The notes below the pieces were generated by a model that did not search any database, was not told the DNA's origin, and saw nothing but the letters and a program-made list of their open reading frames with translations. The position numbers and the translations under genes were made by a program. A DNA stretch of 41,739 nt from Nitrospirota bacterium (GTDB lineage: Bacteria; Nitrospirota; Thermodesulfovibrionia; Thermodesulfovibrionales; UBA1546): assembly GCA_016195565.1 (NCBI GenBank), contig JACPZK010000016.1:1-41739 (forward strand), read 5' to 3'. Within the stretch, counting starts at the first letter, position 1, and every line of letters starts with the position of its first letter. Shown piece after piece: positions 1-41,739 of the stretch.

Positions 1-12
1 CATTCTATCAGT

Positions 13-705
13 ATGGCAAAGAAAATTTTAATTGTTGATGATGAAAAAGATATTGTTGAGCTTATAGCATATAATCTCAAAAAAGAAGGTTTTGTCACAG
101 ATTCAGCTCCGGATGGCGAAACAGCCCTCGCAAAGATAAAGAAAGGCAATTATGACCTTGTAATCCTTGACCTCATGCTTCCCGGACTTCAGGGCGTTGA
201 ACTATGCAGGATAATAAGAAATGATATTCAAATGGCGTCACTGCCTGTTATTATGCTTACAGCCAAAGGAGAAGAGGTGGATAGAGTCCTGGGGCTTGAG
301 ATGGGAGCGGATGATTATATTACAAAGCCGTTCAGTCCGAGAGAGCTTGTTGCAAGGGTTAATGCTGTCCTCAGGAGGGCAAAAGAAAGGCCTGCATCAG
401 GTCGCATAATAAAGGAAGGAGGCCTTGTTATAGACAAAGATGCGTATGCTGTAACCCGCAAAGGCATCCCCATTAAGCTGAGCGCTACAGAATTCAGGCT
501 TCTTCTTTATCTCGTTGAGAGAAAGGGAAGGGTTTTTAACCGCGAACAACTTCTAAATGCAGTATGGAGTGATGAGGCATTCGTTGAGCCGAGAACAGTA
601 GATGTGCATATAAGAAGGCTGCGCGCTCAGATAGAGGAAAATCCTTCAAGTCCCAGCTACATCAAGACCATGCGCGGCGCTGGTTATTTTTTTGACGGCA
701 AGTAA
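13..705 (+). CDS. phoB: PhoB-type response regulator
   Basis: Two-component response regulator of the OmpR/PhoB family, 230 aa, a normal length. The receiver domain (about residues 1-120) has the acidic pair D9/D10, the phospho-acceptor D53 in LVILDLMLP and the conserved K105 in ITKPF. A C-terminal winged-helix DNA-binding domain (about 135-228) ends in the typical RTVDVHIRRLR and RGAGYFF segments. The stop codon overlaps the ATG of the adjacent sensor kinase by one base (TAATG), so the two are translationally coupled. The PhoB assignment rests on this kinase partner, on pst-phoU about 12 kb downstream and on many 11-bp-phased Pho-box-like promoters in between. Only 12 bases lie upstream in the window, so its own promoter cannot be seen. 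Another OmpR-family regulator is possible but unlikely. Confidence 0.9.
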   Translation: MAKKILIVDDEKDIVELIAYNLKKEGFVTDSAPDGETALAKIKKGNYDLVILDLMLPGLQGVELCRIIRNDIQMASLPVIMLTAKGEEVDRVLGLEMGADDYITKPFSPRELVARVNAVLRRAKERPASGRIIKEGGLVIDKDAYAVTRKGIPIKLSATEFRLLLYLVERKGRVFNREQLLNAVWSDEAFVEPRTVDVHIRRLRAQIEENPSSPSYIKTMRGAGYFFDGK

Positions 706-2504
706 TGAAACGTGTCCTTTTTAGAAGAATTCTTTTTTCATACATTATTATAGTCCCTCTGCTTTTTATCCCTCTTGAAATATACCTCTCGCAAGTTATT
801 AAGGATAATCATATTTCAAAGCTGAAAGAAACTCTGGGAATTCAGGCAGGTTTAATTGCCGATGAGATACCACGGCATTCCAAGGGCAGTCTGGATGATT
901 TCTGCAGGCGGTATAAGGAAAAAACAGGCGCAAGGATAACGGTTATTGAAAGCAGCGGCAGAGTAATCGGCGATTCTGATGAGTTGTCCGAAAAGATGGA
1001 TAACCATCTTGAGAGGCCTGAGATTAAAGAGGCTTCAATTAATATTACCGGCAGTTCCATGCGGTTCAGCACGACAGTGCAGAAAGATTCTTTCTATTTT
1101 GCCGTTTTATTGGATGAAAAAATATTTTTAAGGCTTGCGGTTCCGCTGCATGACATGGAAAAAGCAATCTCTTCCCTGCGGATGCGCATAGCTATAGCAT
1201 CTGTTATTGCGCTGCTTGCAGCTATTCTGACAGGTCTTTTGCAAACTAATAAAATTACCAAGTCAATTGAAGAGATTGCAGCTTTCTCAAGGGAAGTTAC
1301 AGCAGGAAATTTCAAGACAAGATTGTTTCTTAAGGAAAAGGGAGGAATCGGAGAGCTTGCAAAAAATATAAATACCATGGCGCATGAGTTCAAGATGCGG
1401 CTTGAGCGGAGCAATGAGGACAGGCACAGGATGGAGGAACTTTTAAAGAATATGCATGACGGCTTTGTGCTTTTGGACGTCAAGGGCAAGGTCTTGATCT
1501 GCAATCCTGCTGCAAAAAAAGTTTTCGGGGTTGAGCGCGATATAGAGGGCAGGCCGCTGCTGGAGGTAATAAGAAATGTCGGGTTAACCGATATCATGAA
1601 AGAGGTTACGGATAAAGAAGAATCTGTTGTACAGGAGATTGAGATTGAATATCCAAAAGAACTTTATCTCATGGCAACAGCAGCGCCGTTTTATTATCCT
1701 CCCCAGAGCGAGAATGTGTCAGGGGTCATGCTGTCATTTCATGATATTACAAGGCTCAGGCAGCTTGAGGATATGAGAAAGGATTTTGTGGCAAATGTAT
1801 CCCATGAAATAAAAACTCCCATTACGGCAATAAAGGGATTTGCCGAGACATTGCTTGGAGGCGCAATTGATGATAAGGAGAACGCCTTGAGGTTTTTACA
1901 GACAATTAAAAATCACAGCGAACGCCTGAATTCACTTGTTGAAGACCTGCTTACGCTTTCAAGGATAGAACTCGGTGATATAAAGATAGAAAAAACAGCA
2001 GTCAGTCTTGACGATGTTATTGATACAGTCTTTACTACATTGCGGAACAAGGCCCGGATAAATGGCATTTATCTGAGAAAGGAGATACCTGAAAATCTTG
2101 GCGAGATAAAAGCGGACAGAAATCGTCTGGTCCAGATACTCCTTAATCTTGTGGATAACGGGATAAAGTTTACGGAAACAGGGGGCATAACTGTGAAAAT
2201 TAGGAGTTCAAAGTTGAAAGTTAAAAGTGGGGAAAAAGACGCTGAACTCTTAACTCGAAACTCAAAACTCGCTGATTTCTTAGAAATCAGCGTGGAGGAT
2301 ACCGGCATAGGCATTCCGCAGAAGCATCTGCCGCGTCTTGGTGAAAGGTTTTATAGAGTTGACAGCTCCCGCTCAAGAGAACTCGGCGGAACCGGATTGG
2401 GACTTGCGATCGTGAAGCATCTTGTAAAGGCGCACGGCTGGGAAATGAAAATAGAAAGCGCTCAGGGCAAGGGGACGATAGTGAGCATTTTATGCCGTAA
2501 TTAA
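705..2504 (+). CDS. phoR: PhoR-type membrane sensor histidine kinase
   Basis: Sensor kinase of 599 aa, the likely partner of the PhoB-type regulator it overlaps by one base. There is an N-terminal membrane segment (about residues 8-28), an extracytoplasmic region, and a second membrane segment (about 160-180). A HAMP linker, a PAS domain (about 245-350), a HisKA domain with phospho-acceptor H367 in VSHEIKTPI, and a HATPase domain follow. The HATPase shows the N box (LVDNGIKFT), G1 box (VEDTGIGIP) and G2 box (GGTGLGLAIVKHL). In Pho systems this kinase senses PstSCAB-PhoU status rather than phosphate itself. Odd feature: the HATPase carries an in-frame insertion of about 23 residues between the N and G1 boxes, made of repetitive AGTTCAAAGTT-like DNA (about 2204-2272). 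Confidence 0.9.
   Translation: MKRVLFRRILFSYIIIVPLLFIPLEIYLSQVIKDNHISKLKETLGIQAGLIADEIPRHSKGSLDDFCRRYKEKTGARITVIESSGRVIGDSDELSEKMDNHLERPEIKEASINITGSSMRFSTTVQKDSFYFAVLLDEKIFLRLAVPLHDMEKAISSLRMRIAIASVIALLAAILTGLLQTNKITKSIEEIAAFSREVTAGNFKTRLFLKEKGGIGELAKNINTMAHEFKMRLERSNEDRHRMEELLKNMHDGFVLLDVKGKVLICNPAAKKVFGVERDIEGRPLLEVIRNVGLTDIMKEVTDKEESVVQEIEIEYPKELYLMATAAPFYYPPQSENVSGVMLSFHDITRLRQLEDMRKDFVANVSHEIKTPITAIKGFAETLLGGAIDDKENALRFLQTIKNHSERLNSLVEDLLTLSRIELGDIKIEKTAVSLDDVIDTVFTTLRNKARINGIYLRKEIPENLGEIKADRNRLVQILLNLVDNGIKFTETGGITVKIRSSKLKVKSGEKDAELLTRNSKLADFLEISVEDTGIGIPQKHLPRLGERFYRVDSSRSRELGGTGLGLAIVKHLVKAHGWEMKIESAQGKGTIVSILCRN
2204..2272 (+). repeat. In-frame low-complexity insertion in phoR
   Basis: AT-rich repetitive DNA (GTTCAAAGTTGAAAGTTAAAA, then a roughly inverted TTAACTCGAAACTCAAAACT) lies inside the HATPase coding region without breaking the frame. 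It encodes a Lys/Ser-rich then Leu/Asn-rich stretch between conserved kinase boxes. The boundaries are judged from where family-like sequence stops and resumes, so they are approximate. Confidence 0.6.
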
Positions 2505-2610
2505 CACTTCTTTTAACCTGTTCGCATACAAGTAAAATACTTTTCGCATTGACCTGCAAAAGAATCAAAAGAATCAGGGATGGTCTCTCGAAGGCGGCCA
2601 TTTCTTGAAA

Positions 2611-2655
2611 ATGTCATTCCTCTGTCATATCCATGTAACATCAATCCCTTAGAAT
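2611..2655 (+). promoter_or_regulatory. Pho box and -10 upstream of small Cys protein
   Basis: Three 7-mers with 11-bp phasing: ATGTCAT (2611), CTGTCAT (2622) and ATGTAAC (2633). The -10-like TAGAAT (2650-2655) begins exactly 10 nt after the last repeat. This is the geometry of a PhoB-activated promoter, in which the box replaces the -35 element. The predicted start near 2662 leaves a short leader containing AAGGAGGG before the ATG at 2685. Confidence 0.75.
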
Positions 2656-2684
2656 TACTGTAAAACGTTCCGAAGGAGGGTAAC

Positions 2685-2897
2685 ATGATATGCAAACACC
2701 TGCAGCAGTTCAGCATGCCTGAGACAGTATGGCGCATTGAGTCATGCGCAGTAAACGACAGGCCTTATAATCCCAACATCACTGAGCTAAACAATTTCTG
2801 CAAAGGCGAACAGAATAAGGGATGCCCTGTACTATTAAGGAGAGAATCAGCATTTGAAGGCAGCGGCCTTTTATTAGCAAGCTGCACAGCGGTATAG
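2685..2897 (+). CDS. Small Cys-rich protein (family B, copy 1)
   Basis: Unrecognised 70-aa protein with an excellent Shine-Dalgarno (AAGGAGGG) seven bases before the ATG and a Pho-type promoter just upstream, so it is probably expressed under phosphate limitation. It shares a pattern with the 68-aa protein at 11725-11931: I-C-x-H-L-Q near the N terminus, then C, (D/N)(D/K)xPYxP, EL, a further C, and a final K-x-CP. Four to five Cys residues suggest metal binding or a redox role, but no function is known to me. No signal peptide or membrane segment is visible. It sits just upstream of the EAL-GGDEF and GH1 genes and may be the first gene of that transcript. Confidence 0.7.
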   Translation: MICKHLQQFSMPETVWRIESCAVNDRPYNPNITELNNFCKGEQNKGCPVLLRRESAFEGSGLLLASCTAV

Positions 2898-2915
2898 CCT
2901 TACCGGCGGTATAGT

Positions 2916-4772
2916 ATGACTGTAAGATCAAAATGGGAAATAACCATAGACGATGAAAACTGTGTCTCTGAAAAGAAAAACAGTCTGAACGAAATAGGCG
3001 GGGATGCAATACTCGAACTCCTTGACGGCAATTTGCTCACCACCCACTTCCAGCCTGTCTTCTCCGCAAAGGACGGAGCTGTTTACGGTTATGAAGCATT
3101 GACGCGGATAAAGGGCGATAAAGGCGCTATCAACATTGGAGATTTGTTCAAAAAAGCGATATTGACGAACACTATCTCCTCCCTCGATGTCTGGTGCAGG
3201 GAAAATGGAATAAGGCTGTCGTCCTCTCTCGGCATAAATCATAACAATGCATACCTGTTCATAAACGTATGTCCCGAGTCATTAATGGACCCTGCCCACA
3301 GCGTCGGGATAACCGACGAGCTCGCAGAGAAATGGGGTATATCAAAGGAGAAAATTATCCTTGAAATAACCGAAGAGAGCGCTATACACAACTACAATTT
3401 ATTCAAGGAGGCCGTTGCATATTACAAGAAGAGGGGCTATAAAATAGCCATAGACGATTTTGGCGCAGGATACGGAGGACTGAAAATGCTCTCTATGATA
3501 GAGCCTGATTTTGTCAAGATAGACCGCTATTTTATATCAAACATAGACAAAGCCACTGTAAAGTTCAATCTTGTGGATTCCATGGCTTCAGCATGCCACA
3601 GGCTCGGCATAAAGGTCATAGCCGAAGGCATAGAACAGGAAGAAGAACTCAAGACCGTAATGAACATGGGGATTGCTCTGCTCCAGGGGTACTACCTTCA
3701 CAAACCCTCCCCTGTTCTCAATGGTGATAGGGCGCAAATTTCCATGCTGCACAATAAAAGCGCAAGCTGCTGTATGCAAAACGACGAGTTGTGTTTCATC
3801 GGAGACATTGCACATAACATAACGCCCATCCATCCATCGGGAGATATCTGGTCTGCATTCAACAGGTTTGTTGAAGACCCTGCAATCAGGGTAATACCTG
3901 TTGTTGACGATTCGAGAATAGTCGGTATACTTCACAGAAACAGGTTTTTGGAGAACAGTATCCTCGGCAACTACGGTTTTGCCATGCATCTGAATGCCAC
4001 AAAACGCATACACGACCTCATGGAACAGCCTTCCATGATAGTAGACGCGAATACTACACTGGAAGACGTGGCACAGAGAATACAATCAAGAAAGTCAGAA
4101 TTCCTTTATGATGATATATGCATAACAAAAAACGGCAAATACCACGGCATGGTGGCAGTCCATATCCTCCTCAATGCAATAACAGAAAGAAGCCTTATCC
4201 TTGCAAGGAATGCAAACCCCCTCTCCGGCCTCCCCGGGAATGAATCGATACAGCGAGAAATAAACAAAAGGATTTCCCAGAATATGCACTTTGATGTCTG
4301 CTACATAGACATCAACAATTTCAAGCCGTATAACGACCACTACGGTTTTGAAAAGGGAGATACGGTCATAAAAACGCTATCATGTATAATTGAAGACTCG
4401 CTAAAACCCGAGGACTTCGACTCCAGCTTCGCAGGGCATATAGGAGGAGATGACTTTATAGTTATCATGCCTCCTCAGATATCCCTCCCTGTATGCGAAA
4501 AGATAATCTCCAGCTTTGAGTCCACGCTTCCTGTACTGCATGATACAGAGGATCACGGCAAAGGTTATTATATCTCAAAGAACAGAAGAGATGAGAAAGA
4601 GACATTCAACCTGCTTTCTATCTCCATAGGAATCGTCAGCGCAGAAGTCCATAAAATCAAATCTTTTGCCCAGCTTGCATCAATAGCAACAGAGGTAAAG
4701 AAGGCTGCAAAGGTGCAGTCTGCCTCAGGTAAGGGTTCATCCATCGTGAGGGACAGAAGGCTTATGGAATGA
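2916..4772 (+). CDS. EAL-CBS-GGDEF c-di-GMP signalling protein
   Basis: A 618-aa soluble protein with an unusual domain order. The EAL phosphodiesterase domain (about residues 36-265) retains the signature YEALTRI (EAL at 60-62), EITEES, AIDDFGAGY and AEGIE, all expected in an active c-di-GMP hydrolase. A CBS-type segment (about 290-440) follows. The C-terminal GGDEF domain (about 445-610) reads GGDDF at 510-514, a conservative change, so cyclase activity or GTP-sensing is possible. No Shine-Dalgarno is obvious at the ATG, which follows the previous small gene by 18 nt; coupling is likely. The stop overlaps the GH1 start as ATGA. It lies downstream of a Pho box, which would link c-di-GMP turnover to phosphate supply. 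Confidence 0.85.
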   Translation: MTVRSKWEITIDDENCVSEKKNSLNEIGGDAILELLDGNLLTTHFQPVFSAKDGAVYGYEALTRIKGDKGAINIGDLFKKAILTNTISSLDVWCRENGIRLSSSLGINHNNAYLFINVCPESLMDPAHSVGITDELAEKWGISKEKIILEITEESAIHNYNLFKEAVAYYKKRGYKIAIDDFGAGYGGLKMLSMIEPDFVKIDRYFISNIDKATVKFNLVDSMASACHRLGIKVIAEGIEQEEELKTVMNMGIALLQGYYLHKPSPVLNGDRAQISMLHNKSASCCMQNDELCFIGDIAHNITPIHPSGDIWSAFNRFVEDPAIRVIPVVDDSRIVGILHRNRFLENSILGNYGFAMHLNATKRIHDLMEQPSMIVDANTTLEDVAQRIQSRKSEFLYDDICITKNGKYHGMVAVHILLNAITERSLILARNANPLSGLPGNESIQREINKRISQNMHFDVCYIDINNFKPYNDHYGFEKGDTVIKTLSCIIEDSLKPEDFDSSFAGHIGGDDFIVIMPPQISLPVCEKIISSFESTLPVLHDTEDHGKGYYISKNRRDEKETFNLLSISIGIVSAEVHKIKSFAQLASIATEVKKAAKVQSASGKGSSIVRDRRLME

Positions 4773-5995
4773 GTTTTCTATGGGGTGTTGCAACGTCGGC
4801 CTTCCAGCTTGAAGGCTCTCCGTACGCAGACTGGGCATCGTGGGATGAAATACTTAGTGAAAAGCCTGATGTCACAGACCATTACAACCTCTATAAAAAG
4901 GACCTGGCCTTATTAAAAGATATTGGCGTGAATGCCTATAGGTTTTCTGTTGAATGGAGCAGGATACAGCCGAAGGAAAATATCTGGGATGATGAGGCTA
5001 TTGCGCATTATCAGGAGGTCATCGACATACTCAGGAGCGATAATATCGAGCCGATGGTTACCCTTCACCACTTTACCCATCCGCTCTGGTTCATAAAAAA
5101 ATATCCGTGGCATGAGGATGTATCCATTGAGAAGTTTCTGGCCTTCTCAGAAAAGATAGTCTCAAGGTTAAAGGGAGTGCGGTATTGGATAACCTTTAAT
5201 GAACCATATGTGCTTATTCTCGCCGGTTACTTTGAGGGATGTACGCCGCCAGGGCTCAGGAATGTCCCGTTAGGGGTGAAGGCATTAAAAAATATTCTGG
5301 CCTGCCATGGGAAGGTATATGACCTTATTCATTCCAAAATACCTGATTCAATGGTAAGCATCGCACATAATATGGCTGCACTTGCGCCGTGGAACAGGTG
5401 GAATCCTCTGGACAAGCTTCTCTCCATGATTGCAAAGCACTTTTATAATCACTCCCTTTTAGATGCATTTATCACCGGCACTCTCAGTGTAAAACTTCCA
5501 TTTAAGAAAGCAGTGGAAATTCCTGTTCCCATAAAGGGCAAGCTGGATTTCTTCGGTGTGAATTATTACACAAGGATTCACATGAGGTTCAATCCTTTCA
5601 AAAAGATGGGGGTCGAAATGAGGCACAGGGATATTGACGGCTATGGACTTACGGATATGGGATGGGAGGTACATCCCCGCGGTCTTGAAAAGGTTTTGAG
5701 GTATGCGTCAAAACTCAATGTTCCCTTAATAATAACAGAGAACGGCATTGCGACCAGGGACTGCCAGAGGAAGATAAAATTCATGAAACGCCATGTAGAC
5801 GTGCTCGAAAAGTGCATTAAGGACGGTATCGACGTGAGGGGATACTTCTACTGGTCGCTTATAGACAATTACGAATGGCTTCAGGGCCTTGATGCACGTT
5901 TTGGACTTTACAAAGTTGATTTTAATACTCTGGAACGTAAACCGACCAATGCAGCTGCTTATTATTCATATCTGATAAAAAGCAGAAGTTTTTAA
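4769..5995 (+). CDS. Glycoside hydrolase family 1 (beta-glycosidase)
   Basis: A 408-aa family 1 glycoside hydrolase, somewhat shorter than typical members (about 440-470 aa). It has the N-terminal LWGVATSAFQLEG barrel motif, the acid/base glutamate E145 in TFNEP and the nucleophile E324 in ITENG. The C-terminal YFYWSLIDNYEWLQG motif is also present. There is no signal peptide, so it is cytoplasmic and would hydrolyse a beta-glycoside or glycolipid-derived sugar; the substrate cannot be read from sequence. The start overlaps the EAL-GGDEF stop by four bases (ATGA), indicating coupled translation in the same Pho-controlled transcript. A Pho box for the next gene begins within its last codons (5990). 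Confidence 0.9.
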   Translation: MSFLWGVATSAFQLEGSPYADWASWDEILSEKPDVTDHYNLYKKDLALLKDIGVNAYRFSVEWSRIQPKENIWDDEAIAHYQEVIDILRSDNIEPMVTLHHFTHPLWFIKKYPWHEDVSIEKFLAFSEKIVSRLKGVRYWITFNEPYVLILAGYFEGCTPPGLRNVPLGVKALKNILACHGKVYDLIHSKIPDSMVSIAHNMAALAPWNRWNPLDKLLSMIAKHFYNHSLLDAFITGTLSVKLPFKKAVEIPVPIKGKLDFFGVNYYTRIHMRFNPFKKMGVEMRHRDIDGYGLTDMGWEVHPRGLEKVLRYASKLNVPLIITENGIATRDCQRKIKFMKRHVDVLEKCIKDGIDVRGYFYWSLIDNYEWLQGLDARFGLYKVDFNTLERKPTNAAAYYSYLIKSRSF

Positions 5996-6045
5996 CCTGA
6001 TTTTAACCTTCCCTTAATACTCCTGTAACTACAAAAACCTATACT
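5990..6045 (+). promoter_or_regulatory. Pho box and -10 of the PHP gene
   Basis: Four 7-mers at 11-bp phasing: TTTTAAC (5990), TTTTAAC (6001), CCTTAAT (6012) and CTGTAAC (6023). The -10 TATACT (6040-6045) starts exactly 10 nt after the last repeat. The start codon of the PHP gene at 6054 is only 8 nt beyond the -10, so the transcript would be leaderless or nearly so. Confidence 0.8.
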
Positions 6046-6053
6046 TAATAGTA

Positions 6054-6743
6054 ATGTTACTGTGTGATTTCCATATCCACACAAAATACTCTGACGGATC
6101 GGTGGAGTTGGGAAGGGTTGTCGACCTCTATGGGCAGGCCGGGTTCGATGTCATCTCCATAACAGACCATGTGGTTAACGGGGACAATCCCATCGGAAAG
6201 CTCGCCCATCGTTTTAGATTATCTGTTACAGCAGAAAATTTTGACGAATACATAGCCAATGTAAAATACGAGGCAGAAAGGGCATGGAGCAAGTATGAAA
6301 TGCTTGTAGTCCCTGGCGTGGAAATCAGCAAAAACTACATTACTCCTGAAAAATCAGCCCATATCCTTATCATCGACATAAAAGAGTTTATCCCTGCCTG
6401 CCTGAACTATGAAAAGATATTCCTTGAGGCAAAACAGCAGGACACACTGATAGTAGCCTGCCATCCACATTACCTTTCGGAATTCGGCAGGGACACCCTT
6501 TTTCTCTGGAACAACAGGGACAAATACGCCAAATACATAGATGCGTGGGAAATAGCCAACAGGGATGACGTGTTCAACGTCATAAGCCTCAAGAAATATC
6601 CCTATATTGCCAGCAGTGATTTTCATAGGACGCGACACCTGTATTCGTGGAAGACTCTCCTGAACTGCGAAAAAAATACGGGGTCGGTAAAACAATGCAT
6701 AAGGCATAACAAAGGAGTAGCTATAACATTATTCAGGAATTAG
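6054..6743 (+). CDS. PHP-domain phosphoesterase
   Basis: A 229-aa protein made of a single PHP metal-dependent phosphoesterase domain. Visible metal-binding motifs are FHIHTKYSDG (H7, H9, D14), ITDH, the E of PGVEIS, CHPH and SSDFHR. The N terminus is already inside the first motif, so translation must begin here. There is no Shine-Dalgarno, and the -10 box lies 8 nt upstream. A strong four-repeat Pho box points to induction by phosphate starvation, fitting a role in releasing phosphate from an organic ester. The next gene is a GT21-like glycosyltransferase, so a phospholipid-to-glycolipid swap is an attractive inference. The substrate is unknown; histidinol-phosphatase or a nucleotide phosphatase are alternatives. 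Confidence 0.8.
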   Translation: MLLCDFHIHTKYSDGSVELGRVVDLYGQAGFDVISITDHVVNGDNPIGKLAHRFRLSVTAENFDEYIANVKYEAERAWSKYEMLVVPGVEISKNYITPEKSAHILIIDIKEFIPACLNYEKIFLEAKQQDTLIVACHPHYLSEFGRDTLFLWNNRDKYAKYIDAWEIANRDDVFNVISLKKYPYIASSDFHRTRHLYSWKTLLNCEKNTGSVKQCIRHNKGVAITLFRN

Positions 6744-6766
6744 AAAGATGAGAAATACCTTTATAA

Positions 6767-6830
6767 GTCATTCCTGCAAAAGCAGGAATCCAGAGAAAAA
6801 CTACTGGATTCCCGTTTTCACGGGAATGAC
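6767..6830. repeat. Dispersed palindromic repeat (TGTCATTCC type), copy 1
   Basis: Begins GTCATTCCTGC and ends CGGGAATGAC, with nested inverted pairs (CCTGCAAAAGCAGG, then CCCGTTTTCACGGG). This is a small dispersed palindromic repeat in the gap between the PHP gene and the glycosyltransferase. Related copies lie near 18721, 22587 and 33721. Confidence 0.75.
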
Positions 6831-6860
6831 AGAAAGATTGCGTAAAAGGAGGAATTCGTA

Positions 6861-8153
6861 ATGGAAATATTCTATGTTTTTGCCGGCATAACAATTTTTG
6901 GACTTATATGTTATGGATTGCAAATATGGGCAGTGCGCTCAACGCTAAAAGAAGATAAGAAGGTAAGAGGTTCAGAAGATGGGAATGCTTCAACCTCTCA
7001 ACTTTTTAACTTCTCATCTTCTCAATTTCAGTTTCCTCCTGTCTCGATCCTCAAGCCCCTAAAGGGCCTTGATGACAATCTGTTCGATAATCTTGCAAGC
7101 TTCTGCGCACAGGATTATCCAGAATACGAAATTATATTTTCGCTTCAAGACCACAATGACCCTGCTTTTAAAGTAGTAAGAAAAATAAGGGATAAATATC
7201 CTGAAAAAGATATTTCCGTCATAGTAGAAAGATGCGATCTGGGATTAAACCCGAAGGTCAATAATCTCATCCCGGCATATAAGGCATCAAAATACGAATT
7301 AATCCTCATAAGCGACAGCAATGTGATGGTTGGTAATAATTACCTGAAGGCTATCACTAAACACATGCAAGACCCGGATGTAGGCCTTGTAAGCAACATG
7401 ATAAGAGGAATAGGAGGCCGCACCATCGGATCAATACTGGAAAATCTGCATCTAAACTCCTTCATAGCAGGAAGCGTATGCTTCCTCGACAAATTTCTGA
7501 AGATGCCGTGCGTAATTGGAAAATCCATGCTTATGAGGAAAAGAGACCTTGAAGTCATCAGTGGATTTAAGGCTGTAAAAGATGTCCTTGCAGAGGATTA
7601 TGTCATAGGCAAAAGGATGCATGGAATCGGGAAGAAAGTTGTGCTTTCGAATTATGCAGTTAATAATGTCAATGAATACTGGGGGATCAGAAGATTCATT
7701 AACAGGCATACAAGATGGGGGAAACTCAGATGGAGGCTTGGAGGAATAAAATATCTCTCCGAACTCATCGGAAATCCGGTATTCATGGCCTCTTTACCGG
7801 TATTGCTGTGGGAGCCATCAAAAATAACCATATCATTTGCTCTCCTTGTGAGTTTCCTCAAAGTCCTTGGTGATTCTTATCTTGGCACCCTGATATATGA
7901 CACAGAAAATCGGAGAAGCGGAGAATCACCCATTCACCCATTCACCCACTCACCCATTCACTACTTACTATCGCCCATTAAAGACATTATAATCGGGTTT
8001 ATATGGTTTGTCCCGATTCTGAGCAATACAGTTGTCTGGAGGGGAAGCAGATACATAATCGGCAGGAATTCCGTCCTATCTCCCATGCCTGAAAGCAATA
8101 TATGGGCTTGGAGATACAGGGTTGCAGACGCTATTAAGGCAAGGCTCGCATGA
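6861..8153 (+). CDS. GT21-like (ceramide glucosyltransferase/HpnI-type) glycosyltransferase
   Basis: A 430-aa membrane glycosyltransferase resembling the ceramide glucosyltransferase/HpnI group. There is an N-terminal membrane anchor (residues 3-24), PVSILKPLKG, the nucleotide-sugar Asp motif ISDSN, AEDYVIGKRM, and the RHTRWGKLRW version of the family (Q/R)xxRW motif. C-terminal hydrophobic segments follow. The family adds sugar to a lipid acceptor at the membrane. A good Shine-Dalgarno (AAAGGAGGAA) precedes the ATG. It probably belongs to the Pho-controlled PHP transcript, fitting glycolipid synthesis when phosphate is scarce. Two in-frame low-complexity insertions are present: one after the anchor (about residues 34-57) and one near residues 351-367. 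The stop codon lies in the loop of a terminator hairpin. Confidence 0.8.
   Translation: MEIFYVFAGITIFGLICYGLQIWAVRSTLKEDKKVRGSEDGNASTSQLFNFSSSQFQFPPVSILKPLKGLDDNLFDNLASFCAQDYPEYEIIFSLQDHNDPAFKVVRKIRDKYPEKDISVIVERCDLGLNPKVNNLIPAYKASKYELILISDSNVMVGNNYLKAITKHMQDPDVGLVSNMIRGIGGRTIGSILENLHLNSFIAGSVCFLDKFLKMPCVIGKSMLMRKRDLEVISGFKAVKDVLAEDYVIGKRMHGIGKKVVLSNYAVNNVNEYWGIRRFINRHTRWGKLRWRLGGIKYLSELIGNPVFMASLPVLLWEPSKITISFALLVSFLKVLGDSYLGTLIYDTENRRSGESPIHPFTHSPIHYLLSPIKDIIIGFIWFVPILSNTVVWRGSRYIIGRNSVLSPMPESNIWAWRYRVADAIKARLA
6961..7031 (+). repeat. In-frame low-complexity insertion in glycosyltransferase (N-terminal)
   Basis: Repetitive CAACCTCTCAACTTTTTAAC / CTTCTCATCTTCTCAATTTC DNA preceded by its rough complement (AGAGGTTCAGAAGATGGGA). 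It encodes a Ser/Phe/Gln-rich stretch between the membrane anchor and the first conserved catalytic motif. The frame stays open; edges are approximate. Confidence 0.55.
7927..7961 (+). repeat. In-frame tandem 8-mer repeat in glycosyltransferase (C-terminal)
   Basis: Four to five imperfect copies of the 8-mer CACCCATT in tandem, translated as SPIHPFTHSPIH. The period (8) is not a multiple of three, so copy-number change would shift the frame. That makes this a potential phase-variation site in the last quarter of the gene. Confidence 0.7.
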
Positions 8154-8181
8154 TTTGGGGAAACCCGAGCCTGATTTTTTT
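8142..8181 (+). terminator. Rho-independent terminator after glycosyltransferase
   Basis: Stem AGGCTCG (8142-8148) pairs with CGAGCCT (8166-8172), followed by GA and a run of seven T. The stop codon (8151-8153) lies within the loop. Confidence 0.7.
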
Positions 8182-8219
8182 ATAAACCTGCGGCATTTCA
8201 TTAAGCATAAGGGGGGAAT

Positions 8220-8396
8220 ATGAAATGTATAGCCTGCGGAAGAGAGATGTTAAACAAAGGGACCCATCTTGAGTGCCCTAACATCCTTTGTGATTACGAA
8301 GAAGAAATCGCAATTAAGGAAGTGGAGATATTGGCAAGGCCTCAAAAGCAGGCCTCGTATGACACAACTTTATATACATCTTCATCAGTAACCTGA
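8220..8396 (+). CDS. Small zinc-ribbon-like protein, 58 aa
   Basis: A short ORF starting MKCIACGREM, preceded by a purine-rich GGGGGGAATA ribosome site. Cys residues at 3, 6, 19 and 24 form a CxxC...C...C pattern like a small zinc ribbon. The C-terminal half has no recognisable feature. It lies between the glycosyltransferase terminator and the psiE promoter region. No convincing Pho box was found directly before it. The function is unknown; the Cys spacing, start site and open frame are the only evidence that it is real. Confidence 0.55.
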   Translation: MKCIACGREMLNKGTHLECPNILCDYEEEIAIKEVEILARPQKQASYDTTLYTSSSVT

Positions 8397-8407
8397 TCAC
8401 GACACTG

Positions 8408-8662
8408 ATGGAGCATTGTAAAATTGTGCATGACGGACCTTACAGAGGCGGGATATGGAGTCGCAAACTGAGGAATCTCTTCCAAAAATGGTTACGACGC
8501 CCGGCAATAAATCTTCTCAGCAGCGCCGCTTTACCCGAGTATCCCTCTTTTTATCTTGAATTCCTGCGTGGTTGTGATTCCGGAAATACACAATGCAGGG
8601 GATGGGATGAAATATACAGAAAATGCGGGAAAGAGAAACCTCAAACAGTAGTGCGAAAGTAA
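8408..8662 (+). CDS. Hypothetical 84-aa ORF, doubtful
   Basis: Open frame of 84 codons following the 58-aa zinc-ribbon ORF by 11 nt. No Shine-Dalgarno is visible before the ATG. The product is basic, with a C-terminal region containing two Cys in CDSGNTQC and a further RKC. No family is recognised. It is kept because it fills an otherwise empty 300-bp interval on the coding strand of its neighbours, but it may be chance. Confidence 0.3.
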   Translation: MEHCKIVHDGPYRGGIWSRKLRNLFQKWLRRPAINLLSSAALPEYPSFYLEFLRGCDSGNTQCRGWDEIYRKCGKEKPQTVVRK

Positions 8663-8691
8663 ACTGAAAATTTCATGCAATTGAAATAATG

Positions 8692-8734
8692 CTGTAACCT
8701 TCATTCATTATCATAATCATAACATCAGCATAAC
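8692..8734 (+). promoter_or_regulatory. Possible second Pho-box-like array upstream of psiE
   Basis: CTGTAAC at 8692 is followed, out of phase, by CATTATC (8706), TCATAAC (8717) and GCATAAC (8728) spaced 11 bp apart. No good -10 sits 10 nt downstream, unlike the other boxes. It may be an auxiliary PhoB site for psiE or chance. Confidence 0.35.
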
Positions 8735-8781
8735 GCCGGGGGAGTTGCTTATGAATAAGATTCAAAAAGAGAAACGAGTTA

Positions 8782-8826
8782 TTTTAACTTCTGTTTAATA
8801 AACCAATAACATCCGGAGCTTATAAT
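8782..8826 (+). promoter_or_regulatory. Pho box and consensus -10 of psiE
   Basis: TTTTAAC (8782), GTTTAAT (8793) and CAATAAC (8804) at 11-bp phasing, with a perfect TATAAT (8821-8826) starting 10 nt after the last repeat. The psiE ATG follows 5 nt later (8832), so the transcript should be leaderless. Confidence 0.75.
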
Positions 8827-8831
8827 CACAC

Positions 8832-9251
8832 ATGCGATTGTTCAAAAAGATTGTGGACATAATCATCAAGCTGATGATACCCCTTGTAATACTTGCCCTT
8901 ATGATTGGTATTGCAAGGATATTTCTCGATTTGAGAGTGGTTTTTAAAAGCCCGACAATAGCGGCAGGGTTCGACATCATGATAACGAATATACTGTCCA
9001 TGTTTATCGTTGTAGAGCTTCTAAGGAGCATCATCGAATATTTCGAGATACATAGACTGCGGATAACATTTATCACAGATGCCGCTTTGGTCTTCATTTT
9101 GAGGGAGGTCATGGTCGGTATTTATCAGCACAAAATGAATGCTGTTGAAATAGGTTCCCTTGCCATACTGCTTCTTGTAATCGGTGTCGTAAGAACACTG
9201 GCTATCGTGTATTCACCAAGTAAAACAAAGGAGGTAACAAACCATGAATAA
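8832..9251 (+). CDS. psiE: PsiE-like phosphate-starvation membrane protein
   Basis: A 139-aa integral membrane protein of the PsiE (phosphate-starvation-inducible E) family. Four hydrophobic segments are visible (about residues 9-30, 48-67, 78-97 and 103-125) with conserved ELLRSIIEYF and ILREVMVGIY motifs between them. In Escherichia coli psiE is a Pho regulon member of unclear biochemical role, and here a Pho box with consensus TATAAT lies immediately upstream. The ATG is only 5 nt after the -10, with no Shine-Dalgarno, so initiation on a leaderless message is inferred. Its last codons overlap the next small ORF by 8 nt; a GGAGG for that ORF lies within its 3' end. Confidence 0.8.
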   Translation: MRLFKKIVDIIIKLMIPLVILALMIGIARIFLDLRVVFKSPTIAAGFDIMITNILSMFIVVELLRSIIEYFEIHRLRITFITDAALVFILREVMVGIYQHKMNAVEIGSLAILLLVIGVVRTLAIVYSPSKTKEVTNHE

Positions 9252-9336
9252 AGAAGTTTCAGAAAAGATTGAGGACATTATGCTTACCATTGCCCTGCTA
9301 ATCGGGATTTTGGTAATCGGTATGTACTGGAAATGA
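9244..9336 (+). CDS. Single-span membrane miniprotein, 30 aa
   Basis: A 30-codon ORF beginning MNKEVSEKIEDIML and ending in one hydrophobic helix (about residues 13-28) plus WK. It has a strong Shine-Dalgarno (AAAGGAGGTAAC) inside the end of psiE and overlaps psiE by 8 nt, indicating coupled translation. Size and topology resemble membrane miniproteins that bind a larger membrane partner; PsiE is the obvious candidate. Function unknown. Confidence 0.6.
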   Translation: MNKEVSEKIEDIMLTIALLIGILVIGMYWK

Positions 9337-9339
9337 CAT

Positions 9340-9395
9340 TTTTCACTTAGATTTAACAATTCGGTCATACTGCTGTAACATCTCTGCGGTACGCT
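9340..9395 (+). promoter_or_regulatory. Pho box and -10 of the CBS-kinase gene
   Basis: Four 7-mers at 11-bp phasing: TTTTCAC (9340), ATTTAAC (9351), CGGTCAT (9362) and CTGTAAC (9373). The -10-like TACGCT (9390-9395) begins 10 nt after the last repeat. Confidence 0.75.
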
Positions 9396-9458
9396 ATAAC
9401 AAACAACAGAATTGAAGAAGATAAACGAAGAACTTTAACCTGAAAGGAGGGGATAAGC

Positions 9459-10643
9459 ATGGAGACTTCCGAAGTAGAATACAGAACTGTGGGAGCCCTG
9501 ATCGCATCAAATGAATCTATTCAGCCGCAAATCCCTGTAAGCCGCGTTGCAGAAAAATTCTTCAGCATAACTTCTCTCGATGCGATAGCTATAGTTGATG
9601 GCAGGGAGACTATCGGGCTTGTTACGAGGCCGAAACTCCTTTTTACTCTCTTCAAGAGATTCGGTTTCGAACTTTATGGAAGAAAACCAATCATAACGAT
9701 AGCCGATACAAGACCGCTCATAATGCATAAAGATGAGAGACTTGATGTTGCATTAGATAAAGCTCTGGACAGGCCTGTTGAGGATATATACGATGAGATC
9801 ATTGTGATAGACGACACAGATTGTTATAAAGGGCTTTTATCCGTTAAACAGATGGTAATACAGCAAAGTAATGCACTTGCGAACAGTATTGTACAGAGAG
9901 AGATTGCGGGTGCCAAGGTGAAAGAGATTGAGAAGATCGAACGTATAAAATCACAGTTCATCGCAAATGTAACGCATGAGCTTCGCTCTCCGGTAAACGC
10001 CATAATAGGGCTTGCAGAACTCATGAAGATATCCTCAGAAAAGGGCTATGTTGACCAGCTTAAGGACAGGCTTTCCCTGCTTATGTCAAGTGCGACAAAC
10101 CTCAGAGCAATTATCACAAACATCCTCGATCTTTCGAAAATCAAGGCCGGAAAGATGGAGGTCATCAAGGAGCGCTGTGACATACCGGCTATCCTGAGGG
10201 AATCCGCGGAAACAACCCGCATCTTGCTCGCCAACAAACCTGTTGATGTGGATGTGATCACTCACGTGGACCCTTTGTATATCGTATCCGATCCGCTCAA
10301 GATCAGACAGATATTGACCAACCTTCTGAGCAATGCATCGAAATTTACGGAGAAAGGGAGGATAGCTCTCACACTGCAGATGGAGGCTGACGGAATAAAG
10401 ATAACTGTGAGTGATACAGGAATCGGTATAAAGGAAGAGGATATGGACAAGCTCTTTTCGGCATTCAGTCAATTGGAGGATGCGAAGACCAAGAGGCATG
10501 AGGGGACAGGACTTGGATTGACCATAACTAAGAACCTATTGAATATGTTAGGGGGCGGTATCTCGGTTGCAAGCGTATATGGAAAGGGGACTACATTTGA
10601 GGTTTATTTACCTTTAAACAATCTTGAGAAGGAGGAATCATAA
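9459..10643 (+). CDS. Soluble CBS-type hybrid-input histidine kinase
   Basis: A 394-aa cytoplasmic histidine kinase without membrane segments. An N-terminal CBS-like sensor (about residues 1-135) leads through a short helix to HisKA, with phospho-acceptor H173 in VTHELRSPV. HATPase follows with N box (LLSNASKFT), G1 (VSDTGIGI) and G2 (GTGLGLTITKNLL). The sensor resembles the segment between EAL and GGDEF in the protein at 2916-4772, including the linker leading into the output domain. A good Shine-Dalgarno (GAAAGGAGGGG) and a four-repeat Pho box precede it. The stop abuts the start of the receiver protein directly. Ligand unknown; CBS modules often bind adenine nucleotides, so an energy or nucleotide signal is inferred. 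Confidence 0.85.
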   Translation: METSEVEYRTVGALIASNESIQPQIPVSRVAEKFFSITSLDAIAIVDGRETIGLVTRPKLLFTLFKRFGFELYGRKPIITIADTRPLIMHKDERLDVALDKALDRPVEDIYDEIIVIDDTDCYKGLLSVKQMVIQQSNALANSIVQREIAGAKVKEIEKIERIKSQFIANVTHELRSPVNAIIGLAELMKISSEKGYVDQLKDRLSLLMSSATNLRAIITNILDLSKIKAGKMEVIKERCDIPAILRESAETTRILLANKPVDVDVITHVDPLYIVSDPLKIRQILTNLLSNASKFTEKGRIALTLQMEADGIKITVSDTGIGIKEEDMDKLFSAFSQLEDAKTKRHEGTGLGLTITKNLLNMLGGGISVASVYGKGTTFEVYLPLNNLEKEES

Positions 10644-11039
10644 ATGAAAAAGAAGATATTGATTATCGATGATGACGTAAAACATCTCATTACAACAAGG
10701 GAAATTCTTGAGGAAGAAGGATACGAGGTGATAACCCACCAAAATGCCTTTGGAGCTACTAATCTCATTGGATCTATCCAGCCAGACATGGTCTTACTTG
10801 ATATCAATATGCCTGCCCTCTCTGGCGACAGGCTTTCTGGATTGCTCCTTTCGAAGCACAAGACCAAGGATGTGCCCATTGTTTTTTATTCATCCAATGA
10901 TGAGGACAGCATTAGGAAGGCTGTATCAGAGCATGGAGTTAAAGGTTATATCTGTAAGGGTGATATCTTTGAGCTGAAGAAAAAGGTTGCGTATTACCTG
11001 AGCCAAAACGGACAAAAAGAAAAATTAACGGCGGTTTAA
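10644..11039 (+). CDS. Receiver-only response regulator
   Basis: A 131-aa stand-alone receiver domain with acidic residues D9-D11, phospho-acceptor D53 in VLLDINMP, the S/T position in FYSS and the conserved K in YICKGD. There is no output domain, as in CheY- or Spo0F-like proteins, so it probably acts by protein contact or as a phosphorelay intermediate. It starts one base after the kinase stop codon, with AAGGAGG inside the kinase 3' end, so the two are translated together. The next Pho box overlaps the end of this gene (11023-11040). The target is not evident; the PhoR/PhoB pair or the c-di-GMP enzyme are conceivable. Confidence 0.85.
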   Translation: MKKKILIIDDDVKHLITTREILEEEGYEVITHQNAFGATNLIGSIQPDMVLLDINMPALSGDRLSGLLLSKHKTKDVPIVFYSSNDEDSIRKAVSEHGVKGYICKGDIFELKKKVAYYLSQNGQKEKLTAV

Positions 11040-11067
11040 TAACCCTGTAACATTTTTCTACTATGCT
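11023..11067 (+). promoter_or_regulatory. Pho box and -10 of the small Cys protein cluster
   Basis: AATTAAC (11023), GTTTAAT (11034) and CTGTAAC (11045) at 11-bp phasing, with TATGCT (11062-11067) 10 nt after the last repeat. Two of the three repeats lie inside the end of the receiver gene. Confidence 0.75.
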
Positions 11068-11113
11068 ATAAATATAAATTTGATAAACCTTAAAAGAAAG
11101 AGAGGTGAGAATC

Positions 11114-11290
11114 ATGTGTCCTAAATTTAAAAACGGCGAGTGCGAGGTAGTAAATCTCGAGCCCGACCATGTTATTAAATGTGGTGCAGACAGAAACTCC
11201 TGCTATAAGAGCGATGAGTATGAGATATGCAAGCTCTACATGGTTGAACGAATACTGGACTTAGAGAATTCATTGAAGGCCGCAGCATGA
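11114..11290 (+). CDS. Small Cys-rich protein (family A, copy 1)
   Basis: A 58-aa protein starting MCPKFKNGECEVV. The ATG at 11114 is chosen because AGAGGTGAG just upstream is a good ribosome site; an upstream GTG at 11105 lies within that site. It is a clear paralogue of the protein at 11531-11713. Both share MCPK(F/I)(K/R)N, CE(V/I)V, L-x-P(D/E)H, two internal Cys and YE-x-CKLY followed by an E. Five Cys in 58 residues suggest binding of a metal ion or a cluster. No named family is recognised. First gene after a Pho box and thus probably induced by phosphate limitation. Confidence 0.7.
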   Translation: MCPKFKNGECEVVNLEPDHVIKCGADRNSCYKSDEYEICKLYMVERILDLENSLKAAA

Positions 11291-11329
11291 AAGAAGATAA
11301 AAGAAGAACTTAACTTGAAAGGAGGCTTT

Positions 11330-11527
11330 ATGAATGCATTTGCCGACATATCCGGAATCCACGAGGAAAAAGAGATGACCTGCCCGCATTGCAACAGCGA
11401 AAGGGCTGTATGCATGGCATCCATCTCATCAATGAGATTAGGGATTGTGGAGAGGCTCGTTTACTGCAACAATGAGAATCATGATAACTGTCCAATCTTT
11501 CTGGCGAAGGTTTTAAGGGGGAGGTAA
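11330..11527 (+). CDS. Small CxxC protein, 65 aa
   Basis: A 65-aa protein starting MNAFADISGI, with a strong ribosome site (TTGAAAGGAGGC) ending just before the ATG at 11330. A CPHC motif near residue 18 and later Cys residues in VYC and NCPIF make a CxxC...C...C arrangement like a treble-clef or zinc-ribbon fold. The C-terminal C-P-I-F resembles the CP ending of the family B proteins here. It lies between two family A paralogues, with 39 nt upstream and 3 nt downstream, so it is in the same transcript. No function is recognised. Confidence 0.65.
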   Translation: MNAFADISGIHEEKEMTCPHCNSERAVCMASISSMRLGIVERLVYCNNENHDNCPIFLAKVLRGR

Positions 11528-11530
11528 TAC

Positions 11531-11713
11531 ATGTGCCCCAAGATAAGAAACTGTATATGTGAGATTGTTGGGTTAAACCCCGAGCATATCGAGTGTGCGG
11601 AGAAAGGTAAGTGTTTTGGGAGAACTTACGAATACTGCAAGCTTTATATTGCAGAGTACTTCGCAAACTATCAGGGTCCGACAATAGAGTATAGAAAAAT
11701 TGCATGGACATAA
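11531..11713 (+). CDS. Small Cys-rich protein (family A, copy 2)
   Basis: A 60-aa paralogue of the protein at 11114-11290: MCPKIRNCICEIV, L-x-PEH, C-x5-C and YEYCKLYIAEYF. Six Cys are present. The ribosome site GGGGGAGG lies in the end of the previous gene, 3 nt away, so translation is coupled. A repeat of the same family within 0.4 kb indicates local duplication followed by strong divergence. That argues for selection on the Cys framework rather than a chance ORF. Function unknown. Confidence 0.7.
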   Translation: MCPKIRNCICEIVGLNPEHIECAEKGKCFGRTYEYCKLYIAEYFANYQGPTIEYRKIAWT

Positions 11714-11724
11714 TGGAAGGCTAA

Positions 11725-11931
11725 ATGATGCAACCCAAAAGCAAACTAATTTGTCCACATTTACAGAAATGGGTTATCCCGACATGCAGGGCATTAGATA
11801 AACCATATGTCCCGAGTCTGTTTGAGCTTGAAGAATACTGCAATACCAAAGGCCATAGGAAGTGCCCATTCTGTTTACCGGGGGATAATCAAAATAAAGA
11901 GTACAACAGCCTGTTTCAGCTTAGGCAATAA
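11725..11931 (+). CDS. Small Cys-rich protein (family B, copy 2)
   Basis: A 68-aa protein matching the one at 2685-2897: LICPHLQKW, then C, DKPYVPSLFELEEYC and KCPFC. GGAAGG precedes the ATG (a second ATG follows at 11728). Conserved between copies are the C-x-HL pair, the (D/K)xPYxP tract, EL and the CP motif. This suggests a defined small fold with Cys/His metal ligands. It is the last gene of the Pho-controlled small-protein cluster. The next Pho box begins 12 bases after its stop codon. Confidence 0.7.
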   Translation: MMQPKSKLICPHLQKWVIPTCRALDKPYVPSLFELEEYCNTKGHRKCPFCLPGDNQNKEYNSLFQLRQ

Positions 11932-11942
11932 CCTTCTTGAAA

Positions 11943-11987
11943 AAGTAACATCCCCGTAATATTGCTGTAACATTGAATTGTTAGACT
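11943..11987 (+). promoter_or_regulatory. Pho box and -10 upstream of pstS
   Basis: AAGTAAC (11943), CCGTAAT (11954) and CTGTAAC (11965) at 11-bp phasing, with TAGACT (11982-11987) 10 nt after the last repeat. The predicted transcription start coincides with an ATG at 11994. Confidence 0.75.
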
Positions 11988-11993
11988 TTATTA

Positions 11994-12143
11994 ATGTTGA
12001 TTGTTTTATTAAGTCTAATACTTGCTGTAGGAGTTGTAATTTTGCTTATGGAGAGTAGACCTAACCTTTTTGTATTTCAACTTATAGAGAAGATCTTTGG
12101 CAGCAAAGGGAAGGCAGGTGATAAACCGGATAATAAGAGGTAA
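11994..12143 (+). CDS. 49-aa membrane peptide or leader ahead of pstS
   Basis: An open frame of 49 codons between the Pho promoter and pstS. The first 19 residues (MLIVLLSLILAVGVVILLM) form a single hydrophobic segment, followed by a basic tail. The ATG lies 6 nt after the -10 hexamer, at the predicted transcription start, so it would be translated as a leaderless message. It could be a genuine membrane miniprotein or a leader ORF affecting pstS expression. The pstS start is 68 nt beyond its stop codon. No homologue is known to me. Confidence 0.45.
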   Translation: MLIVLLSLILAVGVVILLMESRPNLFVFQLIEKIFGSKGKAGDKPDNKR

Positions 12144-12211
12144 AATCAGTGAAAGAGTGAGCTAAGGATTTGCAAGAAGAAAGTATTCTGAAAATAAAAG
12201 GAGGATGAAAG

Positions 12212-13219
12212 ATGTTTAAAAAGTTTGTTCTGAGTATGATTGCCATAATAATTATGGCAACGGTTAATGTAGTTGTCGCAGGCGCAGATGACAAAATTAT
12301 CAAGATCGACGGTTCAAGCACGGTCTATCCGATAACAGAGGCGGTTGCAGAAGAGTTCCAGAAAGCAAAGAAAGGCGCTGTTAAGGTTACAGTCGGCATT
12401 TCAGGAACAGGAGGCGGTTTTAAGAAGTTCTGCAGGGGAGAAACAGATATATCAGACGCATCAAGGCCGATACTCAAGAAGGAAATAGATGTATGCAAGC
12501 AGCAGGGAATCGAATATGTTGAGCTTCCTGTTGCCTATGATGGGCTTGCAGTGATAGTTAATCCTAAAAACACATGGGTAAAATCTTTCACAGTTGCGGA
12601 CCTCAAGAAGATGTGGGAACCTGCTGCACAGAGTAAAATCAAAAAATGGAATCAGGTAAGCGCTGAATGGCCTGATGCACAGTTAAATTTATTTGGCCCA
12701 GGCGCTGACTCAGGCACATTCGATTATTTCACAGAGGCGATTGTCGGGAAATCCAAGTCATCCCGCGGGGACTTCACGGCGAGCGAAGACGATAACGTGC
12801 TCGTGCAGGGAATAGCTGGCGACAAGAATGCCCTCGGATATTTTGGTCTTGCCTACTACGAGGAAAACAAGAACAAGCTTAAGGTCGTGCCGATTATCAA
12901 CCCCGCGACCAGCAAGGCAGTCCTTCCATCGCTTCAGACCGTCATGGACGGCACCTACGCGCCCCTCTCGAGGCCTCTCTTCATCTATGTAAACAAAAAA
13001 TCGGTCGATAAACCGGAGGTGAAGGAGTTCGTCGATTACTACATCAAGAACGCACCGAAGCTCACGAAGCAGGTAGGGTACGTGCCTCTTCCGGCCAATG
13101 CCTACAAGCTTGCCACAGAGCGCTTTACCAAACTGAAGACAGGGAGCATGTTCGGCGGCGAGGAGAAGGTAGGGATGAAGATCGAGGAATTACTTAAGCT
13201 GGAAGAGACAAAGAAATAG
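12212..13219 (+). CDS. pstS: Phosphate ABC transporter substrate-binding protein
   Basis: Periplasmic phosphate-binding protein of 335 aa. A signal peptide (about residues 1-23, ending VVVAGA) precedes the mature domain. The phosphate-binding loops are typical of Pst[29 protein letters not shown] and [10 protein letters not shown]. It feeds the PstC-PstA-PstB importer encoded downstream. A strong Shine-Dalgarno (AAAAGGAGG) precedes the ATG. The gene has its own Pho promoter and a terminator after it, so it can be expressed separately and more highly than the permease genes. From roughly position 12750 onward it uses more GC-rich synonymous codons (ATC, CTC, GTC, CCG) than its first half or its neighbours, possibly a mosaic origin. 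Confidence 0.95.
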
Positions 13220-13234
13220 AATACTTTAAGAGGA

Positions 13235-13265
13235 AAAGGCGTGGCAAACAAACCACGCCTTTTTT
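13235..13265 (+). terminator. Rho-independent terminator after pstS
   Basis: Stem AGGCGTGG (13238-13245 region) pairs with CCACGCCT (ending 13260), followed by a run of T. It separates pstS from the promoter of pstC. Confidence 0.85.
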
Positions 13266-13282
13266 ATGCCATAAATTAGGCT

Positions 13283-13338
13283 TTTTAACATTTCTGTAAC
13301 ATTTCTGTAACACAGTTGTAACATTAAATATGGAAAAT
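13283..13338 (+). promoter_or_regulatory. Four-repeat Pho box and -10 of pstC
   Basis: The clearest array in the window: TTTTAAC (13283), CTGTAAC (13294), CTGTAAC (13305) and TTGTAAC (13316), all 11 bp apart. The -10-like GAAAAT (13333-13338) begins 10 nt after the last repeat. Confidence 0.85.
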
Positions 13339-13389
13339 ATCTATGTATTGCTTTTAACTGCTCGAATTGATATATAGGTAATAGGGACT

Positions 13390-14280
13390 ATGAAGAAAGC
13401 TTTAGGGAAAAGAATAAAAGAAGGAATAATAGAAACAACTCTGTTTCTAAGCGCCCTCTCGTCTGTATTCATCACTATCAGCATTGTAGCTGTTCTGTCT
13501 TACGAGTCATTCGGATTTTTTAAAGAAGTTCCATTGATAGAATTTCTTACCGGAAAAGAGTGGACTCCATTGTTTGCAGAGCCGAAGTTCGGCATCCTTC
13601 CGTTGATTTCAGGAACGCTTTTAACTACATCCATAGCGCTCATAGTTGCGCTGCCATTAGGATTGACTGTTGCTGTCTATTTGAGCGAATATGCGCCGCA
13701 CAGGTTAAAAGAGGTCATAAAACCGATTCTTGAGCTTCTGGCCGCAGTGCCTACAGTAGTGTACGGCTATTTTGCCTTGCTGTTTTTAACCCCGATACTT
13801 CAGAAATTTATCCCTGACCTTTCAGGATTCAATGCGTTGAGTCCAGGAATAATCATGGGGATAATGATAATCCCGTACGTAAGTTCTGTCAGCGAAGACG
13901 CAATGAGGGCAGTCCCGATGCACATCAGAGAAGGTTCTTATGCGATGGGCGCAACGAAACTTCAGACCGCATTTAAGGTTGTAATACCGTCAGCATTCTC
14001 AGGTATAGCTGCTGCATTTATCATCGGAATCTCAAGGGCTATCGGTGAAACAATGGTTGTTGCAATAGCAGCCGGAGGTATGCCTAACCTCACAGCAAAC
14101 CCTCTGGAGCCTGTCCAGACCCTGACTGCTTACATTGTTGCGGTAAGCCTTGGGGATGTTCCGCATGGCACTATCGAATATAAAACCATATTCGCTGTCG
14201 GCATAACGCTTTTTTTGATAACACTTGTCTTTAACATAATAGGCTTCTGGTTCAGGAAAAGGATACGGGAAGTTTACTAA
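13390..14280 (+). CDS. pstC: Phosphate ABC transporter permease PstC
   Basis: A 296-aa inner-membrane permease of the PstC family with about six membrane segments. It carries the coupling-loop region EDAMRAVPMHIREGSYAMG, and ISRAIGETMVVAIAAGG, both typical of PstC/PstA. It forms the translocation channel with PstA, energised by PstB. The ribosome site is modest (AGGTAATAGGG). The upstream promoter is a four-repeat Pho box. PstA follows after 36 nt. Confidence 0.92.
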   Translation: MKKALGKRIKEGIIETTLFLSALSSVFITISIVAVLSYESFGFFKEVPLIEFLTGKEWTPLFAEPKFGILPLISGTLLTTSIALIVALPLGLTVAVYLSEYAPHRLKEVIKPILELLAAVPTVVYGYFALLFLTPILQKFIPDLSGFNALSPGIIMGIMIIPYVSSVSEDAMRAVPMHIREGSYAMGATKLQTAFKVVIPSAFSGIAAAFIIGISRAIGETMVVAIAAGGMPNLTANPLEPVQTLTAYIVAVSLGDVPHGTIEYKTIFAVGITLFLITLVFNIIGFWFRKRIREVY

Positions 14281-14316
14281 AAATGAAAAATTCAAATTTT
14301 ATTTATAAATTTACTT

Positions 14317-15225
14317 ATGGAAGATATTAAAAAACGGATAGCATTTATAAAATTCTGGAATGGGATGTTTATGATAGTGGGGCTTCTGTCCACCTTTGTA
14401 GGACTCGTCCTTCTTTTTACGCTCATGGCAGACTTGATGATAGACGGATTCCCCCGTCTGAGCTATAGATTTTTCACCTCATTTCCTTCAAGGTTCCCAG
14501 CTGAGGCAGGGATACTCTCTGCATGGGTGGGAAGCTTTCTGCTGCTGCTTGTTACAGCATCCGCTGCAATCCCCCTTGGGGTAGCTGCAGGAATTTATCT
14601 CGAGGAGTATGCAGGGAAAAACTGGCTTACGGATATTATCGAAATCAATATCGCAAATCTCGCAGGGGTGCCTTCAATAGTTTATGGACTTCTCGCGCTG
14701 GGGTTGTTTGTTTATTTCTTTAAATTCGGCGAAAGCACTCTTACAGGAGGGCTTGCGCTTGCTCTTTTGATTCTTCCAATGGTAATAATGGCGACAAGGG
14801 AAGCCATAAGGGCAATCCCTAACTCAATAAGAGAGGCATCTTACGCACTCGGCGCCACTAAATGGCAGACCGTTCAGTCCCATATAATTCCATATTCAAC
14901 AGGCGGAATCCTGACCGGTATTATAATTGGGCTTTCCAGGGCGATAGGCGAAACTGCTCCGATAATAACAGTAGGCGCTCTCACATTCATTGCCTTTCTT
15001 CCTACGTCGCCGTTTTCTTCGGAATTTCCTTTCATATCATTCAAATGGCTGTTGGACCCCTTCACCGTCATGCCGATACAGATGTTTAACTGGGTATCAA
15101 GGCCGCAGCATGATTTCCAGTTAAATGCAGCGGCTGCAGGAATAGTATTGATGATAATGACATTGCTCATGAACGGGCTTGCAATTTATATAAGATACAG
15201 GTTCAGAAGGAAGATAAAATGGTAA
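14317..15225 (+). CDS. pstA: Phosphate ABC transporter permease PstA
   Basis: A 302-aa inner-membrane permease, the partner of PstC. It has an N-terminal membrane segment, the [14 protein letters not shown] segment, the coupling loop [20 protein letters not shown] and the family [17 protein letters not shown] motif. No Shine-Dalgarno is obvious before the ATG, so the 36-nt spacing from pstC may need re-initiation or a structured leader. Its last seven bases overlap pstB. Confidence 0.92.
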
Positions 15226-15986
15226 AAGAACTAAAAGCAGAGGTCAAAAAACTTAATTTCTACTACGGCAGTGTCCAAGCCCTGAAGGATATTAACCTGC
15301 CGATAGAGCGCAGAAAAGTAAGCGCACTTATCGGGCCTTCAGGCTGCGGAAAGACCACGTTCCTCAGATGTTTTAACCGCATGCACGACCTCTATCCGCA
15401 TAACAGGTATGAGGGCGAGATTACGCTCTATCCTGACAATATCAATATCATTTCTCCTGAGATAGACCCTATTGAGATAAGGATGCAGATAAGCATGGTC
15501 TTTCAGAAACCTAACCCGTTCCCCAAATCAATATATGAAAATGTCGCCTATGGGCTGAGAGTAAGAGGAGCCAGCAAGAGAGCGGTGCTGGATGAGAAAG
15601 TGGAAAAGTCACTGAGAGGCGCTGCGCTCTGGGACGAGGTAAAGGACAGGCTCAATAACCTTGCGTTTGACCTTTCGGGCGGGCAGCAGCAGAGGCTCTG
15701 CATAGCAAGGGCGCTTGCAACTGATCCGAGGATTCTTCTTTTTGACGAGCCTACATCCGCGCTTGACCCCACTGCCACTTCAAAGATAGAAGAGCTTATA
15801 ATACAGCTTAAGGATGAGGTGACCATAATAATAGTAACTCATAATATGCAGCAGGCGGCAAGGGTCTCAGATTATACGGCGTTCATGTATCTTGGAGAGA
15901 TAATAGAGTTTGACAGGACAGACAAGATATTTACTGCTCCTTCAAATAAGCTTACAGAGGAATATATTACAGGAAGGTTCGGATAA
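15219..15986 (+). CDS. pstB: Phosphate ABC transporter ATP-binding protein PstB
   Basis: A 255-aa ABC ATPase of standard PstB length. Walker A is [10 protein letters not shown], the signature LSGGQQQRL, Walker [14 protein letters not shown] and the switch histidine is in VTHNMQQA. It energises phosphate import through PstC-PstA and overlaps pstA by seven bases. A dispersed palindromic repeat follows before phoU. Confidence 0.95.
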
Positions 15987-16005
15987 TGAACTGTTCCTGG
16001 CAGTT

Positions 16006-16074
16006 TGTCATTGCGAGGAACGATAGTGACGAAGCAATCTCAATCGAGATTCCGTCGCTACGCTCGGAATGACA
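16006..16074. repeat. Dispersed palindromic repeat (CATTGCGAGG type)
   Basis: Starts TGTCATTGCGAGGAACGA and ends CGCTCGGAATGACA, with an inner GCAATCTCAATCGAGATT segment. It sits between pstB and phoU and has imperfect inverted ends. Its TGTCATT/AATGACA termini match the TGTCATTCC family; the core resembles the partial element at 33841-33870. Confidence 0.7.
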
Positions 16075-16108
16075 AAAGTGTAATTTATTAGTCCTGTAAG
16101 GAGGTTTC

Positions 16109-16786
16109 ATGGCAACTGTATTTGAAAAAGAACTGACGGATTTAAAGGGAAGAGTATTAAAACTCGGCTCTCTTGTAGAAAAGGCGATAAGCGACTCAAT
16201 AAAATCGCTTGTCGAGAGGGATTCAAAACTTGCGGCTGATGTCATAGACAAAGACCTGCAGGTAAATGCGCTTGATGTTGAAATAGATGAGGAATGCATA
16301 AGGTTGATTGCTCTCAGGCAGCCCCGCGCAGGCGACCTGCGGCTTATAACTACTGCGATGAAGATTACGACCGACCTTGAGAGAATCGGAGACCTCGCTG
16401 TTGATACCTCGGAACGCGCATTGGAGTTAAATGAAGAGCCTCAGTTAAAACCCTATATTGATATCCCGCGCATGGCTGAGATAGCTCAGGGCATGGTAAG
16501 AGATGCCCTTGATGCATTCGTAAAAAGGGATTCTGCGCTGGCAAGGGATGTGCTGACAAGAGATGATATGGTTGATAATCTCAACTGGCAGGTATTTAAT
16601 GAACTTTTATTTTTTATGATACAGGATCCCAAGACCGTTTCCAGGGCCGTGAAGATAACGTATGTATCAAAGTACATAGAAAGGATTGCTGATCACGCAA
16701 CAAACATAGCGGAGATGGTTGTTTATCTTGTTGAGGGTAAGATTATAAGACACATGACAGTATTTGACGATAAAAAGAAGGACTAA
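16109..16786 (+). CDS. phoU: PhoU phosphate-signalling protein
   Basis: A 225-aa helical protein of the PhoU family with the expected two repeats of three helices. The E(I/C)-x-R(L/A) and RIGDLAVD / RIADHATNIAE motifs that bind metal are present in each half. PhoU links the Pst transporter to the PhoR kinase and represses Pho genes when phosphate is plentiful. A strong ribosome site (TAAGGAGGTTT) precedes the ATG. It follows pstB after 122 nt containing a palindromic repeat but no terminator, so it is probably cotranscribed with pstCAB. Confidence 0.95.
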   Translation: MATVFEKELTDLKGRVLKLGSLVEKAISDSIKSLVERDSKLAADVIDKDLQVNALDVEIDEECIRLIALRQPRAGDLRLITTAMKITTDLERIGDLAVDTSERALELNEEPQLKPYIDIPRMAEIAQGMVRDALDAFVKRDSALARDVLTRDDMVDNLNWQVFNELLFFMIQDPKTVSRAVKITYVSKYIERIADHATNIAEMVVYLVEGKIIRHMTVFDDKKKD

Positions 16787-16807
16787 CGCCGCCTCAATTT
16801 AATCTGT

Positions 16808-16813
16808 TATCAT
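16808..16813 (+). promoter_or_regulatory. Extended -10 immediately before bioA
   Basis: TGTTATCAT fits an extended -10 (TGn-TATCAT). The bioA ATG is 6 nt downstream, placing the predicted transcription start at the start codon. No good -35 is visible. Confidence 0.5.
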
Positions 16814-16819
16814 AGGGCT

Positions 16820-18196
16820 ATGAAAATTCCCGGTGAAAACAGACATCTCGAAGAATCAGACAAGAAATATCTCTGGCATCCCTTTACGCAGATGAAGGAC
16901 TGGCTTGATGAAAAACCTGTCATTATTTCTGAGGGAAGGGATTGTTTTATAAAAGACATCTACGGCAGGTGGTATCTAGACGCTGTATCATCAATGTGGG
17001 TAAATATCCACGGACACAGGAAAAAAGAAATTGATGATGCAATCAAAGAGCAAATAGATAAAATCTCTCACTCAACTCTTCTCGGCTCAAGCAATGTGCC
17101 GGCGATTAAATTAGCAGAAAAGCTTGTGCAACTTGTGAACTCGTCCCTTGTCCCTTGTCCCTCGTCCCTAACCAAGGTTTTCTATTCTGACAACGGCTCA
17201 ACTTCTGTTGAGGTTGCGCTCAAGATGGCATTTCAGTATTGGCTGCACAAAGGACTGGCTGGAAAGCATGGTTTTCTCTCACTGAAAAATGCATATCACG
17301 GGGATACGCTCGGAGCTGTTAGCGTTGGAGGCATTGATATTTTTCATAAAACATTTAAGCCGCTTTTATTCAAAACGTATAATGCGCCTTCGCCATATTG
17401 TTACAGGTGCGGATCAGGACTCACGTATCCTGACTGCAAAACAGCCTGTCTTGAAAAAATGGAGGAGATTCTCAAAGCGCATTCTCCCGAGATTGCGGCA
17501 GTTATCATCGAGCCCTCGGTTCAGGCGGCAGGGGGGATGATTGTGTCTCCGCAGGGTTATCTTAAAGGCGTACGCGATTTATGCACGAGATATAATGTGC
17601 TGATGATTGCTGATGAGGTTGCAACTGGATTTGGAAGAACAGGCAGAATGTTTGCATGTGAGCACGAAGATGTGATGCCGGATATAATGTGCCTGTCAAA
17701 AGGAATTACAGGAGGTTATCTGCCGTTGGCAGTGACAATCGCAACTGATGAGATCTACAATGCATTTCTTGGTGAATTCAAAGAATTGAAAACCTTCTTT
17801 CACGGGCATTCGTACACAGGCAATCCATTGGCGTGCGCAGCAGCTCTTGCCTGCCTTGATATATTTGAAAAGGAAGAAACACTTAAGAATCTCAAGCCAA
17901 AGATAGAAATACTTGAAAGATGGCTTAAGGAAATATCGGAACTCTCCCAGGTAGGAGACGCAAGGAACAAAGGGCTTATGGCAGGAGTTGAACTCGTAAG
18001 AGATAAAAATACAAAAGAGCCTTACGCATGGGGAGAGAAGATGGGATGGAAGGCTGCATATCATGCAAGGGACAACGGCGTTTTCCTAAGGCCTCTCGGG
18101 AATGTTGTTGTGATAATGCCGCCTTTGAGCATCAGCATGGAAAATCTGAAGCAGATGCTTAAAGTAATCAGGGATGCAATAATCGCTGTGACATAA
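16820..18196 (+). CDS. bioA: Adenosylmethionine-8-amino-7-oxononanoate aminotransferase
   Basis: A 458-aa class III PLP-dependent aminotransferase of the BioA type, making 7,8-diaminopelargonate in biotin synthesis. Evidence is the N-terminal HPFTQMKDW, SSMWVNIHGH, KNAYHGDTLGAVSVGG, the PLP-contacting IADEVATGFGRTG and the Schiff-base lysine in LSKGITGGYLPL. HGHSYTGNPLACAAAL is also present. No other biotin gene is nearby. An extended -10 lies 6 nt before the ATG and no Shine-Dalgarno is seen, so the mRNA is probably leaderless. A tandem 7-mer (GTCCCTT) has inserted in frame near residues 108-117. Confidence 0.92.
   Translation: MKIPGENRHLEESDKKYLWHPFTQMKDWLDEKPVIISEGRDCFIKDIYGRWYLDAVSSMWVNIHGHRKKEIDDAIKEQIDKISHSTLLGSSNVPAIKLAEKLVQLVNSSLVPCPSSLTKVFYSDNGSTSVEVALKMAFQYWLHKGLAGKHGFLSLKNAYHGDTLGAVSVGGIDIFHKTFKPLLFKTYNAPSPYCYRCGSGLTYPDCKTACLEKMEEILKAHSPEIAAVIIEPSVQAAGGMIVSPQGYLKGVRDLCTRYNVLMIADEVATGFGRTGRMFACEHEDVMPDIMCLSKGITGGYLPLAVTIATDEIYNAFLGEFKELKTFFHGHSYTGNPLACAAALACLDIFEKEETLKNLKPKIEILERWLKEISELSQVGDARNKGLMAGVELVRDKNTKEPYAWGEKMGWKAAYHARDNGVFLRPLGNVVVIMPPLSISMENLKQMLKVIRDAIIAVT
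17143..17170 (+). repeat. In-frame tandem 7-mer repeat in bioA
   Basis: Four copies of GTCCCTT/GTCCCTC/GTCCCTA in tandem, translated as SLVPCPSSL inside an otherwise conserved aminotransferase. The 7-bp unit is not a multiple of three, so gain or loss of a unit would frameshift the gene. Confidence 0.75.
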
Positions 18197-18213
18197 AATT
18201 TATGGAGGAATAG

Positions 18214-18678
18214 ATGGGAGAGGAAAAAGAGGCGATAGACCTATCAGGATATAAGGAGAAGATACCGCCTGTAAACAAGGGCGCTTTAACATGGGAAAAG
18301 GAATTAATCTTTCATGGCAGAACACAGCGGGGTGAAGAAGTTGATTACGATGCTGAATTCCAGTGGGGATGCTCACCCACAGAAACCCTGTTAATGAGCG
18401 TTGCAGGATGTCTTGCAATAGATGTAGTTTCGTTCCTCAGAAAGATGAAGGCAGAGATAACAAAGTTCAGGATAGATTATTCCGGCGAGAGAAATCTTAC
18501 GCCTCCCCAGTATTATAAGACAATGGAGATGAACATAAATATTTCCGGTAAAAACATTACGCCTAAGAAAATAGAGAGGGCAATTGCCCTCTCGCAGGAG
18601 AAATACTGCTCTGTTTATCATTCGCTGAGGAAAGATATTAAAGTGGATGTGAAATATAATATAACCAATGAGGGTTAG
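18214..18678 (+). CDS. OsmC-like redox protein
   Basis: A 154-aa OsmC/Ohr-superfamily protein. The two family cysteines are present: C66 in MSVAGCLAIDVVSF and C132 in EKYCSVYHSL, consistent with a thiol peroxidase-type centre. The preceding PTETLL motif is also standard. Members reduce organic hydroperoxides, though this subgroup (often next to biosynthetic genes) is poorly characterised. AATTTATGGAGGAATAG gives a good ribosome site before the ATG, 17 nt after bioA, so the two are probably cotranscribed. Confidence 0.85.
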   Translation: MGEEKEAIDLSGYKEKIPPVNKGALTWEKELIFHGRTQRGEEVDYDAEFQWGCSPTETLLMSVAGCLAIDVVSFLRKMKAEITKFRIDYSGERNLTPPQYYKTMEMNINISGKNITPKKIERAIALSQEKYCSVYHSLRKDIKVDVKYNITNEG

Positions 18679-18720
18679 TATGAAATTCCTTATGGACTTG
18701 CTGCAGGGCTATCTTTTTTC

Positions 18721-18788
18721 TGTCATTCCGCACTTGATGCGGAATCCAGTCTTTTTTCTGGATTCCCCGATTAAATCGGGGAATGACA
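18721..18788. repeat. Dispersed palindromic repeat (TGTCATTCC type), copy 2
   Basis: Starts TGTCATTCCGC and ends GGGGAATGACA, with nested pairs CCGCACTTGATGCGG and CCCCGATTAAATCGGGG. It lies between the OsmC-like gene and the next membrane-anchored ORF. Confidence 0.8.
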
Positions 18789-18801
18789 AACAGGGAAAAC
18801 C

Positions 18802-19248
18802 ATGAGCAAAAAGTCTGTCTTAGTCCTTTTTATCCTAATCATTTCTCCGGCGCTTATCTATTTCCTCTGGCCGTCTGACGAAAGCCGGATTAAGAAACTC
18901 ATCAAAGAAGGCGCAGCAGCAGTTGAGAAAGAAGAGATTGACAATGTCATGGCAAAGGTCTCGTTCAATTATCAGGACAATCACGGTTTCACATATATTC
19001 TTTTAAAGAGGGTGTTTGATGAGCAGTTCAAGAGAATGTCAGGGATAAAGGTTGAATATGAAAATCTCAAGATAGAGGTGAAGGATAAGTCAGCATCAGC
19101 TTTTTTTGACCTGCGGGTGATTGCAACAATCGGAAATGATACGGGTTATTATATTGGTGACATCAAAAATCCGGTGCGAATGAAACTCTACCTTGAAAAA
19201 GAACGGCTCAACTGGCTCGTGACAAAGACAGAAGGGTTAAATCTCTGA
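18802..19248 (+). CDS. Membrane-anchored hypothetical protein, 148 aa
   Basis: A 148-aa protein with an N-terminal hydrophobic anchor or signal (about residues 5-23, no lipobox Cys) and a roughly 120-residue extracytoplasmic domain. The start of that domain, ESRIKKLIKEGAAAVEKEEIDNVMAKVS, then alternating strands, resembles an NTF2-like fold. No enzyme motif is present. A weak AGGGAAAACC precedes the ATG. A palindromic repeat separates it from the OsmC-like gene; nothing indicates its role. Confidence 0.7.
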   Translation: MSKKSVLVLFILIISPALIYFLWPSDESRIKKLIKEGAAAVEKEEIDNVMAKVSFNYQDNHGFTYILLKRVFDEQFKRMSGIKVEYENLKIEVKDKSASAFFDLRVIATIGNDTGYYIGDIKNPVRMKLYLEKERLNWLVTKTEGLNL

Positions 19249-19329
19249 GCCTAATTCTCAATCTCATGCCCTCTGCCCACAGATAATGTCCCGGCTCCTT
19301 TTTGTCCTTTCTTTTTGGCAAAGGTTTGT

Positions 19330-19479
19330 TCATTGAGTTCCCAGAAGCCGCTGCTGTAAAAGGTCTTCGCCGTTGCGCCGCCCGTCAAGAACAGACTGAA
19401 TTAAAACGGTCTTATCTCTGATTCCATATATGGTGCGGTAGGGCTTAAAAAATACTTCTCTGAAATCAGATATTCCCCA
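19330..19479 (-). pseudogene. Remnant of RelE/ParE-type toxin
   Basis: On the minus strand an open frame ends SDFREVFFKPYRTIYGIRDK, then VLIQSVLDGRRN, before a stop. This is the diagnostic C-terminal half of ParE/RelE toxins (FR-x-hhh..YRhhY-hhh...hhhhVhDGRR). Upstream of WGISDF the frame stays open but becomes a hydrophobic run with no start codon and no toxin N terminus. No antitoxin gene is adjacent. I read it as a decayed toxin whose 5' half has been lost. The surrounding 19249-19663 interval otherwise shows nothing I recognise. Confidence 0.6.
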
Positions 19480-19663
19480 AAAAATCGAAGCTATTACTAT
19501 AAAGAAAATTATAAGCAGGGCGAATTGTGTTAATGTGCAAAGTAAACCGCGTCAACAATCCTAAAATGGAATATCCCAAATCAGGATATAGAATTTAAGG
19601 TATATTTAGCTATAATAATGACATGTAAGGGGGAAGATACCCTTTTGGTAAATCATTTTGCCC

Positions 19664-21385
19664 TTATCCTCTCTTTTCCCTGAGAACCCTAATAAGGCTG
19701 TCATAACCCAGCGTATTCAGAACATCTTTTTTCTCAAGCCACCCCCTTCGTGCTATTGATACGCCGTAGTGCATGTAGTCAAACTGGCTTGTGAGGTGTG
19801 CGTCTGTGTTTATGACAAGTTTAATCCCGAGTTCCTTTGCCTTTTTTGCATAGATATCATTGAGGTCAAGCCTTAAGGGATACGCATTTATCTCAAGAGC
19901 GGTTCCTGTCTCTTTTGCAATTTTAAGAATATAGTCCATATCTACCTCATAGGGGTCTCTTTCTCCAATAAGCCTTCCTGTCGGATGCGCAATCACAGAT
20001 ACATAGGGGTTCTTCATTGCTGAGACAAGCCTTTTTGTAAGCTGTTCCTTGCTCTGCCTGAATCCCGAATGTATTGATGCAATGACGATATCCATTTTTG
20101 CAAGGACTTCATCAGAAAAATCCATCCTGCCGTCGCTTCTTATATCAAACTCAATCCCTATCAGGAGTTTAAAACCGCTGAGTTTTTTATTCAAAGCGTC
20201 TATTGTTTTTTTCTCTTCCATCAGCCTTTCCTCATTCAGCCCCCTTGCAATGCCGAGCCCTTTTGAATGGTCTGTAATCGCTATATACTCATATCCCCTT
20301 TCTTTTGCCGCACCGGCAAGTTCTTCAAATGTGTGACTTCCGTCACTCCATTCGCTGTGCACATGAAGATCCCCTCTTATGTCTTTCAGTTCAATTAGTC
20401 TTGGAAGGGCATTGTTCATGGCAGCCTCAATCTCTCCCCTGTCTTCCCTCAGTTCAGGCGGGACGTATTGAAGCCCGAGCATGTTGTAGATGTCTTCTTC
20501 GTTTTTGCCTCCGAGTTTTTTGTTGTCCTTTTCCCTGAATATGCCGTATTCATTTATCTTAAGCCCTTTCTTTACAGCCATCTCCCTTAAACGTATGTTA
20601 TGCTCTTTGCTGCCGGTAAAATAGGCGAGCGCTGCTCCGAAAGATTCGTCTTCAACCACTCTCAGGTCAACCTGAATTCCCTCTCCCGTCATAATGCTTG
20701 ACTTTGTCGGGCCATGCATCAGCACTTCTTTTACGTCAGGAAGGTGTAGAAATGTTTTCATGACATCATGCGGATTGGATGAGGTTATCAAAATATCAAT
20801 ATCCCTTACAGTGTCTTTCATTCTCCGCAGGCTTCCTGCAACGCTTATTTTTTTAACGGGCGCATTTTTTTTAAGGTATTCCACAATAACAGAGGCAATT
20901 GGTAGCACCCTGCCCAGCGGCTGTCTTTCTTTGCTTCTCCTGAGCATCTCAATTCCTCTGATTATATTTTCCTCTGTCTTTTCTTTTATTCCCGGAAGAC
21001 CGGCAAGTTTATGCTCTCCGGCGAGTTTCTCAAGCTCGTCAATGTTTTTTATTTTCAGTTTTTCGTGAAGGAGCTTTGCTGTTTTTGGGCCGAGGCTTGG
21101 CACAGAAAGGAGCTCAGAAAGGCCTTCAGGAACCTCTTTTTTCAGGTCTTCGTAACTTGCGACTTTTCCTGTTTTTAAGTATTCCTCAATCTTGTCAGCG
21201 AGGTCTTTTCCTATGCCCGGTATTTCAAGGAGTTCTTCCCTGCTCAGGCCTGCGATGTTTTTTGCATGGCCTTCAATGTTCAGCGCAGCCCTCTGGTATG
21301 CCCTGATGCGGAACGGGTTTTCGCCTTTTATCTCAAGCAGGCCGGCAATCTCATTGAAGATATCGGCTATTTCCTGATTCTTCAT
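19664..21385 (-). CDS. polX: DNA polymerase X family / PHP protein
   Basis: A 573-aa protein of the bacterial PolX type. N-terminal helix-hairpin-helix segments (LLEIPGIGKDLADKIEEY, LLSVPSLGPKTAKLL) are followed by the nucleotidyltransferase palm with GSLRRMKDTVRDIDILI. The C-terminal PHP domain (DLHVHSEWSDGS, ITDH, H-P-T-G, NTDAH) supplies 3'-5' exonuclease or phosphoesterase activity. It acts in base-excision-type gap filling. The ATG at 21385 is preferred over an upstream TTG at 21427. An extended -10 (TGCTATACT) lies 6 nt before it, with no Shine-Dalgarno, so the message is probably leaderless. Confidence 0.92.
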   Translation of the reverse strand: MKNQEIADIFNEIAGLLEIKGENPFRIRAYQRAALNIEGHAKNIAGLSREELLEIPGIGKDLADKIEEYLKTGKVASYEDLKKEVPEGLSELLSVPSLGPKTAKLLHEKLKIKNIDELEKLAGEHKLAGLPGIKEKTEENIIRGIEMLRRSKERQPLGRVLPIASVIVEYLKKNAPVKKISVAGSLRRMKDTVRDIDILITSSNPHDVMKTFLHLPDVKEVLMHGPTKSSIMTGEGIQVDLRVVEDESFGAALAYFTGSKEHNIRLREMAVKKGLKINEYGIFREKDNKKLGGKNEEDIYNMLGLQYVPPELREDRGEIEAAMNNALPRLIELKDIRGDLHVHSEWSDGSHTFEELAGAAKERGYEYIAITDHSKGLGIARGLNEERLMEEKKTIDALNKKLSGFKLLIGIEFDIRSDGRMDFSDEVLAKMDIVIASIHSGFRQSKEQLTKRLVSAMKNPYVSVIAHPTGRLIGERDPYEVDMDYILKIAKETGTALEINAYPLRLDLNDIYAKKAKELGIKLVINTDAHLTSQFDYMHYGVSIARRGWLEKKDVLNTLGYDSLIRVLREKRG

Positions 21386-21391
21386 GAATAA

Positions 21392-21400
21392 AGTATAGCA
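21392..21400 (-). promoter_or_regulatory. Extended -10 directly upstream of polX
   Basis: Minus-strand TGCTATACT matches the extended -10 consensus TGnTATAAT at eight of nine positions. The ATG follows after 6 nt, so transcription should start at the initiation codon. Confidence 0.6.
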
Positions 21401-21578
21401 GAAGGAAAATCCTGTGTATTCAAGCAAAGCAGGATATAATATCTTCGCTCATTCTCGGGCTATCGCCCTCCGAGGTATTTTGCCTCATGATTATTCAGCA
21501 ATTTACTGTAGGAATATCGGCAAAATAAAACCGCTCAAATACTATATCCTGTTTTGCTTGTGAGAAGTGTAGAATGAA

Positions 21579-21665
21579 TGGTGCCGAAGGCGGGATTTGA
21601 ACCCGCACAGCCTTTCGACCACTAGACCCTGAACCTAGCGCGTCTGCCAGTTCCGCCACTTCGGC
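21579..21665 (-). tRNA. tRNA-Leu(CAG)
   Basis: Minus-strand class II tRNA with acceptor GCCGAAG pairing CTTCGGC, the D-arm GGCGGAACTGGCAGACGC, anticodon loop TTCAGGG (CAG at 21629-21631), a long variable arm, the T-arm GCGGGTTCAAATCCCGC and an encoded 3' ACCA. Confidence 0.95.
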
Positions 21666-21722
21666 TGTTAATATTATATAATATTCCGTAGAAGTGATGC
21701 AGTAGATGTCAGTTATTGAATT

Positions 21723-22550
21723 ATGGCAATAAAGACAAGAAGAATGATTTACACAATTTTCATCGGGCTGGCTCTTGGCTATCTGCTCCTTGCCGGGTTT
21801 GTTTATCTGCGACAGGACAGTATGGTCTATTACCCCACAAAAGATATAGAGGGAACGCCTGCGGACATAGGTTTGAAATATGAAGAGATTACTCTGAGGA
21901 CAAAAGACAGCGTTAATCTCTCGGCATGGTATGTGCCTGCAAGGGATGAGCGCGGGGTTGTGCTTTTCTGCCACGGGAATGCGGGCAATATCTCTCACCG
22001 CCTGGATTCTATCCGCATATTCCATGATTTAGGACTCAGCGTTCTTATATTTGATTACAGGGGCTACGGAAGAAGTGAAGGCTCACCGACAGAAGAGGGG
22101 ACATATCTTGACGCAGAATCAGCATGGGAATATCTTGTTAATGTGAAAGGTGAGCGCTCTGAAAAGGTTATATTGTTCGGACGCTCTTTGGGAAGCGCTG
22201 TTGCAGCAGAGCTTGCGCTCAGGCACCCAGCAGCAGGCATTATCATTGAATCAGGATTTAAGTCTATTCCTGAACTCGGAGCAAAATTTTTTCCGTATCT
22301 TCCCATAAGATTAATCAGCCGCTTCCAATATTCAACCATTGATAAAGTGAGCATGATTAACATGCCTAAACTTTTTGTCCACAGCCCGCAGGATGAGATG
22401 ATTCCTTATGAGCACGGCGCTGCGCTTTTCAAAAAGGCAGCAGAGTCCAAAGAGTTTCTTCAGATAACAGGCGGGCACAATGAAGGCTTTCTGACATCCG
22501 GGAAAGTTTACACTGACGGGCTGGACAGGTTTATCTCAAAATATCTTTAG
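21723..22550 (+). CDS. Membrane-anchored alpha/beta hydrolase (BEM46-like)
   Basis: A 275-aa alpha/beta-hydrolase with an N-terminal membrane anchor (about residues 9-29). The oxyanion region is HGNAGNISHR, the nucleophile elbow GRSLGSAV, the acid lies in HSPQDEMIPY and the histidine in GGHNEGF. This matches the ABHD13/BEM46-like group, whose substrates are mostly unknown. No Shine-Dalgarno is seen before the ATG. It begins 58 nt from the 5' end of the divergent tRNA-Leu. Confidence 0.85.
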   Translation: MAIKTRRMIYTIFIGLALGYLLLAGFVYLRQDSMVYYPTKDIEGTPADIGLKYEEITLRTKDSVNLSAWYVPARDERGVVLFCHGNAGNISHRLDSIRIFHDLGLSVLIFDYRGYGRSEGSPTEEGTYLDAESAWEYLVNVKGERSEKVILFGRSLGSAVAAELALRHPAAGIIIESGFKSIPELGAKFFPYLPIRLISRFQYSTIDKVSMINMPKLFVHSPQDEMIPYEHGAALFKKAAESKEFLQITGGHNEGFLTSGKVYTDGLDRFISKYL

Positions 22551-22586
22551 ACGGGTCATAGTATTTCCATTCATTAATTACCTATT

Positions 22587-22644
22587 TGTCATTCTGGCTT
22601 GTCCGGAATCATTCTGAAAGATTCCCGACGTGGCGGGAATGACA
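22587..22644. repeat. Dispersed palindromic repeat (TGTCATTCC type), copy 3
   Basis: Starts TGTCATTCTGGCTTGTC and ends GTGGCGGGAATGACA, with an internal GAAAGATTCCCGAC segment also present in the copy at 33721. It lies just beyond the 3' end of tRNA-Sec. Confidence 0.75.
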
Positions 22645-22676
22645 GAAGTAACAAATCAAGCATTGGCGAAGTTTAA

Positions 22677-22774
22677 TGGCGGGAGCGTGTGGGAATCGAA
22701 CCCACCCTTCCGGTTTGTGGCCGGAAACACCGGCTTTGAAGGCCGGGAGGGACACCAGAACCCTATGCGCTCCC
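22677..22774 (-). tRNA. selC: Selenocysteine tRNA, tRNA-Sec(UCA)
   Basis: Minus-strand gene with long class II features of tRNA-Sec. The acceptor GGGAGCG pairs with CGCTCCC, the anticodon stem CCGGC/GCCGG encloses CTTCAAA (anticodon UCA at 22737-22739), and the variable arm TTCCGGCC...AACCGGAA is long. The T-arm is GTGGGTTCGATTCCCAC, with an encoded discriminator G plus CCA. It reads UGA as selenocysteine with SelB, so the genome should encode SelA/B/D and selenoproteins. None of the intact ORFs here has an obvious in-frame UGA. Confidence 0.93.
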
Positions 22775-22896
22775 AGTGTTGATTATTTTATCAGAACGGC
22801 AGGTTAATTTGTAGTTAAGACATTTACAGGGATGTTTAATTGAAAGTATAGTTTAGTTCTTTGCGGCCTGATATGAATTTTGAGGTTTAATCGCGT

Positions 22897-22937
22897 AAAG
22901 TTTTTTTACTGGCCGGTATGGGGCCTAAAAAAACTTT
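22897..22937. repeat. Perfect 12-bp inverted repeat at island edge
   Basis: AAAGTTTTTTTA (22897-22908) and TAAAAAAACTTT (22926-22937) are perfect inverted copies enclosing GGCC...GGCC, giving a strong hairpin. There is no T-run beyond the stem, so it is not a usual terminator. It lies between selC and the AT-rich NTPase gene and could be an operator or an old element end. The rest of 22775-23022 shows nothing else. Confidence 0.6.
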
Positions 22938-23022
22938 TGAACCAAAGACCAAAATAAACATTGACTTTATTCTATTCATAACTTATTATTTTTTACAATT
23001 CCACTAAAAGGAACATAAGCCT

Positions 23023-24873
23023 ATGGATGACATTAGGAAAAAAGAAGTCCCCTACTATGAAAGACCAGAATTTAAATTAGTAGTGGACAAATTATTTGAA
23101 GACCTGTGGATATACTACAAAATCGATAAGGATATATTAAAAGAGTTATTTTACGATAGGGACATTGAATACAAGCTTTTTTTGCAATTTTTAAGTAGCG
23201 AAATTCATCTCGGAAATAACTCAATTATAAGTGGGAATGCAGGTGTAGGAAAATCAAACTTTCTCTACAAACTTTTAACTGAGGAATACCTACAAAAAGA
23301 ATATAAGTTTTATCCGATTTTTATCGATCTACATTTGCAGACATTAAAGTTTGAAGAACTATTAATTCCTTTTATAGACAACATAGTGAACTACTTTAAT
23401 ACAATTATAAAAAATCCCTTGCACGGTATAGTAAACAATATTGCAAATGTAAATACAAATCTAACAAAAGTTAAACAGCATTTAGAGAAAATTAATTTCC
23501 ACGAATTGAAAATAAAATTAATAATATTTATAGATGATATGGATTATTATGAAAAAAATTGGTATGAATTATTGAATACCTTATTAGATTTTATAGTTAC
23601 CCCTAAAGCATCTGTTGTAATCGCTGTAAGACCTTTTCTTAAGAATCAAATTCTATCATCGTTCGATACCAGAATTAAAAAAATCTTTAAAAGAGCCTTT
23701 TTTATTGAATTGGGCACATTGAATATTGAGAATATAATTACTGTAAGACTCGCGTGCTTGATGAAGGAAGACAAAGAAAAATCTTTGTTTAAAAAATTAT
23801 TTACACCTAAAAATCCAATCTTGAAATTAATAAATACTTATGATTTATCTGCCTTTGAAAAATTTGATTATATGCTCTCGTATCGACTAGAAAATTTCAT
23901 GAGACAAATTTCAAACGGGAATATAAGGGAAATCTATGATATTTCCGCTGAAGTTTTGCCATTTATTTTAAAAAATCAAGGGACTCCCGATCTGCTCAGA
24001 ACAGAAAGAGATGGCAAAAAAAAGGTCATCGTTGACCACAAAAAAATTATGGAAATTTTTACTGGGCCGACCTCCAAATATAAATTGATAAACCTTCATG
24101 AATACAAATCTGCAGGTCCGACCAAAAGTGAAAAAGATAATTCACTACTGCAAAATATTTTAGAAACTATTGATACATTTGCAATTACGAATGACATCTT
24201 TTATAAAATTCTCAATGATTTGGGGTATTCCAAGGATAATATACGTAATGGGATAGAACAGTTATTAAATTATCATTTAATAGATGAAGAATTTGGTGAC
24301 ATAGGTGATATTCTAAATAATAGTTTGATAAAAAAATATTATTTAACAGAAAAAGGAAGATTATATCTATACCATATCAGCTTATGGGATGAATATATCA
24401 AAAAATTTGGTAAAAGTAATTTGTCAGTTTTTTCAAAGTTCATAAACATAAAAAATGATCCAATAATCTTTGACATCATTGAATTTTTACAACATTTACT
24501 ATATGTTATGCCTACAGAATATCATAACAAGTTTTCTATCAGGACAAGTAGATTCTATACCTTTTTTATTGATAAATATGGCCTAAAATATAACAAATGT
24601 GCAGAGACAGATAATTGCTATATCATGGATAGCGATAAGCTAACTAATTATATTACTAGGTATGCGCTTGTTCACAATAAAGATTCGATTGTAAGCTCTT
24701 GGAAAGTTAATAGAAAAAACTACTCTAGATTTGCTTTTTTGGGGAGCAAAATCGAAGAATTAATTAAAGAATTAAAATTGGATAATGTTAATCTTGAGCA
24801 TATCGTTGATAAAGAATTCTTTCTCAAAATCTTTAACGAGGAAATAAAAGGTGAAGACAAAGATATTCGATAG
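23023..24873 (+). CDS. AT-rich P-loop (STAND/AAA-like) NTPase
   Basis: A 616-aa cytoplasmic P-loop NTPase. Walker A is GNAGVGKSN (residues 71-79), Walker B IIFIDDMD (about 167-174) and a sensor-type segment SVVIAVRPF follows. The region after the NTPase core (about 380-620) looks like winged-helix and helical repeats, with no known effector or nuclease motif. This resembles the switch ATPases of defence systems or ORC/STAND-type NTPases, but I cannot name a family. Codon use is far more AT-rich than in flanking backbone genes, a sign of transfer. Its end overlaps the next small membrane-protein gene by 23 nt; a restriction-modification pair lies just beyond. Confidence 0.7.
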   Translation: MDDIRKKEVPYYERPEFKLVVDKLFEDLWIYYKIDKDILKELFYDRDIEYKLFLQFLSSEIHLGNNSIISGNAGVGKSNFLYKLLTEEYLQKEYKFYPIFIDLHLQTLKFEELLIPFIDNIVNYFNTIIKNPLHGIVNNIANVNTNLTKVKQHLEKINFHELKIKLIIFIDDMDYYEKNWYELLNTLLDFIVTPKASVVIAVRPFLKNQILSSFDTRIKKIFKRAFFIELGTLNIENIITVRLACLMKEDKEKSLFKKLFTPKNPILKLINTYDLSAFEKFDYMLSYRLENFMRQISNGNIREIYDISAEVLPFILKNQGTPDLLRTERDGKKKVIVDHKKIMEIFTGPTSKYKLINLHEYKSAGPTKSEKDNSLLQNILETIDTFAITNDIFYKILNDLGYSKDNIRNGIEQLLNYHLIDEEFGDIGDILNNSLIKKYYLTEKGRLYLYHISLWDEYIKKFGKSNLSVFSKFINIKNDPIIFDIIEFLQHLLYVMPTEYHNKFSIRTSRFYTFFIDKYGLKYNKCAETDNCYIMDSDKLTNYITRYALVHNKDSIVSSWKVNRKNYSRFAFLGSKIEELIKELKLDNVNLEHIVDKEFFLKIFNEEIKGEDKDIR

Positions 24874-25093
24874 AGACTGTTACTTCTATAGAAATGAGGA
24901 ATGTTTATACACTAATAAATATAGCTGTTGGTTCTGTGATGATAAAATGCTAGAAATTAGAGGGTTGGACGAGTATCAACACATATCGATAAATGAAATA
25001 AGGAAAAATAGATTTCAAAAATTTGCATTAACATTGCTCAGCTTTATTTTTTCAATTATTGCAGTGGTTCTTTCTTCGATTAAACATTGCTAA
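24851..25093 (+). CDS. Small Cys-rich membrane protein coupled to the NTPase
   Basis: An 80-aa protein starting with GTG at 24851, inside the NTPase gene, with GAGG 9-13 nt upstream. The N-terminal half has Cys at 10, 18, 26 and 29, the last pair as CWFC, so a small metal-binding domain is likely. The C-terminal half has one strong membrane helix (about residues 55-78). No relative is recognised. The 23-nt overlap and shared AT-rich codon use indicate a single transfer unit with the NTPase. A sensor/ATPase plus membrane effector is the obvious hypothesis. Confidence 0.6.
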   Translation: MKTKIFDRDCYFYRNEECLYTNKYSCWFCDDKMLEIRGLDEYQHISINEIRKNRFQKFALTLLSFIFSIIAVVLSSIKHC

Positions 25094-25188
25094 TAAATGG
25101 TATATTCACTATATGCTTCTTATTTTCTAAACAGCATACCATGCCCCCCAGCTCATTTTTAATTTCAACGACTATAATCGATTATTTT

Positions 25189-26193
25189 TTAGTTCTTTTG
25201 CTTCCTGTCATGAATTTTGATATTTAAGTCCATATTATCGCCCACGCGGCGTACTAAGATGGGCTGTTTCTTTTCAAGAGAATCTGCTTGCTCCAAAGAT
25301 GCTTTTATTCTCTGCTTAGCTAATCTCACATACTCCCGCTCATTATCATATCCGATATAATGCCTACCGTCCTTCAATGCAGCAAGACAGGTTGTGCCAC
25401 TGCCACAAAACGGGTCTAAAATAACATCACCCGCAAATGTATATAACTGAATCAATCTATGTGGTAATTCTTCTGGAAATGGTGCAGGATGTCCAACACT
25501 TCGAGCTGAAACAGCCGGAAAAGTCCAAACACTCTTTGTCCATTCAAGAAAATTTTCCTTTGCAATAGTGTCTTTTTTATGCCCTTTTTTTCGTGAAAAT
25601 GATTCTTTTGAAAAAATTAGAATATACTCGTGAATATCTCTCAATACCGGATTGCCTGCCGACAACCAACTACCCCATGCAGTTGAAGGGCTCGCACTTG
25701 ATGCCTTGTTCCAAATTATTTCACCCCTCATTAGAAAACCAATATCAGCCATATCTTCAATAATATAGCTGTGCAAGGGGATATATGGTTTTCTTCCGAG
25801 ATTGGCAACATTAATACATGCCCTACCACCTGTTATCAGTTTTTTGTATGTTTCCTTGAATGTTTTTTTTAATAATGCTCTGTATTCCTCAAGAGATAGG
25901 TCTTCGTCATATTCTTTTTTCACATTATATGGCGGTGAGGTAACCATCAAATGGACACTGCAATCAGGGATTTCATCCATTACCTCGCTGGATTTGCAAT
26001 ATATTTTGTCGAGATTATCTGGTGAAATTGGATTTTCAATAAATTTAACGTATTCAGGAACTTTTTTATCCCCATATAATTTACTGTTGTAAAATTCTGA
26101 AGAATCATGATTTATCCTGCCCGGAGTTCCAAAGGAACTCGTTTTAGTACCATTACGCTTGTATTTTTTGAAAGTTTCGCTTTGATTACTCAT
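25189..26193 (-). CDS. DNA methyltransferase of restriction-modification system (beta class)
   Basis: A 334-aa site-specific DNA methyltransferase. Catalytic motif IV TSPPYN lies near residue 85 and the AdoMet-binding motif I DPFCGSGTTCLAAL near residue 260. This order (IV before I) defines the beta class. SPPY is most common in N4-cytosine enzymes; N6-adenine is possible. The gap between the motifs would hold the target-recognition region. Its start overlaps the upstream endonuclease gene by 8 nt, giving translational coupling. Low GC marks it as part of the island. Confidence 0.85.
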   Translation of the reverse strand: MSNQSETFKKYKRNGTKTSSFGTPGRINHDSSEFYNSKLYGDKKVPEYVKFIENPISPDNLDKIYCKSSEVMDEIPDCSVHLMVTSPPYNVKKEYDEDLSLEEYRALLKKTFKETYKKLITGGRACINVANLGRKPYIPLHSYIIEDMADIGFLMRGEIIWNKASSASPSTAWGSWLSAGNPVLRDIHEYILIFSKESFSRKKGHKKDTIAKENFLEWTKSVWTFPAVSARSVGHPAPFPEELPHRLIQLYTFAGDVILDPFCGSGTTCLAALKDGRHYIGYDNEREYVRLAKQRIKASLEQADSLEKKQPILVRRVGDNMDLNIKIHDRKQKN

Positions 26194-27055
26194 TGATTAA
26201 TTTTAAAAAGACCTCTGCTTTCTTCTCATAAGTTTGTTCTTTATTTGCTTTCTCGATGATTTGCCCTAATTCTTTTTTGCTTTTCATACTCGAAAAGTAA
26301 TTTCTTTCTTCAGACAATAGATCTGCAAAAGCATTTTTTAACTCGATGAAACTGTCAAACCTGTAGAAACCTTGCTTGTCAGTTTTTTTGATATTCTCTC
26401 CATCATTATCTAACGGTTTGGGATTAACAGACCAAAAGCCTTGTATAATTCCAGCACTTTTTAGATGATCAACCTTGGAGTAATAGCTATTTGTGATTGG
26501 GGTATTCCCCATGATGATAATTGGAACTTTTGAAGCCTTGAAACTTGAAACCCTTATGTTGATGCTTTTGCCAATTGCTTTGAGCATTGAATCAGAGCGT
26601 AAAAGGCCGGGATTGCCTTGATGAGTTTTATAGTCGCCGATACAGACTAATGATTTGTTTTTTTGAAGTTCCCAATTCCAAACGACGGACATCTTGACTT
26701 CTATTATTGCAAGAATGTCCTCTGGAGCCTGATTAATATTCTTGCTTCTTGAAATAACTACATCGGCAGGAGACATATTTGATAAGGCAATCTCGTTACA
26801 GATAGCACCTTGAACTGCAAATAATCCCTTATCTTTAACAATCCCCTGAATTAAGTCAGTTGTCCATTTTTCTGTGAAATTTCCAATAAGTGCATTTCTG
26901 CTCTGTAGGGTGCTTTTCTTGCCATCGTAACTTTTTGGCCAATAAGCTAAATATTTACCAGCATCGGAAACATAAAATAACTGTTCAGGCGTTGCAAATT
27001 TCTGTGCTTCATTGAAAAACCTCTGTTCTACTTCTTTGTTCCATAGTTTTTCCAT
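26186..27055 (-). CDS. Restriction endonuclease candidate (PD-(D/E)XK)
   Basis: A 289-aa protein, probably the restriction enzyme partner of the adjacent methyltransferase. A PD-(D/E)XK-like core is visible: D98 in SPADVVIS and E119-x-K121 in AIIEVKMS, with 20 residues between. No other domain is recognised. Gene order is R then M with an 8-nt overlap. The recognition sequence cannot be deduced. Assignment relies mainly on the motif plus context. Confidence 0.65.
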   Translation of the reverse strand: MEKLWNKEVEQRFFNEAQKFATPEQLFYVSDAGKYLAYWPKSYDGKKSTLQSRNALIGNFTEKWTTDLIQGIVKDKGLFAVQGAICNEIALSNMSPADVVISRSKNINQAPEDILAIIEVKMSVVWNWELQKNKSLVCIGDYKTHQGNPGLLRSDSMLKAIGKSINIRVSSFKASKVPIIIMGNTPITNSYYSKVDHLKSAGIIQGFWSVNPKPLDNDGENIKKTDKQGFYRFDSFIELKNAFADLLSEERNYFSSMKSKKELGQIIEKANKEQTYEKKAEVFLKLINE

Positions 27056-27362
27056 ATGGCTATTTTACCTTATTAGGCAGGGGTATTGCATATAATTCTA
27101 TTCTTTTTATTTATATGTATCAATCAATATGCCCGATGGGTATTTACTGGTTTCATAGAGGGAATATAGCACATTTTAGCGTAAAGAATAAAGAGAAAAA
27201 ATCATTTAAATCAATAGGAATAAATATGCGCTGCATGGTATTTTGTGGTAATAAAGACTAAAAACCAAGTCGGTATTTTATGGGAAGATTATCCTTGCTG
27301 TTTTAGGAGCACACTTCACAGGACATTGGATTGAGTTACAGGAAGCGCATGGGATGTGAGGA

Positions 27363-27390
27363 ATGCAGCAAAATTGCAGCAGAAGGCATC
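27363..27390 (+). repeat. 28-bp repeat flanking toxin-antitoxin modules, copy 1
   Basis: ATGCAGCAAAATTGCAGCAG followed by AAGGCATC. It aligns without gaps to 27973-28000 and 28584-28611 (consensus ATGYAGCAWAWYTGCAKCMG plus AAAATATC). It is the only structure noticed in the 27056-27442 intergenic stretch. Confidence 0.65.
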
Positions 27391-27442
27391 CGATTTTAAT
27401 CAGCGATTGAGATTATTGAAGGCAATCAGGTAAACTTTAGCT

Positions 27443-27751
27443 ATGGAAATTCTTTTTGAAGTCAAAACATCCACAAGCAAAGTTATCAGGACTACTCAAA
27501 GCCACTGGGAGCTTATTGCAAAGTTAAAGCATCCGGAGATGGAGGGAAAAGAGGCAGAAGTTAAGAACTGTCTGTCCAATCCAGTCGAGATAAGAAAAAG
27601 TTCTGAAGCCCCTGATGTCTATTTATATTATTCGCCATATATGCAATACTATATCTGTGTAGTTGCAAAGCATTTAAACGGAGACGGCTTTATAATAACA
27701 GCATACATAACCGATAAGATAAAGGAAGGTGGAACTGTATGGAAAAGATAA
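27443..27751 (+). CDS. Probable toxin, PBECR/DUF4258-like
   Basis: A 102-aa protein with a HWELIAKLKHPEM segment, a Y-rich central strand region (YLYYSPYMQYYICVVAKHL) and a terminal ITAYIT. This pattern resembles the small nuclease-like PBECR/DUF4258 group often found as toxins. It overlaps by 13 nt the downstream gene, whose product looks like a DUF2283 protein; DUF2283 and DUF4258 genes are commonly paired. The ATG has no strong ribosome site. I infer a toxin-antitoxin role; the family assignment is by pattern memory only. Confidence 0.5.
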   Translation: MEILFEVKTSTSKVIRTTQSHWELIAKLKHPEMEGKEAEVKNCLSNPVEIRKSSEAPDVYLYYSPYMQYYICVVAKHLNGDGFIITAYITDKIKEGGTVWKR

Positions 27752-27954
27752 CAATAACCTTTGACAAGGTCGGCAATACACTTGATGTCTGGTTTGAAAA
27801 ACCAAGGCCATGCATTAATGAAGAATTGGGTAACGGAGTTATCATCAAGAAAGACGAGAGCGGAGAGATTATAGGCTTTGAGAAAATAAATTATCTCAAA
27901 CGGGAAAGGCCTGATAAAGTGCAATCAATTCCTTTAGAAGTAGCTGTTGTCTGA
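27739..27954 (+). CDS. DUF2283-like protein, probable antitoxin
   Basis: A 71-aa protein with the DUF2283 outline: ITITFDKVGNTLDVWFEKP, then VIIKKDESGEIIGFEKINY, and SIPLEVAVV at the end. A good ribosome site (AAAGGAAGGTGG) lies within the upstream gene, which it overlaps by 13 nt. The pair forms a compact two-gene cassette in which this would be the antitoxin. Confidence 0.65.
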   Translation: MEKITITFDKVGNTLDVWFEKPRPCINEELGNGVIIKKDESGEIIGFEKINYLKRERPDKVQSIPLEVAVV

Positions 27955-27972
27955 AAAACCACTGTAGCAAAA

Positions 27973-28000
27973 ATGTAGCAAATTTGCAGCCGAAAATATC
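27973..28000 (+). repeat. 28-bp repeat flanking toxin-antitoxin modules, copy 2
   Basis: ATGTAGCAAATTTGCAGCCG followed by AAAATATC, between the DUF2283 gene and the opposing RelE-type toxin. TAGCAAAA just upstream is also shared with copy 3. Confidence 0.7.
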
Positions 28001-28019
28001 GCCTTTTAAAAGCACGATA

Positions 28020-28289
28020 TTAATATTTTTTGTATCTATCCACTACCCTGTGGCTTCCAACTGTCAGGAGTGTGAGCTTTCCGCCTTCTCTCAGGAAGAA
28101 ACACCTGTAATGAATGTCAACATAAAATTCCCATTCGCCGTTTAGTTTGTGTATTTTTAGGGATGGATGGGCTGGATTATGACTCAGGAACTTTAATTGT
28201 TTCTTGACCTTATTTTTGATCTCTTCCGGAAGTTTTTTATAAGCTTTTTCGAACTCTTCAGTGAGAACTATTTCTACTTGTCCAGCCAT
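28020..28289 (-). CDS. RelE/YafQ-type toxin
   Basis: An 89-aa toxin of the RelE/ParE superfamily. The LTEEFEKAYKKLPEEIKNKV helical start, the HPSLKIHKLNG loop and WEFYVDIHYRCFFLREGGK strands are typical, ending in GSHRVVDRYKKY. Such proteins are usually mRNA interferases acting at the ribosome; HKLNG-WEFYVD resembles the YafQ/HigB side. Its start overlaps the upstream antitoxin gene by 16 nt on the minus strand. Confidence 0.85.
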   Translation of the reverse strand: MAGQVEIVLTEEFEKAYKKLPEEIKNKVKKQLKFLSHNPAHPSLKIHKLNGEWEFYVDIHYRCFFLREGGKLTLLTVGSHRVVDRYKKY

Positions 28290-28513
28290 TTAACAGCATC
28301 TTTAACATCACTGAAGGTTTTTACTCTGCCATGTTTTATATCTTCTTTGGCCCTTTTAATGCTCTCCTGTGTTTCCCTGCGGTTGAATATCTCCATACTT
28401 CTTTCGAGTTCAAGAAACTGTCTGTAGATGTTATAAGGCAGTATCACCTCTAAAGGTTTCCCGTCCTTCCCAGTTATGAGCTTTGTTTTTTTCTCTATCT
28501 CTGCAATAGTCAT
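28274..28513 (-). CDS. Antitoxin of RelE-type module
   Basis: A 79-aa protein beginning MTIAEIEKKTKLITGKDGK, with a Phd/RelB-like N-terminal strand (PLEVILPYNIYRQFLELE) and a charged C-terminal tail ending DAVKWLDK. It is encoded directly before, and overlapping, the toxin. A longer version from an ATG at 28600 (108 aa) is possible. The shorter start fits the antitoxin outline better, though neither has a clear ribosome site. Confidence 0.7.
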   Translation of the reverse strand: MTIAEIEKKTKLITGKDGKPLEVILPYNIYRQFLELERSMEIFNRRETQESIKRAKEDIKHGRVKTFSDVKDAVKWLDK

Positions 28514-28583
28514 CTTGGTATTTAGTATATCATTTTCTTTCAGAATTATCTCATCTTTTTCAGTAACCTTTCGTATAGCAAAA

Positions 28584-28611
28584 ATGCAGCATAACTGCAT
28601 CAGAAAATATC
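28584..28611 (+). repeat. 28-bp repeat flanking toxin-antitoxin modules, copy 3
   Basis: ATGCAGCATAACTGCATCAG followed by AAAATATC, immediately upstream of the antitoxin on the minus strand. TAGCAAAA upstream is shared with copy 2. Confidence 0.7.
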
Positions 28612-28631
28612 AGCAAACGCTGATAACACAT

Positions 28632-29024
28632 TCATTTCATCAGACTCAGCAAAATATCAGCGAGTATTGCGAGGATTGAAAGTATGAAGATTATCGCATA
28701 GTTCAGGTCTTCGGGTGAGGATTTTATTGATGAGAGAAGATACAGAACTATCTCCCTGTCCTCTTCAGTGAGGCAGGCGTTGGCTTTCACCTTGTCAATA
28801 AGCTCAAAATCATCTATAGCCTTTTTCCTCTTCTTTGTTATTCTGTATCTGTAGAGAAAGAAAAAGCTGTATCCGATGATGCCTGTATACCACACAGGCC
28901 TTACCCATGAAGGCTCAAGATGCTGGAAAACTATAATTGCCCTGAATGCTATCGCAGAGATAAGGCCGATAACAAAGAAGCCATAGGTTATGTATTTTGG
29001 CAGGATATGCGGTCTTTTGTTCAT
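28632..29024 (-). CDS. Hypothetical membrane protein, 130 aa
   Basis: A 130-aa protein with three hydrophobic segments (about residues 13-33, 43-59 and 109-128). The first two are separated from the last by a charged cytoplasmic region (RITKKRKKAIDDFELIDK through EEDREIV). No family is recognised. It stands alone between the toxin-antitoxin module and uvrB, on the same strand as both. Confidence 0.6.
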   Translation of the reverse strand: MNKRPHILPKYITYGFFVIGLISAIAFRAIIVFQHLEPSWVRPVWYTGIIGYSFFFLYRYRITKKRKKAIDDFELIDKVKANACLTEEDREIVLYLLSSIKSSPEDLNYAIIFILSILAILADILLSLMK

Positions 29025-29090
29025 GGATGGTTAATTATATCACAGGATGGTTTCATACACTGATGAGGCAGCCAGCGATGTTTCTGCAAC

Positions 29091-31085
29091 TTAATCCTTT
29101 ATTCCGATCTCAATCATCTTTGTTTTTATCTCCTTAATCCTGTCCCTTATTGCCGCTGCTCGTTCAAAATCAAGTTTCTTGGCAGCCTCTTTCATCTCCC
29201 CCTCAAGCCTTTTAAGCGTTTCATCGTCATATCCGTATCCTGCCTTTTCCTCTGCCGCAACAGGCACTGTCCAGTAATCCGATTCATAGATGGAGCTTAA
29301 TATATCTTTTATATTGCTTTTAACAGTCTCAGGCGTAATATTCATGTCCCTATTGTACCTTTCCTGTATATTCCTCCGTCTGGTTGTCTCATCCAGAGTC
29401 CTTTTTATAGAGCTCGTTATTTTGTCAGCATACAGAATTGCTTCTCCATTTATATTCCGTGCTGCTCGTCCTACTGTCTGTATCAAAGAGCGCTCTGAAC
29501 GGAGAAAGCCTTCTTTGTCGGCATCCAGTATCGCAACCAGCGACACCTCGGGAAGGTCCAGCCCTTCCCTGAGGAGGTTTACGCCTATCAGCACGTCAAA
29601 TTCCCCGAGCCGCAGGTCCCTTATTATCTCAACACGCTCAAGCGTAGCTATGTCGGAATGCAGGTATCTTACCCTTATGCCGAGATTGGCATAGTAGTCG
29701 GTTAAGTCCTCTGCCATCTTTTTTGTAAGTGTTGTGACAAGTATGCGCTCGTTCTTTTCTGCTCTCTTCCGTATTTCCTCTAACAAGTCGTCTACCTGAG
29801 ATGATACGGGTTTGACTGTCAGTTTCGGGTCCACAAGCCCTGTCGGCCTTATAATCTGTTCTGTGACTCTCCCTCCTGATTTTTCTATTTCATATTGAGA
29901 CGGCGTGGCAGAGACATAGATTGCCTGCTTTACCCTGTGTTCAAATTCCATAAATGCCAGAGGCCTGTTGTCAAGCGCTGAAGGCAGCCTGAATCCGTAA
30001 TCAACGAGCGTCTGTTTCCTTGAACGGTCGCCTGCATACATGCCTCCTATCTGGGGCACTGTTGCGTGGGATTCGTCTATCACAATCAAAAAGTCTTCAG
30101 GGAAGTAATCAATAAGAGTATATGGCGGCTCTCCTGCTGCCCTTCCGCTCAACTGCCTTGAATAGTTTTCGATGCCGTGGCAGTAGCCGAATTCCCTGAG
30201 CATCTCAAGGTCAAACCTTGTCCTCTGCTCAATCCTGCGCGCCTCAAATATCTTTTTTTCTTTCAGAAAAGACTCAATCTTTTCATTCATCTCAGTCTCT
30301 ATCCTCTTTAACGCCGGCTCAAGCTTTTCCCTCGGCGTTATCCAGTGGCTGTTCGGAAACAGTGAAGCTTTCTCAATCCTGCGTGTCCTGTCGCCTGTCA
30401 GGTTGTCGAATTCATTGATTGCATCAATATCACTTCCAAAGAACTCAATCCTTATCCCCCTGTCAAGAGAGAAGGATGGATAGACTTCCACAATGTCTCC
30501 CCTTACCCTGAAGGTCCCTCTCCTGAAGTCCGTATCAGCGCGCGCATACTGCATCTCAACAAGCCTTTTCAATATCTCATCCCTATCTGTATGCATGCCC
30601 TCCTCTATCAGAAGATGCATATTCCTGTAATCCTCCGGCGAGCCGATGCCGTATATGCAGGAGACCGATGCAACAACGATTGTGTCTCTTCTTTCAAGCA
30701 CGGCCCTTGTAGCTGAGTGCCGCAGCCTGTCTATGTCATCGTTTATTGAAGAATCCTTTTCTATATATGTGTTGGTGGTAGGGATATAAGCCTCGGGCTG
30801 GTAGTAGTCATAGTAGCTCACAAAAAACTCTACTGCATTTTCCGGAAATAACTCCTTAAACTCGCCGTATAGCTGCGCTGCGAGTGTCTTGTTGTGCGCG
30901 ATGACAAGAGCGGGCTTGTTCACGTTTGCAATGACGTTAGCTATTGTAAATGTCTTGCCCGAGCCTGTTACTCCGAGGAGAACCTGATGTCTCAGTTTTT
31001 TTTCTATTCCATCGGTAAGTTCTTTTATTGCCCCTGGCTGGTCGCCCTTTGGCGTGAAGACTGTGGAGATTCTGAAATTGCCCAT
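29091..31085 (-). CDS. uvrB: Excinuclease ABC subunit B
   Basis: A 664-aa UvrB of standard length, the DNA-damage-loading helicase of nucleotide excision repair. Walker A is [12 protein letters not shown], the DNA-clamping beta-hairpin region is [11 protein letters not shown], and the DEAD-like motif is [23 protein letters not shown] and QTVGRAARN are in the C-terminal helicase lobe, and a UVR domain ([21 protein letters not shown]) sits near the end. It works with UvrA and UvrC, not encoded here. Confidence 0.97.
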
Positions 31086-31175
31086 AGGGGATTTTAAGCC
31101 TTAAGCACGCCACAATTCAACATTATTCCATGATGTGTATCATAAGGTTATGTCTTTGTCTCCTCGGTTTTTCTT

Positions 31176-31249
31176 ATTGACCCCGTTAGAAAGAAAGCTC
31201 CGCTAAAAGGCACTGCTTTGCATGTCCAGGACGTTCTAACGGGGTTGAC
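31176..31249. repeat. Small inverted-repeat element before the tus-like operon
   Basis: Left end ATTGACCCCGTTAGAA (31176-31191) and right end TTCTAACGGGGTTGAC (31234-31249) are inverted copies with 14 of 16 matches around a 42-bp core. Size and structure resemble a miniature transposable element. The right end contributes the -35 of the following promoter. Confidence 0.7.
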
Positions 31250-31274
31250 AAACCAGCGTGTAACTTGGTATAAA
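31245..31274 (+). promoter_or_regulatory. Sigma-70-type promoter of the tus-like operon
   Basis: Consensus TTGACA (31245-31250), an 18-bp spacer and TATAAA (31269-31274). The -35 overlaps the right end of the inverted-repeat element. Confidence 0.75.
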
Positions 31275-31331
31275 ATCTAACCCTGTGAGGATTCTTCTTC
31301 AGAAAAAAATCTAACGATGGGAGGGAATGGC

Positions 31332-31628
31332 ATGAAATTAGCTGTATTTGTCAGTGATTTTAAATTGGCAAGTGATACGCTGGACAGATTAAAGGCCGAT
31401 AAGCTTGGCATTATATTTGTGGCAAACGGTGTTTATCACGCGACTACAAAAGAAAACGGGAAATCGTCCGTTCTGCTGGATAAGGCGCCGAATTTGTATG
31501 CACTGTCCGAAGATATCCAGACAAGGGGAATGAATGATGCAGATGTTGACAAGCGCGTAAAGGTTGTAAATTACGGTGACGTGGTGGATATTATCTTTAA
31601 TGAATACGATAAATTAGCGTGGCTTTAG
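31332..31628 (+). CDS. tusB: TusB/DsrH-like sulfur relay protein
   Basis: A 98-aa protein of the DsrEFH superfamily. The LYALSEDIQTRGM and VVNYGDVVDIIF-x5-KLAWL segments align with E. coli TusB, which ends the same way. The ATG at 31332 is chosen because GGGAGGG sits just upstream. In the TusBCD complex this subunit is structural; like this protein, which has no Cys at all, it need not carry the sulfur. It is the first gene of a four-gene set. The context could be tRNA thiolation or sulfur trafficking for a Dsr pathway. Confidence 0.75.
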   Translation: MKLAVFVSDFKLASDTLDRLKADKLGIIFVANGVYHATTKENGKSSVLLDKAPNLYALSEDIQTRGMNDADVDKRVKVVNYGDVVDIIFNEYDKLAWL

Positions 31629-31638
31629 GAGGTATAAC

Positions 31639-31998
31639 ATGGCAACTTTAACCATAGGATGTTTTCCCGGAGTTGTGGGCAATATGAGTTATGACTTTGT
31701 CGTAAAACTTGCAGATGCAGCAGTTAATAAAGGACATAAAGTGAATATCTGGTTTTCAGGCAATGCTACCGGGTCTGTCAAGTCTCACCAGAAACACTTA
31801 AAAGACTATCCAACAGGTGAGAAGCATTTAAAGGCGCTTATTGAAAAGGGTGTTGAGATATGCACATGCGAAGCATGCACAGTGGCAAGGGGCATTCAGA
31901 AAACTGAAAGCATAGAAAAGGTGCAGTGGAATGCCATGCACTGGTATCTTGCAAAAATACACGCCTCGGACAGAGTGCTTCAGATAGGAGGGGAATAA
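31639..31998 (+). CDS. tusD: TusD/DsrE-like sulfur carrier
   Basis: A 119-aa DsrE-superfamily protein. The segment GVEICTCEACTVARGI corresponds to the active-cysteine region of TusD/DsrE; the Cys eight residues before the RG glycine is the likely persulfide carrier, with a second Cys nearby. The ribosome site TAGGAGG is strong. Ten nt from tusB and 1 nt from the next gene, so one operon. Confidence 0.75.
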   Translation: MATLTIGCFPGVVGNMSYDFVVKLADAAVNKGHKVNIWFSGNATGSVKSHQKHLKDYPTGEKHLKALIEKGVEICTCEACTVARGIQKTESIEKVQWNAMHWYLAKIHASDRVLQIGGE

Positions 31999-31999
31999 G

Positions 32000-32410
32000 A
32001 TGGGTGATGTAAAACTTGCCTTTGTGGTTCAAAAACCTCATTATAAAGGTGAAACATCAAGGCTTGCGATAACACATGCAATATCTTATCAGACTGTTGA
32101 AATACTGCTTGAGGATGGCGATATAGTAACGCCGACGTTATGTTTTGTGGGTGAAGGCGTGCTTGGGCTTCAAAAGGGGCAGAAGGCAATGGACATGTAC
32201 GGAGTAACGAGCACGGAGACCCATCTTAAAAATTGTCTCCTTGTTGACCTTGATGTGCTTGTCTGCAAGGAAGACCTTGCTAAGTATGGCATTCCCGAGG
32301 ATATGATGCCTGATGCTGAAGAGATGGGCGCTGACAAGAAGATAAAGGTTGCTCCGTTTTCTGAGATACAGAAAGCGATGGAAGACGCAAAACACGTATT
32401 GTTCTTTTAA
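32000..32410 (+). CDS. tusC: TusC/DsrF-like sulfur relay protein
   Basis: A 136-aa DsrE/F-type protein. The N-terminal strand-helix VKLAFVVQKPHYKGETSRLAIT and the Cys-containing VDLDVLVCKEDLAKYGI fit the TusC/DsrF position. It is separated from the previous gene by one base, with AGGAGGGG inside its end. It probably forms a hexamer with the two preceding proteins. Confidence 0.65.
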   Translation: MGDVKLAFVVQKPHYKGETSRLAITHAISYQTVEILLEDGDIVTPTLCFVGEGVLGLQKGQKAMDMYGVTSTETHLKNCLLVDLDVLVCKEDLAKYGIPEDMMPDAEEMGADKKIKVAPFSEIQKAMEDAKHVLFF

Positions 32411-32428
32411 TAAAAAAGGAGGGTTACA

Positions 32429-32680
32429 ATGGGAGAATTAAGCAGTAAAACACCGGAACAGGTACTTGACGTAATGGGCAGGGTATGCCCTTATCCATTG
32501 GTGCTGGCAAAGAAGGCTGTGGAGAAGATGTCAAGCGGACAGATATTGAAAATACTCTGTGACGCGCCTGCGTCAGCGGAAGATTCCCTTCCAAAATGGT
32601 GCGAAAAGCAGGGGCATAAGTTTGAAGCAGTAAAGGACGATGCAAAAGGTACCTGGGATATTTATATCCAGAAGGGTTAG
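32429..32680 (+). CDS. tusA: TusA/SirA-family sulfur carrier
   Basis: An 83-aa TusA-family protein with the defining CPYP motif (in VMGRVCPYPLVLAKKAVE) on the first helix. The Cys accepts sulfane sulfur from a cysteine desulfurase and passes it to TusD/DsrE. A strong ribosome site (AAAAAGGAGGG) precedes the ATG. It is the last gene of the operon and is followed by a clear terminator. Confidence 0.88.
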   Translation: MGELSSKTPEQVLDVMGRVCPYPLVLAKKAVEKMSSGQILKILCDAPASAEDSLPKWCEKQGHKFEAVKDDAKGTWDIYIQKG

Positions 32681-32694
32681 GATTTTAGACGCAG

Positions 32695-32731
32695 AAAGGA
32701 TGAGACAGATAAGTGTCTCATCCTTTTTTTT
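32695..32731 (+). terminator. Rho-independent terminator after tusA
   Basis: Stem AAAGGATGAGACA (32695-32707) pairs with TGTCTCATCCTTT (32714-32726), followed by a T-run to 32731. Confidence 0.9.
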
Positions 32732-32818
32732 GAGATCCGGCCGTTGTGCCGCATAGCCTTTATTCGTTGAATTTTTTCACACCGCCGGCATTCCCCAAAA
32801 TACAATAAAATAAAATAT

Positions 32819-32847
32819 TTGGAAGTCTAATCCAACAGCAGTATAAT
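32819..32847 (+). promoter_or_regulatory. Promoter of the universal stress gene
   Basis: TTGGAA (32819-32824), a 17-bp spacer and consensus TATAAT (32842-32847). The ATG at 32854 is 6 nt beyond, so transcription is predicted to start at the start codon. Confidence 0.7.
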
Positions 32848-32853
32848 CTTTGT

Positions 32854-33690
32854 ATGTACAAGAAAATTCTCACCGCAGTGAATGAACACCTTAACTCGGA
32901 GGTTACTGCAAGGTATGCGATGAATCTTGCAAGGGTAAGCGGCGCAAGGCTTTATCTCTGCTTTGTCGCTGAGAAAGAAATGACGGCCCCTACAATTAAC
33001 AGGGCAAAGGAGGCGGTGGAGCGGATATTTCTCGAGGCAGAAAAAATCGGCATAGAGATAGAGGCTATAACAGAGACAGGAGACCCTGTAAGGAAGATAG
33101 GCGAACTTGTAAGGGGCGAGGGCATAGATATTGTCTTTGCCTCAACAAGGAAGGAAGATATTGAACGGAGGTTTTTTACAGGCACTGTCGCAAGACGCCT
33201 TTCTCTGAGTCTTTCCTGTTCAATGGCTATCGTCAGGGTGGTGCACACAGGCAGGATACGTCCGGGAGAAATACTCGTACCTCTCAAGGCACGGATTGAC
33301 CGTGTTGAAGAAAGGGCATATTTTACGGCAAAGATCGCGCAGGCATTCGGCTCAAAAGTTTTTATATTTCACTCTCCGGAAGCAGTATCAAAATTTTTTC
33401 ATGGAGAAATTCATCTGACGCCGATTGAATGGGAAGAGAAACTTCCCAAAGACATATCAGATTTCATGGAGCATATGAGGAGATACAGGATTGCCCATGC
33501 GGGGAAGTCTGTTCCCGGAAGCATAGGCAGGATGATTACGATAGAGGCATTCTCTAAGAGGCATGACCTTATAATAATGGGCGCCAGCCAGAGGAGCATG
33601 CTGAGTTCTATATTAAGAGGAAATCCTGTTGAGGAAGTGCTGAGAAATACTCCCTGTGACCTTATAATTTTAAAGCCAAGACGTGAATAG
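32854..33690 (+). CDS. Tandem universal stress protein
   Basis: A 278-aa cytoplasmic protein made of two Usp domains (about residues 1-130 and 140-278). Each domain begins with the alpha/beta strand (KKILTAVNEH; GEILVPLKARI). The second ends with the ATP-binding-type motif IIMGASQRSMLSSILRGNPVEEVLRNTPCDLIILK. Usp proteins act in stress survival, often binding ATP. A consensus promoter with TATAAT lies 6 nt before the ATG and there is no Shine-Dalgarno, so it is a strong leaderless candidate. Confidence 0.85.
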   Translation: MYKKILTAVNEHLNSEVTARYAMNLARVSGARLYLCFVAEKEMTAPTINRAKEAVERIFLEAEKIGIEIEAITETGDPVRKIGELVRGEGIDIVFASTRKEDIERRFFTGTVARRLSLSLSCSMAIVRVVHTGRIRPGEILVPLKARIDRVEERAYFTAKIAQAFGSKVFIFHSPEAVSKFFHGEIHLTPIEWEEKLPKDISDFMEHMRRYRIAHAGKSVPGSIGRMITIEAFSKRHDLIIMGASQRSMLSSILRGNPVEEVLRNTPCDLIILKPRRE

Positions 33691-33720
33691 AAGTATATTT
33701 TACGAGGGCGTTGCAAACTC

Positions 33721-33797
33721 TGTCATGCTGGCTTGTCCAGCATCTTTCTTTACGATTCCAAACAAGTCGGAAAGATTCCCGACAAGCGGGAATGACA
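33721..33797. repeat. Dispersed palindromic repeat (TGTCATTCC type), copy 4
   Basis: Starts TGTCATGCTGGCTTGTCCAG and ends AAGCGGGAATGACA, and shares GAAAGATTCCCGAC with the copy at 22587. A further partial element, ATTGCCACGCCTTTGGCTC then GCAATGACA (33842-33869), follows before the ATPase gene. Confidence 0.75.
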
Positions 33798-33884
33798 GTG
33801 AATGCGCGATTATTTTTTTGACGCTGAGTATAAAAGACAAGATTGCCACGCCTTTGGCTCGCAATGACAGAACTAAAATAGTTT

Positions 33885-36545
33885 ATGAAAATACATAATC
33901 TCACAAGAGAAGAAGTCTTACTCACACTTGTTACGTCAGAGAACGGGCTTTCAGAAGAGGAGGCAAAAAGGCGGCTTTCCGAGTTCGGCTTTAACGAGAT
34001 AAAAGAGGCAAAGAAAAAACCTCTCTATATCAAATTCTTTAAACAGTTCACTCATTTTTTAGCGATACTCCTCTGGGCCGCAGCCTTTATGTCATTTTTG
34101 TCTGAATACTTCCATCCGGGCGAGGGCATGCTCACCCTCGGCATAGCAATAATAGCCGTCATATTCATTAATGCAGTGTTCACCTTTATTCAGGAATACC
34201 GCGCTGAAAAGGCGCTTGAAGAATTAAAAAAACTACTTCCATTTTATGTGAAGGTTTTAAGAGACGGGAAAGAAAAAGAAATCTATGCGCGTGATGTTGT
34301 CCACGGCGACGTCCTCCTGCTTTCAGAGGGCGATAAAGTCCCTGCGGACGCAAGGCTCATAGAGACTTCAGGGTTGAGAGTGAATAACGCTCCTCTTACG
34401 GGTGAGTCAGAGCCGATGCTGAGAAGGCATGAGGCATATGAGGGAGAGTTTATCGAGAGCCATAATATTGTCTTTGCAGGCACGGCAGTTGTGAGCGGTT
34501 CAGGAAGGGCGGTCTCATTTGCAACGGGAATGCAGACAGAGTTCGGGCGCATAGCGCATCTGACAGGCGCTGTAGAGGCAGGTCTCAGCCCTCTTCAAAA
34601 AGAAATTGTTAAGGCTACAAGAGTCATTGCCGTAATAGCTGCTGTGGTTGGAGTGTTCTTTTTTTTACTTGGGTTTTTAATGGGCAGGACTTTTTGGCAC
34701 AACTTCATTTTCGCCATAGGAGTAATCGTAGCTCTTGTGCCGGAAGGAATGCTTCCTACTGTAACGCTCGCCCTTGCAATGGGAAGCCAGAGGATGGCGA
34801 AGAGAAAGGCATTAATCAGAACCCTGACTTCTGTTGAAACGCTCGGCTCTGTAACCGTGATATGCACAGATAAGACAGGCACGCTCACTCAGAATAAGAT
34901 GGCTGCAACAAAGGTATGGACTATAGACGGGGAAGAAAAGACACGGGAGAGCTTGCTGAGAACAGCGTATCTCTGCAACAACGCACGTTTTATTGAAGGA
35001 CAATACAGCGGCGATCCGACAGAAGCAGCATTGCTTAAGGCTGCAAGAGAGACAATAGGAGATTTTAAAGGCGAACGCATAGCGGAGATACCTTTTGACT
35101 CCGAGAGGAAGATGATGACTACTCTAAATATAGTTGAAGGCAGGATGTTTGCTTTTTCAAAGGGCGCGATGGAAAGTGTCCTTCCCTTATGCAGCCATCT
35201 GCTGATTGATGGAAAAGAGGCCCTGATGGATGAAACGATAAGGAGAAGAATCAACGATGAATATCATTCCATGATGGATAGGGGGCTGAGGGTGCTTGCC
35301 TTTGCATACAAAGAGATTAAGGAAAATTCAAAATTTAAAATTCAAAATTTAAAACTGGAAAGTGAAAAGTTAGAGAACCCCGAACTCGAAAGTGATATGG
35401 TCTTTGCCGGATTAGCAGGGCTTGAAGACCCTCCAAGGCCGGAGGTGCCGGAGGCAATCAGAAAATGTCATGAAGCAGGGATAAAGGTAATAATGATTAC
35501 AGGAGACGCAAGCAGGACTGCGGTTGCAATCGCAAAAGAGATAGAACTTGTTAGAGGGAATCCCGTTGTTATTGAAGGGCCTGAGTTTATCCTGATGAGT
35601 GATAAGGAATTGAGGGAGAAACTTTCAGGAAAAGAGGTTATATTTGCACGGATGACGCCCAAGCACAAGATGAGGGTTGTATCAGTATTACAGGAAGAAG
35701 GCGAGGTTGTAGCTGTGACAGGTGACGGCGTTAATGATGCGCCGGCGCTTAAAAAAGCTGATATTGGAATAGCGATGGGAATCTCCGGCACTGACGTTGC
35801 AAAGGAGGCGTCTGATATGGTTCTGCTTGATGACAATTTTGCAACCATCGTGAATGCTGTTGAAGAGGGGAGAACAGTTTATGGGAATGTAAGGAAATTC
35901 ATCACATACTTCTTTACATCAAATGTAGCAGAACTCGTTCCTTATATAGTTTATATGCTTTTCAGGGTTCCCCTGCCGCTTACAATAATGCAGATACTTG
36001 CCGTTGATCTCGGGACAGATTTGCTTCCCGGCCTTGCCCTCGGCGCTGAAAAACCGACAAAAGAAATTATGAAACAAAAACCGAGAAGTCCAAAGGATAG
36101 TCTCCTCAATGCAAGAGTTTTGCGCCTCGCATTTTTATTCCTCGGACCAATCGAAGCAGTTGCGGGTTTGTTTGGCTTTTTTTATGTGCTGAAATTAAGT
36201 GGATGGCAAGGGGAAATGCTGCCTGCAAACAATATGCTGTACATGCAGGCAACGACTGCCTGCCTTACAGGAATCGTTGTTGCACAGATAGCCAACGTAT
36301 TTGCCTGCCGTTCATCCAGCGAGTCCGTGTTCAGCATCGGATTTTTCTCGAACAAACTGATATTCGCAGGAATAGCGTTTGAAATCGCCTTGCAAATATT
36401 TATCGTCTATCATCCGTTGGGGAATAAGATATTTGCGACCTCTCCAGTTGCAGCGCAAATGTGGCTTATTCTAATACCATTCGCGGTATTACTCTTTGCA
36501 GCGGAGGAGCTGAGGAAGTTTATGGCGCGATATCGGTTGAGGTAA
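33885..36545 (+). CDS. P-type cation-transporting ATPase (type II)
   Basis: An 886-aa P2-type ATPase. The phosphorylated aspartate is D329 in CTDKTGTLT; the actuator loop has TGES, and the hinge is VTGDGVNDAPALKKADIG. The TM4 motif VPEGMLPTVTLALA and TM6 motif AVDLGTDLLPGLALGAE resemble the type IIC (Na/K) group as much as the Ca2+ pumps. The ion therefore stays open. The K+ transporter KimA downstream makes monovalent cation balance plausible. TAAAAT sits 5 nt before the ATG with no Shine-Dalgarno (possible leaderless). An in-frame repeat insertion of about 24 residues lies in the nucleotide-binding domain. Confidence 0.88.
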   Translation: MKIHNLTREEVLLTLVTSENGLSEEEAKRRLSEFGFNEIKEAKKKPLYIKFFKQFTHFLAILLWAAAFMSFLSEYFHPGEGMLTLGIAIIAVIFINAVFTFIQEYRAEKALEELKKLLPFYVKVLRDGKEKEIYARDVVHGDVLLLSEGDKVPADARLIETSGLRVNNAPLTGESEPMLRRHEAYEGEFIESHNIVFAGTAVVSGSGRAVSFATGMQTEFGRIAHLTGAVEAGLSPLQKEIVKATRVIAVIAAVVGVFFFLLGFLMGRTFWHNFIFAIGVIVALVPEGMLPTVTLALAMGSQRMAKRKALIRTLTSVETLGSVTVICTDKTGTLTQNKMAATKVWTIDGEEKTRESLLRTAYLCNNARFIEGQYSGDPTEAALLKAARETIGDFKGERIAEIPFDSERKMMTTLNIVEGRMFAFSKGAMESVLPLCSHLLIDGKEALMDETIRRRINDEYHSMMDRGLRVLAFAYKEIKENSKFKIQNLKLESEKLENPELESDMVFAGLAGLEDPPRPEVPEAIRKCHEAGIKVIMITGDASRTAVAIAKEIELVRGNPVVIEGPEFILMSDKELREKLSGKEVIFARMTPKHKMRVVSVLQEEGEVVAVTGDGVNDAPALKKADIGIAMGISGTDVAKEASDMVLLDDNFATIVNAVEEGRTVYGNVRKFITYFFTSNVAELVPYIVYMLFRVPLPLTIMQILAVDLGTDLLPGLALGAEKPTKEIMKQKPRSPKDSLLNARVLRLAFLFLGPIEAVAGLFGFFYVLKLSGWQGEMLPANNMLYMQATTACLTGIVVAQIANVFACRSSSESVFSIGFFSNKLIFAGIAFEIALQIFIVYHPLGNKIFATSPVAAQMWLILIPFAVLLFAAEELRKFMARYRLR
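35323..35396 (+). repeat. In-frame low-complexity insertion in P-type ATPase
   Basis: AATTCAAAATTTAAAA-type repeats followed by CTGGAAAGTGAAAAGTTAGA and CCCGAACTCGAAAGTG. It encodes SKFKIQNLKLESEKLENPE within the nucleotide-binding domain between family-like segments. The frame is intact. Confidence 0.7.
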
Positions 36546-36554
36546 TTCTGACTA

Positions 36555-36583
36555 TTGACAATTCACAGTGGAAGGAGTAGATT
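36555..36583 (+). promoter_or_regulatory. Promoter of the riboswitch-kimA transcript
   Basis: TTGACA (36555-36560), a 17-bp spacer and TAGATT (36578-36583). The start predicted near 36590 lies just before the riboswitch. Confidence 0.6.
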
Positions 36584-36591
36584 AAAATCAA

Positions 36592-36738
36592 ATAGCAGCC
36601 GAAGTCCATTCAAAGAATGGACGCGGGGGACCCAATTAATGGGGCGTATTTCCCGGTAACATCGGGAATAGGGAACTTCCAGTCCCGAGCCCGTCAGCTA
36701 ACCTCGCAGGCGTTTGGAAGGGCAAAGGTTAGAAAAGA
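36592..36738 (+). promoter_or_regulatory. ydaO-type c-di-AMP riboswitch
   Basis: The conserved blocks of the ydaO/yuaA riboswitch appear in order: GCCGAAGTCC, GCGGGGGACCCAATTAATGG, GGGCG, AGGGAACTTCC, and GAGCCCGTCAGCTAACC followed by TCGCAGGCG and GGAAGGG. These RNAs bind c-di-AMP, and high ligand turns the gene off. A terminator stem directly follows as the expression platform. The downstream gene encodes a KimA-like potassium transporter, the classical target of this class. Confidence 0.92.
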
Positions 36739-36740
36739 AG

Positions 36741-36762
36741 ACCGCCGCCCGGCGGTTTTTTA
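36741..36762 (+). terminator. Riboswitch-controlled terminator before kimA
   Basis: GC-rich hairpin ACCGCCG (36741-36747) with GGCGGT (36751-36756), followed by a T-run. It lies between the c-di-AMP aptamer and the ribosome site of kimA, as expected for transcription attenuation. Confidence 0.85.
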
Positions 36763-36795
36763 TTTCCCTCCTTAGCGCCCATCAGAGGAGGAGAT

Positions 36796-38610
36796 ATGTC
36801 TATCAAGAGTTTTCTCATAGGCAACCCTATTGAAACTATGAAGGAGAAATACGAGCGCCTTTCAAAAACAATGGGGCTTGCTGTTTTTTCATCGGACGCC
36901 CTTTCATCAGTTGCATACGGAACAGAGGAAATACTTTTTGCACTAATCCTTGGCGGGACTGCGCTGCTCTATCTGTCCGTGCCTATTGCCATTGGTATAG
37001 TTATATTGATTGCAATTGTGGCCACATCTTATTTCCAGACTATTCATGCATATCCATCAGGCGGAGGCGCATATATAGTTGCGAAAGAGAACCTCGGCAC
37101 ATATCCGGGGCTTGTGGCAGGCGCAGCGCTGCTTATTGATTATGTTCTAACAGTTGCCGTTAGTGTTTCAGCCGGCATAGCAGCCATTACATCGGCATTT
37201 CCGGATACACGGAGTTATACAATTACAATGTGCCTTCTTGCCATAATCTTCATTATGGTAATCAACTTAAGAGGCGTCAGAGAGTCAGGAAGGATATTTT
37301 CGTTTCCGGTATATCTTTTTATTGGAAGCCTGCTTCTTTTGATCGCAGCCAGTTTTACAAAATCGTTCTCAGAGTCTCACCAGGTTTTAACAGGACACCT
37401 TGCAGCAACCTCAAATGTTCTGCCGATATTTATCATATTGAGGGCATTTGCTTCAGGTTGTGCAACGCTTACAGGGATTGAGGCTGTATCAAACGGCGTC
37501 AGAGCCTTCAAGGCCCCTGAAGCAAGAAATGCAGGCCTCACACTCACATGGATGGCAATAATACTCGGCGTGCTCACAATAGGGATAGCTTTTTTTGCAA
37601 ACCATTACGGGATACTTCCTAATGAAAATGAGACCGTTCTTTCCCAGCTTGCAAGGACAGTGTTTTCAAAGGGGATTATCTACTACACGATCCAGTTTGC
37701 AACTGCCTTGATACTTATACTCGCAGCAAATACCTCATTTGCAGATTTTCCGAGACTGTCCTCTATCATGGCAAATGACCGTTACCTGCCGAGGCAGTTA
37801 AGCAACCGTGGTGACAGGCTTGTGTTTTCAAACGGCATACTTCTGCTCGGCTTTTTCTCAATTCTGCTTATAGTGCTTTTCAAGGGCGATACGCATTCTC
37901 TTATTCCACTTTACGCCGTAGGTGTCTTCACGGCATTCACACTTTCACAGGCAGGAATGGTCAGGCACTGGCTCAGTTACAAAGGAGCCGGTTGGCGCAA
38001 GGGAATCTTCATAAACGGGATAGGCACTATTACAACAGCAGTCGTTCTCATTATCATCGCAACCGAAAAGTTTACTCATGGCGCATGGATTGTGCTCATA
38101 GCAATACCCGGCCTTGTGTTTCTGACACAGAAGATACATCAACATTACCTCTCGGTCGCAGACCAGCTCTCTGTCGAGCAATGCCTGCCGGATTTGAAGG
38201 AATTCAAACACCATTCTGTAATCATCCCTGTTTCAGGGGTTCAGCAGGCGGTGCTCAGCGCAATACGATATGGAAAAGCATTGTCTGATGATGTAGTTGC
38301 ATTATATGTATGCCTTGATGAGATGGAAACAGCAAGGATAAAACAAAGATGGGACAGGCATTGCATGGGCGTTCCTCTTCTAATATTTGATTCTCAGTAT
38401 CGCTCCATAACGCAGCCGCTCATAGAATATATAGACGAGGTGCAGAATGCATATAAGGATGGCGTAATTACAGTCGTTCTCCCGGAGTTTGTTCCGTCAA
38501 AATGGTGGCATCATCTCCTGCATAACCAGACGGCTCTATTCATAAAAGGAATTCTGCTGTTTAAGAAGGGAGTAGTATCCACAAGCGTTCCGTTCCATCT
38601 GAAGACATGA
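36796..38610 (+). CDS. kimA: KimA-like potassium transporter (APC superfamily)
   Basis: A 604-aa membrane protein with about 12 membrane segments and a cytoplasmic C-terminal domain (about residues 460-604), the length and layout of Bacillus KimA (YdaO). The N terminus MSIKSFLIGNP, LSSDALSSVAYGTEEILFALI and AYPSGGGAYIVAKENLG are characteristic. It imports K+ with high affinity; c-di-AMP represses it through the upstream riboswitch and often inhibits the protein too. A ribosome site (AGAGGAGGAGA) precedes the ATG, 34 nt past the terminator. Confidence 0.9.
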   Translation: MSIKSFLIGNPIETMKEKYERLSKTMGLAVFSSDALSSVAYGTEEILFALILGGTALLYLSVPIAIGIVILIAIVATSYFQTIHAYPSGGGAYIVAKENLGTYPGLVAGAALLIDYVLTVAVSVSAGIAAITSAFPDTRSYTITMCLLAIIFIMVINLRGVRESGRIFSFPVYLFIGSLLLLIAASFTKSFSESHQVLTGHLAATSNVLPIFIILRAFASGCATLTGIEAVSNGVRAFKAPEARNAGLTLTWMAIILGVLTIGIAFFANHYGILPNENETVLSQLARTVFSKGIIYYTIQFATALILILAANTSFADFPRLSSIMANDRYLPRQLSNRGDRLVFSNGILLLGFFSILLIVLFKGDTHSLIPLYAVGVFTAFTLSQAGMVRHWLSYKGAGWRKGIFINGIGTITTAVVLIIIATEKFTHGAWIVLIAIPGLVFLTQKIHQHYLSVADQLSVEQCLPDLKEFKHHSVIIPVSGVQQAVLSAIRYGKALSDDVVALYVCLDEMETARIKQRWDRHCMGVPLLIFDSQYRSITQPLIEYIDEVQNAYKDGVITVVLPEFVPSKWWHHLLHNQTALFIKGILLFKKGVVSTSVPFHLKT

Positions 38611-38624
38611 GCGCTTCTCTCTCC

Positions 38625-38654
38625 TTGACTTGCCTGAGAGGCAATCATTATACT
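38625..38654 (+). promoter_or_regulatory. Promoter of lysS
   Basis: TTGACT (38625-38630), an 18-bp spacer and TATACT (38649-38654), leaving a leader of about 25 nt with AGGGGA before the ATG. Confidence 0.6.
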
Positions 38655-38685
38655 TTTAACTTAAACATAAAATTTTATAGGGGAA

Positions 38686-40164
38686 ATGATGGAAGAGATA
38701 AACGAACTTATAGAGCAACGGATTAAAAAGCTTGATGAACTCAAGGCTTTGGGCGTAGAGCCTTTTGGCGGCAGTTTTGATATAAAGGACTACGCTGAGG
38801 ATTTAATTAATAAGCACAGTTCTACAACCAAAGAGGAACTGGAGGCGTCCCCTGTCCAGTGCGTAATAGCCGGAAGAATAATCATGATGCGTGATTTTGG
38901 GAAGGCTGCATTTGCGCATGTGCAGGATTCAACTGCAAGGATTCAGGTCTATTTTAGAAAGGACATTCTGAATGAAAAATACGGCGTCGTTAAAAAACTG
39001 GATATCGGAGACATCGTCGGGATAAGCGGGAAACTTTTCAGGACAAAGACGAATGAACTCACAATAGAGGTTGATGATTTTAAATTTCTCACAAAATCAC
39101 TGCGGCCTTTACCTGAGAAGTGGCACGGCCTTAAAGACATAGAGACGCGGTACAGGCAGAGGTATGTTGATCTCATTGTCAATCCGGAAGTTAAAGAAAC
39201 ATTCAAGAAAAGAAGCTCAATCGTAAAGGCTGTGAGGGATTTCCTTGAGACAAAGGGTTTTATTGAAGTAGAGACTCCTATGATGCACCAGATACCGGGA
39301 GGTGCGGCTGCGAGGCCTTTCAAAACACATCACAATGCGCTTGATATGGAACTATATCTCAGGATTGCTCCGGAGCTTTATCTCAAGAGACTGCTTGTCG
39401 GAGGATATGAAAAAGTTTATGAACTTAACAAAAATTTCAGGAATGAAGGTATCTCAACAAAACATAACCCTGAATTTTCAATGCTTGAATTTTATATCGC
39501 ATACAAAGACTACAATTATCTCATGTCTCTGACAGAAGAGCTTATATCTTATGTGACAGAGAAGACACTGGGGACTTTGAAGGTTCCATTTGGAGATGAA
39601 GAGATAGATTTTACCCCTCCATGGCCCATGATACCTTTTCTTGATTCGCTGACTCAAAAAGGCGTACCCGCAGACAGTCTGAATGATATTGACAAGGCAG
39701 CAGCATGGGCCAAGGCAAATAAAATTGAGATAGGCAAAGGCGCCTCGATTGGAAAGGTTCTCGATGAGATTTTCAAAGAAAAAGTTGAGCCGTATCTTAC
39801 GCAGCCGACATTCATAATTGATTATCCAGTTGAGCTCTCACCTCTGGCTAAGAGGAAAAAAGACAGCCCTGAACTTGTAGAGAGGTTTGAACTCTTTGTT
39901 GCGGCGAGGGAGATTGCCAATGCATTCTCAGAACTCAACGACCCTATGGACCAAAGGGAGAGATTCCAGAGGCAGGTGGAGGCAAAGGAAAAGGGAGACG
40001 AGGAGACCATGTGGATGGACGAGGATTTTATCCGAGCCCTTGAACACGGAATGCCTCCGGCAGCAGGCGAGGGCATAGGAATTGACAGGCTTGTTATGCT
40101 GCTTACAAATGCACAGTCAATAAGGGATGTAATCCTTTTCCCGCAGTTAAAGCCAGAGGCGTAA
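38686..40164 (+). CDS. lysS: Lysyl-tRNA synthetase, class II
   Basis: A 492-aa class II LysRS. The N-terminal OB-fold anticodon-binding domain (about 50-150) is followed by the catalytic domain. Motif 2 is FRNEGISTKHNPEFSMLE and motif 3 GIGIDRLVMLL. The RYRQRYVDLIVNPEV start of the catalytic core is typical of the bacterial enzyme. It charges tRNA-Lys. A second ATG at 38689 could also serve; GGGGAAATGATGG makes the choice uncertain by one codon. Confidence 0.97.
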   Translation: MMEEINELIEQRIKKLDELKALGVEPFGGSFDIKDYAEDLINKHSSTTKEELEASPVQCVIAGRIIMMRDFGKAAFAHVQDSTARIQVYFRKDILNEKYGVVKKLDIGDIVGISGKLFRTKTNELTIEVDDFKFLTKSLRPLPEKWHGLKDIETRYRQRYVDLIVNPEVKETFKKRSSIVKAVRDFLETKGFIEVETPMMHQIPGGAAARPFKTHHNALDMELYLRIAPELYLKRLLVGGYEKVYELNKNFRNEGISTKHNPEFSMLEFYIAYKDYNYLMSLTEELISYVTEKTLGTLKVPFGDEEIDFTPPWPMIPFLDSLTQKGVPADSLNDIDKAAAWAKANKIEIGKGASIGKVLDEIFKEKVEPYLTQPTFIIDYPVELSPLAKRKKDSPELVERFELFVAAREIANAFSELNDPMDQRERFQRQVEAKEKGDEETMWMDEDFIRALEHGMPPAAGEGIGIDRLVMLLTNAQSIRDVILFPQLKPEA

Positions 40165-40174
40165 AGAGCCTGCC

Positions 40175-40825
40175 TTGGGTAATGTTATAATAAAGCAGCA
40201 AAATCCTTTAAGACGTATGCGCTTTCCTGACGAAGAGTCAAGGTTCCCGTGGCTGTCAATGCTGCTTGATTCCTATGCAATAATTGATGAAGGAATTTCC
40301 GCTGCAATAGTCAAAGAAGAAGCCGGGAGAAATATTAAACTTGCATGCAAAGAAGGCTGCGACAACTGCTGCAGGGTGAATAAAGACATCCCTGTTTATC
40401 CAATAGAACTTGTGGGGATTTACTGGTTCTCTACTGAAAAGGCAGCGCAGCCTATCCGTGAGACACTTAAAAGACAACTCTCAAGCCATACAAAAAGCGA
40501 TCCCTGTCCTTTTCTCATTAACAACTCTTGCTCTATCTATATTGTCCGCCCTGCTTCGTGCAGGCAGTTTGGCGTCTTCAGCAAGCCGTGCGATAAAGGC
40601 GAAGACCCGTACTATACGCGAAGGGATGACGTCCTGACGCCGATAGAGGATTACACCAAGAAGGCTTTTCTGGCGACACTGCCGTTTTACGGCATAACCG
40701 ATGAGAATGACAAAATCCATTTCATAGAAAACAATCTCATCCATGCACAGGCTGTCAATTTGCAGGCATACGACTGGAAAAAACTTACTAAGATAATGGA
40801 TGATTTTGATTCTAAGAAGTCTTAA
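40175..40825 (+). CDS. YkgJ-family Cys-cluster protein
   Basis: A 216-aa protein of the YkgJ/CxxCxxCC family (putative zinc/iron-chelating). The signature CKEGCDNCC lies near residue 53, followed by PCPFLINNSCSIY and RPASCRQFG. The Cys arrangement suggests an iron-sulfur or zinc site; the function of the family is unsettled. The longest frame starts at a TTG (40175) without a clear ribosome site. An ATG at 40217 is the alternative, so the start is uncertain. It follows lysS by 10 nt, probably the same transcript. Confidence 0.8.
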   Translation: MGNVIIKQQNPLRRMRFPDEESRFPWLSMLLDSYAIIDEGISAAIVKEEAGRNIKLACKEGCDNCCRVNKDIPVYPIELVGIYWFSTEKAAQPIRETLKRQLSSHTKSDPCPFLINNSCSIYIVRPASCRQFGVFSKPCDKGEDPYYTRRDDVLTPIEDYTKKAFLATLPFYGITDENDKIHFIENNLIHAQAVNLQAYDWKKLTKIMDDFDSKKS

Positions 40826-40863
40826 AGCACTTGGGTAATTTTCACCTCCCTTCTTAAAAACCT

Positions 40864-40872
40864 TGTGGTATA
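40864..40872 (+). promoter_or_regulatory. Extended -10 promoter before orphan signal peptide
   Basis: TGGTATAAT is a perfect extended -10. It lies about 70 nt upstream of the ATG at 40940, with GAGGAGATT as ribosome site. Confidence 0.6.
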
Positions 40873-40939
40873 ATGGGGCAAGTTAAGCGGTATTTTTCAA
40901 TCCCCCTTTTTTAAAGAGGGGCAAAGAGGAGATTACTAA

Positions 40940-41026
40940 ATGAAACAATTTATTAAGTTCCTTTCGCTTATGGTTGTTGCCTTCCTATTTTTAACAACCG
41001 GCACAGCCTTGAGCATGTCCCTTTAG
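40940..41026 (+). pseudogene. Orphan signal peptide, truncated gene
   Basis: A 28-codon frame (MKQFIKFLSLMVVAFLFLTT then GTALSMSL) with a good promoter and ribosome site. It is a textbook Sec signal peptide with no mature protein after it. The frame ends at TAG just before a hairpin and a transposase-like gene. I read this as the 5' end of an exported-protein gene interrupted by an inserted element. The stop is TAG, so selenocysteine readthrough does not apply. Confidence 0.6.
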
Positions 41027-41038
41027 TTGTTGAAGTAG

Positions 41039-41094
41039 GAAGCGACCTCGATTAAACTATTTCATCCAAAAACTCATTTAAAGGAGGTCGCTTC
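41039..41094 (+). promoter_or_regulatory. Perfect 11-bp hairpin hiding a ribosome-binding site
   Basis: GAAGCGACCTC (41039-41049) and GAGGTCGCTTC (41084-41094) are perfect inverted copies. The right arm contains the Shine-Dalgarno GGAGG (41083-41087) of the gene starting at 41096. Folding would mask it, as known for insertion-sequence mRNAs read from outside promoters. Confidence 0.7.
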
Positions 41095-41095
41095 T

Positions 41096-41500
41096 ATGAG
41101 TAAAAGATACCGCAAGATGGCAAAAAAGGCAAATGGAAAGATTAGGGAAATAAGGGACGGGCAGGTCATACTGGAAATACCGCTACCAGTAGCCGATGTC
41201 CTGGCAGGCATCCCTGAAGCAGTGGAGGGCTTATCACAAGAAGTAGGGCTGATGCTTATATGGGCGGGAATTAAGTCGGAATGCGAAAAGATAGCTGGTA
41301 GGAAAGACACAAAGAACCCTTTAAGGACAGCCAACTGGTGGGCGGTGGCAGCCCTACTAAGTGCCGAGAGGAAGTTCAAGCGTGTGAAAGGTTACAGGGA
41401 AATCCCAAAACTCATAGCTGCTTTGCAGCAAAAAAATCTTTACAGAAAGGAGGTTTGCAGCTTAATATATGGGCAAGAGCGTCCTTCCTACTTCAACTAA
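41096..41500 (+). CDS. IS256/mutator-like transposase N-terminal fragment
   Basis: A 134-aa frame. The first part, IPLPVADVLAGIPEAVEGLS then a helical segment ending EKIAGRK-x5-PLRTANWW, resembles the start of mutator-type (IS256) transposases. After that the frame loses similarity, and no DDE catalytic region follows in any frame before the window ends. It is most likely a broken or frameshifted element. A further short in-frame continuation is seen in another frame (to about 41606), ending at TAG. The ribosome site is masked by a hairpin. Confidence 0.4.
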   Translation: MSKRYRKMAKKANGKIREIRDGQVILEIPLPVADVLAGIPEAVEGLSQEVGLMLIWAGIKSECEKIAGRKDTKNPLRTANWWAVAALLSAERKFKRVKGYREIPKLIAALQQKNLYRKEVCSLIYGQERPSYFN

Positions 41501-41640
41501 AGGAAGGGACAATATCTATAATTTTGTTAGAGATAAAAATGAAACGGCAGGAAAGGGGGAAGATAAAATGGAAACAAAGGGAATATTAAGGATGGTTTTA
41601 GTGTAGGGTTTGACGAAATTAGGAACAACTGGTAAGTTAG

Positions 41641-41656
41641 TCCTCCGGAAGGAGGA
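41641..41656 (+). promoter_or_regulatory. Hairpin hiding ribosome-binding site of second transposase
   Basis: TCCTCC-GGAA-GGAGGA folds into a perfect six-pair stem with a GGAA tetraloop. The right arm is the Shine-Dalgarno of the ATG at 41662. Confidence 0.65.
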
Positions 41657-41661
41657 AGCAG

Positions 41662-41739
41662 ATGGCAAGAAAGAAATGGAGCGCAGAAGAGAAGCAGAAA
41701 ATGGTATTGGCAGGCTTGAGGAATGAGGCGTCAGTAGCA
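41662..41739 (+). CDS. IS3-type transposase OrfA, partial
   Basis: 26 codons running off the window end, beginning MARKKWSAEEKQKMVLAGL then RNEASVA. This is the typical N terminus of a helix-turn-helix OrfA of IS3-like elements (KWSAEEK..hV..hL). The remainder and any OrfB lie outside. A hairpin containing the ribosome site precedes it. Confidence 0.7.
   Translation, partial: MARKKWSAEEKQKMVLAGLRNEASVA

What the first reader, a model, noticed from the sequence alone, without database searches (positions are those of the whole stretch)
11114..11931. Pho-controlled cluster of tiny Cys-rich proteins from two recurring families
Four consecutive genes of 58-68 aa with five or so Cys each, behind one Pho box. 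Family A (11114, 11531) shares MCPK-x-(K/R)N...CE-x-V...YE-x-CKLY. Family B (11725, and distant copy 2685) shares C-x-HLQ...PYxP...EL..C...CP. Paralogy with strong divergence but conserved Cys argues for real, metal-binding or redox proteins in phosphate starvation. I know of no such Pho regulon family.
Basis: partly seen in the sequence, partly recalled or inferred. Interest (0 to 1): 0.72.

Follow-up and report, generated by a model that had tools for sequence, protein, structure and literature searches.

The report
Undescribed Cys-rich mini-proteins of phosphate starvation
A little-studied bacterial phylum makes several undescribed kinds of tiny cysteine-rich protein from switches that look phosphate-starvation controlled; they probably hold a metal ion and work alongside the cell's signalling proteins, and I found no study of any of them.

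Summary
Window genes 11114, 11330, 11531 and 11725 (58-68 aa, 5-6 Cys each) and a distant copy at 2685 belong to three Nitrospirota families (A, B, C), not two. The gene at 11330 (C) is a remote homologue of B (hhalign 94%). The Cys are near-invariant (A 30-33/33, B 39-40/40, C 31-32/32), dN/dS is mostly 0.03-0.35, and no Pfam, NCBIfam, PHROGs or PDB match was found.

Most relatives lie in a conserved phosphate island (phoB-phoR, EAL/CBS/GGDEF, GH1-PHP-GT21, CBS-kinase/regulator, pstSCAB-phoU). An 11-bp tandem Pho-box motif sits upstream of the cluster and of six other promoters in the window, nowhere else at that strength, and recurs upstream of relatives in other genomes. Pho control is very likely, but inferred.

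Outside the island, A and B sit beside NtrC-type regulators, PilZ, STAS or GGDEF proteins, and in two genomes B is fused to a receiver domain. I therefore favour cytoplasmic four/five-Cys metal-binding mini-proteins that modulate companion signalling proteins. Metal and partner are untested; structure predictions were too poor to use. Occurrence outside Nitrospirota could barely be tested.

The parts
11034..11062 (+). Pho box before the cluster (GTTTAATAACCCTGTAAC plus a degenerate third repeat); possible -10 TATAAAT at 11067-11073
   Evidence: PWM score 19.4, p 1.4e-7; overlaps the end of the upstream regulator gene by 6 bases; the -10 is read from the sequence (inference)
11114..11290 (+). 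family A copy 1, 58 aa, Cys 2, 10, 23, 30, 39
   Evidence: 28 of 396 genomes of the phylum hold a relative
11330..11527 (+). family C, 65 aa, Cys 18, (21), 28, 46, 54
   Evidence: 55 of 296 genomes; hhalign to family B 94% probability; dN/dS 0.15-0.26 against close relatives
11531..11713 (+). family A copy 2, 60 aa, six Cys
11725..11931 (+). family B, 68 aa, four invariant Cys (C-x10-C-x17-C-x7-C) plus one extra
   Evidence: 93 of 296 genomes; dN/dS 0.19-0.23 against close relatives
2611..2639 (+). Pho box before the distant family B copy
   Evidence: p 1.2e-8
2685..2897 (+). family B, subfamily with a 7-residue insert, directly before the EAL/CBS/GGDEF gene
   Evidence: same neighbour in L110, L134, L159, L163, L165
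9459..10643 (+). histidine kinase of the island
   Evidence: Pho box at 9362-9390
10644..11039 (+). stand-alone receiver protein, directly upstream of the cluster
11994..12143 (+). 49-aa membrane peptide between the cluster and pstS, with its own Pho box (11943-11971)
   Evidence: (90% identical in L125)
12212..16786 (+). pstS, pstC, pstA, pstB, phoU; Pho boxes at 13283-13322 before pstC
2916..9251 (+). rest of the Pho island: EAL-CBS-GGDEF, GH1, PHP, GT21, two small ORFs, PsiE
   Evidence: Pho boxes at 6012 and 8681

Best explanation
The cluster encodes cytoplasmic mini-proteins made when PhoB is activated by phosphate starvation. Each folds around one metal site (most likely Zn, possibly an Fe-S cluster) held by four or five conserved Cys. 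They act as accessory modulators of nearby signalling proteins: the CBS-kinase/receiver pair, the EAL/GGDEF protein and possibly PhoR/Pst itself. This would tie the phosphate response to metal or redox state, or give it feedback. Shown here: real conserved genes, Cys conservation, island synteny, Pho-box-like sites, fusion to receiver domains. Inferred: PhoB control, the metal, the partner, the effect on signalling.
For: Cys near-invariant in all three families, and no transmembrane stretch (best 19-aa hydropathy below 1.6 in all 105 sequences), so the Cys are probably reduced and able to bind metal. Island context: 23 of 29 A loci, 35 of 45 B and 29 of 37 C loci hold pst, phoB/R or island genes on the fetched stretch, about 8 kb each side where the contig allows. 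C co-occurs with the island PHP gene (38 genomes both, 17 C only, 16 PHP only, 225 neither; Fisher p 4e-22, not corrected for ancestry). Pho boxes upstream of A/B/C genes in other genomes: 1.12 per kb against 0.16 per kb in the same loci overall. Scattered C genes with no island gene on the fetched stretch still carry strong boxes (L142, L143, L153). Signalling link: B fused N-terminally to a receiver domain in L164 and L172; A or B beside NtrC-type regulators (L005, L116, L118, L131, L156, L157), PilZ (L005), STAS (L116), GGDEF (L133); 15 of 31 non-island B loci have a receiver domain within 2.5 kb, about 15% expected from receiver density.
Against: No metal, expression or interaction data. 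AlphaFold2 gave pLDDT 52 (B) and 45 (A), so the Cys-site geometry is unverified. Family A is not demonstrably homologous to B/C (hhalign 8-20%). Family C genes outside the island are not beside two-component genes. Operon neighbours need not be physical partners, and several non-island B loci are from related genomes.
Confidence: 0.42

Rival explanations
1. They are small metal stores or buffers: when phosphate and polyphosphate run low, freed Zn or Fe is bound by Cys-rich mini-proteins, with no signalling role.
For: 4-6 Cys in about 60 aa, Pho-box-like control, several paralogues side by side.
Against: Only one metal site's worth of Cys, unlike metallothioneins; many non-Cys residues are conserved (YxPSxFEL..YC, AGIEPE, YDNCPIFL); homologues fused to receiver domains and placed beside regulators.
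Confidence: 0.17
2. They are thiol redox proteins or redox sensors whose Cys form disulfides in a phosphate-linked stress response.
For: Conserved Cys; anaerobic lifestyle is likely for these Nitrospirota (inference).
Against: No shared CxxC pair (C21 is in only 16 of 32 C members); none of the 20 neighbouring proteins scanned against Pfam was a thioredoxin or glutaredoxin.
Confidence: 0.13
3. They are zinc-finger-like regulators or inhibitors acting on RNA polymerase, ribosome or DNA rather than on signalling proteins, like anti-TRAP or DksA/TraR-type small proteins in mode of action.
For: Size and Cys number; one weak C-family hit to anti-TRAP RtpA (E 0.07) and one to the FmdB zinc ribbon (E 0.02), the latter well below its cut-off.
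Against: No profile match passes a curated cut-off, and receiver-domain fusions fit better with signalling.
Confidence: 0.16
4. They assist the lipid- or sugar-modifying genes of the island (GH1, PHP, GT21), e.g. as a subunit or chaperone of the glycosyltransferase.
For: C often lies directly after GT21 (L121, L136, L137, L145, L147-L149, L151, L152) and co-occurs with PHP.
Against: A and B are often far from GT21, and B is common without the island (59 genomes with B but no PHP).
Confidence: 0.12

Closest known systems
Pho regulon (PhoB/PhoR, pst, phoU; E. coli Pho boxes as mapped in PMC10294691)
   Same: 11-bp tandem direct repeats (matrix consensus CTTTCATAATCCTGTAAC here; E. coli phoA TGTCATAAAGTTGTCACG) before pst and accessory genes; linked phoB-phoR and pst-phoU
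   Different: no described Pho regulon that I know of holds small Cys4/5 protein families; the second half-site is CTGTAAC
Small bacterial zinc-ribbon proteins (FmdB/CxxC_CxxC_SSSS TIGR02605, anti-TRAP, TraR/DksA type)
   Same: about 60 aa, four conserved Cys, cytoplasmic (TraR/DksA and anti-TRAP from my own knowledge)
   Different: no score above a curated cut-off; Cys spacing C-x10-C-x17-C-x7-C lacks paired CxxC knuckles
Small accessory proteins of two-component systems (a kind, not a family)
   Same: short, made next to kinase/regulator genes; here also fused to receiver domains
   Different: no sequence match to a known one; partner not tested

Membership tests
Pho regulon | Pho box (tandem repeats at 11-bp spacing) in the promoter | tested here: met
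   nine window hits with p below 5e-6, all before island genes
Pho regulon | genomic linkage to pho/pst genes across genomes | tested here: met
Pho regulon | PhoB binding and induction at low phosphate | not testable with these tools
   needs DNA-binding or expression data
FmdB-type zinc ribbon (TIGR02605) | score above the curated cut-off (31.3 bits) | tested here: not met
   15.0 bits for 11330 only
FmdB-type zinc ribbon (TIGR02605) | two CxxC pairs | tested here: not met
   alignments and counts
any Pfam, NCBIfam, PHROGs family or solved structure | significant profile match | tested here: not met
   Pfam for A and B members and the window C protein, NCBIfam for window proteins and all C members, PHROGs for window proteins, PDB sequences for all three profiles
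families B and C as one superfamily | profile-profile homology with Cys in register | tested here: met
   94%, 55 columns; family B profile hits the window C gene at E 0.004
family A in that superfamily | profile-profile homology | tested here: inconclusive
   8% and 20%, only the last Cys-Cys-Tyr segment
metal-binding Cys4 protein | bound metal at the Cys | not testable with these tools
   Cys invariance only; models too poor

The most novel reading that the evidence does not exclude
A phylum-wide, undescribed class of metal- or redox-responsive mini-proteins that plug into two-component and c-di-GMP proteins, with a dedicated PhoB-controlled branch that couples phosphate starvation to metal or redox state.
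Probability: 0.28. Interest if true: 0.75.

Novelty: new variant of a known kind. Interest (0 to 1): 0.55.

Why it matters
Phosphate starvation is one of the best-mapped bacterial responses, yet here a whole phylum seems to add several unnamed protein families to it, short enough to be easily overlooked. If they bind metal and modulate signalling, they would link phosphate sensing to metal or redox state. The alignments, Pho-box matrix and gene-order map make this directly testable.

Tried and rejected
Single-protein genome-contig scan with family A: no confirmed relative. AlphaFold2 models were too weak (pLDDT 52, 45), so no fold search was run. Plasmid tblastn with B and C: no match. A search centred on another phylum was not possible. 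PhoU as a co-occurrence marker is uninformative because 269 of 296 genomes have it; the PHP gene was used instead. Literature searches found no paper on these proteins. Rejected: chance ORFs (dN/dS, synteny) and secreted or membrane proteins (hydropathy).

Full report
What is there. It carries phoB-phoR, an EAL-CBS-GGDEF protein, GH1, PHP and GT21 genes, psiE, a histidine kinase with a stand-alone receiver, four mini-genes at 11114-11931, a 49-aa membrane peptide, pstSCAB and phoU. The four mini-genes and the copy at 2685 have no match above cut-off in Pfam, NCBIfam, PHROGs or PDB sequences.

Families. Profiles of A, B and C found relatives in 28 of 396, 93 of 296 and 55 of 296 genomes of the phylum. 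Alignments of 33 A, 40 B and 32 C proteins show near-invariant Cys: A 33, 33, 30, 32, 33 of 33; B 40, 40, 40, 39 of 40; C 32, 31, 32, 32 of 32. B reads CPHL-x(n)-C-x-A-x(4)-Y-x-PS-x-FEL-x-EYC-x(7)-CPFY; C reads CPY-x(n)-IC-x-AS-x(n)-YC-x(7)-CPIFL-x-K-x-LR; A reads MCPKF-x(4)-C-E-x-AGIEPE-x(3)-C-x(n)-C-x(n)-E-x-CKLY. B and C are homologous (94%); A is not demonstrably so. This genome has three A, two B and one C gene; five of the six are in the window. Selection keeps the proteins: dN/dS is 0.35 or less for 15 of 17 pairs, and the two outliers, 0.47 and 0.68, have dS below 0.1.

Pho context. Gene-order maps put most relatives in the same island. Loci with pst/phoU, island genes or phoB/R at set identity thresholds: A 23 of 29, B 35 of 45, C 29 of 37. 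All but one of the A places found were fetched, and two weak ones and one duplicate sequence were left out of the count, so the A figure is nearly unselected; the B and C loci fetched were mostly the best-scoring ones and are biased towards island members. C and the island PHP gene co-occur (38 both, 17 C only, 16 PHP only, 225 neither), without correction for ancestry.

Pho boxes. CTGTAAYNNNNCTGTAAY with up to 3 mismatches occurs 26 times against 8.9 expected, and CTGTAAC 18 times against 2.5. A matrix built from sites in other genomes (first picked with a consensus suggested by the window, so only partly independent) gives nine window hits with p below 5e-6, all on the + strand before island genes: 2622, 6012, 8681, 9362, 11034, 11954, 13283, 13294, 13305. 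A site lies within 300 bp upstream of 19 of 27 A, 17 of 37 B and 14 of 29 C genes in Pho loci, window included; several genes share one site, and sites used for training are included. The consensus test without a matrix gives 1.12 against 0.16 per kb. The layout fits the direct-repeat Pho boxes of E. coli (PMC10294691).

Signalling link. Two B proteins run directly into a receiver domain (L164, L172). The third A copy of this genome lies between a PilZ gene and a phosphate-type binding protein, downstream of an NtrC-type regulator. Other non-island A or B loci adjoin NtrC-type regulators, STAS or GGDEF proteins. Part of that locus set was chosen for long open frames.

Mechanism. Cytoplasmic location, one metal site's worth of invariant Cys, companionship with signalling genes and PhoB-type promoters together favour a metal-bound modulator of signalling, at about 0.42. 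The metal, the partner and PhoB dependence are inferred. The structure predictions did not help.

Limits. Occurrence outside Nitrospirota is almost untested: two scans of genome contigs with short motifs and two plasmid searches. The paper search found nothing on these proteins, but the library lacks most subscription journals.

Noticed in passing
window 4769-8153: GH1, PHP and GT21 (HpnI-like) genes travel together in the Pho island of many Nitrospirota, with a Pho box at 6012; they look like a phosphate-starvation glycolipid pathway in which GH1 might act as a transglycosidase (compare plant SFR2, from my own knowledge) and PHP as a lipid phosphoesterase.
   Followed up: partly
window 2916-4772 and 9459-10643: The EAL-CBS-GGDEF protein and the histidine kinase seem to share a CBS-type sensor region: the EAL-CBS-GGDEF query also hits the kinase region of L006 and L096 at 43% identity.
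   Followed up: no
L164:1281-1841 and L172:4667-5236: Family B module fused to the N-terminus of a receiver domain.
   Followed up: yes
G000:C17:102772-102948 (L005:6773-6949): Third family A copy between a PilZ gene and a PstS-like binding protein, near an NtrC-type regulator; no Pho box within 300 bp.
   Followed up: partly
window 11994-12143: 49-aa conserved membrane peptide (90% identical in L125) between the cluster and pstS, with its own strong Pho box.
   Followed up: no
window 8220-8662: Two more small ORFs (58 aa with CxxC, 84 aa) between GT21 and psiE, without family match.
   Followed up: no
window 22677-22774: Predicted tRNA-Sec gene, so the genome may use selenocysteine.
   Followed up: no
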